NCBI GenBank assembly: GCA_947378785.1
Contig: CANCLK010000008.1
Coordinates: forward strand, 1-64,000
Length of the DNA: 64,000 nucleotides
Direction: 5' to 3'
Source: Comamonadaceae bacterium
Lineage (GTDB): Bacteria > Pseudomonadota > Gammaproteobacteria > Burkholderiales > Burkholderiaceae_C
A program made the translations under genes and the position numbers. The first letter of the stretch is position 1, and every line of letters starts with the position of its first letter. The notes beneath the pieces were generated by a model. It made no database searches, was not told where the DNA came from, and saw only the letters and a program-made list of their open reading frames with translations. Below, in pieces: positions 1 through 64,000 of the stretch.

Positions 1-494
1 TAGCGCTTGAGCAACTTGGCTTGGTATTTGAAAGGCTCCAGCCCCTCTTTCATGGAAATGGAATTGACGATGCCCTTGCCCTGAATGCAGCGCAGGCCGG
101 CCTCGATCACGCTCCATTTGGAGCTGTCAATCATGATGGGCACGCGCGAAATATCGGGCTCGCTGGCGATCAGGTTCAGAAAACGCACCATGGCCGCCTG
201 GCTGTCAAGCATCGCCTCGTCCATGTTGATGTCGATGATCTGTGCGCCGTTTTCGACCTGTTGCCGGGCTACCACCAACGCCTGCTCGAAGTCGCCATTC
301 AAGATCAAGCGGGCAAAGGCTTTGGAGCCGGTGACGTTGGTGCGCTCACCAATGTTGACGAAGAGGGAATCAGCGCCGATGGAGACTGGCTCCAAGCCGG
401 ACAGCTTCATGGGCGGCACGTTGAACGACGATCTGGCTATGGCTGCAGTTGTAGCAGTAGGGGTGACGGAAATAGGAACGGAATTCGAAGACAT
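1..494 (-). CDS. metH: Methionine synthase, C-terminal half (pterin-binding/B12 part), partial, runs off window start
   Basis: Reverse-strand translation from ATG at 494 gives [151 protein letters not shown]..., the typical MetH pterin-binding domain; open to the window edge so absent from the ORF track. Confidence 0.93.
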
Positions 495-497
495 GGA

Positions 498-583
498 CTC
501 ACCTTGGGACAAAGGTGAGCGTGGTTGCGGGAATCTGCTCCCAAGCCTGACGAAACCTGGGTTTCGCTGCAACGCTCCTTGAG
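498..583 (-). promoter_or_regulatory. SAH riboswitch-like leader plus RBS-sequestering hairpin upstream of metH C-terminal half
   Basis: Minus strand CTCAAGGAGCGTTGCAGCGAAACCCAGGTTTCGTCAGGCTTGGG...CGCAACCACGCTCACC resembles the SAH riboswitch pattern (GAGGAGCGyUGCA ... CAGGCUCGG ... AACGrCGCUCAC), followed by CTCACCTT-TGTCCC-AAGGTGAG hairpin just before ATG. Confidence 0.85.
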
Positions 584-611
584 AAGGCCGTTATTTTAAC
601 CGGTCTACGCG

Positions 612-890
612 TCAGGGATCACGCAGCAGCAGCAGCATCTGTTCGACCGCATAACCACAATCCCGCGGCCCGCGCAGGCAGTGCTGGGCAATCGGCTCGA
701 CACTGACGGTTTGGACCGCCATACCGGGGCGCTGGACACTCAATTGCCCTGGTGCGGTGACTGTCACGACGTAATCTGGGTATTGACCAACGATTTTTCC
801 GGACAGCAAAACATCCCAGGAGGGCGGCTTTTGGCCGCAAGCTACCAGCACGGCGGCTGCCGCTAGCAGCAGGCATCGCCAGTGCGTCAA
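612..890 (-). CDS. Small putative lipoprotein, unknown function
   Basis: 92 aa, N-terminal signal with lipobox-like LVACG; lies between the two metH halves and overlaps the upstream metH ORF by 4 nt. Confidence 0.65.
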
Positions 891-1933
891 GCCGCCTCTT
901 TATAGAACCCGCCAGATGTCAAACCGCGCGGGCCGAAAGGCGCCACCGCCTGGTGAATCGCGCCAATATGCTCGGGTGTGGTGCCACAGCAGCCGCCGAC
1001 GATGTTGACCAAGCCTTCGTCCGCAAACTCACGCAGCAGACGGCTGGTGACGTCGGGAGTTTCGTCAAAGCCAGTGTCGCTCATGGGGTTGGGCAGGCCG
1101 GCGTTCGGGTAGCAGCTGATATAAGTGTCGCCAGCGACCCTGGCCAACTCCTGAATGTAGGGCCGCATGAGCGTGGCGCCCAACGCGCAGTTCAAGCCGA
1201 TGGCCAGCGGCTGGGCATGGCGAACGCTGTGCCAGAAAGCCGTCACTGTCTGGCCGCTCAAGATGCGGCCCGACGCATCGGTCACGGTGCCGCTGATGAT
1301 CAGAGGCAAGCGCTCGCCGGAGTTGTCAAAGTACTCGTCGATGGCAAACAACGCGGCCTTGGCGTTGAGCGTGTCAAAAATGGTTTCGACCAGCAACACG
1401 TCGCTGCCGCCTTTGACCAGCGCTTCAGTCTGCTCGTAATAGGCTTTGCGCAGTTCTTCAAAGCTGGTGTTGCGGGCGCCGGGATCATTCACATCGGGGC
1501 TGATGCTGGCTGTTTTGGGCGTCGGGCCGAGGGCGCCGACGACGAAACGCGGTTTATCGGGGGTTGAATATTTGTCACAGGCAGCACGGGCAATTCGCGC
1601 CGATTCGTAGTTCATCTCAATCGCCAACTCCGCCATGTCGTAGTCAGCTTGGGCCACGGTGGTGGCGCCAAAGGTATTGGTCTCGATCATGTCGGCACCC
1701 GCCGCAAGATAGCCTTCGTGGATGTCCTGAATCACATCCGGACGGGTCAGACTCAAGAGCTCGTTGTTGCCTTTGACGTCTTTGTGAAAGTCTTTGAACC
1801 GCTCGCCACGGTATTGCGCTTCATTGAGTTTGAAGCGCTGGATCATGGTGCCCATCGCGCCGTCCAAGATGGCGATGCGTTTTTCAAGAAGGGCGGGCAG
1901 CGCTTGGCCGCGGGTGTAATTAAAGGCTTTCAT
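887..1933 (-). CDS. metH: Methionine synthase N-terminal half (homocysteine S-methyltransferase domain)
   Basis: [32 protein letters not shown]..., [11 protein letters not shown] zinc-binding motif; start moved inward from the ORF track. Confidence 0.93.
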
Positions 1934-2014
1934 GGCCGCTATTGTAGAAAGGCTGCTAAAAAAAATAGCCGGCTGGGTCTTTCCCCGACAATAGGGAGAT
2001 TGCCTGATCTGACT

Positions 2015-2407
2015 ATGAAAAATCTGAAACCCCTCGACGCTTGGACACACCTGCAGCAGGAACCCGACACGCTGTTCATCGACGTGCGCATGGAAATTGA
2101 ATACATGTATGTCGGCCGCCCGCCGGGCGTTGTCAACGTGCCCTGGTATGAATACCCGGACCTGACCCCTGACCCCGTCGCCTTTGCCGAGGCCGTCACG
2201 CGCGAGGCGCGCGACAAGCATCAAAGCGTGTTGCTGATTTGCCGATCTGGCCAACGCACGCGGGATGCCGGTGCCGCCCTAGAAGCCGCTGGCTTCGACA
2301 ACGTGGCGCATGTGCTGAATGGCTTTGAAGGCGAGCTGGACGATCAGTTTCGCCGCTCTACTTTGTCGGGCTGGCGCTTTGCCGGCTTGCCATGGGAACA
2401 GATGTAG
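2015..2407 (+). CDS. Rhodanese-like domain protein
   Basis: [28 protein letters not shown]...[37 protein letters not shown]; catalytic CRSGQR loop. Confidence 0.9.
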
Positions 2408-2431
2408 CGTCCCCTGAACACTGGATATTTT

Positions 2432-4312
2432 TTGCCTTCTAACGCACTTTCTAACGACCCTTCGCCCCTGAACATCCTGAGCGACGTGTTTGGCTACAGT
2501 AGCTTTCGCGGCCCGCAAGAAGACATCGTCAACCATGTGGTGCATGGTGGTGACGCACTGGTTTTGATGCCCACAGGCGGCGGTAAATCTCTCTGCTATC
2601 AAATCCCGGCCATCGCCCGGCAACAAGCCGGCCACGGCGTGACGATCGTCATCTCGCCGCTGATTGCATTGATGCACGACCAGGTCGGAGCGCTGCACGA
2701 GGCGGGCGTGTCGGCGGCTTTTCTCAATTCGACCCAGACGCAAGAAGAAAGCAGTGCGCTCGAAAAGCAGCTGCTGCGCAACGAACTCACGCTGCTATAC
2801 GCGGCACCCGAACGCATCAACACGCCACGCATGAAGGGTCTGCTCGGCTCGCTACATGAGCGCGGTCTGCTCAGCCTGTTTGCGATTGATGAAGCGCATT
2901 GCGTGAGCCAGTGGGGCCATGACTTTCGGCCTGAGTACCGCTCGCTGAGCTTGCTGCACGAAACCTTTCCCGACGTGCCGCGGGTGGCGCTCACTGCCAC
3001 CGCTGACGCGCTGACACGGCAAGACATGATTGAGCGCTTGAAGCTCGAAGACGCCCGCGAATTTGTCAGCAGTTTTGACCGGCCCAACATCCGCTACACG
3101 ATTGTTGAAAAAACCGACCCAACACGGCAACTGCTGCGCTTCATTGAAACCGAACACGCTGGCGAGTCCGGCATCGTCTATTGCCAGTCGCGCAAACGGG
3201 TCGAAGAAATTGCCGACATGCTGCAAGACGCCGGCCTCAAAGCCATGGCTTATCACGCCGGGCTGGATGCATCAGTGCGCCAGCAACGGCAAGACCGCTT
3301 CCTGCGAGAAGACGCCATGGTCATGGTCGCCACCATCGCCTTTGGTATGGGTATCGACAAGCCAGATGTGCGCTTTGTCGCGCATCTCGACATGCCGAAA
3401 AACATCGAAGGCTATTACCAGGAAACCGGCCGCGCCGGTCGTGATGGTTTGCCGGCTAACGCCTGGATGGCCTACGGCCTGCAAGACGTGGTAAACCAAC
3501 GCCGGATGATCGACACCAGCGAAGTCGCCAGCGAAGAGTTCAAACAAGTCATGCGCGGCAAACTCGACGCGCTGCTGACACTAGCCGAAGACACGCGCTG
3601 CCGCCGAGTCAGTTTGCTGAGCTACTTTGGTGAAGACAGCCTGCCTTGTGGCAATTGCGACAACTGCCTGAACCCACCCGCAGTATGGGACGCCACGATT
3701 GCCGCACGCAAGATGCTGAGCTGCATTTATCGCGTGCAGCAAGCCAGCGGCATCAGCTTTGGGGCCGGTCACATCATGGACATCTTGCGCGGCAAAGTCA
3801 CCGACAAAGTGACCCAGTACGCGCACGACAAACTCAGCACTTTCGGCATTGGAGCTGAGCTGGCCGAGACGCAGTGGCGCGGCGTGCTGCGCCAGCTGAT
3901 TGCCAAAAACATGGTGCGCGTCGACAGCGAAGCCTTCAGCACTTTGCAGTTGCTGCCTGACGCCCGCGCGGTGCTGCGTGGCGAAGTGACTGTGATGCTG
4001 CGTGAACAAGCTCTGGGCGGCAGCGCCGATCGTAAAAAACGCAGCGTCAAAACATCCGTCAAAGGCATGGCCGAAGCCAGCCTCAACGCTGGCGCACTGG
4101 AGCGCTTGGGCAAGCTCAAAGCCTGGCGCGCTGAGGTGGCCCGCGAGCACAACCTCCCGGCATTTGTGATCTTTCATGACGCCACGCTGCGGGCCTTGGC
4201 TGAGCAAGATCCGCAAAGCTTGGGCGACCTTGAAGGCATCAGCGGCATGGGTGCGAAAAAGTTGCAAGCCTACGGCGCGGAAGTGCTGCGCGTGTGCGCC
4301 GCTGCCGCATGA
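2432..4312 (+). CDS. recQ: ATP-dependent DNA helicase RecQ
   Basis: [55 protein letters not shown] zinc cysteines and C-terminal HRDC; apparent TTG start. Confidence 0.95.
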
Positions 4313-4435
4313 GTCTCGCGTTGAATAGCCTGTCGAATAGCGGGTTACCCGCTTGCCCCTTAAGCTTGCGCTAGGATTTGCCGACCCGCACCCAACCCGA
4401 CAGGGGACAGATGCAGCAGCAGCGTTTTACGTTTC

Positions 4436-5485
4436 ATGGAGATTGCCTTGCCTACTTTTGCAACCATCAATAATCTGCGGGCACTGCTGGCCGGACTTTG
4501 TCTGACCGCCACACTACCTGCTTTCGCTGGCAAAACGCTGGAGGCCATCAAATCGCGCGGGCAAGTGGTTTGTGGTGTCAACACTGGTGTTGCTGGCTTC
4601 TCGGCAGCCGACTCCAATGGCAACTGGTCCGGGCTGGATGTCGACATTTGCAAAGCTGTCGCTGCCGCCACGCTGGGCGACCCTAAAAAAGTGAAGTTTG
4701 TGCCGCTGAATGCGCAACAGCGTTTCACGGCGCTGCAGTCTGGCGAAGTCGATGTGCTATCGCGCAACACCACCTTCAGTCTGTCGCGTGACGCATCGCT
4801 CGGTCTGCACCAAACCGTTGTGACGTATTACGACGGTCAGGGTTTCATGGTGCCGGCCAAGTTCAACATCAAAAGCGCCAAGCAGCTCAAGGGCCAAACC
4901 GTTTGCGTGCAGTCCGGCACCACCACCGAAAAGAACCTGAGCGATTACTCGCGGACCCACAAGCTGGCCATCAAGCCAGTGGTTTTTGAGAAATTCGAAG
5001 CCGCCAATGCCGCCTATTTCTCAGGTCGCTGCGTCGCCTACACCACAGACGCATCAGGGCTGGCTTCCATCCGCAACAAGGAAGCCCGAACCCCGGCAGA
5101 GCACGTCATCCTGCCTGATTTGATTTCCAAAGAGCCCCTCGGCCCGATGGTGCGCCGCGGTGATGATGAATGGTTTGCCATCGTCAAGTGGGTGATTTAC
5201 GGCCTGATCGAAGCGGAAGAATATGGCATGACCCAAGCCAACGTTGACGCGCTGAAAACCAGCACCAGTGACCCGGTGATCCAGCGTATTCTGGGCACCA
5301 CTGAAGACACCGGCAGACTGCTCGGCTTGGACAAAGAATGGATGTTGCGCGCCCTCAAAGCCACGGGGAACTACGGCGAAATATTTGAGCGCAATGTCGG
5401 CCCCAAGTCGCCCCTCGGTTTGCCGCGCGGCGTCAACAAGCAGTGGAACAACGGTGGTTTGATGTACGCCTATCCGCTGCGCTGA
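4436..5485 (+). CDS. aapJ: General L-amino acid ABC transporter, substrate-binding protein
   Basis: Signal peptide, GVNTGVAGFSAADSNGNWSGLDVDICKAVAAATLGD; followed by two permeases and an ATPase. Confidence 0.9.
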   Translation: MEIALPTFATINNLRALLAGLCLTATLPAFAGKTLEAIKSRGQVVCGVNTGVAGFSAADSNGNWSGLDVDICKAVAAATLGDPKKVKFVPLNAQQRFTALQSGEVDVLSRNTTFSLSRDASLGLHQTVVTYYDGQGFMVPAKFNIKSAKQLKGQTVCVQSGTTTEKNLSDYSRTHKLAIKPVVFEKFEAANAAYFSGRCVAYTTDASGLASIRNKEARTPAEHVILPDLISKEPLGPMVRRGDDEWFAIVKWVIYGLIEAEEYGMTQANVDALKTSTSDPVIQRILGTTEDTGRLLGLDKEWMLRALKATGNYGEIFERNVGPKSPLGLPRGVNKQWNNGGLMYAYPLR

Positions 5486-5491
5486 CATGGC

Positions 5492-6682
5492 ATGACGCCC
5501 ACGATTCAAACCAAGCCAGCTTTACCAGCCAAGAAAAAATGGTCCTGGCGTAGCCGGGCCTTTCGCGGTCTGGTCTACCAAGCGCTGGCGCTGCTCTTGA
5601 CCGCCTTGGCGCTTTGGTATTTAGGGCACAACACGCTGATCAACATGCGCGAGCGTGGCATTCAGAGCGGCTTTGATTTTCTGACGCAGACCGCCGGCTT
5701 TGACATTGGCGAAAGCCTGTTTCCCTTTGACGCCAGCCAACCTTACTGGCAGGCTTTTTTGATCGGCCTGAGCAACACCTTGCGCGTGGCGCTGATCGGT
5801 ATCGTCTTGGCCACGCTGATTGGCACGCTGGTCGGCGTGGGTCGCTTTTCGCGCAATGCGCTGATGCGCGGCGTGTGTTCCGCCTACGTCGAAATTTTCC
5901 GGAACATTCCGATCTTGCTGCAATTGCTGATGTGGTATTTGCTGTTCACCGAAGTCTTGCCTGCCGCCTCGGAAGCTTGGCAACTCGGCTCGGTCTTCCT
6001 CAGCAAAGGCGGCCTTAATTTCCCGATTCCTATCTGGTCCGTCGGCCATGCTTTGGCGGCGGCGGGCGTGCTGATAGGCGCAGTATTGGCTTGGCGGTAC
6101 CGCCACCGGGCCATCGCCCATTTTGAAACGACCGGAGAGTTGCGCAACATGGTCTGGCTACCGCTGGCCATGCTGCTTGTCGGCGGGTTATTGGGCTGGC
6201 TGGCCGGTGGCGCACCGACCGCCATGAACGCACCCTCGCGCGGCCTGTTTGCGATTGAAAACGGTGGCGCGCTGACGCCTGAGTTCATCGCCGTGTTGCT
6301 CGGGTTGACGGCCTACACCGCGGCCTTTATTGCGGAGGTTGTTCGCGCCGGGATTCAGTCCGTCGCCCTCGGGCAAAGCGAAGCGGCGGCGGCGTTGGGT
6401 CTGAGCCGACGGCAAGAAATGCGGCTGGTGATGTTGCCGCAAGCGCTGCGCGTCATCATTCCACCACTCACCAACCAGTACCTGAACCTGACCAAAAATT
6501 CCTCTCTGGCGGTGGCCATTGGCTACCCCGATGTGGTCTCTATCTCCAACACCGCACTGAATCAAACCGGCCGGGCCGTCGAGTGCATCAGCATCGTGAT
6601 GGTGATTTACCTCAGCACTTCGCTGCTGACATCGTGGTTGATGAGCCGCTACAACGCCCGAGCGGCCATCAAGGAACGTTGA
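5492..6682 (+). CDS. aapQ: General L-amino acid ABC transporter permease
   Basis: Multi-TM His/Glu/Gln-type permease, EAAAALGLSRRQEMRLVMLPQALRVIIPPLTNQYLNLTKNSSLA. Confidence 0.9.
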   Translation: MTPTIQTKPALPAKKKWSWRSRAFRGLVYQALALLLTALALWYLGHNTLINMRERGIQSGFDFLTQTAGFDIGESLFPFDASQPYWQAFLIGLSNTLRVALIGIVLATLIGTLVGVGRFSRNALMRGVCSAYVEIFRNIPILLQLLMWYLLFTEVLPAASEAWQLGSVFLSKGGLNFPIPIWSVGHALAAAGVLIGAVLAWRYRHRAIAHFETTGELRNMVWLPLAMLLVGGLLGWLAGGAPTAMNAPSRGLFAIENGGALTPEFIAVLLGLTAYTAAFIAEVVRAGIQSVALGQSEAAAALGLSRRQEMRLVMLPQALRVIIPPLTNQYLNLTKNSSLAVAIGYPDVVSISNTALNQTGRAVECISIVMVIYLSTSLLTSWLMSRYNARAAIKER

Positions 6683-6702
6683 GTGACTCCAGCCGTTGAC
6701 TT

Positions 6703-7806
6703 ATGACCGCTAAAACTTTTCACGCAATTCCTGCGCGCCCCGCACCCGTGCGCCATGGCGGTCTACAGAGCTGGCTCAAGCGCAATCTGTTCGGCGACCT
6801 TCGCACCACGCTTGGTACTGTGTTGCTAGGCGGCTTGCTAGTTTGGACCCTGCCGCAGTTCATCCAATGGGCCTTGTTGTCGGCCACTTGGCGACCCGAT
6901 GTCGACGCTTGCCGAGCGGCGACCATGGGGGCCTGTTGGGGCGTGGTGGCCGAAAAATACCGGCTCATCATCTTTGGCCGCTATCCCTTCGACGAGCAAT
7001 GGCGGCCGCTCTTGGCCACTGTCTTGATGCTTAGCGTGTTGGTCGCCAGTTGTGTGCGCTTTTTCTGGAAGCCTTGGCTGACCTTGCTGTGGGTGGCTGT
7101 GTTGGCGGTATTTTTTGTGCTGATGTATGGCGACAGCTTTGGGCTGACGCGGGTAGAAACTGATCGCTGGGGCGGCTTTCCGCTGACGCTGTTGCTGGCT
7201 TCGCTGTCGATCGCCATGGCTTTTCCGTTGGCACTGCTGGTGGCCCTCGGCCGCCGCTCTGACTTGCCGGCAATACGCAGCGCCTGCACGATTTACATCG
7301 AACTGGTGCGCGGTGTGCCGCTGATTTCTGTGCTGTTCATGGCCTCTTTTTTGTTCCCGCTGTTCATGCCGCAGGGCACCCGCATCGACGTGCTGATTCG
7401 CGTGCTGATCGGCATCACGCTGTTTGCCGCCGCCTACATGGCCGAGGTGATTCGCGGCGGTCTGCAAGCCATCCCCAAAGGTCAGGTCGAAGCGGCTGCC
7501 ACACTCGGTCTGTCCTACTGGCAGACACAGCGCAAGATCGTGCTACCGCAAGCGCTGGCGATCGTCGTGCCGGGCATCATGAACAACTTCATTGGCATCT
7601 TCAAGGACACCTCCTTGGTGACCATCGTCAGTCTGTATGAGCTCACCGGCGCGCTCGGTCTGGCCCTCAATTCAGATGCCGATTGGCGCCCGTTCAAGGT
7701 CGAGGGCTATCTCTTCATCGCCCTGATCTATTTCACTTTTTGCTTTGCCATGTCGCGTTACAGCCTGTGGGTTGAAAAGCAAGTTAACCAAGGCCATGCG
7801 CGATGA
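6703..7806 (+). CDS. aapM: General L-amino acid ABC transporter permease
   Basis: [44 protein letters not shown]. Confidence 0.9.
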
Positions 7807-8546
7807 GCGACTCCATCATCACCTTCGACAAAGTCAACAAATGGTACGGCAACGATTTTCATGTGCTGCGCGACATTGATTTGCAGGTCCGTCAAGGCGA
7901 ACGCATCGTGATTTGCGGCCCGTCCGGCTCTGGCAAGTCAACGCTGATCCGCTGCATCAACCGGCTTGAAGAACACCAGCTGGGGCGTCTCATCGTCGCC
8001 GGCATTGAGCTGTCGGATGACGTCAAAGCCATTGATGCCGTCCGCCAGCAAGTCGGCATGGTGTTTCAACAGTTCAATTTGTTTCCGCATTTGACGGTGC
8101 TGGATAACCTGACGCTGTCGCCGATATGGGTCAGCAAAATGCCGAAAAAAGAAGCCGAAGAAAAAGCCATGCAGCAACTCGAACGGGTACAGATCGCCGA
8201 GCAAGCGCATAAGTTTCCGCTGCAGCTGTCGGGCGGCCAGCAGCAACGCGTGGCGATTGCCCGCGCGCTGTGTTTGAAGCCAAAAATCATGCTTTTTGAC
8301 GAACCCACGTCAGCGCTGGACCCCGAGATGATCAAGGAAGTGCTGGACGTCATTGTGGAGTTGGCCGATCAAGGCATCACCTTGCTCTGCGTGACACATG
8401 AAATGGGTTTTGCCAAAGTTGTTGCTGACCGCGTGATCTTCATGGACCAAGGCCAGATCGTCGAACAAAACACGCCGGATGAGTTTTTCAATCACCCGCA
8501 GACCGACCGTGCACAGGATTTTTTATCGAAGATTCTGGGGCACTGA
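7803..8546 (+). CDS. aapP: General L-amino acid ABC transporter ATP-binding protein
   Basis: Walker [25 protein letters not shown], Walker [15 protein letters not shown]; overlaps aapM by 4 nt. Confidence 0.92.
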
Positions 8547-8570
8547 CACGCACGGGAAAGTCATCTCGCT

Positions 8571-9032
8571 TCAGTTCCAGCCAATCACATCAAATCCTCT
8601 TTCGGCTAAGCAGCGCTGAACATAACTGCGGTAAACGCTGCTGGGCCGTCCCCCACGCACAGCCGCCTGAGTTGCGCCGGCAGCACCGCCAATCGCCGCG
8701 CCACCCAGCCCTGACCGCAACATGCCTTCGGCGCCTCGACCAAACACCAGCGCGCCAACGGCACTGGCGACACCCGCCACAGCAGCGCCTTCGCCCGCCC
8801 GCTGTGCCACTTGGCTGTTTTCTTCGGCGCGCAGACCGGCTGCGCTGGCGCGTGACTGGCAGGTCGCCACTTCATGCTGGGCCTGAGCCTCACCGACGCG
8901 GTTGAAAGCGGCGTTTGGATAGAGCACTGGCTTCGCAGCGGCGCTGTTAGGGCCGGTGCTGGCACAGCTGGCCAAGCCCAGGCAAGCGACCAACAAAGCA
9001 GTGTGACGGCTCCATAAAAAGTGATTCCTCAT
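8571..9032 (-). CDS. Glycine-zipper-like lipoprotein
   Basis: MRNHFLWSRHTALLVACLGLASCAS lipoprotein signal; GVASAVGALVFGRGAEGMLRSGLGGAAIGGAAGA glycine-rich stretch. Confidence 0.7.
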   Translation of the reverse strand: MRNHFLWSRHTALLVACLGLASCASTGPNSAAAKPVLYPNAAFNRVGEAQAQHEVATCQSRASAAGLRAEENSQVAQRAGEGAAVAGVASAVGALVFGRGAEGMLRSGLGGAAIGGAAGATQAAVRGGRPSSVYRSYVQRCLAERGFDVIGWN

Positions 9033-9146
9033 GGCATGAGTCCGTGTTGTGAGTTGATTTAAGCGCTCCATTTTGACCTTTGCGTTTTAAGCCTCCACCT
9101 CAAAAAGGTAAAATCTCTTCAGTTTTACAAGTACCTAGGAGCTTTC

Positions 9147-9314
9147 ATGTCCAAGCCAGCTGATCATTCCACCCACGATGCACACGCCCATGATGTGCCT
9201 GCCGTTGAGGAGGATCCGGTCGATTCCATCGTGTCGATGATGCCTATCGTCTTGCCACTGGCAGGCGCGGTCTTGATGTTTTTGCTGGCTTTTATTGCCG
9301 TCATGATGGCCTGA
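9147..9314 (+). CDS. Small (55 aa) single-pass membrane protein, unknown function
   Basis: MSKPADHSTHDAHAHDVPAVEEDPVDSIVSMMPIVLPLAGAVLMFLLAFIAVMMA*; AGGAG RBS upstream; terminator directly downstream; below the ORF-track size cutoff. Confidence 0.7.
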   Translation: MSKPADHSTHDAHAHDVPAVEEDPVDSIVSMMPIVLPLAGAVLMFLLAFIAVMMA

Positions 9315-9346
9315 AACAGCCCCGCATCTTTGGCTCACACATCACA

Positions 9347-9371
9347 GGCCAGCCATCGTGCTGGCTTTTTT
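9347..9371 (+). terminator. Rho-independent terminator
   Basis: GCCAGC-CATCGT-GCTGGC followed by TTTTTT. Confidence 0.75.
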
Positions 9372-9627
9372 CTCGTCCGAACTAGGCGAAATCGACATAA
9401 CATCATGTAGGTTTTGCATATCTTTCGGCCGTAACCACTAGGTAACCGACGTCAGAAGTTCTTAGAATGGCCCCTCGCACAGCTACAAATGGGTTGTTTA
9501 AACAACGACTTTGAGGCTTTGCTGCGCTGGCTTTTCAGCGTTATTTCGCGAGTCATTGCAACGTCCGGGTTGGCCCGGTTGCTTGCTGGGTCTGCCGAAA
9601 TCACGTTTTTAACCTTGGAGCTTTTCG

Positions 9628-11496
9628 ATGAACCATCCCGCGATGCAAGGGCTTGCCCTGAATGCCCCTGCTTTTGTCAAAAATGCCAAGCTGATCGCTT
9701 GGGTGGCCGATATGGCCGCCTTGTGCAAGCCCGATGCGATTGTCTGGTGCGACGGCAGTGATGCCGAGTACCAGCGCCTGTGTCAAGAACTGGTCAACGC
9801 CGGCACCTTCCAAAAACTCAATCCCGTGACACGTCCCAACAGCTTTTTGGCGTTGAGCGACCCCAGCGACGTGGCCCGCGTGGAAGACCGCACCTTTATC
9901 TGCTCTGCCGATAAAAACGAAGCCGGTCCCACCAACAACTGGATTGCTCCGGCCGAGATGCGCGCCACACTGCAACCTCTGTTTGACGGCTGCATGAAGG
10001 GCCGCACGATGTACGTCGTGCCGTTTTCGATGGGCCCGTTGGGCTCGCCCATTGCCCACATCGGCATCGAGCTATCTGACAGCGCCTATGTCGCCGTGAA
10101 CATGAAGCTCATGACCCGCATGGGTCGCGCCGTCTATGACGTGCTGGGGGTCGATGGTGAGTTCGTGCCTTGCGTGCACACCGTCGGCGCACCGCTGACG
10201 GCTGGGCAGAAAGATGTGTCTTGGCCTTGCAACAAGACCAAGTACATCGTGCACTACCCGGAAACGCGCGAAATTTGGTCTTATGGTTCAGGCTATGGCG
10301 GCAATGCGTTGCTGGGCAAGAAATGCTTTGCGTTGCGCATCGCCTCCAACATGGGCCGCGACGAAGGCTGGCTGGCCGAGCACATGCTGATTTTGGGCGT
10401 GACCAATCCGAAAGGCCAGAAATACCACGTGGCAGCGGCGTTCCCAAGTGCTTGCGGCAAGACGAACTTCTCCATGCTGGTGCCACCTGCTGGTTTTGAC
10501 GGCTGGAAAGTCACCACCATTGGTGATGACATCGCTTGGATCAAACCTTCGGCCGATGGTCAACTCCGTGCCATCAACCCTGAAGCCGGCTACTTTGGCG
10601 TGGCACCGGGCACCAACATGCTGACCAACCCGAACTGCATGTTGAGTGTTCGCAGCGACACCATCTTCACCAACGTCGCCTTGACCGACGATGGTGACGT
10701 CTGGTGGGAAGGCATGGAGCAAGACGCTCCCGGCAAGGCCCTGCCCAAGCACCTGATCGACTGGCAAGGCAAAGATTGGACGCCTGAAATCGCCCGCCAA
10801 ACTGGTGCCAAAGCTGCGCACCCAAACTCCCGCTTCACAGTGGCCGCCATCAACAACCCTGCGCTTGACAGCGCTTGGGACGATCCAAAAGGCGTGGCGA
10901 TTGACGCCTTCATCTTTGGCGGTCGTCGCTCGACCACTGTGCCTTTGGTGACCGAAGCGCGCAACTGGGTTGAAGGCGTCTACATGGCCGCCACCATGGG
11001 ATCAGAAACTACGGCCGCCATCGTTGGCCAAGTCGGCGTGGTGCGACGCGACCCATTCGCCATGCTGCCGTTCATCGGCTACAACATGAGCGACTACTTC
11101 CAGCACTGGTTGAACATTGGTGAACAGCTCGCCGCCAAGGGAGCCAAACTGCCCAAAATTTACACCACGAACTGGTTTCGAAAAGGCGATGACGGCAAGT
11201 TCGTCTGGCCCGGCTACGGCGAAAACATGCGCGTGCTGAAATGGATGATTGAGCGGATTGAAGGCACCGCCAAAGGCCTGGACCACACCACTGGCGTCAG
11301 TCCAAGCTATGAAGACATCACTTGGAAAGGTCTTGACTTCAGCGCCCAGCAGTTCAACAGCGTTATCAGCACTGACAAAGCCGCTTTGCTGAAAGAACTT
11401 GAACTACACACCGAGCTTTTCACGCAATTGGCGCATCATCTGCCGACCGCTTTGATTGAGACCAAAGCCGCGATTGAAAAGCGGCTGTCTGTCTGA
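9628..11496 (+). CDS. pckG: Phosphoenolpyruvate carboxykinase (GTP)
   Basis: [19 protein letters not shown] nucleotide-binding loop, [23 protein letters not shown]. Confidence 0.97.
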
Positions 11497-11514
11497 ACCT
11501 TATCTGCGCCCATG

Positions 11515-11542
11515 AAAAAGCCACCTAAAGGTGGCTTTTTTT
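11515..11542 (+). terminator. Rho-independent terminator downstream of pckG
   Basis: AAAAAGCCACCTAAAGGTGGCTTTTTTT. Confidence 0.9.
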
Positions 11543-11578
11543 ATCGCCGAAGCGAAACTCTTTTAGCCTCGCTGACGC

Positions 11579-12106
11579 TCAGCTGTTTTGGCGCTGGTAA
11601 GACCGCAGCTCTGCCCCGCCTAAGCGAATGGCGCGGGCCGACAAACCGGTCGATGACGCAACTCCAGCAGTCGCCGCAACCTCGGCCAATGACTGTTGGC
11701 GGGTGATGGCTGAATGCAGGTCGGCCATGACACGGGTATCCGTCTTGGCGATGAGCCAGAGACGCTCATCGGCACGGGCTTTAGCTTGGCCATGTGCCCA
11801 GCTGTCAAGCCCAGCCTTGGCGCGTGCCACAAGGCTACGTGCTGTACCCGAATACAGAGCCAAACCAGTGAATGCGAGGGCCCACAGAGCCATCCACATC
11901 ACCAGCAAGTGGCCTTCAACCACGCTGTCCATGACTTCGTAGGCAACGACCAGCACGGCCGCGACGACAGACGTCAGTAACAGGGCAGCCAAGCCGCTGA
12001 CGGATGACCAGCGTTGGCGCAACAGCAAAGCGCCTTCAATGGCGGACTCCGCGCGCTGAACGCCGGGATGTTCGGTGGGGTATTGGGTGTGGACGAAAGT
12101 AGTCAT
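11579..12106 (-). CDS. Putative membrane protein, YqjE/holin-like
   Basis: Two adjacent hydrophobic segments (VSGLAALLLTSVVAAVLVVAYEV; HLLVMWMALWALAFTGLALY); start MTTFVHTQYP. Confidence 0.6.
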   Translation of the reverse strand: MTTFVHTQYPTEHPGVQRAESAIEGALLLRQRWSSVSGLAALLLTSVVAAVLVVAYEVMDSVVEGHLLVMWMALWALAFTGLALYSGTARSLVARAKAGLDSWAHGQAKARADERLWLIAKTDTRVMADLHSAITRQQSLAEVAATAGVASSTGLSARAIRLGGAELRSYQRQNS

Positions 12107-12275
12107 GATGATTCCCTTGATTTGGGCCGTCAACCTTCAGGGGGGTCTGCTTGCTCACGACGGCCACGTTGAACAAGGCCTCGATAATAGGGTTAATACT
12201 GATGCGACTCCAGTTTATCTTTATGATTCCAGTCATTCACAATGGTTATAGTTTGAGCACCTACCGCCCTTCCTC

Positions 12276-13232
12276 ATGAGCACGCCCAATTTCCGTACCC
12301 TTGACCTCAACTTGCTTCGGGTCTTTGACGAGGTCATGGCCGAGCGCAGCCTGACGCGGGCCGCCCGCAACCTCTCATTGACGCAACCGGCGGTGAGCAA
12401 TGCGTTACGGCGTCTGCGTGAAACACTGGGCGATGAGTTAGTGCAACGCAGTGGTCAGGGCATGGCGCCCACGCCGCGGGCGCGAGCCATTTGGCCGGCG
12501 GTGCGTGAAGCTCTGCAGCAATTGCAATCTTCACTCATGCCCAATGAATTTGTGCCGGCAGAGGCCAACATCAGCTTTGTACTGGCCATGGCCGATGCCA
12601 CCGCCGCCGAGTTGATTCCAGGCCTCACCGACATCCTCGAACAAGAAGCGCCGCGCGTGTCACTGCGCGTGGTTCCGCTCACAACCCGCGACCCACGGCG
12701 CCTGCTCGACGAAGAAACGTGCGACCTGGCCGTCGGCTATTTCCCCTCTGTGCTGGCTGATTTGACAGCCGGTGCACAAAGCGGAGAGCCGCAGCCTTTC
12801 TCCCACTTGCGCCTGTACGACGGTGAGTACGTCTGCGTCATGCGTCGGGACCATCCGCTCGCGCACACCCCATTGACACTGGACCAGTTTTGCGCGGCAC
12901 GCCACATGCTGGTGAGTTTTTCAGGCCGCCCTTACGGTTTTATTGACGAGTCCCTGGCCTCTTTAGGACGCGAGCGCCATGTTGTGCTCACCGTGAATCA
13001 GTTTTTCACTGCTGGGCGCGTGGTCGCTAACTCTAACTTGCTGACGGTCTTGCCGCGCCATTTTGTACGGGTCACCGGTTTTGCCGAGCAACTGACATTA
13101 CAGCCCTTGCCTTTTGATGTGTCGCCGGTGCATGTGGATGCCGTCTGGCACCGGCGCAGCCAGCAGCGCAGCAGTCACCTGTGGCTGCGGCAGTCCGTGG
13201 TGCGTGCTGCGCAGAAAAGTTTTTCTGGTTAG
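12276..13232 (+). CDS. LysR-family transcriptional regulator
   Basis: FRTLDLNLLRVFDEVMAERSLTRAARNLSLTQPAVSNALRRLRETLGDELVQRSGQGM HTH; LysR substrate domain. Confidence 0.92.
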   Translation: MSTPNFRTLDLNLLRVFDEVMAERSLTRAARNLSLTQPAVSNALRRLRETLGDELVQRSGQGMAPTPRARAIWPAVREALQQLQSSLMPNEFVPAEANISFVLAMADATAAELIPGLTDILEQEAPRVSLRVVPLTTRDPRRLLDEETCDLAVGYFPSVLADLTAGAQSGEPQPFSHLRLYDGEYVCVMRRDHPLAHTPLTLDQFCAARHMLVSFSGRPYGFIDESLASLGRERHVVLTVNQFFTAGRVVANSNLLTVLPRHFVRVTGFAEQLTLQPLPFDVSPVHVDAVWHRRSQQRSSHLWLRQSVVRAAQKSFSG

Positions 13233-13265
13233 CCGCATGGGCCGCACGAAAGCGACAATCCCCCT

Positions 13266-14090
13266 GTGAACATTCAGCTTCTGTCAGACCTGCACCTCGA
13301 ATCGAACCCTTACTTTGTGGCCCAGCCGTTGCCGGGAGCTGACGTGCTGGTGTTGGCTGGCGACATCGGTTCTTACCAGCCGAACTCGTCACTGACTCGC
13401 CTGGGTATCGCCGACTTTGGTTTGGCCCGCTTTTCACCGCATCCGGTGAGTGAAGGCGGCGCCGACTGGCCGACACCGGTGCTCTTTATTCCCGGCAACC
13501 ACGAATATGATGGTCTGGAGTTTGAAGAGGCAACGCGCCAACTGCGTGCCGCCTGTGAGCGCTGGGGTCTGATTTGGCTTGAGCAACAAAGCGTGGTGTT
13601 GCAAGGCGTGCGCTTTGTCGGTTGCACGCTATGGACGGACTTTGATGCACTGAACGGTGACTCGCTGTCCGCGATGCTGGCTGGCCGCGACAAGGCTTTT
13701 CGGGCTGCCAACTTTTACCTGCGTAAAAATCACTCTCTGCGGGACGGTGTGCCGATACTGGCACCGGAGATTCGTGAACTTGGGCTGCAAAGCCATGCTT
13801 GGCTACGGGGAACGCTGGCCCATCCTTTCGAAGGACCGACCGTCGTTGTCACTCACTTTGCGCCAACCCTACTCAGTGCTGACCCACGCTATGGCCTAGT
13901 CCCTGGCACCGCCGGTTTTTGCAACGCGCTTGATGACCTGATGCCTGCCGCACAACTGTGGCTGCATGGTCATCTGCACTGCCCTCAAGACTATCTGAGC
14001 CAAGGCTGTCATGTGGTTGCCAACCCGCTGGGTTACGCACACAAGGGCGAACAAAAAAGCTACCGGCCGGACCTGCTGATCAGCGTTTGA
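13266..14090 (+). CDS. Metallophosphoesterase
   Basis: LLSDLHLE, VLAGDIG, IPGNHEYD, WLHGHLHCPQDY motifs. Confidence 0.9.
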   Translation: MNIQLLSDLHLESNPYFVAQPLPGADVLVLAGDIGSYQPNSSLTRLGIADFGLARFSPHPVSEGGADWPTPVLFIPGNHEYDGLEFEEATRQLRAACERWGLIWLEQQSVVLQGVRFVGCTLWTDFDALNGDSLSAMLAGRDKAFRAANFYLRKNHSLRDGVPILAPEIRELGLQSHAWLRGTLAHPFEGPTVVVTHFAPTLLSADPRYGLVPGTAGFCNALDDLMPAAQLWLHGHLHCPQDYLSQGCHVVANPLGYAHKGEQKSYRPDLLISV

Positions 14091-14273
14091 CGGAAGCTTC
14101 ACGCGGTCATCCAGATGCAGACTGAATCGCACTCACGGGAAATCGCCCGCAATCAAGGAAAAAATACTCATCAGTCTCATTAAAGACCATTTAGTTCAAA
14201 TTGCTACTCATATGGCTTACATTGGATTTGCATCACGTTTTTGGTGCTTACTTTCAAACCAACGGAGTCACCT

Positions 14274-14729
14274 ATGAAAAAATCTCTCATCGCCTTGACA
14301 CTGAGCGCCAGCGCTGTCTTTTCGGCTCAAGCGGCCGACATCGTGGACACCGCCGCCAATGCAGGCAATTTCAACACCTTAGTGACCGCGGTGAAGGCCG
14401 CCGGCTTGGTCGACACCCTCAAGGGGCCCGGCCCATTCACGGTGTTTGCACCCACTGATGCCGCCTTTGCCAAGATCCCTAAAGCCGATCTAGACGCGCT
14501 GCTGAAAGACAAAGCCGCCCTGACCAAGGTCCTGACGTACCACGTGGTCCCCGGCAAAGTGATGGCCAAAGACGTCAAGGCCGGTAGCGTCAAGACCGTG
14601 CAAGGCGGCAACCTGACGCTGGCCACGATGGGCGGCGTCACGGTGAACGGCGCGAAGGTCGTAGCGGCAGATGTGGCGGCCGACAACGGCGTGATCCACG
14701 CCGTTGACACGGTCATCATGCCCAAGTAA
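14274..14729 (+). CDS. Secreted fasciclin-domain protein
   Basis: Signal peptide; [37 protein letters not shown]...[10 protein letters not shown]...[13 protein letters not shown]. Confidence 0.95.
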
Positions 14730-14743
14730 GTCATGTGAGTTTG

Positions 14744-14763
14744 GCGGGGCCTGCGGGCCCCGC
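14744..14763 (+). terminator. Terminator-like GC hairpin after the fasciclin gene
   Basis: GCGGGGCC-TGCG-GGCCCCGC; weak T-tract, so low confidence as an intrinsic terminator. Confidence 0.4.
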
Positions 14764-14791
14764 TTGCGCAAAGAATTCAGGGCCAGATAGG

Positions 14792-15442
14792 CTACTTCCG
14801 CAAACCATCAAAGCAGGTGGTCACCACGAACTCGACAATCTCTTCGTCACTGTGCTGACCGCTTGATTGCAAGAATTCGAGCACCGGATCGCAAGCCCGC
14901 GAATACACGGTGTAGAGCACCAGCAGGGGCGGTAAAGCCGGGCTCAAGCTTCCGTCGGCTTGCGCCGCTTCAATCCAGCCGCCGATGTGGTCACTGACCT
15001 GGAGCAAACCATCCAAATAGGCGCGGTTGGCCAGCAGGTTGGCTCGCAGGCTGGAGTTCTGGCTTGGCAAAGACGGCATTTCGCCGGCCAGTTGCAAGCG
15101 CATCATCCAGCGCACCACGGCTTTGAGTTGGTCAATGGGCACGGCATTGGCCGGCAAGCTGGCCAATAAAATCTTGGCCCGCGCTAACACCCGCACCATG
15201 GCCGCAGCGGCTAGGTCTTCCTTGCTGGGAAAATGTTTGTAGAGGCTGGCCTTGGCGATACCGACCTCGGCGGCGACCTCTTCAACCGTCATCAAGTCAA
15301 AGCCTTTTTCAGCCAACAGCCGGTTCACGGCTTCAACGATGGCGTCCTCGCGTGCCTGCAACATCTGCGCCTTGAACGACACCTTAACGGGCGCTGCAAG
15401 GGCGGGGCGAGCACTGGTGCGGGAAGATAGCGAAGAAGCCAT
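14792..15442 (-). CDS. TetR/AcrR-family transcriptional regulator
   Basis: REDAIVEAVNRLLAEKGFDLMTVEEVAAEVGIAKASLYKHFPSKEDLAAAAMV HTH. Confidence 0.92.
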   Translation of the reverse strand: MASSLSSRTSARPALAAPVKVSFKAQMLQAREDAIVEAVNRLLAEKGFDLMTVEEVAAEVGIAKASLYKHFPSKEDLAAAAMVRVLARAKILLASLPANAVPIDQLKAVVRWMMRLQLAGEMPSLPSQNSSLRANLLANRAYLDGLLQVSDHIGGWIEAAQADGSLSPALPPLLVLYTVYSRACDPVLEFLQSSGQHSDEEIVEFVVTTCFDGLRK

Positions 15443-15534
15443 GCGCCGATTTTAGCGCCAGCGATTTCTAGTCGCCTATTTTCTGAGTATTGCACCTATA
15501 AAACATCCCGCCCGGGTGTTTTGTAACTCCACAG

Positions 15535-17778
15535 TTAGGCCCGTTCGGGCGTGAAGGTTTCGGCCCCCGACCCATTCGGGTCGAGATCACCCAGCGTGAA
15601 GCGAAACGTCGCACCCTGCCCCGGCGCTGATTCCGCCCAGATGCGCCCACCATGCCGCGAGATGATGCGCTGTACAAAAGCCAAACCAATGCCAGTGCCC
15701 TCAAACTCGGAGGGCGAATGCAGACGTTGGAACGGGCCAAACAGTTTTTGTGAGTACGCCATGTTGAACCCGGCGCCGTTGTCGCGCACAAAATAAACCA
15801 CGCCACCGCTGGCATCGGTTTCCGAGCCAAACTCAATGCGCGTGACCAACTCGCCCCCACTGAATTTCCAAGCGTTCCCCAACAAGTTTTCGAGCACTTG
15901 ACGCAGCAAGCGGTTATCCCCCGTGGCGACGAGTCCGGGCTCGACGTGCGCCTCCAGCACGCGGGCTGGATCCCGCTCCCGCAAAAAGACGAGTACCTGA
16001 TTCGCCAAGTCACTGAGATCGACGCTGTCATGGCGCAAAGGAGCACGCGCCAAGCGGGCCAGCGATAACAATGCATCAATCAATTCGCCCATTTGCACGA
16101 CTCCGGCACGAACACGTTGCAGGTAATGCTGTCCTTTTTTAGCCATCGGTTCCGGCAAGGCCTCGACAGACTGCTCCAAAAGACTGGCAAAACCATCCAC
16201 GGCGCTCAAGGGTGAGCGCAGGTCATGCGAGACCGAATAACAAAAAGACTCCAGCTCTTCATTGGCAGACTTGAGCTGGGCGGTGCGTTGCTGCACACGC
16301 TCTTCAAGGCTGGTATTGAGGTTGCGGATTTCCAGATCGGCCTGCAACCGCTTCAGCTCAGCGGAGGCACGGGCTGCAAAAATTTGTAGCGTCGACACCA
16401 TCAAAACCGTTTGCTTGAGCGGCTCGTGAAACATCACAAACAGCATGCCCGCCAATTCACCGGAAGAATTCTCCAGCCGATGGCCGACGTAGGCTTCTGC
16501 GTGGACGCCAAAAATGGTTTGGACTTCAGGGTACAGATGGTGAACATTTTTTGACAACGTCACGCTGACCTCGTCAATCAGTTCTTGGCACGGCGTCAGC
16601 GACACCGGAAAGTCAAAGCCGTCGACCAATTTCCCCTCAACGACACCCGCTACCAGACGCGCCATCAACGGCTCTCCTGGCAGGACACGCGTCACAAAGG
16701 CTGCTTGTGCCCCCAGCGCGTCTGCCATGTTGCGCACCAAATGTTCAAAAAAGTTGCTGCCGCCCTGCACCGACACACCTGCGGCCACCTTGAAAATAGC
16801 CGCTTCAAGTTGATCCCGCCAATGGCGTGCACGGATGCTGTCAATGCCAAAAGCCAAATTGTTAGCCAGCTCCTGCAACAACAGCACTTCTTCCGCTCTG
16901 GCGGGGAGCTCGTCACTCGAATAAAGCGCCAGCATTCCAAAAGTCTGGTCCGCGTAAGCCAAGGGCACCGTGAGCACGCTACGGTAACCGCGCAGCAACG
17001 CTTCCTGAGCCCACTGCACATGGTTGGGGAGCGAGGTTAAGTTGTAATGCTCACTGACCTCGCGTCGCCGAATAGCGTCTCCAACGGGCCCGAACGTACC
17101 GACCGGCTCATTCGACCAACTCAGCCAAGTCGACGACAGGTAGCCGGCCTCATGACCCGCGTGCGCCATGGGCTCAATGCTGCGATCTTCATCGTCACGG
17201 GCATAACCGACCCATGCCATTCGGTAGCCGCCCACCTCGACGGCCAGACGGCAAACTTCTGCCAACAACTTTTTCTCGTTATCTATGCGCGTCAATGCCC
17301 GATTACTCAAGCTGAGCATTTCCAGCGCCCGCGCGGTGCTGGCCAGTGCTCCGTCAGCCCGCTTGCGAAAAGTGATGTCGTGAGCCACGCCCACCACCCG
17401 CTCGACCCGACCGTCTTCCCCGACAACGGGGTGGGCATAGTCGCGAACCCAGAAGACTTCGCCGCTGGGCAGCATGAGTCGGTACTCTCGCTCGGTCGCC
17501 AAGCCGCCGAGATTGTCCTCGAAGGCCGCCACCGCAGCCACGCGATCCTCTGGGTGCACACTGTCAAGATAAGAGTCCGGGTTAGCGTAAAGGCTTTCAC
17601 AACTCAGGCCCCACAGCCGTTCGTAAGCTGGGCTGATGTAAAGCAGAGCACCGGTCGCACCATCGCGGCTGTAATAGACGTCGTTGGTATTCTCCGCAAG
17701 CTCCAAAAACCGCGCCTCTAGGGCGAGCCGAGCGACTTCGGCTGTTCGGAGTTTTTTTTCTACGGCGGGCGGTTTCAT
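15535..17778 (-). CDS. PAS-GAF-containing sensor histidine kinase
   Basis: PAS domain, GAF-like segments, SHDLRSPLSAVDGF H-box, NLLGNAWKFSG N-box, DNGAGFNMAY, GTGIGLAFVQRIISRHGG. Confidence 0.92.
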   Translation of the reverse strand: MKPPAVEKKLRTAEVARLALEARFLELAENTNDVYYSRDGATGALLYISPAYERLWGLSCESLYANPDSYLDSVHPEDRVAAVAAFEDNLGGLATEREYRLMLPSGEVFWVRDYAHPVVGEDGRVERVVGVAHDITFRKRADGALASTARALEMLSLSNRALTRIDNEKKLLAEVCRLAVEVGGYRMAWVGYARDDEDRSIEPMAHAGHEAGYLSSTWLSWSNEPVGTFGPVGDAIRRREVSEHYNLTSLPNHVQWAQEALLRGYRSVLTVPLAYADQTFGMLALYSSDELPARAEEVLLLQELANNLAFGIDSIRARHWRDQLEAAIFKVAAGVSVQGGSNFFEHLVRNMADALGAQAAFVTRVLPGEPLMARLVAGVVEGKLVDGFDFPVSLTPCQELIDEVSVTLSKNVHHLYPEVQTIFGVHAEAYVGHRLENSSGELAGMLFVMFHEPLKQTVLMVSTLQIFAARASAELKRLQADLEIRNLNTSLEERVQQRTAQLKSANEELESFCYSVSHDLRSPLSAVDGFASLLEQSVEALPEPMAKKGQHYLQRVRAGVVQMGELIDALLSLARLARAPLRHDSVDLSDLANQVLVFLRERDPARVLEAHVEPGLVATGDNRLLRQVLENLLGNAWKFSGGELVTRIEFGSETDASGGVVYFVRDNGAGFNMAYSQKLFGPFQRLHSPSEFEGTGIGLAFVQRIISRHGGRIWAESAPGQGATFRFTLGDLDPNGSGAETFTPERA

Positions 17779-17955
17779 GGCTTAGTCCAAAGTGACAGCT
17801 TGCGCCGCGACAGCACGCGGCGACAGCCCGTTAATGATGGACTTGCTCAGCGCCACCATCGTCAAAAGACATACACCGATGGTAGCTGTATGCGTCCGTC
17901 ACGGAATAGGCGTATTCTTTGTTGCATCGCAGCAATGCACCCCGGAGCTTAAGCC

Positions 17956-19101
17956 GTGCCTTTCTGGATCAATGAATTAGCCCGTGCAGCCCGGCAATCC
18001 AAGCTCGGACGGCAGGTGCTTGTGGCTGAGCGACTGTTGCAACGTGTCTTTCACACAGCGCTGATCAGTCCAACGATGGCCCCAAGGTTTGTCACGGTTG
18101 CGCCAAAACCAGTCAACACAGAAACCGTTCCGAAACCCAACGCCACAGTGGTCGAAAAAACCGCTGCACCCGAAACGACGGATGCCTCGCCAAAACTACG
18201 CCGCGCCACGTTCACGCGACAAGCTTTTGAATTTGAAGGTGAGCACTATGGTTTCAATCTGTATGTTCCCCCCTTACCGCCCGTTACATCCACAACGGAA
18301 GAGCCAACGGGCGTGCCGCTGATCGTGATGCTGCATGGTTGCAAGCAAGACGCGCCTGACTTCGCCCGTGGCACCGCCATGAACGAGCTGGCGGCCAAAA
18401 CGCCTTGCATGGTGTTGTACCCAGAACAGCTGCCCAAGGCCAACCAGATGCGCTGCTGGAACTGGTTTGACAGCGCTCATCAAGGTCGGCACGCTGGCGA
18501 GCCCGCCATGCTGGCCGCGCTAACGCGACACGTTACCTCACGTTACCCGGTGGACTCGACTCGGGTCTACATCGCCGGCCTCTCAGCGGGCGGAGCCATG
18601 GCCGCCATCGTGGCCGCTCACTACCCAGATCTATTCGCGGCAGTCGGCATCCACTCCGGCCTGCCTCCGGGTGCCGCTCATGACGTCATGTCTGCCTTCA
18701 GCGCCATGCGCCATGGTGGTCGCGCACGCGCGCCCGGTGACCCCGCGGCCAAAGAAGATGTGATGCCGACCATCGTCTTTCATGGCAACGCTGACAGCAC
18801 CGTACACCCCGACAACGGTGATCAGATCGTGCTCGCCGCCATCGCCGCACTCAAGGCCTCGGGCGTGCCGTTGAGGCGCAGCCTCATCCCGCAAGAGATG
18901 CCCGCACCCACCGGTGAAATGCGTCACACGCTGCGCACGGTTTACAGCGCCGAGGACCAGCGCAGCTATGTCGAATACTGGTCCGTCGAAGCGGGGCCGC
19001 ACGCTTGGTCCGGCGGCAGCGCTGCCGGCTCCTTCACCGACCCGCACGGCCCCGATGCGTCGACCGCCATGCTTGCGTTTTTTCTGCAACATCACCGCTG
19101 A
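17956..19101 (+). CDS. PHB/PHA depolymerase-family esterase
   Basis: LIVMLHGCKQDAPDFARGT, YIAGLSAGGAMAAIVAAHYPDLFAAVGIHSG, VFHGNADSTVHPDNG. Confidence 0.9.
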   Translation: MPFWINELARAARQSKLGRQVLVAERLLQRVFHTALISPTMAPRFVTVAPKPVNTETVPKPNATVVEKTAAPETTDASPKLRRATFTRQAFEFEGEHYGFNLYVPPLPPVTSTTEEPTGVPLIVMLHGCKQDAPDFARGTAMNELAAKTPCMVLYPEQLPKANQMRCWNWFDSAHQGRHAGEPAMLAALTRHVTSRYPVDSTRVYIAGLSAGGAMAAIVAAHYPDLFAAVGIHSGLPPGAAHDVMSAFSAMRHGGRARAPGDPAAKEDVMPTIVFHGNADSTVHPDNGDQIVLAAIAALKASGVPLRRSLIPQEMPAPTGEMRHTLRTVYSAEDQRSYVEYWSVEAGPHAWSGGSAAGSFTDPHGPDASTAMLAFFLQHHR

Positions 19102-19250
19102 CACGCCAAACTTTTCACGGCAAGTGTTGCCATGACCGGTTGAACTCAAGCCGTCTCCCTTCTCTAGCGCGGGTGGTGGGCCGCGAATGGTTGAAATAAT
19201 TCGTCTGACTACACTTGTTCTTTTCTCGCACACACAAGCCCCAACCAAAC

Positions 19251-19859
19251 ATGGAAATTTTTGTTCTTTCTTTGATGTTCGCCTTCGTCGGCTACACGCT
19301 CAAATCCCGGGCAGAAGGTCGACGCATCGCCTTGCTGGGGTTACACCTCGGCAACTACCAAATCGAAAAACTCATGGAAACCTTGACCGAAGGCTATGCC
19401 CGAGCGCTTGGCGAAAGCGATGCCGCACGGCGCGACTCGATCTGGCAATTGATGAACGGCACCGAAGACAAACTGGCCGCACAGTTCAAACAACTGGCCG
19501 ACAGCATGGCCAAAGTAGATGCTGCCGAGACCGGTGTGAACCTGTGGCCATGGCCCTTGAGCGAAGCCGCGTCATGGGCCCCAAGTGCCCGCTTTGACTT
19601 ACGCGAGGCCTTGAAAATTCACGCGAACGGCCTCGCTCATGCAGCCCATCACAGCGACGCCATATCGCCCCAATCTCGCGCCTTCACCCTCAGCGCCGAG
19701 TTGTTTTTGATGCAGCACACCTGCCACTGGTTTTGCAAATCAAAAGCCATCGCTTCCGCACGCATGTTGGCACGGCACAAGACACCTTACGAGATGGTGC
19801 TGCAGTCGGTGTCTCCTGAAACGCGGCGGGCTTACAGCGTGTTGGTCGGACAGGCCTGA
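19251..19859 (+). CDS. Conserved hypothetical protein
   Basis: 203-aa ORF MEIFVLSLMFAFVGYTLKSRAEGRR... in an otherwise unoccupied region; no family recognised. Confidence 0.6.
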   Translation: MEIFVLSLMFAFVGYTLKSRAEGRRIALLGLHLGNYQIEKLMETLTEGYARALGESDAARRDSIWQLMNGTEDKLAAQFKQLADSMAKVDAAETGVNLWPWPLSEAASWAPSARFDLREALKIHANGLAHAAHHSDAISPQSRAFTLSAELFLMQHTCHWFCKSKAIASARMLARHKTPYEMVLQSVSPETRRAYSVLVGQA

Positions 19860-19887
19860 AGGCCCCTTCGCTCAACCCGTCGGCGAC

Positions 19888-20586
19888 TCAACTGCTAACA
19901 ACACGACCGTCAACCAACTCAATCACACGGTCGCAGCGCAGTGCCAGTCGCGGGTCATGCGTGACGATCAGACACGCACTGCCATGATCCCGGTTGAAGT
20001 CGCGCAGCAGCGCAAACACCTCGTCGGCACTCACCGTGTCTAGGTTTCCTGTCGGCTCATCGGCCAATATCAGCCGCGGCTTTTGCGACAAGGCGCGGGC
20101 AATCGCCACGCGCTGCTGCATGCCCCCTGAGAGCTCGCCGGGCCGCTTGTATTCAGCGCCACGCAAGCCGACGCGAATGAGGAGTTCACGCGCCAGCGCT
20201 TCAGCTGCGGGCGTGACGGTGCCATGACTGATGATCGATGGCAGCAAAACGTTTTCCAGCGCCGTGAAGGCTGGCAACAGATGGTGAAACTGAAAGACAA
20301 AACCGATAGTGGCACCGCGCAAGGCTGTCAGACCGGTATCGTCAAGCGCCTGCGCAGGCTGCCCGGCAATCTCCAGCTGGCCGGCGGTCGGCGGCTCAAG
20401 CAGGCCAATGATGTTGAGCAAGGTGCTTTTGCCCGACCCTGACGGCCCCTTCAAGGCGACAAACTCGGCTTGCTGCAGCGCCAGTGTGATGCCGTGCAAC
20501 ACCTCGGTCTCGACCTCCGTGCCGATGTTGTAGCGCTTGGTGATCGCCTCTAAGCGAAGAATGGGTGAGTTGCCGGACGGATTCAT
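19888..20586 (-). CDS. ABC transporter ATP-binding protein (LolD/MacB type)
   Basis: [55 protein letters not shown]. Confidence 0.93.
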
Positions 20587-20597
20587 TTGCTTCGCCC

Positions 20598-21815
20598 TCA
20601 GGCTCGAATCGCTTGCACGGGGTCCATGCGCGCGGCGCCACGCGCTGGCACAAAGGCGGCGGCGAGGCCAACCCCACAAGCCACCAGCGAGGCCAGCAAC
20701 ACCAACTGCGGGTCCAACTGCGGCGCAAACATGGGGCTGCCGTCAGGGCTTTTGAAGATATGCGAAAAAACCACCAACAAGGCATACGCCAGTGCGGCGC
20801 CAAGGAGGGAGCCCACAAGGCCAACCAGACCGCCTTGCAACAAAAAAACCGCCATGATTTGGCGTCGACCCGCTCCCATGGCGCGCAAAATGCCGATCTC
20901 GCGCTGCTTTTGCACCACGCTGACCACCAGCACGCTGGTGATGCCCAGCGCAACGATGAGGATGACGAAACTGCGGATCAAGTTGTTGGAAACAGTCTGG
21001 TTAGACAGCGCATTCAGCAGGCCCGAATTGGTCTGCATCCAGCTGTCAACGGTGAGGCCGGTTTGCAAGCGCAGCGTGTCGGCAACGCCGTCTGCGCTAA
21101 ACAAGTCGGTCACCGTCAGATCGATGTTGGAGACCCCGCCGGGCAGATCGAGCAACGTTTGCGCGAGCTTGAGCGGAACAAAAACCCAGCGCCTATTCAG
21201 GTCTCGGTTGCCCATGTCAAAGAGGCCCGTGACCTGCAAGGTTTCACTGCGTCCGCTGGCGCTGGTGACGCGCAGTTTGTCGCCCAAGGTGAGCCCAAGG
21301 TCTTGCGCCAGATCGATGCCGATCAACGCATGGCTGCCGGTCACATCAAACGCGCCGCGCGTCATGTAGTTGTCCATGTTCACGACCCGGCGGTAAGCAT
21401 CGGGATTGACACCGAGCAGCACCACGCTTTTGTTGTAGTTGCCGCGCGCCGCAAATGCAGGACCGCTGGCCACGGGCGAAACCGCCAACACGCCCGGCGT
21501 GATGGCAGCCAATGCCGCCACGCGCTCCCACTGATCGACCGAGCGCAGGCGCTGTTCCCGCGGTTGCACCACGGCCGCAATGGCCTGGCTATCTTCTGAC
21601 CTGAAAACACGGCGTGTGAGCTCTTCCGTGGGTCGGATCACAACATGCGCTTGCGAACCCATGACGCGGTCAATGATGGTGCTCTGCAGCTGGTTGATGA
21701 GCTGCGTCAGAAAAATAATCACCGCCACGCCGCCGGTGACGCCCGCGAGGATGAGCGTGCTTTGCATCCGGCCTTCGCGCAAAAAGCGCAGCGCCAGCAA
21801 GAGCTCAAAAGGCAT
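20598..21815 (-). CDS. ABC transporter permease (FtsX/MacB-like)
   Basis: [26 protein letters not shown]..., [27 protein letters not shown] FtsX domain. Confidence 0.9.
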
Positions 21816-22006
21816 CCAACGCGCCCATGAGCTGAGCTCTGGCCGGTGTCGCTGTCGACGCCAAAACGGCCAGGCGAATCTCCAGCGCAGCGGCAGTTCT
21901 GCTGCGGCACCAAGCGCAGGCAAGGACGTTGACGATTTGGGCAGGATTGGCATGTTAGCGGGTGGCGTTTTCGCTGCGTCGTTCTGTCTATCAGCGGCTC
22001 AAGACT

Positions 22007-23248
22007 TCATCGCGTGACGAACGATGGCACTTCCATGCCTTTGACTGAATATGCCCCACTCGCCTGTTTCACGCTGTCGCCCGGCAGCGCTTTTTCGGTT
22101 TGCGGAATGGCCAAATCGCCCTCCTTCAGACCGCTGACGATTTCGACTGTGCCGATGCCGCGCAGTCCGAGCTTGACTGGTACGCGCACAGCACGGTGGT
22201 CTTGCAACATCAAGACCCATGGTGAGGCACTGTCTGCCTCGCGCACAGCTGCCGCCGGCAGCACCAATGCACCGGGGCGATTTTCACCCATCAACTCTAC
22301 CGACACCGTCATGTCGGGCTTGAGAAATGCGGGGGGCTGCAGCACTGACAAGCGCACCTCGACCGTGCCTCGTTGGGGGTCTACTGCCGGGCCAATGTAG
22401 CTCAGTTGTGCGGCAAAAGGCTGGGACGGATAAGCATCGGCCGCAGCTTTGGCCGGCATGCCAAGCACCAACATATGCAGATGTTTTTCATCAATGGCGG
22501 CATCGACGCGGATGCTGCCCGCGGCCATCGTCAGCAACACCCGGCCTGGCTGGGCCATGCTGCCAGGCTCGACATTGCGGGCCAGCACCACCCCATCGAC
22601 GGGGCTGTTGATCGCCAAGCGGGCCAGCCGAGCATCGGCCATTTGCACCGCGGACAAGGCTTGCGCCACACGTTCAGCGGCCAAGCTGCTTTCAACCCCA
22701 CGCGGCTGATTAGCGTCAGCCTGGACACGCGCAGACCGCAATGCGCTGGCTGCCGAGTCGCGAGAGCGCCGGGCTTCATCCAGTTTTTGCTGAGAGAAAA
22801 ACCCTTGCGCCACCAGCGCTTCCGAACGCCGAAACTCACTGTCGGCATTTCGCCAGGCAGCATCGGCCTGCACCACCGCTTGCTCCGACACCGGCGCCAC
22901 CACCGTGGCTTGCTGGGTCGCACGACTGCGTGCTTCAGCCAACGCGGCGTTAGCCTGTTGCAAAGCGGCGCGGGCTTCGGCGTCAGACAAGCGCACCAAC
23001 AATTGGCCCGCCTTGACATGATCGCCCTCGCGCACTTGAACCTTCAGCACAGTGGCCGTGACTTCTGCTGCAACTTCAATACGGGCCGGTGCATTCAGTC
23101 GTCCCGTCGCCGCAACGGATTGCAGCAGATTGCTGCGCAGCACAGGCACCGCCTGAACCGGCGTTCCGCGTTGCTGCAAGAGCAACGCGCCCGCAGACAA
23201 CAGCGTGAGCACAACGACGGTCAAAATCCACTTCTGGCGAGGTTTCAT
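22007..23248 (-). CDS. HlyD/MacA-type periplasmic adaptor subunit
   Basis: N-terminal anchor, VAATGRLNAPARIEVAAEVTATVLKVQVREGDHVKAGQLLVRL; upstream of permease and ATPase. Confidence 0.9.
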   Translation of the reverse strand: MKPRQKWILTVVVLTLLSAGALLLQQRGTPVQAVPVLRSNLLQSVAATGRLNAPARIEVAAEVTATVLKVQVREGDHVKAGQLLVRLSDAEARAALQQANAALAEARSRATQQATVVAPVSEQAVVQADAAWRNADSEFRRSEALVAQGFFSQQKLDEARRSRDSAASALRSARVQADANQPRGVESSLAAERVAQALSAVQMADARLARLAINSPVDGVVLARNVEPGSMAQPGRVLLTMAAGSIRVDAAIDEKHLHMLVLGMPAKAAADAYPSQPFAAQLSYIGPAVDPQRGTVEVRLSVLQPPAFLKPDMTVSVELMGENRPGALVLPAAAVREADSASPWVLMLQDHRAVRVPVKLGLRGIGTVEIVSGLKEGDLAIPQTEKALPGDSVKQASGAYSVKGMEVPSFVTR

Positions 23249-23324
23249 AGGGGGAGAGCTTAGCAGCGCTGGTCTAGATTCAATTGACCCGCATCATGAG
23301 TCATGGATTAAGCCATCGTCTTTT

Positions 23325-23891
23325 TTACCCTGCATCCTGTTTCGCTAAGCGCTCACTCTTCCAGTAAACGTCGTCACCGCCGTTCATGCGGTTCAGCACA
23401 CGGGACAGCACGAAAAGCAAGTCGCTGAGTCGGTTGAGGTATTGCCGCGGCGAGTCGTTGAGGGCCTCGGCCCGGTCCAGCGCCACCACAGCGCGTTCGG
23501 CTCGGCGTGCCACCGTGCGGCAGACATGCGCCAACGCTGCGGCTCGGGTGCCAGCGGGCAAGATGAACTCTTGGAGGCGAGGCAAGTCGGCATTGTATTT
23601 TTCGAGTGCCGTATCAAGCAAGACCACCGCGTCAGGTTTGAGCAACTCAAAGCCGGGGATCGACAGTTCGCCGCCTAGGTTGAACAGTTGGTGTTGCACT
23701 TCAACGAGGAGCACACGCACGTCGGCGGCCATGTCTTCACACAACAGCACACCAATATTGGAATTGAGTTCGTCCACATCGCCCATGGCGTGCACACGCA
23801 AGCTGTCTTTGGAAACGCGGGTGTTGTCGCCTAGGCCGGTGGTGCCGTTGTCACCAGTACGCGTGGCGATTTGGGTGAGTCGATTGGCCAT
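23325..23891 (-). CDS. Cob(I)alamin adenosyltransferase, PduO type
   Basis: MANRLTQIATRTGDNGTTGLGDNTRVSKDSLRVHAMGDVDELNSNIG; CRTVARRAERAV. Confidence 0.93.
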   Translation of the reverse strand: MANRLTQIATRTGDNGTTGLGDNTRVSKDSLRVHAMGDVDELNSNIGVLLCEDMAADVRVLLVEVQHQLFNLGGELSIPGFELLKPDAVVLLDTALEKYNADLPRLQEFILPAGTRAAALAHVCRTVARRAERAVVALDRAEALNDSPRQYLNRLSDLLFVLSRVLNRMNGGDDVYWKSERLAKQDAG

Positions 23892-24012
23892 GGGGTTCCC
23901 GTCAAAAAGTTGCAAGTCTCGGCCAAGCCGCTGCCGGTGTGTGCCGAGTCCATGATTATTCACGACTTCAACCTCGCCAGCGTAAACTACAAAATCACGC
24001 AGGAGACACCTC

Positions 24013-25434
24013 ATGAACGCACCGCTACCCGTCCAGTTGCTCCCCAAAATTCAACAACGCGAAACCCCGCCCGCACTGATTGACTCACTCATGGCACGCT
24101 TTGCTGAGCGCTGCTCAACCGCGTTGGTCGTCCGTGAGCAGCACGGCCGCGACGAGTCGTCTTTTACGTCGCCCCCTCCCGCTGCCGTGGTTTTTGCAGA
24201 GAGCACCGACGACGTTGCCGAGATCGTCAGGCTCGCCAGTCAGCACAACGTGCCGGTCATTCCTTTTGGCGTCGGCACGTCGCTGGAAGGTCATTTGCTG
24301 GCGGTCCAAGGCGGCATCAGCATCGACATGAGCCGCATGAACCGCGTGCTGTCGATCAATGCCGAAGACCTGACGGTGACGGTACAGCCGGGCGTGACGC
24401 GCAAACAGCTCAATGAAGAGGTTAAAAGCACCGGCTTGTTTTTCCCAATCGACCCGGGCGCAGACGCAACGATTGGCGGCATGAGCGCCACCCGCGCCAG
24501 CGGCACCAATGCCGTTCGCTACGGCACGATGCGTGAGAACGTGCTGGCACTGGAAGTGGTGACCGCCAGCGGCGATGTCATTCGAACTGGCACGCGGGCC
24601 AAGAAGTCATCTGCCGGATACGACTTGACGCGACTGATGGTGGGTAGCGAAGGCACGCTAGGCGTCATCACGGAGATCACCGTCAAGCTTTACCCTTTGC
24701 CAGAGGCCATTTCTGCCGCGATCTGCTCGTTTCCAAGTATTGAAGCCGCGGTTCGGACGACGATTGAAATCATTCAGATGGGCGTGCCGATTGCACGCGT
24801 CGAGCTGATCGACGCCAACTCTGTGCGCATGGTCAATGCCCACTCAAAGCTATCGCTGCGCGAAGAACCGATGCTGCTGATGGAGTTTCACGGCTCCCCC
24901 ACGGGCGTGAAAGAACAAGCCGAGCTGGTACAAGAGTTGGCCAACGGCCACGGAGGCAACGCTTTTGAATGGGCCAGCACGCCCGAAGAGCGCACCCGAT
25001 TGTGGGCAGCTCGGCACAACGCCTACTTTGCAGCCATGCAGTCGCGCCCCGGGTGTCGCGTGATTTCAACCGACACCTGTGTGCCGATTTCACGTCTGGC
25101 TGACTGCCTTCTCGACTCGATCACCGAAGCCGATGCCAGCGGCATTCCGTATTTTCTAGTTGGTCATGTCGGCGATGGCAACTTTCACTTCGGCTACCTC
25201 ATTGATCCCACGCAACCCAAAGAGCGCGAGATAGCCGAGGCCTTGAACCATCAACTGGTGAGCCGCGCACTTCGGCTTGAGGGAACATGCACGGGTGAAC
25301 ACGGCGTGGGTCTGCACAAAATGGATTTTTTGGTGACAGAAACCGGCAACGGGGCCGTGGCCATGATGCGCACCATCAAGCGTGCTATCGACCCGAAAAA
25401 TATCATGAATCCCGGGAAGATTTTTTCACTTTAA
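24013..25434 (+). CDS. FAD-binding oxidoreductase (D-lactate dehydrogenase/GlcD-like)
   Basis: VPVIPFGVGTSLEGHLLAVQGGISIDMSRMNRVLSI; GEHGVGLHKMDFL. Confidence 0.93.
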   Translation: MNAPLPVQLLPKIQQRETPPALIDSLMARFAERCSTALVVREQHGRDESSFTSPPPAAVVFAESTDDVAEIVRLASQHNVPVIPFGVGTSLEGHLLAVQGGISIDMSRMNRVLSINAEDLTVTVQPGVTRKQLNEEVKSTGLFFPIDPGADATIGGMSATRASGTNAVRYGTMRENVLALEVVTASGDVIRTGTRAKKSSAGYDLTRLMVGSEGTLGVITEITVKLYPLPEAISAAICSFPSIEAAVRTTIEIIQMGVPIARVELIDANSVRMVNAHSKLSLREEPMLLMEFHGSPTGVKEQAELVQELANGHGGNAFEWASTPEERTRLWAARHNAYFAAMQSRPGCRVISTDTCVPISRLADCLLDSITEADASGIPYFLVGHVGDGNFHFGYLIDPTQPKEREIAEALNHQLVSRALRLEGTCTGEHGVGLHKMDFLVTETGNGAVAMMRTIKRAIDPKNIMNPGKIFSL

Positions 25435-25435
25435 A

Positions 25436-25990
25436 TCAGGACCACAAGCGCCGCGGCATTGAGGGCGCATGACGGGCGCTCATGGCATTCATGAGCAAGC
25501 AAAAGATCGCCAAAAATCGCAGCGCAATCAATCCCGCAACCCATTGTGTTGGCGCCTGGCTGAGGTGAACATAGGCGTTGAAATAATCCAGCATCAGGGC
25601 CAGCACCCCAACCCCCAAAAAGACCAGTGACACCCGTTCGAAATACCAGTCTTTCAAGTAGCTGTACATGTACACAGCGCTGATCAAGATGATGAAGCCT
25701 GCGCGATACTGAAAGTAGCTCGCCAACGTCTCGGCGCCAATCCCGGGTTCATAGTTACCCGCAGCCAGCATTGGGAAAAACAGCAGCTTGCCGGTGTAAG
25801 CCATCGCTACCAAGAGCAAGAACATCATGCGGTATTTAAACCAATGGTCAACGCCCGAGTCGGCAAGCAGCTTCCGCTCTGAAGGCGCAGGTGCAGATTC
25901 GTCTGGCAACGTTTGGCCGGGTACGGGTCCCAGTAGCGCGATCAACTCCTCTTCCGTGATTCGGATGTGTGCAAGATGTGTCTGACTCAT
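25436..25990 (-). CDS. Hypothetical multi-pass membrane protein
   Basis: Start MSQTHLAHIRITEEELIALLG; several hydrophobic helices. Confidence 0.65.
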   Translation of the reverse strand: MSQTHLAHIRITEEELIALLGPVPGQTLPDESAPAPSERKLLADSGVDHWFKYRMMFLLLVAMAYTGKLLFFPMLAAGNYEPGIGAETLASYFQYRAGFIILISAVYMYSYLKDWYFERVSLVFLGVGVLALMLDYFNAYVHLSQAPTQWVAGLIALRFLAIFCLLMNAMSARHAPSMPRRLWS

Positions 25991-26113
25991 GTGAAGCTTT
26001 GTAACCCTTGATTTTGAGATCAGTTGCAAGTGTTTACGCGTCTTGCAAATTGTAGGGAAAAGCGTTGTCAGACAGTGCCGCGAAACCCTGTCAGTGGCGC
26101 AAGGTTGGCGCCC

Positions 26114-27049
26114 TTACTTGCCGCCACGCAAGCGTTCAATCAGACCATTGAGCTCGTCCAACGATGCAAACTGAATCGCAACCTCGCCCATGTCTTCGCG
26201 ACGCCCATTGCGTTTAACTTGTTTTTTCACGCGCACTTCGACTTCCGCCATGAGCAAATCGGCCAACTCTTCCTCGACCCGGCGGGTATCCCGTGACTTT
26301 TCCTTCGAGACTTTTTGCGGCTTCAGGGAAAACTCTGCACTGAGTTTTTTGACCAAACTTTCCGCTTCCCGAACTGACATTTTTTTGGCTGCAATCTGGT
26401 TCGCTGCCGTGATCTGCGTGGCGCGGTCTAACGCTAAAAGGGCCCGCGCATGCCCCATGTCGATGTCGCCAGCCATGAGCATGACCTGCACAGGATCGGC
26501 CAAATTCAGCAGGCGAAGCAAGTTACTGGCGGCACTGCGTGAACGCCCTACGGCTTGGGCGGCAAGTTCGTGAGTGAGCCCAAACTCTTTCACCAGACGT
26601 TGCAAGCCCTGAGCCTCTTCCAGCGGATTCAAGTCTTCGCGCTGAATATTTTCGATCAGCGCCATGGCGGCGGCCGACTCATCAGGCACATCGCGCACCA
26701 GCACCGGTACGCTGTCGAGGCCGGCCAACTTGGCGGCCCTGAAGCGTCGCTCGCCGGCGATGATTTCATATTTTCCGTCGTTGGCGCCGCTGGTCAAGCG
26801 CCGCACCAAGATCGGCTGCATGATGCCCTGCGCCTTGATCGACTCGGCCAACTCGTAGAGCGCGCCCTCGTCCATGCGGGTGCGTGGTTGGTACTGGCCC
26901 GCCACCATGTCGCTCAGCCGCAGCGAAGCCGGCAAGCCGGGACTGTTGGCCTCACTGCCGTTGTCGAATACATTCGCCGACTCGCCAACGGTCGGTCCGA
27001 GCAAGGCTTGCAATCCACGGCCAAGGCCTTTGGGTTTTTTAGTGACCAT
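26114..27049 (-). CDS. parB: Chromosome-partitioning protein ParB
   Basis: KKPKGLGRGLQALLG, GQYQPRTRMDEGALYELAESIKAQGIMQPILVR, EIIAGERRFRAAKLAG, HTH domain. Confidence 0.96.
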   Translation of the reverse strand: MVTKKPKGLGRGLQALLGPTVGESANVFDNGSEANSPGLPASLRLSDMVAGQYQPRTRMDEGALYELAESIKAQGIMQPILVRRLTSGANDGKYEIIAGERRFRAAKLAGLDSVPVLVRDVPDESAAAMALIENIQREDLNPLEEAQGLQRLVKEFGLTHELAAQAVGRSRSAASNLLRLLNLADPVQVMLMAGDIDMGHARALLALDRATQITAANQIAAKKMSVREAESLVKKLSAEFSLKPQKVSKEKSRDTRRVEEELADLLMAEVEVRVKKQVKRNGRREDMGEVAIQFASLDELNGLIERLRGGK

Positions 27050-27668
27050 TTTTTATCTTTCGGGTTTCTAGAATGGGATGTGTCCAAAGGCTGTTCAGGC
27101 TCGGGGTGTCAGCCGTCATCTGTTTCAGCACTTGTAATTTCTCTAATTGCGCGTGACCTTCTGCCCAGTCGTGCAGCTCACTGTCAGCGTTCAGATGCCC
27201 TTGGTTGCCCGCGTTCACCCAAAGGCAGCCCCACGCATCGACAAACTGCTGGGCGCGCTCTGCGCTGCAATACGGGTCGTTCTGGCTGCCGATCAACACA
27301 CTGGTAAATGGCAAGTGCTGCAATGCCACCGGCGACCAGCTTGGCAGAACGGGCTGCAGAGCTTCACGCGCAGGATCGCTCGGCGCCACCAGCAACGCGG
27401 CTTTAACGAGATGCGTGTTTTTCGAATGCGAGGCCCAGGCCGCTACCAATTGGCAACCCAGGCTGTGCGCCACGAGGACCACAGGGACATCCGTATCGCC
27501 CGATAGCAGCACGTCTTCGAGCCGCGCAATCCAATCGCCGCGCAACGGGCGCATCCAGTCGTGTTGCTCCACCCGCCGGTAACCGTGCGCGACTTCCCAC
27601 CGACTTTGCCAATGCAAGGGGCCACTGTTTTGCCAACCGGGAAGTATGAGTACAGATGTAGGCGTCAT
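27039..27668 (-). CDS. RBBP9/YdeN-family serine hydrolase
   Basis: ILPGWQNSGPLHWQSRWE, VVLVAHSLGCQLVAAWA; lies between parA and parB and overlaps the parB start by 11 nt. Confidence 0.88.
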   Translation of the reverse strand: MTPTSVLILPGWQNSGPLHWQSRWEVAHGYRRVEQHDWMRPLRGDWIARLEDVLLSGDTDVPVVLVAHSLGCQLVAAWASHSKNTHLVKAALLVAPSDPAREALQPVLPSWSPVALQHLPFTSVLIGSQNDPYCSAERAQQFVDAWGCLWVNAGNQGHLNADSELHDWAEGHAQLEKLQVLKQMTADTPSLNSLWTHPILETRKIKNGH

Positions 27669-27742
27669 GTCGGCCGAGAAGAAGGCGATGAAGAGTTCAA
27701 TTTATGCATCGGAGCGCTATCAATTAACTAGCAATCGACTCT

Positions 27743-28528
27743 TCACATCGACTTGATGCGCTCGACCATTTCCGCCGCAAAAGCCACAAAGGCTTGCGCG
27801 CCCTTCGACGCTGGATCGAACACTACCCCCGGCACGCCGTAACTGGGCGCTTCGGCCAAGCGCACATTGCGCGGAATGACTGTGTTGAAGACCTTGTCTC
27901 CAAAGTGCTGCTTGAGTTGTTCACTGACCTGCAGCTGCAGCGTGATGCGCGGGTCAAACATGACACGCAACAAGCCAATGATGGCCAGTTCTTTGTTGAG
28001 GTTGGCGTGCACCTGCTTGATGGTGTTGACCAGATCGGTCAGGCCTTCCAACGCGAAATACTCACACTGCATGGGCACGATCACGCCGTGCGCACAGCAC
28101 AAGCCATTGAGCGTGAGCATGGACAGTGACGGCGGGCAATCGATCAGCACGAAGTCATATTGGCTGGCGACCTCTGCAATCGCCTGACGCAGACGCTTTT
28201 CACGGCGCTCAACGTCGACCAACTCGACTTCTGCCCCAGCGAGTTCTCGATTAGCGCCCAGCACGTCGTAACTGCAACCCGCATCAACCAGCTTTTGACT
28301 GGAGACTCGCGCCTCCTCAATCGTCGCCGATTCGAGCAGGACGTCGTACACCGTGAGTTCAAGTTGCCGCTTGTCGACGCCGGAACCCATGGTGGCATTG
28401 CCTTGCGGATCGAGGTCGATCATCAGCACCCGCTGTCCGGCCTGCGCCAGTCCGGCGGCCAGATTGACCGTGGTCGTGGTCTTGCCCACACCGCCCTTTT
28501 GGTTGGCTACACAAAATATTTTGGCCAT
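27743..28528 (-). CDS. parA: Chromosome-partitioning ATPase ParA (Soj)
   Basis: MAKIFCVANQKGGVGKTTTTVNLAAGLAQAGQRVLMIDLDPQGNATMGSG deviant Walker A. Confidence 0.96.
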   Translation of the reverse strand: MAKIFCVANQKGGVGKTTTTVNLAAGLAQAGQRVLMIDLDPQGNATMGSGVDKRQLELTVYDVLLESATIEEARVSSQKLVDAGCSYDVLGANRELAGAEVELVDVERREKRLRQAIAEVASQYDFVLIDCPPSLSMLTLNGLCCAHGVIVPMQCEYFALEGLTDLVNTIKQVHANLNKELAIIGLLRVMFDPRITLQLQVSEQLKQHFGDKVFNTVIPRNVRLAEAPSYGVPGVVFDPASKGAQAFVAFAAEMVERIKSM

Positions 28529-28573
28529 AGAAGTGATTACGCTTGAAAAAAGGAGAGAGCTGACTGTCCGAGC

Positions 28574-29200
28574 TTATCGGGACAACGCCAGCTTGAGACC
28601 AAAGCCAATGAGAAAAACGCCGGCAGCTTTTTCAAGTGCCGATGAGATACGTGGACTGGCGCGCAGGTGCGCAGCCAAAAAATAGGTCAACAGCACGGCA
28701 CCCAAGCCGTACACAAAAGTCAATGCAGCAATGGTCGCTGCCATCACACCGAAGGTACTCAGGCCTTGATGCTGAACTGGGTCGACAAACAGCGGGAAGA
28801 ACGCCATATAAAAAACGATGGCCTTTGGGTTCAGCAGCGTGATGAGCAGTGATTGGCGAAAGTAGTGCCCCGTTTTCATTTTGAGAATAGGCAAGCTACC
28901 GGGTTTCGCTAACAGCATCATGAAGCCCAGCCAAGCCAAGTAAGCGGCGCCAAGCCACTGCACCATATGAAAAGCCGTCGGATAAGTGGTCAACAAGGCA
29001 GAAACACCAGCCACCGCAGCCCAGAGCAACGCCTGGTCGCCAGCAATCACGCCAAAGGTCGCACCCATACCGCCAGCCAAGCCGCCCTTGCCGGTCGCCG
29101 TAATCAAGGCCAAGTTCCCCGGGCCAGGGATAGCCAAGAAGACGATGATGGCGATGACGAAAGCGCCGTAATCGGCAACACCGGCGAATGAGCCCAGCAT
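28574..29200 (-). CDS. LysE/RhtB-family amino acid exporter
   Basis: IPGPGNLALITATGKGGLAGGMGATFGVIAGD; multiple TM segments. Confidence 0.88.
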   Translation of the reverse strand: MLGSFAGVADYGAFVIAIIVFLAIPGPGNLALITATGKGGLAGGMGATFGVIAGDQALLWAAVAGVSALLTTYPTAFHMVQWLGAAYLAWLGFMMLLAKPGSLPILKMKTGHYFRQSLLITLLNPKAIVFYMAFFPLFVDPVQHQGLSTFGVMAATIAALTFVYGLGAVLLTYFLAAHLRASPRISSALEKAAGVFLIGFGLKLALSR

Positions 29201-29252
29201 GGAAAGTCCTTCAAATGAGGGATGAGTTTACGTCAGCAAGGGCACTGGCTTC

Positions 29253-29918
29253 TCACGAAGGCCTCATCCACACCACGCACCGGTCCGCATCCAATCCTGG
29301 AACCGTCAGCTGTTCCACGTGAAACACCGTCACCCCGACGGGGAGCATCGACAACTCATCCGCAGGATGCTTACCCTTCAAGGCCATCCAAACACCATCG
29401 GAGGCCAAGGCCCGCACAGACCAGGCGGTGAAATCAACCAAGGACGCAAAGGCCCTGGAACAAATCACATCGAATGGCTCGATGATGTTTTCAACGCGGG
29501 CGTGCAAGCCGGTCAAATTGGCCAAACCCAAAGACAGTGCCGCCTGCTTGATAAAGGCCGCCTTCTTGCCAACAGTATCGACACAAGTCACCGACAAAGT
29601 CGGGCAACAAATAGCAAAAACAATGCCGGGCAAACCCGCGCCGGAGCCCACATCCAGAACCCTCGCGTTGCTCGACACCGTATTTTCGAGGCCCCTGCTC
29701 AGCAAGTGCTTCTGCAGAGGCAAAACAGCCGCAAGACTGTCTAGTAGGTGGTGCGTCAACATCTCCGCCGGATCACGCACAGCGGTGAGGTTGTAGACTT
29801 TGCTCCATTTGCCGATCAAATCTTGATAGTCAAGCAGGCTGCGGACTTGCGCATCTGTGAGGTCCAGCGCCAAAACCTTCAGCCCCGCACGAAGAACAAC
29901 CTCATTTGTACCCGTCAT
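29253..29918 (-). CDS. rsmG: 16S rRNA (guanine527-N7)-methyltransferase
   Basis: [51 protein letters not shown]; next to mnmG. Confidence 0.95.
29311..29326. promoter_or_regulatory. parS-like site (one mismatch)
   Basis: TGTTCCACGTGAAACA versus consensus TGTTTCACGTGAAACA, inside the rsmG 3' coding region. Confidence 0.85.
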
Positions 29919-31945
29919 GAATCAGCTCCATCCGACCGAACAACTTGACCAGCCTCAGCCTTACCCACACCCTTCCAAAGGTTCTTTTTCAAATGGACCA
30001 ACAAGAGCGAAATTGTCGCCGGCGTGATGCCGGAGATGCGCGACGCCAATCCCAAGGTCTCGGGACGGTACTTCGCCAGTTTTTGTCGAGCCTCGAAACT
30101 GAGCGCGGCGACCTGCAAGTAATCCAACTCAGGCGGCAACCTTAAGCCCTCGTAATGCGCAGAGCGCTCGACCTCGGTCTTTTGCAGGTCGATGTACCCC
30201 GAGTACTTGGCCACGATTTCAATCTGTTCAATCACCGCTTTGAGCATGTCGGTAGGCATTTTGGCGTCGCGTGACACAGCAGGGTTAGCACCAACCGCAT
30301 CGACACCAAGGTTCGGCAATTCGGCACTTGCAAAACGCCCGCCATCCAAAGACATCAAACTAGCGTAATCAACATCAGGGCGGCGCAGCAAGTCCAACAA
30401 GTTGTACTCGCGCTCAATGGCCTTACCCAATACCCGCTCAGCCTCAGCTACGGGCAGGTTATTCGGATGAACCCACAACGCCCGAAGCCGCTGTGTTTCA
30501 CGTGAAACAGCATCACGCTTGCGGTTGAAGGCGTCCCAGCGGGCGTCATCGACCAAGCCAAGCTCCCTGCCCTTTTCGGTCAGGCGCATGTCGGCATTGT
30601 CTTCACGCAACATCAATCTGTACTCGGCACGACTGGTGAACATGCGGTATGGCTCGGTCACGCCCTTGGTGATGAGGTCATCGACCAACACGCCCAAATA
30701 GGCCTCGTCGCGTCGCGGCAACCAAGCGTCTTTGCCTTGGCATTGCAAGGCCGCATTGATACCAGCGAACAGGCCTTGCGCCGCAGCCTCCTCGTAACCC
30801 GTCGTGCCATTGATCTGACCTGCGAAGAACAGGCCGCCAATCGCCCGGGTTTCAAAACTGCTTTTCAATGAGCGCGGGTCAAAGTAGTCGTACTCAATGG
30901 CGTAGCCGGGACGCAAGATGTGGGCGTTCTCCATCCCGGCCATGGAGCGAACCAGGGCGTACTGAATGTCAAAAGGCAGGCTGGTTGAGATGCCGTTAGG
31001 GTAAATCTCGTGCGTCGTCAAGCCTTCCGGCTCCAGAAAAATCTGGTGACTGGTTTTGTCTGCAAAGCGGTTGATCTTGTCTTCCACACTCGGGCAATAA
31101 CGCGGACCAACGCCGTCAATTTTGCCGGTGAACATGGGGCTTCTGTCAAAGCCAGAGCGAATAATGTCATGCGTGCGCTCGTTGGTGTGCGTGATCCAGC
31201 ACGGCATTTGCTGCGGATGGGCAATGCCCGCACCCATGAAGCTGAACACCGGCACGGTGTTGCCCTCGCCGCCCGGCATGCCGTCACCCGGCTGAACTGT
31301 GCACTTGCTGAAGTCGATGCTGCGGCCATCCAGGCGCGGTGGTGTGCCGGTTTTCAGCCTGCCCTGCGGGAGCTTGAGTTCTTTCAAGCGCGCACTGAGC
31401 GACACAGCAGGCGGATCACCGGCGCGACCGGCGGCATAATTATTCATACCGACGTGGATCTTGCCGTCCAGAAAAGTCCCTGCCGTTAGCACGACGGTGC
31501 GACTGCGGAACTTGATGCCCACCTGCGTCACAGCGCCGACCACCCGCTCACCTTCAACCAGCAGGTCGTCAACGGCTTGCTGAAACAACCACAAGTTCGG
31601 CTGATTCTCAAGCATTCGGCGGATAGCGGCCTTGTACAAAATCCGGTCAGCCTGCGCACGGGTGGCGCGCACGGCCGGGCCCTTGCTGGAGTTGAGAATC
31701 CGGAACTGGATACCCCCTTCATCTGTGGCCATCGCCATGGCACCGCCCATCGCATCGACCTCTTTCACCAAGTGACCTTTGCCAATGCCGCCAATCGAGG
31801 GGTTGCAGCTCATCTGGCCGAGAGTCTCAATGTTGTGGCTGAGCAGCAAAGTCTTGCAGCCCATACGGGCCGAGGCCAGCGCAGCTTCGGTGCCGGCATG
31901 TCCGCCACCGACGACGATCACGTCAAATTCTTCAGGATAAAACAT
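29915..31945 (-). CDS. mnmG: tRNA uridine-5-carboxymethylaminomethyl modification enzyme MnmG (GidA)
   Basis: [59 protein letters not shown]. Confidence 0.97.
30494..30509. promoter_or_regulatory. parS site (perfect consensus)
   Basis: TGTTTCACGTGAAACA, perfect 16-bp palindrome, inside mnmG. Confidence 0.96.
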
Positions 31946-31948
31946 AGT

Positions 31949-32371
31949 TCAGACTTCTATCAGTTCAGTTTTCAGGCCCAGTGCCTTAGCCGCTTGCGCC
32001 TGCCGGAGGTCAGCCGTCACAAAAAGGTCAACACGTGCTACGCGAGCGGCGCCAATGTGCAGAGCATCCGCAGCACCCAGCAAGGTGCCCTCCATGGCTT
32101 GGGCTGCATGCGCCTCGACACGTTCATCCAGCGCGACCCGCGTAAAATCGGCAAAGTCGTCGTGCACGATCGTCATGATGCGAGCGTAGTCATCGGCACT
32201 CACCAGCCCGTCATAACGCTGGCGGTTCAAGGCTGAGGCGATCTCTGTCTTGCAATGTGCGGCCACCACAAGCTCGCTGGCTCGCTCTCCTGCAGCCATG
32301 ACTTGGGCCCTCCCGGCCTCGTCGTTGTAACGCTTGTACAGCGCAGAAGTATCCATCAGGATACGCATCAC
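31949..32371 (-). CDS. VapC-like PIN-domain toxin
   Basis: MRILMDTSALYKRYNDE..., KTEIASALNR, LLGAADALHIGAARVARVDLFVTADLRQAQAAKALGL; conserved acidic positions present. Confidence 0.88.
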   Translation of the reverse strand: MMRILMDTSALYKRYNDEAGRAQVMAAGERASELVVAAHCKTEIASALNRQRYDGLVSADDYARIMTIVHDDFADFTRVALDERVEAHAAQAMEGTLLGAADALHIGAARVARVDLFVTADLRQAQAAKALGLKTELIEV

Positions 32372-32613
32372 CAGCCTGCCTCACGCTCTTCAATGATGAT
32401 CTGAGCACCAGTCTTATTGTCTGGCCTAACGATGTGCAGCGGCTCAATGGCGCGCTTCCAACTTGGTACGCGAGGCGTCACCGAGCTTGTCACCGGGACC
32501 AACTCTGCAACGGGCTTGCCGTGCCGCAAGATACGCACGGTTTCACCGCGCTCGACCAGATCAATCAAGGCCGAGGCATTTGCACGGAATTCACTCAAAG
32601 GGATGTTTTGCAT
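32368..32613 (-). CDS. Phd/YefM-type antitoxin
   Basis: MQNIPLSEFRANASALIDLVERGETVRILRHGKPVAELVPV; overlaps the toxin start by 4 nt. Confidence 0.88.
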   Translation of the reverse strand: MQNIPLSEFRANASALIDLVERGETVRILRHGKPVAELVPVTSSVTPRVPSWKRAIEPLHIVRPDNKTGAQIIIEEREAGW

Positions 32614-32636
32614 GGCTCAATCGTTCTCAATCATTG

Positions 32637-32664
32637 TTTTGTACAAAAGTATTTAGTTTGTACA
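32637..32664 (-). promoter_or_regulatory. Candidate toxin-antitoxin autoregulatory operator
   Basis: TTTTGTACAAAA 12-bp palindrome plus repeated half-site TTTGTACA 8 nt later, 24 nt upstream of the antitoxin ATG. Confidence 0.55.
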
Positions 32665-32753
32665 TTTTAATCTAAGCCAGTTCCGATCCATCTGTCAGCC
32701 CCCTGTCGCCTAGAGGCGTAATATTTGACGATTGGAAATTTAAACTACCGGAG

Positions 32754-33944
32754 ATGATGATGAGTCGTGAAGTCGTGATTGCCAGCGGTGTGCGCACCGC
32801 CATTGGAACGTTTGGCGGAAGCTTGAAAGATATCCCGCCCACTGAGTTGGGTGCACTCGTTGTCCGCGAGTCCCTCGCGCGCGCAGGCGTCGAAGGCAAA
32901 GACGTTGGCCACGTGGTCTTCGGCCATGTCGTCAACACCGAGGCCAAAGACATGTATTTGTCGCGCGTCGCCGCCATCAACGGTGGCTGCGCTGAAGGCA
33001 CGCCCGCCTTCAACGTCAACCGACTGTGCGGCTCGGGCCTGCAAGCCATCATCTCAGCCAGCCAGAGCATCTTGCTGGGCGACACCGACATCGCCATTGG
33101 CGGGGGCGCCGAAAACATGAGCCGTGCACCCTATGTCAGCCTGTCGACACGCTTTGGTGCGCGCATGGGGGACACCAAGATGATCGACATGATGGTCGGC
33201 GCCCTGCACGACCCTTTCCACACCATCCACATGGGCGTGACCGCCGAAAACATCGCCGCGAAATGGGGCATCACGCGCGACGACCAGGATGCCATCGCAG
33301 TTGAGAGCCACAACCGGGCCCAGCGCGCCATCGAAGGCGGCCGCTTCAAAGAACAAATCGTGCCGGTGATGCTCAAAAGCCGCAAAGGCGATGTTGCCTA
33401 CGACACCGACGAACACTTCCGCCCGAACTGCACGCTGGCCGACATGGCAAAACTGAAACCCGTCTTCATCAAAGAAAACGGTACCGTGACGGCCGGCAAC
33501 GCCTCGGGGATCAACGACGCCGCAGCGGCTCTGGTGATGATGGAAGCCAGCACCGCCAAGGCCCGCGGCATCAAACCACTGGCCCGCTTAGTGGCCTACG
33601 CGCACGCCGGCGTCGATCCCAAGTTCATGGGCATCGGCCCGGTGCCCGCCACACAAATGGCACTCAAAAAAGCCGGCCTCACAGTCAACGACTTGGACGT
33701 CATCGAAGCCAATGAAGCGTTTGCAGCCCAAGCCTGTGCCGTCACGCGCGACCTCGGCCTCGACCCCGCCAAGGTGAATCCAAATGGTTCAGGCATCTCG
33801 CTGGGCCACCCAATTGGCGCCACCGGTGCACTGATCACTGTCAAGGCTTTGTACGAGCTGCAACGCATCAAAGGCCGCTACGCCTTAGTCACCATGTGCA
33901 TCGGCGGTGGCCAAGGGATTGCGGCTATTTTTGAACGCATGTGA
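32754..33944 (+). CDS. Acetyl-CoA acetyltransferase (thiolase)
   Basis: [64 protein letters not shown]. Confidence 0.96.
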
Positions 33945-33999
33945 AAGGTGAGACCACTGAGGTGCGCTACTGCCAGCGCACCTCAGCATGTCACCTCGC

Positions 34000-34989
34000 T
34001 CAGGCGGTCACCAGACGCGGAAACGACGGACGCCCCAAAATGCTCAGGTCAACCGAGTTGTCAAAGCTAATACGCGGCAAAGACGTCAGATGGTCTTTGT
34101 GTCTCGGGAAAATATTGCCACGACGGGTAGTGACAGCCGTTTTCAAACCCAGGCTTTTCAACAGCGAAAACTCGCGCGCACGGGCTTCATTGCGACCCCC
34201 AAAAGGATACGCAAAATGCTCGACCTTCTTGCCCGTGACCGCCGTGATGCGTTCATGCGCGCCCGACACGTCCTGCACCAGCGCCGCTTCTGTCAACTGG
34301 GCCAAGCTGGCGTGGCTTACCGTGTGGCCGCCAATGGTAACCAGTGGGTCTTCAGACAAGGCCCGAACCTGCTCCCAGCCCAAGGCATGCTGCCGGCTGT
34401 AAGCCAGCCAATCAACCGAGTGGTCATTGAACAGCTTGGCCACATCAGACTGACGCCCTTCGGTAGAAGGACTCACCATCAGTCGCCGGATAGCCAAAAA
34501 AGTATCCATCTTGTCTTGCTGCGTAGAAGCGTCAAACACCTGGCCGCTCGACAAGCGGATCTCATCATTCGACAAGAGAAGGTCTTCCAGCGCAAACCAC
34601 CACATTTTGGCGGTCTGGTCTGGGAAAGAAGAAGTCAAATAGAGAGTGAACGGAACACTATGTTTTTTAAACAGCGGATACGCTTGGGTGTAGTTGTCCA
34701 GATAGCCGTCATCCAACGAAAAGAGCACCGCTTTTTCTACTGGGCGGCCTTCCACCAAGTGACGCCAAAGCGTTTCTATGCTGATGAACTGATGACCACG
34801 GGCTTTTAAGCCAAGGATCAAATTTTCCAGCACGAGCGGGCTGATTTTCATCTCCTCATTAACCGCCAGACGGGACGGATCCGCTTCGCCCACACGGTGC
34901 AGGGCAATGATGCTGGCCATGCCACCGAAGTAGCGATGCGCCAAGGGAAACCTCTCGGCAAAGTTCAATAAAGGTCGGATCATTTTCAT
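34000..34989 (-). CDS. Polysaccharide deacetylase family protein
   Basis: AVLFSLDDGYLDNYTQAYPLFKKHSVPFTLYLTSSF; VTIGGHTVSHASLAQL; start could extend to 35058. Confidence 0.88.
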   Translation of the reverse strand: MKMIRPLLNFAERFPLAHRYFGGMASIIALHRVGEADPSRLAVNEEMKISPLVLENLILGLKARGHQFISIETLWRHLVEGRPVEKAVLFSLDDGYLDNYTQAYPLFKKHSVPFTLYLTSSFPDQTAKMWWFALEDLLLSNDEIRLSSGQVFDASTQQDKMDTFLAIRRLMVSPSTEGRQSDVAKLFNDHSVDWLAYSRQHALGWEQVRALSEDPLVTIGGHTVSHASLAQLTEAALVQDVSGAHERITAVTGKKVEHFAYPFGGRNEARAREFSLLKSLGLKTAVTTRRGNIFPRHKDHLTSLPRISFDNSVDLSILGRPSFPRLVTA

Positions 34990-35033
34990 GCGTTCAAAAG
35001 CCAGCGTTAAAAAATCAAACACGCTAACAGCGG

Positions 35034-35255
35034 TCAAATAAAAACCGCTGGCATGCACGCCTTCAAACGATCATCACGGCCCGCGGAGGCATCTGTAAAC
35101 CAGTGCTTTGCAGTTCGCTCAATGACCGAGGCACCGCGCCGCAATATGTCCAAATCAAGGTCAGTGCGCGTGCACCCCCGCAGCCGGTTCAGCAACACCA
35201 TCTCGGCCAAACTGGCTTGCAAACTGGCGCGTCGACGGTGGTAAATTTCAGACAT
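35034..35255 (-). CDS. Small hypothetical protein
   Basis: 73-aa ORF MSEIYHRRRASLQASLAEMVLLNRLRGCTRTDLDLDILRRG; no overlap with a better candidate. Confidence 0.4.
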   Translation of the reverse strand: MSEIYHRRRASLQASLAEMVLLNRLRGCTRTDLDLDILRRGASVIERTAKHWFTDASAGRDDRLKACMPAVFI

Positions 35256-35540
35256 GCGCGCAGGCTAACGGCGGTGTAGACGAAAGGGCAAAGGCAGGGC
35301 AAAGGGCATGATGTCAGCGTGGATGAAGCGAGGTAACGAATGCTAAAAGATGCAGCCACAGACACGCATCAGGGGCTCACCACTGGCCTTGTAGGACGAG
35401 GCCGACAACAACGCAAGGCTGTCCCGTCGCGAGCAGACCTATACAGAACCCGATAGCATCAACGGCTTCAAACGGGTCTATTTTTCAGGCCGCGGTGACC
35501 GCTGCGCAGCCCCACTTTCTTTCAACAACAAGGCCCTTTC

Positions 35541-36644
35541 ATGACCTCTCTTTTCACGCCCATCCAAGTTGGCGACATGAGCCTCGCAAACCGCATCGTG
35601 ATGGCGCCATTAACGCGCAACCGCGCTCCCGATGCAACACCCACACCACTCATGATCGAGTACTACACTCAGCGTGCTACCGCCGGGTTGCTCATTTCTG
35701 AAGCCACCGCCATCAGCCAGCAGGGCCAAGGCTATTCAGATGTGCCGGGCCTGTATGGGACCGAGCAACTCGATGGTTGGAAAAAAATCACAGACAGCGT
35801 GCACAAGGCCGGCGGCAAAATCGCTGTTCAGCTATGGCATGTCGGCCGCGTTTCCCACACAGACCTACAACCTGACAATGGGGCGCCCGTTGCACCATCC
35901 GCCATCACAGCCAAGACCAAAACCGTGCTCATCAAAGAAGGTCTGCCGGTTTTCGTCGACACGTCCGCGCCGCGCGCGCTCGCCGCAGAGGAGTTACCGG
36001 GCATCGTGCACACATTCCAAGCAGCCGCGCGCAACGCGGTAGAAACAGCGGGCTTTGATGGCGTAGAAATACACGCAGCCAATGGCTACCTGCTCGACCA
36101 ATTTTTGAAAAATGGCACCAACCAACGAACCGATGATTACGGCGGCAGCATCGAGAACCGCGCCCGTCTTCTGCTCGAAATTGTGCGCGCAGTGACAGAT
36201 GCCATTGGCGGTGGTCGGACAGGCATCCGCTTGTCACCCGTGACACCCGCGAACGATGTGCACGACACCCATCCGCAGCCACTGTTCGAATACGTGCTGC
36301 GTCAACTGGCGCCATTCAACCTCGCCTATGTACACCTCATTGAAGGCGCCACTGGCGGACCGCGGGAGTTACCCGATCGGCCGATTGACTACGCGGCACT
36401 CAAGCGCGCCTACCGCATCGCCGGTGGCAAGGGGGCGTGGATGGTGAACAACGGCTACGACAAAGATTTGGCCGAAAAGGCCGTCTCCAATGACGCCGAC
36501 CTGGTCGCGTTCGGCCGGCCGTTCATCGCCAATCCCGACCTCGTGCGCCGCCTGCGTGAAAACGGGCCGATGAACACGCCAGATCAAGCCACCTTTTACG
36601 GTGGTGGCGCCAAAGGTTACACGGACTACCCGACGCTGGCTTGA
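35541..36644 (+). CDS. Old yellow enzyme-family alkene reductase (NemA-like)
   Basis: SLANRIVMAPLTRNRAPDATPTPLMIEYYTQRATAGLLISEAT, VQLWHVGRVSH, YGGSIENRARLLLEI. Confidence 0.95.
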   Translation: MTSLFTPIQVGDMSLANRIVMAPLTRNRAPDATPTPLMIEYYTQRATAGLLISEATAISQQGQGYSDVPGLYGTEQLDGWKKITDSVHKAGGKIAVQLWHVGRVSHTDLQPDNGAPVAPSAITAKTKTVLIKEGLPVFVDTSAPRALAAEELPGIVHTFQAAARNAVETAGFDGVEIHAANGYLLDQFLKNGTNQRTDDYGGSIENRARLLLEIVRAVTDAIGGGRTGIRLSPVTPANDVHDTHPQPLFEYVLRQLAPFNLAYVHLIEGATGGPRELPDRPIDYAALKRAYRIAGGKGAWMVNNGYDKDLAEKAVSNDADLVAFGRPFIANPDLVRRLRENGPMNTPDQATFYGGGAKGYTDYPTLA

Positions 36645-36655
36645 TCAACGCCGCT

Positions 36656-38965
36656 TCAACGATGCTTAAGCCGCCAACGCTTTAGCAGCAACGCATTGGC
36701 CATGACGCTGACACTAGACAGCGCCATGGCCGCGCCAGCGAGCACGGGATTCAGGTAACCCAGTGCCGCCAGCGGAATGCCGGCCACGTTGTACGCAAAA
36801 GCCCAGAACAAGTTTTGCCGGATTTTCATCACCGTGCGGTGCGAGATATCGAGTGCCCCCTCAACCAACGACACATCGCCGCGCATCAACGTCACGCCGG
36901 CCGCATGCATCGCCACATCCGTGCCGGTGCCCATGGCCATACCGATATCTGCCGCGGCCAAAGCGGGTGCATCATTAACGCCATCGCCCACCATCACGAC
37001 AACATGGCCCCCACGCTTGTCGCTGCGCGTACTGCGCTGCCCACCAAGGGGGCGCATTTCCACTTGGGGCGGCCCTGCGTGGAAACCTTCCCCACCTTGC
37101 TTGAGCTGCGAGACCTTGGCCGCTTTGTCACCAGGCAAAACCTCCGCCATCACTTCATTGGGGCTTAGACCCAGCCGTGCACCCATGGCCAGTGCAGCAC
37201 CACGGTTGTCGCCAGATATCATCATGATGCGCAGACCGCGAGCGCGCAGGGCCGCTAAGGCTTCGCGAGCACCCGGCTTGGGTTCGTCGGCAAAACCCAT
37301 CAACGCGCGCATCTCCAACCCTTGTGGCGTGCGCTGAAGCAAGGCCGACAAAGTCGCACCCTCTTTTTGCAAACGCTCTGCGTCAGTCGCCAAACCACCC
37401 AAGCTCACACCCAGCTCGTCGACCCAGCGCAGGCTACCAATCAAATACGCGGAACCCTCTACGCGGCCTTCAGTGCCGCGGCCTGCCACGGCACGCACAT
37501 CATCGGGCGCAAGCACGTCCAGCCCGCGCTCTTTGGCGGCATTCACAACGGCTCGAGCGAGTGGATGTTCACTGCCGCTTTGCAAACTGCCCGCCACGCG
37601 CAACTGAACTGACTCATCCGCATCACCAGCCGCCACAAACGCCACCAACCGCGGCTGACCCACCGTCAATGTCCCTGTCTTGTCAAACGCCACGGTGTCG
37701 GCGCGGTGCGCCAGCTCCAGCGCCTGCGCGTCCTTGATCAATATGCCCGCACGCGCTGCCACACCAGTCCCTGCCATGATGGCCACAGGCGTGGCCAAGC
37801 CCAACGCGCAAGGACAAGCAATCACCAGCACCGCCACCGCACGAATCAACGCCACCTCCAGCGGCTCGCCCATGGCCAGCCAACCGAGCAAGGTGGCCAA
37901 GCCGATCAACAACACCACAGGCACAAACACCGCAGAGACCTTGTCGACCAAGCGCTGAATCGGCGCCTTGGCAGCTTGGGCGTCCTCCACCAGGCCGATG
38001 ATTTTGGAAAGCACCGTGTCACGCCCCACCGCACTGACGAGCATGATCACACGACCATCGCCATTGATACTGCCACCGGTGAGCGTCGTCTCAACCGCCT
38101 TGGTCACTGGTAGCGGCTCACCCGTGAGCATGGATTCATCAACCTGCGTGCGGCCCTCTTTGAGCACACCGTCAACCGGCACACGTTCGCCGGGCAAAAC
38201 CACCACGCGGTCATTCACCAACAACTCAGCCACCGGCACATCGATCTGCTCGCCAGTGCGCAGGATCACGTGCGCCAGCGCCGGCCGCAACGCATGCAAG
38301 GCGCGAATAGCTGCGGTGGTCTGCCGCTTCGCCCGGGTCTCCAACCACTTTCCAAGCATCACCAGCGAAATCACCACTGCCGAAGCCTCAAAGTACAAGT
38401 GCGGCATGCTTCCAGGCTCAGCGCTCAACCACAGCCACACCGACAAACCCCAACCTGCGCTGGTGCCAATGACAACGAGTAAATCCATGTTGCCGGTCAG
38501 CGCCTTCAACGCATGCCAACCGGCCCTATAAAAACGTGCCCCCAAAATAAATTGAACTGGCGTGGCCAACAAGAACTGCTGCCACGCCGGTAACATCCAA
38601 TGTCGGCCAAACAAATCTGCCAACATCGGCAGCACCAACGGCGTTGCCAGTGCCAGCGCCACCGCTACCGGCGCAAAACCGGCCCACGGTGATCCGTCTT
38701 GGGCATCGTTCATCAGGTCGGTTTCGCGTACGCCATAACCGGCCTCCCGGACAGCTCGCCGCAGCATGGCTTCGGCCTGATCCGACTGCCCAAAAACAAT
38801 GCGCGCCGACTCTGTTGCCAAATTCACCGTGGCATCTTGCACGCCCGGTACTTTCTTCAAAGCTTTTTCAACCCGAGAAACACAAGAGGCACAGGTCATG
38901 CCCTCAATGCCAAGGTCTAGGGTTGAGGTTAAGGTGGTGGGGTCAGCGACAAGGGGAGTGTTCAT
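36656..38965 (-). CDS. copA: Copper-translocating P-type ATPase
   Basis: [53 protein letters not shown]; unusual insertion [28 protein letters not shown] before the GDGVND motif. Confidence 0.96.
37007..37094. repeat. Palindromic GC-rich repeat-like segment inserted in frame in copA
   Basis: cccccacgcttgtcgctgcgcgtactgcgctgcccaccaagggggcgcatttccacttggggcggccctgcgtgg; imperfect stem (GCCCACCAAG / CTTGGGGCGGC); encodes residues absent from the CopA consensus as I know it. Confidence 0.6.
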
Positions 38966-38971
38966 GATCGG

Positions 38972-39002
38972 AGCATAAACCCTGCCATAGTGGCAAGGTC
39001 AA
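38972..39002 (-). promoter_or_regulatory. CueR-type promoter/operator for copA
   Basis: Minus strand TTGACC-19 bp-TATGCT with the dyad ACCTTGCCACTATGGCAGGGT in the spacer. Confidence 0.8.
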
Positions 39003-39016
39003 GGGATATAAAACGC

Positions 39017-39049
39017 TTGACCTTGCCACCATGGGAAGCTTCAGACTAT
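39017..39049 (+). promoter_or_regulatory. CueR-type promoter/operator for copZ-cueR
   Basis: TTGACC with dyad-like ACCTTGCCACCATGGGAAGCT, then GACTAT as a possible -10. Confidence 0.65.
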
Positions 39050-39075
39050 GCACTCATCAACACAAAGGAACAGCC

Positions 39076-39273
39076 ATGAACCTCACACTCACCGTCACAG
39101 GCATGACCTGCGGCCACTGCGAACGCGCAGTGAAAAATGCCGTCCTACAGATCGATCCACAAGCACTCGTGAGCGTCGACCGTGCCGCCAACCGCGTTGA
39201 CGTCGACAGCGCGCTACCCCGCGAAGCCTTGGCCAAGGCCATCGCTGAAGAAGGCTATGGCGTCGCCGACTGA
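39076..39273 (+). CDS. copZ: Copper chaperone (HMA domain)
   Basis: MNLTLTVTGMTCGHCERAVKNAVLQIDPQALVSVD. Confidence 0.9.
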   Translation: MNLTLTVTGMTCGHCERAVKNAVLQIDPQALVSVDRAANRVDVDSALPREALAKAIAEEGYGVAD

Positions 39274-39286
39274 TGCGCCCACACGC

Positions 39287-39706
39287 ATGAGCACCACGGC
39301 TATAGCATCCACACCGGTCAACATTGGCAGCGCCGCCAAAAAGTGCGGGGTGTCTGCGAAGATGATACGTTACTACGAGTCGCTAGGACTGCTGGGCAAG
39401 GTGCGCCGCACCGACAGCGGCTACCGGCAGTACAGCCAAGCCGAAGTGCACGTACTGCGCTTCATCAAACGGGCTCGCGACCTCGGCTTTTCGATGGCCG
39501 AGATCGCACAACTGGTGAGCCTGTGGAACAACCGTCGGCGCACCAGTGCCAGAGTCAAGCGCATTGCGCAAAAACATGCCGATGAGTTGGCGCAGCGCAT
39601 CGCCGCCCTGCAAGAAATGCAGCGCACGCTGACCCACCTCATCCACGGTTGCAACGGAGACAGCCGACCAGACTGTCCGATCCTCGACAACCTAGCGGGC
39701 CAGTGA
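39287..39706 (+). CDS. cueR: CueR-like MerR-family copper-responsive regulator
   Basis: NIGSAAKKCGVSAKMIRYYESLGLLGKVRRTDSGYRQYSQAEVHVLRFIKRARDLGFSMAEI; C-terminal CNGDSRPDCPIL metal-binding cysteines. Confidence 0.92.
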   Translation: MSTTAIASTPVNIGSAAKKCGVSAKMIRYYESLGLLGKVRRTDSGYRQYSQAEVHVLRFIKRARDLGFSMAEIAQLVSLWNNRRRTSARVKRIAQKHADELAQRIAALQEMQRTLTHLIHGCNGDSRPDCPILDNLAGQ

Positions 39707-40023
39707 CCGCCCGTAGTCTGGTTGGTAAATCTTACGAGAGCCCGGCAAAGGTGTGCGGATGATGCGGCGGGTCAGGTCTACGGCATCAACGGAAGAGAAA
39801 TTTTGGCCATGACGGTCACCAGAAGGTTATGGTGTGCCCGCCGGGGAAGCCGGAGCGGCTGACGGTTAACCCACCCTCAAGACACTTATCTTCGACAAAC
39901 TTTACAAAGCCATACAGGCGTGTCATGGTGGCGATACAGGACGCACCCAGACTCACCCTCAAGCTGACACCCAATGCCTCCTTCCTTGTTCTTTTGTCAG
40001 CTTCACTCAAAGGGAAAAACATC

Positions 40024-40569
40024 ATGCGTACGTATTTCAAACCAATTCACACACTCCTCTTGGCGGGCGCCCTCAGTACCTTGGCGGGTTACAGCATGGC
40101 CCAACCAAGTTCAGGCCCTAGCGCTAGCCAGGCAGCACATGGTCAAGGCATGGGCATGGGCAAACAAGATCAGGCCAAGATACAAGCCCGAATGACCCAG
40201 CGTCTGACCGAATTAAAGGCCAAACTGCAAATCACACCAGCGCAAGAAGCCGCATGGACAACCTACACCGACGCAATGAGGCCAACGTCTCGCGCCTCTG
40301 TCTCTATGACGACCACGCACGCAGAGCTCAGCAAACTGCCAACACCCGAACGTCTGGACCGCATGCGCGCGCTGCACACTGAGCACATGGCCGCCATGAC
40401 AACGCGGATGGATCAACGAGCCGATGCCACCAAAACTTTTTATGCGGTTTTAAGTGCCGATCAAAAGAAGGTTTTTGACGACCAATTCAGCCGTCAAACC
40501 GGGGGTGGCCGTGGCCATCGCGCGGGGCCGATGGACGACCACAACGGACGCCACCAGCACCCCGGTTGA
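40024..40569 (+). CDS. Spy/CpxP-like (LTXXQ) periplasmic protein
   Basis: Signal peptide; LTELKAKLQITPAQEAAWTTY...LSADQKKVFDDQF; His-rich C-terminus. Confidence 0.78.
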   Translation: MRTYFKPIHTLLLAGALSTLAGYSMAQPSSGPSASQAAHGQGMGMGKQDQAKIQARMTQRLTELKAKLQITPAQEAAWTTYTDAMRPTSRASVSMTTTHAELSKLPTPERLDRMRALHTEHMAAMTTRMDQRADATKTFYAVLSADQKKVFDDQFSRQTGGGRGHRAGPMDDHNGRHQHPG

Positions 40570-40573
40570 GTCT

Positions 40574-41158
40574 TTAACTCAACGGCAAGATGCCGATCAA
40601 AAGACCGTGCAACCAAAATGCAACCGCGGCCCAAGCTAGCGTGCCGACCAGCACGCTAGCCACGCTGCGACTCAGCAGGCCAAGCTCATGGTGCACACCA
40701 TCACGTCGATCTCGACGCTGCGCACTCACAAAAAGCACCATCGCCCACACCAAAAAACTACCAAACAGCACCACTCCTGCCAGTGTGCCGTTAGCCAACA
40801 AATGTCCGAATGCCCAAAGCTTGGTGGCGAGCAGCATCGGGTGATGCCAACGCGCCTTGAAATGGTTGCACGGAATATAGGTGGCGGCCAAGAGCACGAA
40901 CGCAAACCAAGTCAGCAGCGCCGCCAAATGCGGCACGCCTGCGGGCGGGCTCCACAGCTGTACCGGTTGCTGCCGGGCCACGCCATAGCCCCAGATGATC
41001 ACGAGTAAGCCGACCAGCGATACCGCGCTATAAATACCCTTCCAAACCATTTCGCCAAATCGTTCAATGCAGCGGCAACGCCAATCATCGGCGACGATCC
41101 GAACGGAGTGCACACCCAGAAATACCAGCAGTCCGAGCACCAAGTAAGTCAACATCAC
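40574..41158 (-). CDS. NnrU-family membrane protein
   Basis: VLGLLVFLGVHSVRIVADDWR...YIPCNHFKARWHHPMLLATKLWAFGHLLANGTLAGVVLFGSFLVWA. Confidence 0.85.
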   Translation of the reverse strand: MMLTYLVLGLLVFLGVHSVRIVADDWRCRCIERFGEMVWKGIYSAVSLVGLLVIIWGYGVARQQPVQLWSPPAGVPHLAALLTWFAFVLLAATYIPCNHFKARWHHPMLLATKLWAFGHLLANGTLAGVVLFGSFLVWAMVLFVSAQRRDRRDGVHHELGLLSRSVASVLVGTLAWAAVAFWLHGLLIGILPLS

Positions 41159-41383
41159 ATTTCTCCAGTTACATCAACAAGCCAGTAACACGGGTCTTGT
41201 AAAGGCAGCTCAAGCCACAAAATCGTTCATGGCGCGAGTATAGAAACTTAGCCGAGTACAGCTTTGGAGTAAGGTCGACGACATCACCCTGCGGCGCTGT
41301 GCGCACTGTCCTACAGCGCCAACACCGAAAACCGCGGTAAAAGTCCCTTTTGACCTTTTTGATAATTCGTTTGTTACCCCCTC

Positions 41384-42196
41384 ATGCTTGCTCCGCGATT
41401 CGCCCTCCAGAATACCAAAGTCAACTCGTCTTCAGCCAGCCGCTTGCCGGCTTTTTCAATCAAAGTCATGACGGTGAACATCCACAAGGGGTTCACCTTT
41501 TTTAACCGTAAGTTCATCCTCCATGAGTTGCGTGATGCAGTGCGGCAAGTCGGGGCAGACGTGGTTTTCATGCAAGAAGTTGCCGGCACGCACACCACGC
41601 ACGCCGACAAATTCGACAACTACCCTGACGCGCCGCATTACGAATTCCTTGCCGACAGCATTTGGCCGGAGTTCGCTTACGGGCGCAACGCCGTGTATAC
41701 CAAAGGACACCATGGCAATGCCGTGATGTCCAAGTTCCCGATCATCCATTACGAAAATCGCGATGTCTCTATCAGCGGCCCTGAGCGGCGGGGCCTGCTG
41801 CATTGCGTACTGCAAATGCCCAACCAAAGGCCCAACGTGCACACGATTTGCGTTCACCTTGGCCTGCTCGAATCGCACCGCAAGCAACAGATAGACGTGA
41901 TCTGCGACATGGTGCGCAACGACATCCCCCCTGACGCACCGGTGGTTGTCGCCGGCGACTTCAATGACTGGCGTGTGCATGCGCACACGCCGCTCGAAAA
42001 AGGTGCGAACCTGCGTGAGGTGTTTGTACAAACACACGGTCGAGCAGCACGCACTTTCCCGGCGCGCTTCCCGCTACTCAGGCTGGACCGTATTTATGTG
42101 CGCAATGCCGTCGCACACGCACCGATGGTGTTGCCTCGCAAACCATGGTCACACCTGTCTGACCATGCGCCGCTCGCCGCAGAGATTGCTTTCTAA
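41384..42196 (+). CDS. Endonuclease/exonuclease/phosphatase family protein
   Basis: [30 protein letters not shown]...[11 protein letters not shown]...[12 protein letters not shown]. Confidence 0.9.
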
Positions 42197-42328
42197 GCTG
42201 CCTCACCGTCCGCCGGCACCGCTGTTAAAATCTTTAGCGGTTTAAGTCCATCTGCAAGACGCCGTGCTTGACCGCTGGTTTCTCTCCCCTGTTTTTGCTT
42301 ACTTTCGGCCACGCTCCGCCCATCACCC

Positions 42329-43159
42329 ATGACCGTTGCCCCTCCGGCTACTTCATCACCGACTCCTGTCTCATTTGAGATCAAGAGTGCCAACCTGCCG
42401 TTGGTCGCCTTGCTGCTCAGATCTACCGATCTCAAAGCCTTAGCGAGTGACCTCAAGGCCCGCTTCGGCGATATTCCCGACTTTTTTGACCATGACCCAC
42501 TGGTGATCGACCTCACGCAGTTGAATGCGGCGGCACGTCGCAATGGTGCCGATGTTGAAGCCCTTGATTTCCCGGTTCTATTGACCCTGCTGCGTCAATA
42601 CGGCGTGGTGCCGATTGCCATCAAAGGGGGTAGCCCGGCACAGATGGCCGCTGGCCTGGCCGCCGGCTTGTTGCCTGCGCCTGATGCCCGAGTGGTCGCC
42701 ACGAGCCCACCAACACCAGAACCCGAACGCCAGACAACCACCCCCAAAACCGCAGCAGACATCAAGGCACCGCCCGCAGCCGCCCCAGTCACGGTGCAGC
42801 CTATCCCCGAAGCGCCTCTGGGTGCGCTTGTTATCCATAAGCCGCTTCGCTCGGGTCAGCAAATCTATGCCCGCGGCCGAGATCTAGTCGTGTTGGCAAT
42901 GGTCAACGTCGGCGCAGAAATCATTGCCGACGGCCACATCCATGTTTACGCCCCGCTTCGCGGCAAAGCCATGGCCGGCGCCCGCGGCAACACCGACGCA
43001 CGCATCTTCGCCCTCAGCCTGGAAGCCGAACTCATCTCTATTGCAGGTATTTACCGCACAAGCGAGAACCCCTTGCCCGCCAACATCCAAGGCAAGCCGG
43101 CACAAGTCCGGCTTGTGGCGGGACCCGATGGCGACAAATTAGTCATGGATGCAATGTGA
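42329..43159 (+). CDS. minC: Septum site-determining protein MinC
   Basis: Directly upstream of minDE; SGQQIYARGRDLVVLAMVNVGAEIIADGHIHVYAPLRGKAMAGARG. Confidence 0.96.
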   Translation: MTVAPPATSSPTPVSFEIKSANLPLVALLLRSTDLKALASDLKARFGDIPDFFDHDPLVIDLTQLNAAARRNGADVEALDFPVLLTLLRQYGVVPIAIKGGSPAQMAAGLAAGLLPAPDARVVATSPPTPEPERQTTTPKTAADIKAPPAAAPVTVQPIPEAPLGALVIHKPLRSGQQIYARGRDLVVLAMVNVGAEIIADGHIHVYAPLRGKAMAGARGNTDARIFALSLEAELISIAGIYRTSENPLPANIQGKPAQVRLVAGPDGDKLVMDAM

Positions 43160-43232
43160 AAATAACGCCTTCCAACGTCATTCACAGTCGCACCCATCAG
43201 AGCCCACGTTTTCAAATAAAGGACTTTCAGTC

Positions 43233-44048
43233 ATGGCCAAAATCATTGTGGTGACTTCCGGCAAGGGTGGCGTGGGTAAAACCACCACCAGCGCCAGCTT
43301 TGCAACCGGCTTGGCCCTGCGCGGTCACAAAACAGCCGTCATCGACTTCGACGTGGGCCTGCGCAACCTAGACCTCATCATGGGTTGCGAACGCCGCGTG
43401 GTGTATGACCTGATCAACGTCATTCAAGGCGAGGCGAACCTAAACCAAGCCCTCATCAAAGACAAGCAGTGCGAAAACTTGTATGTGCTCGCCGCATCAC
43501 AAACGCGCGACAAAGAAGCGCTAACAAAAGACGGCGTTGAGAAAGTTCTCAAAGACTTGTCGGCCATGGACTTCGAATACATCATTTGCGACTCTCCAGC
43601 CGGCATCGAAACCGGTGCGCTGATGGCCATGCACTTTGCAGATGAAGCGCTGATAGTGACCAATCCTGAAGTTTCATCCGTACGAGATTCAGACCGCATT
43701 TTGGGGATGCTGTCGAGCAAGACCAAGCGGGGCATAGAAGGCAGCGAGCCCATCAAGGAGCACCTGCTGATCACGCGCTACAACCCCAATCGCGTGGACC
43801 AAGGTCAAATGCTCTCGCTCGAAGACATCACTGACATCCTGCGTATCAAGCTCATAGGCGTCATTCCTGAATCTGAATCTGTGCTGCAAGCCTCCAACCA
43901 AGGCGTGCCCGCTGTGCACATGGCCGGCACCGACGTTTCTGAGGCCTATAAAGATGTCATCGACCGCTTTCTTGGCGAAGACAAACCGCTGCGCTTCATC
44001 GATGCGCAAAAACCCGGCTTTCTCAAGCGCCTCTTCGGAGGCAAGTAA
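43233..44048 (+). CDS. minD: Septum site-determining ATPase MinD
   Basis: MAKIIVVTSGKGGVGKTTTSASFATGLALRGHKTAVIDFDVGLRNLDLIMG. Confidence 0.98.
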   Translation: MAKIIVVTSGKGGVGKTTTSASFATGLALRGHKTAVIDFDVGLRNLDLIMGCERRVVYDLINVIQGEANLNQALIKDKQCENLYVLAASQTRDKEALTKDGVEKVLKDLSAMDFEYIICDSPAGIETGALMAMHFADEALIVTNPEVSSVRDSDRILGMLSSKTKRGIEGSEPIKEHLLITRYNPNRVDQGQMLSLEDITDILRIKLIGVIPESESVLQASNQGVPAVHMAGTDVSEAYKDVIDRFLGEDKPLRFIDAQKPGFLKRLFGGK

Positions 44049-44051
44049 GCC

Positions 44052-44312
44052 ATGACGTCTTTCCTCTCCTTCTTGCTCGGCGAGAAAAAGAAAACTGCCA
44101 GCGTCGCCAAAGAGCGTTTGCAAATCATCTTGGCGCACGAGCGCTCGGGCGGTAACCACAAGCCCGACTATTTGCCCGCGCTGCAACGTGACCTGATTGC
44201 CGTTATTTCCAAGTACATCAACATCAATCCAAATGACATCAAGGTTAACCTTGAACGTCAAGACAATTTGGATGTCCTGGAAGTCAAGATAGAACTGCCA
44301 GACGGCAAGTAA
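44052..44312 (+). CDS. minE: Cell division topological specificity factor MinE
   Basis: [41 protein letters not shown]. Confidence 0.97.
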
Positions 44313-44321
44313 ATCGGACGC

Positions 44322-47295
<2,974 letters not shown>

Positions 47296-47308
47296 TCACT
47301 TATCTCTT

Positions 47309-47347
47309 GAAAAACCAAACCCGCGCCGAAAATTGACGCGGGTTGGT
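47309..47347 (-). terminator. Rho-independent terminator between dnaN and gyrB
   Basis: Minus strand ACCAACCCGCG-TCAATTTTCGG-CGCGGGTTTGGTTTTT. Confidence 0.7.
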
Positions 47348-47381
47348 CGATTGGGTCCTATTCGACCCGCATCGGAGCGAC

Positions 47382-48488
47382 TTAAATTCGCATCGGCATC
47401 ACAACGTACTTGAAGGCCACATCATCCGGAATGGTGAGCAAAGCCGAACTGTTTGAATCCGCGAGCTCTATCTTGACCATATCTTGATTCATATTGGCTA
47501 AGGCATCGATCAGATAGGTCACATTAAAACCAATCTCAATCGCGTCACCACCGTAGTCAATGTCAAGCTCATCGACTGCTTCTTCTTGCTCTGCATTGTT
47601 AGAAGCGACGCGAAGCGTTCCAGGCTCAATGTTCAAGCGAACACCTTTGAATTTTTCACTCGTCAAAATGGCTGTACGCTGCAGACTCGCTAAAAGCGTC
47701 GCACGACCGAGCGTGATGATATTTTTGTGATTCTTTGGAATGACACGGTTGTAATCAGGAAATTTACCCTCTACCAGCTTGGTAACAAATTCCATGCCCT
47801 CAAAGCTAAATTTGGCTTGATTGCCAGCGAACTGCATCTCAATTGCACCCTCTTTGTCGCTCAAAAGACGCTGCATTTCAAGAACCGTCTTACGCGGCAA
47901 GATAACTTCTTGGCGCGGAACCTCAACATCCAATATGGCGGACGAGAACGCTAAACGATGTCCGTCTGTAGCAACTAAGCTCAGTTGCTTTCCTTCAGCA
48001 ACAAACAAAATACCATTGAGGTAATAGCGAATGTCATGGACAGCCATCGCAAATGACACCTGACCCAATAGCTCTTTGAGCGTTTTTTGTGGAACTGAAA
48101 AAATCGGACCAAAGTTGGCCGCTTCCTGTACCAATGGAAAGTCTTCGGCAGGCAACGTTTGCAGCGTAAAACGACTTTTCCCGCCCTTGAGGATTAATTT
48201 GTTTTGGCTGGACTCCAATGAGACGGTCTGATCGCTTGGCATAGAGCGCAAGATGTCAATGAGCTTACGAGCACCGACCGTGGTTGTGAAATTCCCTTCA
48301 TCTCCGTCTAGCTCAGCAGTCGTGCGTATTTGGATTTCTAAATCACTGGTCGTCAGCTGGATTTTCGAACCAGTTTTGCGAATCAACACATTTGCGAGGA
48401 TAGGAAGCGTATGGCGACGCTCAACGATGCCCGCAACTGATTGAAGTGCTGACAAAACTTTGTCTTGGCTGGCTTTGAGAACGATCAT
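47382..48488 (-). CDS. dnaN: DNA polymerase III beta subunit (sliding clamp)
   Basis: MIVLKASQDKVLSALQSVAGIVERRHTLPILANVLI ... VVMPMRI. Confidence 0.98.
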   Translation of the reverse strand: MIVLKASQDKVLSALQSVAGIVERRHTLPILANVLIRKTGSKIQLTTSDLEIQIRTTAELDGDEGNFTTTVGARKLIDILRSMPSDQTVSLESSQNKLILKGGKSRFTLQTLPAEDFPLVQEAANFGPIFSVPQKTLKELLGQVSFAMAVHDIRYYLNGILFVAEGKQLSLVATDGHRLAFSSAILDVEVPRQEVILPRKTVLEMQRLLSDKEGAIEMQFAGNQAKFSFEGMEFVTKLVEGKFPDYNRVIPKNHKNIITLGRATLLASLQRTAILTSEKFKGVRLNIEPGTLRVASNNAEQEEAVDELDIDYGGDAIEIGFNVTYLIDALANMNQDMVKIELADSNSSALLTIPDDVAFKYVVMPMRI

Positions 48489-48504
48489 GTCTTGTGCTTT
48501 CTTA

Positions 48505-48714
48505 TCTTCTTAATTTTTTAAAATTCAAATTAGTAGTAGTAGTAAAGGGCGCTCGTCTCTGTGTACATCGTCATTTTCCCCTTTTTTATCAACTACTTGC
48601 AGACTGTTTAAGTTTGTGAGGAGAGCCCTGTTGATGCAGCTCTAAAAAATGAACAACTTGATAAAAACGAATTTTCCTGTGGATAACTTATGAGTTGTTA
48701 GTCAATTATCCCCA
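48505..48714. other. Predicted replication origin core (oriC), dnaA-dnaN intergenic
   Basis: TGTGGATAA (48678-48686), TTATCCCCA (48706-48714), IHF-consensus TATCAACTACTTG (48587-48599), TAGTAGTAGTAGTAA (48531-48545) next to AT-rich TTAATTTTTTAAAATTCAAAT. Confidence 0.85.
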
Positions 48715-48755
48715 GCTTTTTACTGCAAGTCAGAGGCCTAGCGAAAGAGCTTGCG

Positions 48756-50150
48756 TCAGCCTTTAAGTGTTTGTTCCAAAACGTGTAATTGTTGGTTAAG
48801 TTCCGTCATTTGTTGGCGTTCAGCAGACATTTTTCGGACCGCATGCAACACGGTCGTGTGATCCCGACCACCAAACAACTCACCGATTTCGGGCAAGCTT
48901 TTTTGTGTCAGCTCTTTGGCCAGATACATGGCAATTTGTCTTGGCCTGGCAATGCTTGCTGGCCTTTTTTTAGAGTACATGTCGGCGACTTTGATCTTGT
49001 AATAGTCAGCAACTGTTTTTTGGATATTTTCAACTGAAATTTGTCGATTTTGAATTGACAATAAATCCCGCAAGGCTTCACGCGCCAGTTGAATCGAAAT
49101 GTCCTTCTGGTTAAAACGAGAATAGGCCAGAATTTTGCGCAAAGCGCCTTCAAGTTCACGTACATTTGAGCGCACATTTTTAGCGACAAAAAAAGCGACT
49201 TCTTCCGGCATAACAGTGCCTTCGGCTTCGGCCTTACGAATCAAGATAGCGACGCGCATTTCTAGTTCAGGTGGCTCAATGGCCACCGTGAGCCCAGAGT
49301 CAAAACGAGACACGAGCCGCTCGTGAATGTCCGTCAAACCCTTGGGATAAGTGTCGCTGGTCATCACAATATGTGATTTTTTGGTTAACAACGCTTCAAA
49401 AGCATTAAAAAATTCTTCTTGTGTTCGATCTTTATTGGCAAAAAACTGGACGTCATCGATCAACAATAAATCTAAAGAGTGGTAGCGTTCTTTGAATTCG
49501 TCAAAGGTTTTACGCTGGTAGGCTTTGACAACATCCGAGACAAATTGCTCGGCGTGTATGTAGAGAATTTTGGCCGCCGGATTGTCTGCCAACAACTTGT
49601 TGCCAATAGCATGGACGAGGTGCGTCTTGCCAAGGCCAACGCCACCGTAAATAAACAAGGGGTTGTAAAGCTGGCCCAAGCTGCTGGCAACATGCATGGC
49701 TGCGGCACGGCCCATGCGGTTCGCCGTACCTTCAATCAGGGAGTCAAACGTCAACGAAGTGTTCAGGCGACTTTTGAACGGAATGACTGCTGGATCTTCT
49801 GAGTTGCTTAATTCTGCCGGCTCGGCAGCACCTAAAACTTTGAAATTTTGAGGGAGGGCGTTTGTTTTTGCGAGATTTTCGCGTTGCGCAAGCGCCAGTT
49901 CAAGGACAACGGATTGGCCAGAAACCTTTTCTAAAAGTGCCACAATTCGAGGTGCATATTGGGCACGAACCCAGTCAAGCTTGAAGCGGTTGCCTACTTG
50001 GATCGTCACTTTGCTCAGGTCGTGTGCAACATCGGCTACCAAGGGTTTAATCCACGTGTTGAACTGTTGCTCAGGGAGCTCTTGCGCCAAATGATCAACG
50101 CAAATTTGCCACAAATCGTGACCTAAAAAGGGGCGTACGGCCTCACTCAT
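48756..50150 (-). CDS. dnaA: Chromosomal replication initiator DnaA
   Basis: [57 protein letters not shown]. Confidence 0.98.
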
Positions 50151-50198
50151 GGATTTCTTTGATGAGGGTGCAAAGGTGCGTTAAATCGCGTTGAGATT

Positions 50199-50257
50199 TG
50201 TGGATATTGTCTTTTTTTGGCACCCATCATTGTAGTCTGAGCGGACAGTTATCCACA
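50199..50257. other. DnaA boxes upstream of dnaA
   Basis: TGTGGATAT (50199-50207, one mismatch) and TTATCCACA (50249-50257, perfect). Confidence 0.8.
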
Positions 50258-50377
50258 AGCTGAATGATGCGGTTTTACCCTCAGGACAGACCCGGGTTTA
50301 TCGTTTAAGAATAGAGCAACCAAGGCTTAAAGCCTCAGGGTTTGCCTAAAGACCGGATCCCAAACGGTTGCCAGCAA

Positions 50378-50406
50378 TGAATAAATTTGCCATAATCATC
50401 GGTTTC
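50378..50406 (+). promoter_or_regulatory. rpmH sigma70-type promoter
   Basis: TTGCCA-17 bp-CATAAT upstream of rpmH. Confidence 0.7.
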
Positions 50407-50537
50407 CCTGATTCACAGGGGGTTTTCACGCGCAGGCGTGCAAGCCCGGCGGACCTTGCAACGCTGGCAGCATCTTGCTGCCACCAAGCTCACAAGAATC
50501 ATGCAAGGGGAAAGATTTCTAGCCCGTAGGATTGATC

Positions 50538-50672
50538 ATGAAACGCACATACCAGCCATCTAAAGTTAAGCGCGCACGCACGCACGGCTTTCTCACCCGC
50601 ATGAAAACACGCGGAGGTCGCGCTGTGATCGCCGCCCGCCGCGCCAAAGGCCGTAAACGCCTGGCCGTCTAA
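50538..50672 (+). CDS. rpmH: 50S ribosomal protein L34
   Basis: [44 protein letters not shown]; 44 aa, below the ORF-track cutoff. Confidence 0.98.
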
Positions 50673-50717
50673 GTTTGTTGATTCGCAGGCAGGTCTTGAG
50701 GCCATCGGGCGCAGACA

Positions 50718-51158
50718 TTGCAGCGACTTAAAACCCGGGCCCAGTTTCAAGCTGTACTGGCTGGTGAGACGGTTGCCCGTAGTGAGCACTTCGCATTGCA
50801 TCGCGCAAGGCTCCCGTGTGGTGACCGTGTTACTCCAGGGGGCGGCGTATCTGAAGTTGTAATGGCAACGGCCCGCGACCTCAAGTCACTACCGCTTTTC
50901 CCGGTTCTTGACCTATGGATTGGTGCGATGGTCCCCAAACGTTGGGCCAAACGCGCAGTTACCCGTAACGCCATCAAAAGGCAGATCTACACCGTGAGTG
51001 CTGATTTTTCACCGAAGCAACGGCAAGCCGCTTTCGTGGTCCGACTACGGCGTGATTTTTCACGCAAAGTTTATCTGAGCGCCAGCTCTGACTATCTGAA
51101 GCATTCGGTGCGCACAGAGTTGTTGGCGTTGATGCAAGAGGGCGCGCGACAGTCATGA
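50718..51158 (+). CDS. rnpA: Ribonuclease P protein component
   Basis: LKTRAQFQAVLAGETVARSEHFALH...KRAVTRNAIKRQIY; TTG start; position between rpmH and yidD. Confidence 0.93.
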   Translation: MQRLKTRAQFQAVLAGETVARSEHFALHRARLPCGDRVTPGGGVSEVVMATARDLKSLPLFPVLDLWIGAMVPKRWAKRAVTRNAIKRQIYTVSADFSPKQRQAAFVVRLRRDFSRKVYLSASSDYLKHSVRTELLALMQEGARQS

Positions 51159-51538
51159 AGAGAGCGTTGAAAACACTGCTCTTGATGAAAAATTTGCCGA
51201 AAGTGGTATTGATCACGTTGGTCAAGGCTTATCGCTTGTTGTTAAGTCCATCACTGGGTTCGAGTTGTCGCTTTGAGCCCACTTGCTCGGCTTATTCCTT
51301 GCAATCGTTAGAGCAGCACGGCGCTGCCGCTGGCACTTATCTCACGTTGGGGCGACTTTTTCGATGTCACCCATGGTGTGAAGGCGGAATTGATCCCGTG
51401 GCCGCCCGATTTAGTTTTTTCTCTTCGACTTGGTCTTTTGCTGGTCGTCCGGCTGACAAAGACACGCGCAAACGAAGCCTCCTTTCCCGCTTGGCTACAC
51501 CCGTGGCCTTATCCTCTTCTAAAAAGAAACCGTCATGA
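51155..51538 (+). CDS. yidD: Membrane protein insertion efficiency factor YidD
   Basis: LVKAYRLLLSPSLGSSCRFEPTCSAYSLQSLEQHGAAAGTYLTLGRLFRCHPWCEGGIDPV. Confidence 0.95.
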   Translation: MKRALKTLLLMKNLPKVVLITLVKAYRLLLSPSLGSSCRFEPTCSAYSLQSLEQHGAAAGTYLTLGRLFRCHPWCEGGIDPVAARFSFFSSTWSFAGRPADKDTRKRSLLSRLATPVALSSSKKKPS

Positions 51539-53247
51539 ACGACATTCGGCGCACCATTTTGTGGGTGATATTTGGTTTTTCTATGGTCCTTTTGTGGGAT
51601 CAATGGCAGGTTCATAACGGACAAAAACCAACTTTCTTCCCTTCGTCGGCCACACAAAGCACCAAATCGCCGGTGGTTGCGTCGTCAGTGTCTGGGTCGG
51701 CCGCAGTGCCTAGCACGACGACACCCGTTGCATCTGCGTCTTCGGTCCCCGGCATGTCAACGCTTCCGGCAGACCAAGCCAATTCGGGCACTAAAAAAGA
51801 ACGTCTTGTGGTTAGTAACGACGTGCTGACGCTGACGTTTGATACCGAAGGTGGAACCTTGGTGCGTTCGGAGTTTGCGAAATACGCGGATATGGCGGAT
51901 AAAAAAAGCGGTTTTGTGTTGCTCGACGAAAGCAATAGCCGCGTTTATGTGGCGCAGTCCGGCCTGATTGGTGCAACGGGCACGAATTTGCCAACGCATA
52001 AAACAGTGATGGCCGTGCTGCCCGGCGATCGCTCACTGAAAGAAGGCAAGAATCAGTTCGAGGTCAAGTTTGAGTCACCGACCGTTGGCGGCATCAAACT
52101 CGTGAAGACATACACCGTGAAGCGTGGTGAATATGACCTCGCTGTGCGTCACGAAATGATCAATACCGGCGCAGAACCGGTGGCGCCGCAGCTGTACCTG
52201 CAACTTGTGCGCGATGGCAACAAGCCAGCGGGAGAGTCTTCGTTCTATTCAACCTTTACCGGCCCGGCGATTTACACCGAAGCCAAGAAATATCAGAAGG
52301 TCGAATTCAAGGATATTGAAAACAACAAGGTTGATGTTGAGAAAAAAGCCTCCAATGGCTATGTTGCCATGGTCCAGCATTACTTTGCATCAGTTTGGCT
52401 TTTGCCCGATGGCCTTCAGCGCGATCTGTTCTTGCGAAAGGTTGACAACAACCTTTATGCGGCAGGCATGATCACGCCATTGGAGAGCATTGCGCCAGGT
52501 GCCAGCAAGATCATCGACACCAAATTTTATGTTGGTCCGCAGGAAGAAAAAATTCTAGAAGCCTTGGCACCTGGCTTGGAATTGGTCAAGGACTACGGCT
52601 GGCTGACTATTTTGGCCAAGCCTTTGTATTGGTTGCTTTTCAGATTGCACGAGTTTCTTCAGAATTGGGGCTGGTCAATTGTGGCCTTGGTGTTGTTGTT
52701 GAAGATTGCTTTTTACTGGCTCAATGCGAAGGCTTACGCCAGCATGGCAAAGATGAAGGCGGTCAATCCGAAAATTGTTGAAATGCGTGAGCGTCTCAAA
52801 GACAAGCCGCAGGAAATGCAGCAAGCGATGATGAGGATCTACAAAGAGGAGAAGGTCAACCCAATGGGCGGCTGCTTCCCCATCATGATTCAGATCCCGG
52901 TGTTCATTGCTCTGTATTGGGTGCTGTTGTCGAGTGTTGAAATGCGCAACGCGCCGTGGATACTCTGGATTCAAGACCTCTCCGCGCCCGATCCTTATTT
53001 CATCTTGCCGGTGGTGATGACGTTGACGACGATGCTGCAAACAGCGTTGAATCCAACGCCTCCAGATCCGATGCAAGCTAAGTTGATGTGGTTCATGCCA
53101 CTGATTTTCAGTGTGATGTTTTTCTTTTTCCCGGCCGGCTTGGTGTTGTACTGGATCACCAACAATATTTTGTCGATTGCACAGCAATGGATGATCAACA
53201 CCAGAATGGGTGTTCCACCGCAGTTCAACTTGCCGAAGTTCAAATAA
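51535..53247 (+). CDS. yidC: Membrane protein insertase YidC
   Basis: [24 protein letters not shown]...[48 protein letters not shown]. Confidence 0.98.
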
Positions 53248-53274
53248 GAAAAGGGCCGCTTCGCGGCCCTTTTT
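53248..53274 (+). terminator. Rho-independent terminator after yidC
   Basis: AAAAGGGCCGCTTCGCGGCCCTTTTT. Confidence 0.9.
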
Positions 53275-53287
53275 GATGAAACACACC

Positions 53288-54748
53288 ATGCTGGCCCGAC
53301 ACCAAGATCCCATCATTGCAATTGCCACCGCACCTGGCCGTGGCGCGGTCGGGATGCTCAGAATTTCTGGCAAGACAATTGCACCGATCGTTCAGAAACT
53401 GTGTGGCAAAAGCGTGCAGCCCCGACAGGCAACTTACCTACCTTTTGCGGACGAACATGGACAGGTGATTGATCAAGGGCTGGCACTTTTTTTCCCGGCA
53501 CCGCACTCTTTCACAGGCGAAGACGTGTTTGAGATACAAGCGCATGGCGGCCCGGTTGTGTTGCAATTGTTGCTGGCGCGTTGTTTGCAGGCAGCGGCCG
53601 AAATAGATGCAACAACCGGCCTGCAACGCCTTGCTGGCATGCGCGTCGCCCAACCTGGTGAATTCTCCGAACGGGCTTTTCTAAACGACAAGATTGATTT
53701 GGCGCAGGCCGAAGCGATTGCCGATTTGATAGACGCCAGCACCGAAACTGCAGCTCGCTCAGCGGCCCGTTCATTGACCGGCGAATTCTCTAACGAGGTC
53801 GGTGCTTTGCTCAGCAAGTTGGTGCATTTGCGTATGCTGGTTGAAGCCACGCTGGATTTTCCGGAAGAGGACATTGACTTTTTGAAGCAGGCGGATGCCA
53901 GTGGTCAGCTGCAGCGCCTTCAAACAACGCTTGCCAATGTCATGCAGCGCGCAACGCAAGGCGCCATCTTGCGCGAAGGCATCAAAGTGGTGATTGCCGG
54001 GCAACCTAACGCCGGAAAAAGCTCTTTGCTTAACGCCTTGGCCGGGGCGGAGTTGGCTATCGTGACACCGATAGCCGGCACAACACGCGACAAGGTCTCA
54101 CAACTCATTCAAATAGATGGGGTACCGCTGCATGTGGTCGACACGGCGGGTCTGCGCGACAGCCGTTCTGTCAATGTAGACGAGGTTGAAAAAATCGGAA
54201 TTGCTCGAGCTTGGGGTGAAATCGAAAGTGCCGATGCGGTTTTGTTCCTGCACGATTTAACGCGTCAGAACACGCCGGCTGAGCCTGATGTGGCGACGGC
54301 CTACCGTCGCGGCGACGAGGAGATACAAAAAGTCTTGGCAGCTAAGTTGCCACCGACAACGCCAGTCATCGACGTTTGGAACAAATCCGATTCAGCGCCT
54401 GCTGATGTCCTTGCTGGGGTGATCGTCCAAGGGACGTCCAGTGTGGTGATTTCTGCCAAGACCGGCGATGGTCTGCAGGCATTACGTCAGCAGTTGCTGC
54501 AGGTTGTTGGCTGGCAATCAGCACCGGAAGGCGTCTACATGGCTCGCGAACGGCATGTTCAAGCCTTGAAAGAAGTGGCCAGTCAACTGACGCGCGCAAA
54601 CGAGCAGTTAAGTGCAAAACAACCGGCGCTCGACTTATTGGCAGAAGACTTGCGGCAAGCCCAACGCGCATTGAGCCAAATCACGGGCGAGTTCACGCCA
54701 GACGATTTGTTGGGCGAAATCTTTTCAAAATTTTGTATCGGCAAATAG
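53288..54748 (+). CDS. mnmE: tRNA modification GTPase MnmE (TrmE)
   Basis: [44 protein letters not shown]-terminus. Confidence 0.97.
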
Positions 54749-54778
54749 CCGCTGACGCATCCATTTTCAGCCCAAGTT

Positions 54779-55717
54779 TCAGGGCAGATTGGCCCGCGGA
54801 TCATGCCGAGCCAGCCGAGCGAGCAAATACTCAACTTCTGTTTTTGCGGTCGCAGACATCGCCGCAGCGGGTTTGCGCTGCGCGTCTGATGACAGCAGGC
54901 CACGACGCATCAAAATGTATTTACGCGCGGCTAGGCCAACGCCCGGCTGCTGCTCATAGCGCATCAGCGGCAAGTGCGCATCGAACAAATCATGTGCTTT
55001 TTCGCGTTGCCCTTGGGCCGATAGTCGAACCACATCAACCAGCATGTCAGGGAAGCAATAACCCGTCATCGCACCGTTGGCGCCACGCTCGACTTCAAAG
55101 TCAAGAAAAAGCCCACCATTGCCGCAAAGAATAGATATCTCACGCATTTCATTTTTTTTCTGCCACCCGCGCAGGGTAGAAATCTTTTCCAAACCGGGCC
55201 AGTCCTCATGTTTCAGCATCAAGCATGAGGCATGGTTGTTGACGATGCGCTTAATCACGCCGGGGGCCATGACCACGGTGAACGTGAGCGGATAGTCCTG
55301 GATCACAAAAGGCACATCGTCGCCAATCGCGGCAACAGCCTGTTCGTAATAGCCGACGATTTGGTCATCGGTGCGCAAGGTGTTTGGGGGCGCGATCATC
55401 ACGCCAGCGGCACCCGCATCCATGGCCTCACGCGCCAACGCACGCATGGCTGCGAAGCCCGGCGCTGACACGCCAACGATGGTGGGTGTCACGGAGCGCT
55501 GAATGAAACGTCTGGCCACTTGCAGCGCTTCATCTTGTGCGAGTTTGGGCGCCTCGCCAAGCTGGCCCAGCACCGTGGTGCCAGTGACGCCTACTTGTGC
55601 ATAGAAATCAACCAGTCGGTCGATGGAAAGTAAGTCAATGCGGCCATCGGCTTCAAAAGGCGTTGGGGCAATGACGTAGACGCCGCTGGCTTGAGCGGTT
55701 AATTTAGGCGTGTTCAT
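54779..55717 (-). CDS. Dihydrodipicolinate synthase/N-acetylneuraminate lyase superfamily protein
   Basis: DapA-like TIM barrel; VIQDYPLTFTVVM and LMLKHEDWPG with the Schiff-base Lys position. Confidence 0.88.
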   Translation of the reverse strand: MNTPKLTAQASGVYVIAPTPFEADGRIDLLSIDRLVDFYAQVGVTGTTVLGQLGEAPKLAQDEALQVARRFIQRSVTPTIVGVSAPGFAAMRALAREAMDAGAAGVMIAPPNTLRTDDQIVGYYEQAVAAIGDDVPFVIQDYPLTFTVVMAPGVIKRIVNNHASCLMLKHEDWPGLEKISTLRGWQKKNEMREISILCGNGGLFLDFEVERGANGAMTGYCFPDMLVDVVRLSAQGQREKAHDLFDAHLPLMRYEQQPGVGLAARKYILMRRGLLSSDAQRKPAAAMSATAKTEVEYLLARLARHDPRANLP

Positions 55718-55732
55718 GGTGGATATTTTGCT

Positions 55733-56455
55733 TCAAGTGTTTGTTGTTTTGCTGGCTTCATAGCGGGCTTTGTTTTCTGCATTGGGGGGGTAAAGGCCGG
55801 GCAGGGCCGCACCCGCATTGACCTCCGACATGATCCAAGCCTCGAGATTCTCTTGTTCAGCGGACAGCTCAAGGACGGCATCGAGCAAATTGGCCGGGAT
55901 CAGTACAGCACCATCCTCATCGGCCACGATCACGTCGTTCGGAAACACGGCCACACCACCGCAAGCTATCGGTTCTTGCCAGCTGACAAAGGTCAGGCCG
56001 GTCACGGACGCGGGTGCGGCCGTGCCTTGGCACCAGGCCGGCAAGCCGGTGCCTAAAACGCCGACGACATCGCGCACAACGCCATCAGTGACCAGTCCAG
56101 CGACACCGCGCTTTTGCATGCGGGCACAAAGAATGTCACCAAAAATGCCGGCGTCGGTCACGCCCATGGCATCGACCACGCAAATACAGCCAGGCGGCAT
56201 GGCTTCGATGGCTGCTCGAGTGGATATCGGTGATGACCAAGATTCCGGCGTAGCCAGATCTTCGCGGGCCGGTACAAAGCGCAGGGTGAAAGCGCGACCC
56301 ACCGTGCGCGGCTGATCGGCCCGCAAGGGTTTGGTGCCGCGCAGCCAGACGTTGCGCAAGCCCTTTTTAAGTAACACGGTCGTGAGCGTGGCGGTGGAGA
56401 TCGTCTTGAGCTTTTCAACGATGGCGGGTGAAAGGGGTAAAACCGCAAGTGACAT
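55733..56455 (-). CDS. RraA-like/4-hydroxy-4-methyl-2-oxoglutarate aldolase-family protein
   Basis: AGIFGDILCARMQKRGVAGLVTDGVVRDVVGVLGTGLPAWCQGTAAPAS ... VFPNDVIVADEDGAVLIP. Confidence 0.88.
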   Translation of the reverse strand: MSLAVLPLSPAIVEKLKTISTATLTTVLLKKGLRNVWLRGTKPLRADQPRTVGRAFTLRFVPAREDLATPESWSSPISTRAAIEAMPPGCICVVDAMGVTDAGIFGDILCARMQKRGVAGLVTDGVVRDVVGVLGTGLPAWCQGTAAPASVTGLTFVSWQEPIACGGVAVFPNDVIVADEDGAVLIPANLLDAVLELSAEQENLEAWIMSEVNAGAALPGLYPPNAENKARYEASKTTNT

Positions 56456-56494
56456 GAACAGACTCCTGAAATGGTTAAGTGGAGGTGACCAGAA

Positions 56495-57100
56495 TTAATG
56501 GCCAGAAAAATGAATCAGAGTAAAAAGAGGCAGCCCCGACGCACGCAGCTTGTCGGAGCCACCGAGTTCGGGCAAGTCGACAATTGCCGCGCCCTCCATC
56601 ACGTGGGCACCCAGTCGTTCAAGCAGTTTGCGACCGGCCATCATGGTGCCGCCGGTGGCAATCAGATCGTCAATCAGCAGCACTTTTTGCCCGGCACGCA
56701 CAGCATCTGTGTGCAATTCAACGGTGGCGCTGCCGTATTCGAGCTCGTAGGTTTCTTGCACCGTGGTGAAAGGCAGTTTGCCCTTCTTTCGAATGGGCAC
56801 AAAGCCAACGTTGAGTTCGTAAGCAATCACCGAGCCCAAAATAAAGCCGCGCGCATCAAGCCCTGCGACGACGTCAGGCCGTAGCGCCGGGTCCATGTAG
56901 CGGTGAACAAAAGCATCGATCAACACGCGGAAGACTTTTGGATTTTGCAACAGTGGCGTGATGTCACGAAACTGCACACCAGGCGCTGGCCAATCCGGCA
57001 CCGTGCGTATGTGGCTGCGCAGGTACTGGCTCACCGTTTGGTGCGTGAGGACGTCGGACTGGGTTGGGTTTTGGTTTGGATTAGACACGGGGGCGTTCAT
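56495..57100 (-). CDS. apt: Adenine phosphoribosyltransferase
   Basis: [73 protein letters not shown]. Confidence 0.95.
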
Positions 57101-57111
57101 TGTGTAAGACA

Positions 57112-57663
57112 TCATGACAATGTCGTCCGTGCCAGCACCGCGCCGTTGGCATGGACGATCAGAGCTTCGCCCATGGCCGTGAATTCGCCAGTGAGCGCCG
57201 TGATGTTGACTTGGTGTGTCACCCACACCTCAAACTCACCGGCGGGCATGGCATGTAGCAGCGTACGCAGGCTTTGGCTCTGTGGCTCTGGCAGACTGTC
57301 GTTGTTGAAGGTCGAGTTGAGCGCAGGCAAAACCGTGTAGGAGCCGAAGGCCAGCTCAGCGGTGTCACGACACCGGCACCAAGCACTGGATTGCACCGCC
57401 CGGGCTTTCAGTTGATGACTTTTGAACCATTGACCAATACGGCGTGATTGTTCGCGGCCGGTTGCGCTCAAGTTGCGCTGAGAGCTGCAATCGCTCAGTT
57501 GAAAGTTCGGCGGATCGCCAATACCGGGATCGGTCTCGGCATGCCGCATCAGAAAGACGCAGGCGCCAGATCGCAGCAGGGTTGGCATATCTTTGGCGCT
57601 TTGTGAATGTGCCGCGGGCCAGTGAGCGCTGGCGAGGATGGCCAGAGCTGTTCGTCGTTTCAT
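57112..57663 (-). CDS. Histidine phosphatase-family exported protein
   Basis: [19 protein letters not shown] motif; signal-like N-terminus. Confidence 0.85.
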
Positions 57664-59654
57664 GTGGTGCGCCCTCGTAGCAATTTTTCTTCAGCGAGCG
57701 CCAACGCAGCCGGCGTGCCAGACAACACCAGCGTATCACCACCCTCTAACCGCGTGTCATCCAAAACCGGCAGTGTGCTGCCATTGCTACGGCGCAGGGT
57801 CACCACTTTGACGCCCACGGCCGAAAGTGCCATGGCGCCCAGCGATGTGCCCACGGCTTTGATGGCCGGGGGCAGGGTGACGGTCGACAAGCGGTCTTGT
57901 TCCAGCTCGTTGACGGAGTCATCGTCCGCGCCATGAAAATAGCCGCGCAGCAGGTTGTAGCGAGCATCGCGCTGATCTTGCACCACGCGAATCACCCGTC
58001 GCATCGGCACGCCGATCAGCGCCAAAGCATGGCTCGCCAGCATCAGGCTGCCTTCAATCGCCTCCGGCACGACTTCAGTCGCGCCAGCTGTGCGCAGTTT
58101 TTCAAGGTCGACATCATCAACCGTGCGGACGATCACGGGAACTGCCGGCGCGTGCGCGCGAGTATTGGCCAAGACCTTGATGGCGCTGGCGGTGTTGAGG
58201 TAAGTGACGACCACAGCGCTGGCGCGTGCCAAGCCGGCAGCCATCAGTGATTGCAGCCTAACAGCATCGCCAAAGACCACGGAGTTACCCGCCGCTGCAG
58301 CCTTGCGGACGCGGTCTGGGTCGAGATCAAGCGCAATGTAGGGAATGCCTTCGGCATCAAGGATGCGGCCCAAGTTCTGGCCGCAACGACCGTAACCGCA
58401 AATGATGATGTGTTGGCTGGTATTGATGGCCTTGCGCGCAATGCTGGTCATCTGCAGCGACTGTTGCAGCCATTCGCTGCTCACCAGGCGCATGACAATG
58501 CGGTTGCTGCTCATGATGATGAACGGTGTGGCCAGCATCGACAACACCATGGCGGCGAGGATCGGGTTGAGCAAATTGGCCGGTACGAGGCTGTTGCCTT
58601 GTGCCAGCGTCAGCAAGACAAAGCCGAATTCGCCTGCCTGAGCAATGTATAAGCCGGTGCGCAATGCGACCCCGTTCGTTGCGCCAAGTGCCTTCGCTAA
58701 CAGCGTCACCAGTGCGAGTTTGAGCAGCACGGGAAGGATGAGCAGCATCAGGACTAAAGGCCAGTGGGCAATCACTTCATGCCAGTCGAGCATCATGCCG
58801 ATGCTGATGAAAAACAGGCCGAGCAACACGTCATGAAAGGGCCTGATATCGGTTTCTACCTGATGCTTGTATTCGGTTTCCGAGATCAACATGCCGGCAA
58901 TGAAGGCGCCCAGCGCCAAGCTGAGCCCGGCCATTTCGGTCAGCCACGCCAGACTCAAGGTCACCAGCAGCAAGTTAAGAACGAACAGCTCTTCACTTTT
59001 CCGTCTGGCGACGATCGTCAGCCACCAGCGCATGACGCGTTGTCCGCCCATGAGCAGTAGACCGACCAGCACCGAGGCTTTCAGCAAGGCCAGACCCAGC
59101 GCGCCAAAGAGTTGTTCGGGCGGAGAACCCAAGGCCGGGATCAATACCAGTAGCGGTACCACCGCCAAGTCCTGAAATAGCAAGATGCCCATCACGCGCT
59201 TGCCGTGCTCAGACTCCAACTCGAGCCGCTCTGACAACAGCTTGACGACCAGCGCCGTGCTGCTCATGGCCACCGCGCCCGACAAGGCCAGCGCCGTTTG
59301 CCAATTCATCTGCCACCAGACAGGCGCAACACTTGTAAGTAGCAAGGCTCCGGCCATCACCAGCAACATGGTCAACACGACTTGGTACAGACCTAAGCCA
59401 AACACATGGCGGCGCATGGAACGCAGTTTGGGCAGGTTGAACTCAAGCCCAATCACGAACATCAGAAAGACCACACCAAATTCACCCAAATGGCGAACGC
59501 CCGTCGCGTCTTGCGCCAAACCCAAGGCGTTGGGGCCGATGATCACACCGGCAGTCAAGTAGCCCAACATCGGGGGCAGTTTGAGCGAGCGGCACGCCAC
59601 AACGCCGAGCACGGCCGCCAGCAGATAAAAGAGCGTGAGTTCGAGCCCGGTCAT
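57660..59654 (-). CDS. Monovalent cation:proton antiporter-2 (KefB/KefC-like) with TrkA-N domain
   Basis: MTGLELTLFYLLAAVLGVVACRSLKLPPMLGYLTAGVIIGPNALGL; IIICGYGRCGQNLGRILDAEGIPYIALDLD. Confidence 0.93.
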   Translation of the reverse strand: MTGLELTLFYLLAAVLGVVACRSLKLPPMLGYLTAGVIIGPNALGLAQDATGVRHLGEFGVVFLMFVIGLEFNLPKLRSMRRHVFGLGLYQVVLTMLLVMAGALLLTSVAPVWWQMNWQTALALSGAVAMSSTALVVKLLSERLELESEHGKRVMGILLFQDLAVVPLLVLIPALGSPPEQLFGALGLALLKASVLVGLLLMGGQRVMRWWLTIVARRKSEELFVLNLLLVTLSLAWLTEMAGLSLALGAFIAGMLISETEYKHQVETDIRPFHDVLLGLFFISIGMMLDWHEVIAHWPLVLMLLILPVLLKLALVTLLAKALGATNGVALRTGLYIAQAGEFGFVLLTLAQGNSLVPANLLNPILAAMVLSMLATPFIIMSSNRIVMRLVSSEWLQQSLQMTSIARKAINTSQHIIICGYGRCGQNLGRILDAEGIPYIALDLDPDRVRKAAAAGNSVVFGDAVRLQSLMAAGLARASAVVVTYLNTASAIKVLANTRAHAPAVPVIVRTVDDVDLEKLRTAGATEVVPEAIEGSLMLASHALALIGVPMRRVIRVVQDQRDARYNLLRGYFHGADDDSVNELEQDRLSTVTLPPAIKAVGTSLGAMALSAVGVKVVTLRRSNGSTLPVLDDTRLEGGDTLVLSGTPAALALAEEKLLRGRTT

Positions 59655-59773
59655 TTGAGAATAGTAGCCGATGGACGTGTCGCCAACAGGAGCTGCGTGA
59701 GGATAAAGATTCTGGCGTTTGGCTTGTCGGTTTGCCACTCGTCGACGGCAGGGTGTCTCGATAGAATACAGAG

Positions 59774-60766
59774 ATGAACTTTGACCGCACCGGCTTTGAT
59801 CCGGCACAAGCCGTGGCCTTGGCCCGCAAGACGTTTGAGATAGAGGCGGCGGCGGTGCTGCATATGGCTGCGCGCGTTGGTCCGGAGTTTGCCGCTGCCG
59901 TTGAGGTGGTTTTGCAATGTACCGGTCGCGTGGTGGTGATGGGAATGGGCAAGAGCGGTCATATTGGGCGCAAGATCGCGGCCACGCTGGCGTCTACCGG
60001 CACACCTGCTATGTTTGTGCATCCCGGTGAAGCCAGTCACGGCGATCTCGGCATGATTACCGCCACCGACGTTGTGCTGGCCATTTCCAACAGCGGCGAA
60101 AGTGAAGAGCTCACGGTGATCTTGCCAACCCTCCGGCGCTTGCAGGTGCGTGTGATCGCTCTCACCGGCGGTCCGCAGTCGGCGTTGGCACGGCACGCCG
60201 ATGTGGTGCTCGACAGCAGTGTTTCGCAAGAAGCTTGTCCCCTCAATTTAGCGCCGACCGCCAGCACCACGGCTCAGTTGGCCATGGGGGATGCCCTTGC
60301 CGTGGCGCTGCTTGACGCCCGCGGCTTCAAGCCTGAAGACTTTGCGCGGTCACACCCTGGCGGCTCGTTGGGCCGCAAGTTGCTCACGCATGTGGCCGAC
60401 GTCATGCGCAGCGGAGATGCGGTGCCCTCGGTGCGGCCTGACGTCAGCCTCAGTGAACTCATGCGTGAGATGAGCGCCAAGGGCTTGGGCGTTTCGGCCG
60501 TGGTGGATGCGCAGCAGCGGGTGCTGGGCATTTTCACCGATGGCGACTTGCGGAGACTGATCGAAAAAGGCGCTGATCTGCGCGCCATGTGTGCGGCCGA
60601 CGTGATGCATGCGAATCCGAGGAGCCTCGTTTCCAGCGCTCTCGCGGTAGAAGCGGTTACCCTGATGGAACAGCACCAGATCACCAGTGTGCTGGTGGTC
60701 GACGAAACCGGGCGTTTGTGCGGTGCGCTGAATACCAATGACCTGATGCGGGCGAAGGTGATTTGA
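59774..60766 (+). CDS. kdsD: D-arabinose 5-phosphate isomerase (KpsF/GutQ family)
   Basis: VVVMGMGKSGHIGRKIAATLASTGTPAMFVHPGEASHGDLGMI SIS domain; paired CBS domains. Confidence 0.95.
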   Translation: MNFDRTGFDPAQAVALARKTFEIEAAAVLHMAARVGPEFAAAVEVVLQCTGRVVVMGMGKSGHIGRKIAATLASTGTPAMFVHPGEASHGDLGMITATDVVLAISNSGESEELTVILPTLRRLQVRVIALTGGPQSALARHADVVLDSSVSQEACPLNLAPTASTTAQLAMGDALAVALLDARGFKPEDFARSHPGGSLGRKLLTHVADVMRSGDAVPSVRPDVSLSELMREMSAKGLGVSAVVDAQQRVLGIFTDGDLRRLIEKGADLRAMCAADVMHANPRSLVSSALAVEAVTLMEQHQITSVLVVDETGRLCGALNTNDLMRAKVI

Positions 60767-61380
60767 TGACGCTGTCCAGTCTTTCTGCCTTGCGCCCCGC
60801 ACTCAACTTCGCACCCGAACTGCTGCTGCGTGCGCAGGGCGTCAAAGTGGCGTTTTTTGATGTCGACGGCGTTCTCACTGACGGTGGTCTGTATTTCAGC
60901 GAGTACGGCCAGCAGCAAATCACAGAAACGCCCGGCCAGCTCTACGCTGCCGGCGAAACCATCAAACGCTTCAGCACGCTGGATGGTCAGGGCCTCAAGT
61001 TGCTACAAAAAGCGGGCATCACGCCGGTCGTTATCACGGGCCGGGACAGCGTGGTGTTGCGGGCCCGGTTGCAAGCGCTGGGCATCATCCATGCGCACTT
61101 TGGTACGGAAGACAAACGCCCGGCAGCGGAACTAACGCTCAAAACGCTGGGCTGTGATTGGTCTGAGTCTGCCGCCATGGGCGATGATTGGCCTGACCTG
61201 CCGGTGATGCGTCGGGCCGCTTTTAGCTGTGCCCCAGCCAATGCGCACACTGAAGTCAAAGCGGTGGCGCATCACATCACTCAAACCACGGGCGGTCATG
61301 GCGCAGCGCGTGAGTTGTGTGATTTGTTGCTGGTCGCTAGCGGCCGTTATTCTGCGTTATTGGCAGACTACGGCGCATGA
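60763..61380 (+). CDS. kdsC: KDO 8-phosphate phosphatase (HAD family)
   Basis: VKVAFFDVDGVLTDGGLYFSEYG...FSTLDGQGLKLLQKAGI; overlaps kdsD by 4 nt. Confidence 0.94.
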   Translation: MMTLSSLSALRPALNFAPELLLRAQGVKVAFFDVDGVLTDGGLYFSEYGQQQITETPGQLYAAGETIKRFSTLDGQGLKLLQKAGITPVVITGRDSVVLRARLQALGIIHAHFGTEDKRPAAELTLKTLGCDWSESAAMGDDWPDLPVMRRAAFSCAPANAHTEVKAVAHHITQTTGGHGAARELCDLLLVASGRYSALLADYGA

Positions 61381-62069
61381 CCGCTCGGACAACTGCGGGC
61401 CGTACTCTGCGCGTCCTGATGGCCGGCGGGCAATCCATGGCAGGCCTCTGGGAGCGACTGTCGCTGTACTTGCCATTGGTGATGATGGGCTTGCTGGCGG
61501 TGGGCACTTACTGGTTAGTGCGTAACACGCCTGTAGGGTATGAGGCCGAGGCTGCGCGCCCTGTGAACCATGAGATTGACTATTTCATGCGTCTAGCCAC
61601 CGTTAAGACGTTCGATGACAACGGACGTTTAAAAACGGAAATATTTGGGACTGAGGCGCGTCACTTTCAGGACACGGAAACACTGGAAATTGATCAAGCG
61701 CGGATGCGTTCCACCGGTCCGGACGGTCGTTTAACGACGGCCACCGCAAATCGTGCCCTGAGCAATGATGCCGGCTCAGAAGTACAGCTTATGGGTAACG
61801 CGGTCGTGGTTCGCGAACCGATGCAAACCGCCGATGGCAGCTGGTTGCCGCGTTTGGAATACACGGGCGAGTTCCTGCATGTTTTCGTGAACGAAGACCG
61901 GGTCAAATCGCATCTTCCCGTGGTGCTAACGCGAGGCTCAGACGTGTTCAGTGGTGATACTTTCGCCTATGACAACCTCGATCAGGTGGCAAACCTTAAA
62001 GGTCGCGTCAGAGGCTTGTTGATGCCTAGGGCTGGTGTTGGTTCCACGCTACTCAAGCCACCTCGATAA
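61377..62069 (+). CDS. lptC: LPS export ABC transporter periplasmic protein LptC
   Basis: YLPLVMMGLLAVGTYWLVRNTP; HEIDYFMRLATVKTFDDNGRLKTEIFGTEARHFQDTETLEI; follows kdsC. Confidence 0.92.
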   Translation: MTARTTAGRTLRVLMAGGQSMAGLWERLSLYLPLVMMGLLAVGTYWLVRNTPVGYEAEAARPVNHEIDYFMRLATVKTFDDNGRLKTEIFGTEARHFQDTETLEIDQARMRSTGPDGRLTTATANRALSNDAGSEVQLMGNAVVVREPMQTADGSWLPRLEYTGEFLHVFVNEDRVKSHLPVVLTRGSDVFSGDTFAYDNLDQVANLKGRVRGLLMPRAGVGSTLLKPPR

Positions 62070-62131
62070 ACTCTTCTGACCCGCTATGTGTCACCGATGT
62101 TCGCCGCATGGTTTTGAATGTCAGAAATGGA

Positions 62132-62167
62132 AAAAGGCTTCAAAACCGAAGTCTCGAAGCCTTTTTG
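62132..62167. terminator. Bidirectional rho-independent terminator between lptC and the RRM gene
   Basis: AAAAAGGCTTC-aaaaccgaagtctc-GAAGCCTTTTT. Confidence 0.85.
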
Positions 62168-62228
62168 AGCAGGTCTTCAGCTTTTAACTGAAGACGTCGG
62201 CGTGAGCCAACTGCAGGGGTATGAGGGC

Positions 62229-62657
62229 TTAGTAGCCGCCGCGTCCACCGCCGCCGCCACCACCGTAGCCGCCGCCGCCTGAACGGCCACCGCCGTCAGA
62301 GCCGCCGCCGTAGCCGCCACCTGAACGGCCGCCACCACCACCACCGCCGTAGCCGCCACCACCGCCGCCGCCGCCGCCGAAGCCGCCACCGGTACGTGGT
62401 GGGCGGGCTTCCATTGGACGAGCTTCATTAACAACGACGCTACGGCCGCCCAGAGGCTGACCGTTCATGCCGTTAATGGCTGCTTGAGCTTCCGCATCGC
62501 TGCCCATTTCGACAAAGCCAAAGCCTTTGGAGCGACCGGTGTCGCGTTCCATCATGACTTTAGCGCTGGTGACAGCGCCGAATTGACCAAAAGACTGTTG
62601 CAGATCTTCGTCGCGCACTGAGTAAGGCAGGTTGCCTACGTATAGTTTGTTGCCCAT
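62229..62657 (-). CDS. RRM-domain glycine-rich RNA-binding protein
   Basis: MGNKLYVGNLPYSVRDEDLQQSFGQFGAVTSAKVMMERDTGRSKGFGFVEM RNP1/RNP2; Gly-rich RSGGGYGGG tail. Confidence 0.96.
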   Translation of the reverse strand: MGNKLYVGNLPYSVRDEDLQQSFGQFGAVTSAKVMMERDTGRSKGFGFVEMGSDAEAQAAINGMNGQPLGGRSVVVNEARPMEARPPRTGGGFGGGGGGGGGYGGGGGGGRSGGGYGGGSDGGGRSGGGGYGGGGGGGRGGY

Positions 62658-62922
62658 TGAGGGACTCCTCTAAAACACAATAACAAAAGCGATGGGGTCC
62701 CGAAAGCACAACAAATCTTCAAACATACCGCTGTAGCGCGCGAAACTGACCGATCACCTAACTAATGCGGATGATTTCATCCACACCCGCGCATTATGCG
62801 CCAGTTTGTGGAAATAAAAGATATTTTTTAATTAAGCAAACAGTGGGGCCTCCAAGCAGCCTAGTGGCATCAGTTTTGAAGGGCGCGGTCAAGGCGATCT
62901 TTTTAGCCACGCGTTGATCTGC

Positions 62923-64000
62923 CTACCAGTTGACTTCCCGTTCTGGCGTTGAGCCTGTGCGGTGGATGGAAAGATCTGCGCCTTCAAATTCTTCTTCTTG
63001 GCTCAGGCGCAGCCCCGTCACAGCTTTGATCAAGCCATAAACGGCAAACCCGCAAACGAGCGCCCATGTCACGCCCATCACCGTGCCAATAATTTGTGCG
63101 CCAAAGGTAACACCGCCCAGACCCCCCATTTCTTTAAGGCCGAAGATGCCGGCGGCGACGCCTCCCCATGCGCCGCATAGACCGTGCAACGGCCAGACAC
63201 CGAGGACATCATCAATCTTCCATTTATTTTGCGTCAACATGAACATGACGACAAACATAGCGCCCGCGACGGCGCCGACCACTAGCGCGCCCAGTGGATG
63301 CATAAGATCCGATCCGGCGCAAACAGCCACTAAGCCGGCGAGTGGGCCGTTATGAACAAAACCGGGGTCATTCTTACCCAGTGCCAACGCTGCCAGTGTG
63401 CCGCCGACCATGGCCATCAAGGAGTTGACCGCGACCAGACCTGAGATTTTGTCGATCGTCTGTGCGCTCATGACGTTGAAGCCAAACCAGCCGACGGTCA
63501 GAATCCAAGCGCCCAGAGCCAGAAATGGAATGTTGGAAGGGGGATGCGCCGAGACTGCGCCGTCCTTGCGATAACGATTGCTGCGTGCGCCTAGCAAAAT
63601 GACCGCTGGCAAAGCCAGCCAGCCGCCCATGGCATGGACCACCACAGAGCCGGCAAAATCGTGGAATTCTTCGCCCGTCAGGGCCTTGATCCACGCCTGC
63701 ACGCCGAAATGGTTGTTCCACACAATGCCTTCGAAAAAAGGATAAATAAGACCCACAATCACGGCGGTGGCAATGAGTTGCGGATAAAAACGCGCTCTTT
63801 CTGCAATCCCGCCAGAAATGATGGCCGGAATGGCGGCTGCAAACGTCAGCAAAAAGAAGAACCGGACCAGTTCGTAGCCGTTCTTGGCCGCCAACTGCTC
63901 CGCACCTACAAAAAAGTGCGTACCGTAAGCCACGCTGTAGCCGATAACGAAATACACAACGGTCGAAATCGAGAAGTCGACCAGAATTTTCACCAAGGCG
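62923..64000 (-). CDS. amtB: Ammonium transporter, partial at window end
   Basis: FHDFAGSVVVHAMGGWLALPAVILLGARSNRY...LHGLCGAWGGVAAGIFG; the ORF continues past the window so the Met at 63996 is probably internal. Confidence 0.94.
   Translation of the reverse strand, partial: ALVKILVDFSISTVVYFVIGYSVAYGTHFFVGAEQLAAKNGYELVRFFFLLTFAAAIPAIISGGIAERARFYPQLIATAVIVGLIYPFFEGIVWNNHFGVQAWIKALTGEEFHDFAGSVVVHAMGGWLALPAVILLGARSNRYRKDGAVSAHPPSNIPFLALGAWILTVGWFGFNVMSAQTIDKISGLVAVNSLMAMVGGTLAALALGKNDPGFVHNGPLAGLVAVCAGSDLMHPLGALVVGAVAGAMFVVMFMLTQNKWKIDDVLGVWPLHGLCGAWGGVAAGIFGLKEMGGLGGVTFGAQIIGTVMGVTWALVCGFAVYGLIKAVTGLRLSQEEEFEGADLSIHRTGSTPEREVNW

Follow-up and report, generated by a model that had tools for sequence, protein, structure and literature searches.

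In the stretch of Comamonadaceae DNA analysed here (64,000 nt, hereafter the window), a riboswitch for the waste product S-adenosylhomocysteine (SAH) on the minus strand very probably controls the translation of one half of a two-gene methionine synthase (MetH), namely the half with the folate, B12 and activation functions, and it is predicted from sequence to act as an ON switch. A wider reading, in which control is asymmetric throughout the family, with SAH setting the C-terminal half (C-half) through the riboswitch and a private promoter, the N-terminal half (N-half) exempt and SAH serving as a control of subunit ratio, is given about even chances.

Identification and structure of the SAH riboswitch aptamer

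A cmscan search of the 64 kb window against all of Rfam 15 returned a single family at gathering level, the SAH riboswitch (RF01057), at positions 586–510 of the minus strand, with 56.5 bits against a curated gathering cut-off of 37 bits, an E-value of 9.7e-8 and alignment to model positions 1–78 of 78, and a rerun on positions 300–900 gave the same match. The original prediction of an SAH riboswitch pattern in the minus-strand leader is therefore borne out by the Rfam model, and all segments quoted there were found in the window sequence; the location given (498–583) was also right, except that the aptamer begins at 586, slightly beyond that range. By the Rfam criterion, the assignment of the element as an SAH riboswitch is supported, with SAH as the predicted ligand. 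No match above cut-off was observed in the window for the SAM/SAH riboswitch (RF01727) or a cobalamin riboswitch, and SAH was likewise the sole Rfam family in 20 related split-metH loci, with neither RF01727 nor a cobalamin riboswitch among them.

The aptamer core matches the Rfam consensus, with 7, 6 and 5 pairs in P1, P2 and the pseudoknot, respectively. According to the cmscan alignment and the sequence, the P1 and P2 region extends over 538–585 (minus strand), with P1 formed by 585–579 and 544–538 and P2 by 566–561 and 556–551, whereas the pseudoknot (517–577, minus strand), recognised from the sequence, pairs GAGCG (577–573) with CGCTC (521–517) and could be extended by UUG (572–570) with CAA (527–525). 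Both pseudoknot strands are invariant among 30 aligned aptamers, leaving no sequence variation that could reveal covariation. The aptamer ends 16 nt before the start of the MetH C-half, a SAM-cycle gene like ahcY and metF, in agreement with the earlier placement of the element directly before this half.

Split metH genes and their genomic context

The N-half, a homocysteine methyltransferase (PF02574, E 1.3e-95), is encoded at 887–1933 on the minus strand, and the start of the C-half at 3–494 on the same strand (ATG at 494–492), with a Pterin_bind match (7.6e-30) and a match to the metH profile. Only 164 codons of the C-half are visible because the contig ends there (window base 1 is base 1 of contig C8), and its domain content was taken from a full homologue of the same genus (L284), which exhibits Pterin_bind, two B12-binding domains and an activation domain, while the window copy stops at the pterin-binding region. 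Between the two halves sits a small lipoprotein-like ORF (612–890, minus strand) with a weak, sub-threshold LptM signal (24 bits, cut-off 27.7), whose start overlaps the N-half stop and whose relatives are found only in L285 (84%) and L284 (72%). The three genes are close together and co-directional, and within the window cmscan gave no SAH match ahead of the N-half. The downstream ORF had been proposed to be the cobalamin-dependent half of MetH and the N-half a separate upstream gene lacking the element, and both proposals agree with these domains and with the position of the single match.

The closest named genomes by N-half are those of Polaromonas, family Comamonadaceae. The source bin is incomplete (85% complete, 6.5% contaminated) and contains three SAH matches, which are that of the window, one at ahcY on contig C54 and one at a second split-metH locus on contig C80 (G000:C80:9432-12401, L285), where the N-half is 98% identical to that of the window. 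The window and C80 loci both keep the aptamer, the hairpin described below and the -10 box. A true duplication was disfavoured as the origin of the C80 locus in view of the contamination, the N-half identity and the broken C-halves, and it is probably a co-binned close relative, which fits with both C-halves being broken at contig ends.

Shine-Dalgarno hairpin as proposed expression platform

A hairpin that would sequester the Shine-Dalgarno sequence is located at 519–498 on the minus strand, with the 5' arm CTCACCTT at 519–512, the loop TGTCCC at 511–506 and the 3' arm AAGGTGAG at 505–498, the latter being the Shine-Dalgarno sequence itself, 3 nt from the ATG. In the fold calculation, it has 8 bp and -9.8 kcal/mol, with most pairs at a probability of about 1 when no pseudoknot is formed, and it corresponds to the second hairpin that had been expected to hide the ribosome-binding site. 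The anti-Shine-Dalgarno arm had further been said to overlap the 3' strand of the aptamer, and the overlap exists but is restricted to the CTC (519–517) that the 5' arm has in common with the pseudoknot strand CGCTC, which amounts to 3 of the 8 bp. A 5-bp stem, ACCTT/AAGGT, calculated at -2.7 kcal/mol, might remain with SAH bound.

Among 101 related leaders, a perfect complement of the pseudoknot strand of at least 6 nt was observed downstream in 85 (1.9% of shuffles) and of at least 8 nt in 45 (0.04% of shuffles). In 74 leaders GGTGAG is spaced from a start codon as a Shine-Dalgarno sequence would be, and with GGTGAG picked independently of the aptamer position, two flanking positions of the hairpin arms covary: position 7 is complementary in 64 leaders (56 expected from shuffles) and position 8 in 57 (47 expected), with p 0.0002 or lower and p-values that ignore shared ancestry, while position 9 in the same leaders showed no pairing above shuffles. 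The CTC shared by hairpin and pseudoknot is conserved and covarying, though the 5-bp remnant could persist. As a Shine-Dalgarno sequence, GGTGAG was found before 77 of the 124 riboswitch-bearing C-halves, before none of the 18 C-halves that lack the riboswitch, and before a single one of 82 N-halves, that of L286, which has the riboswitch in front; these counts indicate that the hairpin follows the riboswitch rather than the gene.

The calculated cost of opening the GGTGA core in the window drops from 9.3 kcal/mol in the free leader to 5.6 kcal/mol with the aptamer enforced, and in 67 leaders the mean drops from 9.1 to 4.6 kcal/mol, with a lower value in 63 of them; in the enforced state P1 was imposed and the pseudoknot strands were held, and as the pseudoknot itself is omitted from the calculation, these differences are suggestive only. 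The ON switch of the original prediction is favoured by the tie of GGTGAG to the riboswitch, the covariation at positions 7 and 8 and the lowered opening energy, but release is probably partial because hairpin and pseudoknot overlap by only 3 bp and the 5-bp remnant could stay in place. Taken so, the modelling favours an ON switch that is moderately strong and not all-or-none.

Different leader designs were also observed. In about 15 relatives, such as L072, L087, L088, L090, L099, L116, L122, L123, L142, L166 and others, GGTGAG is situated in the loop of a 5–8 bp hairpin, e.g., GGCCGC-GGTGAGTT-GCGGCC, and in several of these a third GGCCGC copy adjoins the start codon; such a leader, a type to which that of the window does not belong, could be a three-part switch, likewise of ON polarity. 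The CTCACC...GGTGAG pairing also occurs in 20 of 24 ahcY leaders (L003-L033), where GGTGAG lies away from the start codon, so the pairing is not unique to the metH C-half design, and some of these leaders exhibit a terminator-like CCACGC...GCGTGG followed by a T run. Tandem SAH aptamers were detected in other families of the order, in L264 and L272 (G189, G160), where they precede ahcY, and also in G196 and G198. The L272 leader has what looks like an intrinsic terminator (CGCTCGCATCTC...GAGATGCGAGCG and a T-run after it) that shares the pseudoknot strand of the first aptamer, an arrangement that fits a transcriptional ON switch with another aptamer after it, close to the start codon.

Conservation of the riboswitch and its probable promoter among relatives

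An SAH match was detected in 148 of 151 genomes of the same family, usually two per genome, and in these 151 genomes the C-half (145) and the N-half (147) are present as separate genes. With a covariance model built from 30 aptamers and searched against DNA fetched upstream of C-halves, an aptamer was observed directly upstream on the same strand at 124 of 143 C-half loci, some of them weak (24–30 bits), the 143 loci including two from the window's own bin; the remainder comprise 18 loci without an aptamer and one (G126, L286) with the aptamer before an N-half/C-half operon. The bit score of the window aptamer is typical for the family. Among 80 N-half loci of named genomes, the fetched DNA contained an SAH match at 24, which lies downstream of the N-half at 23 and upstream at one (L238). 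At these two loci (L286:205-294 and L238:2396-2476) the riboswitch stands before the N-half and not immediately before the C-half; in L286 the two halves form a single operon with overlapping genes, and the GGTGAG hairpin is found just ahead of the N-half start. The original statement that only one subunit would respond is upheld by position and promoter across the family, with L286 and L238 as rare exceptions. Elsewhere in the order, the best riboswitch matches whose surrounding loci were retrieved precede ahcY, hence the association of metH with the SAH riboswitch looks particular to Comamonadaceae, in line with Leyn et al. (2014; PMC4239095).

A predicted -10 box of a C-half promoter, TAAAAT, is located at 598–593 on the minus strand. 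The motif TANAAT occurs 18–25 nt before the aptamer GAGCG in 118 of 123 homologous leaders, with a background of 1 in 961 upstream windows of 40 nt. The transcript would accordingly be expected to start at about 587–586, where the aptamer has its 5' edge. The homologous leaders share no conserved -35 box, and a sigma-70 consensus scan of the window found no promoter; the -10 box is predicted from its conservation. Many relatives have the N-half kilobases off or on another contig, and since the spacing between TANAAT and the aptamer is constant and the N-half is so often distant, the C-half is probably served by its own promoter.

Proposed mechanism and alternative explanations

In the mechanism proposed, a promoter for the C-half would start transcription right where the aptamer begins. 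At low SAH, CTCACCTT would pair with AAGGTGAG and the Shine-Dalgarno sequence would be hidden; with rising SAH, the aptamer would fold and hold CGCTC in the pseudoknot with GAGCG, at the cost of the outer three hairpin pairs (CTC/GAG), and the remaining 5-bp stem would be weak enough to permit ribosome entry, turning translation of the C-half ON. SAH may thereby tune the C-half alone, alongside ahcY, for which this genome has a separate SAH riboswitch; the N-half gene, located upstream of the riboswitch, would be beyond its reach.

The aptamer might bind SAH and act by transcription termination or mRNA stability, with the GGTGAG hairpin incidental, as could be suggested by the occurrence of such hairpins off the start codon in ahcY leaders and by the terminator-like stem overlapping the pseudoknot strand in the L272 leader of another family. 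This route appears improbable for the window, in which a scan found no terminator-like site from the aptamer to the start codon, and the placement of GGTGAG at Shine-Dalgarno distance in 74 leaders, together with its absence from C-halves without a riboswitch, also speaks against it. A degenerate or decoy aptamer, functionless in the source genome, is less probable still and would be a surprise: the bin behind the window is indeed incomplete and contains two nearly identical split-metH loci, but both have retained aptamer, hairpin and -10 box, and the score is that of an ordinary family member.

Translational control from within an operon deserves somewhat more weight, though it is still considered unlikely. 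Here the riboswitch would be a brake inside a transcript of N-half, small ORF and C-half, with most C-half mRNA coming from the N-half promoter, consistent with three close, co-directional genes in the window and with the lack of a strong -35 box. The strong conservation of the -10 box at fixed spacing to the aptamer and the many relatives with a distant or separately placed N-half argue against such an arrangement, and translational ON control of a C-half transcribed from its own promoter is preferred; some read-through from an N-half or small-ORF promoter into the C-half may still take place.

Comparison with known systems

The riboswitch class, its MetH target in Comamonadaceae and split MetH are already known, the last two from PMC4239095 and PMC7311316, respectively. 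The window element resembles RF01057 in its full-length match, in its P1, P2 and pseudoknot and in its position before a SAM-cycle gene, and its ON logic is that of the title of the 2008 SAH riboswitch paper (Wang et al., 'activate genes', as cited in PMC11188199). At the level of the aptamer, no difference from RF01057 was seen, and the platform of the window consists of a compact Shine-Dalgarno hairpin that has CTC in common with the pseudoknot strand; a platform so short, sharing pseudoknot bases, suggests how SAH riboswitches can be translational ON switches. Leyn et al. (2014) listed MetH within the SAH riboswitch regulon as a member specific to Comamonadaceae (PMC4239095), so that family, riboswitch and target are all shared with the window, whereas the split of MetH, the placement before the C-half only, the promoter and the expression platform are not mentioned in the accessible portion of that study. 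The split MetH of Burkholderia phytofirmans (PMC7311316) has the same cut, with the homocysteine domain on one side and the pterin, B12 and reactivation domains on the other, and the portion of that paper at hand does not discuss a riboswitch. As class and target were known, the gain is one of detail and not of kind: a riboswitch and a private promoter are assigned to one MetH half only, with rare exceptions. The result is a clear and testable example of a split enzyme with one half predicted to be under metabolite control and the other half not, and the two uncommon relatives that carry the element before the N-half can serve as natural points of comparison.
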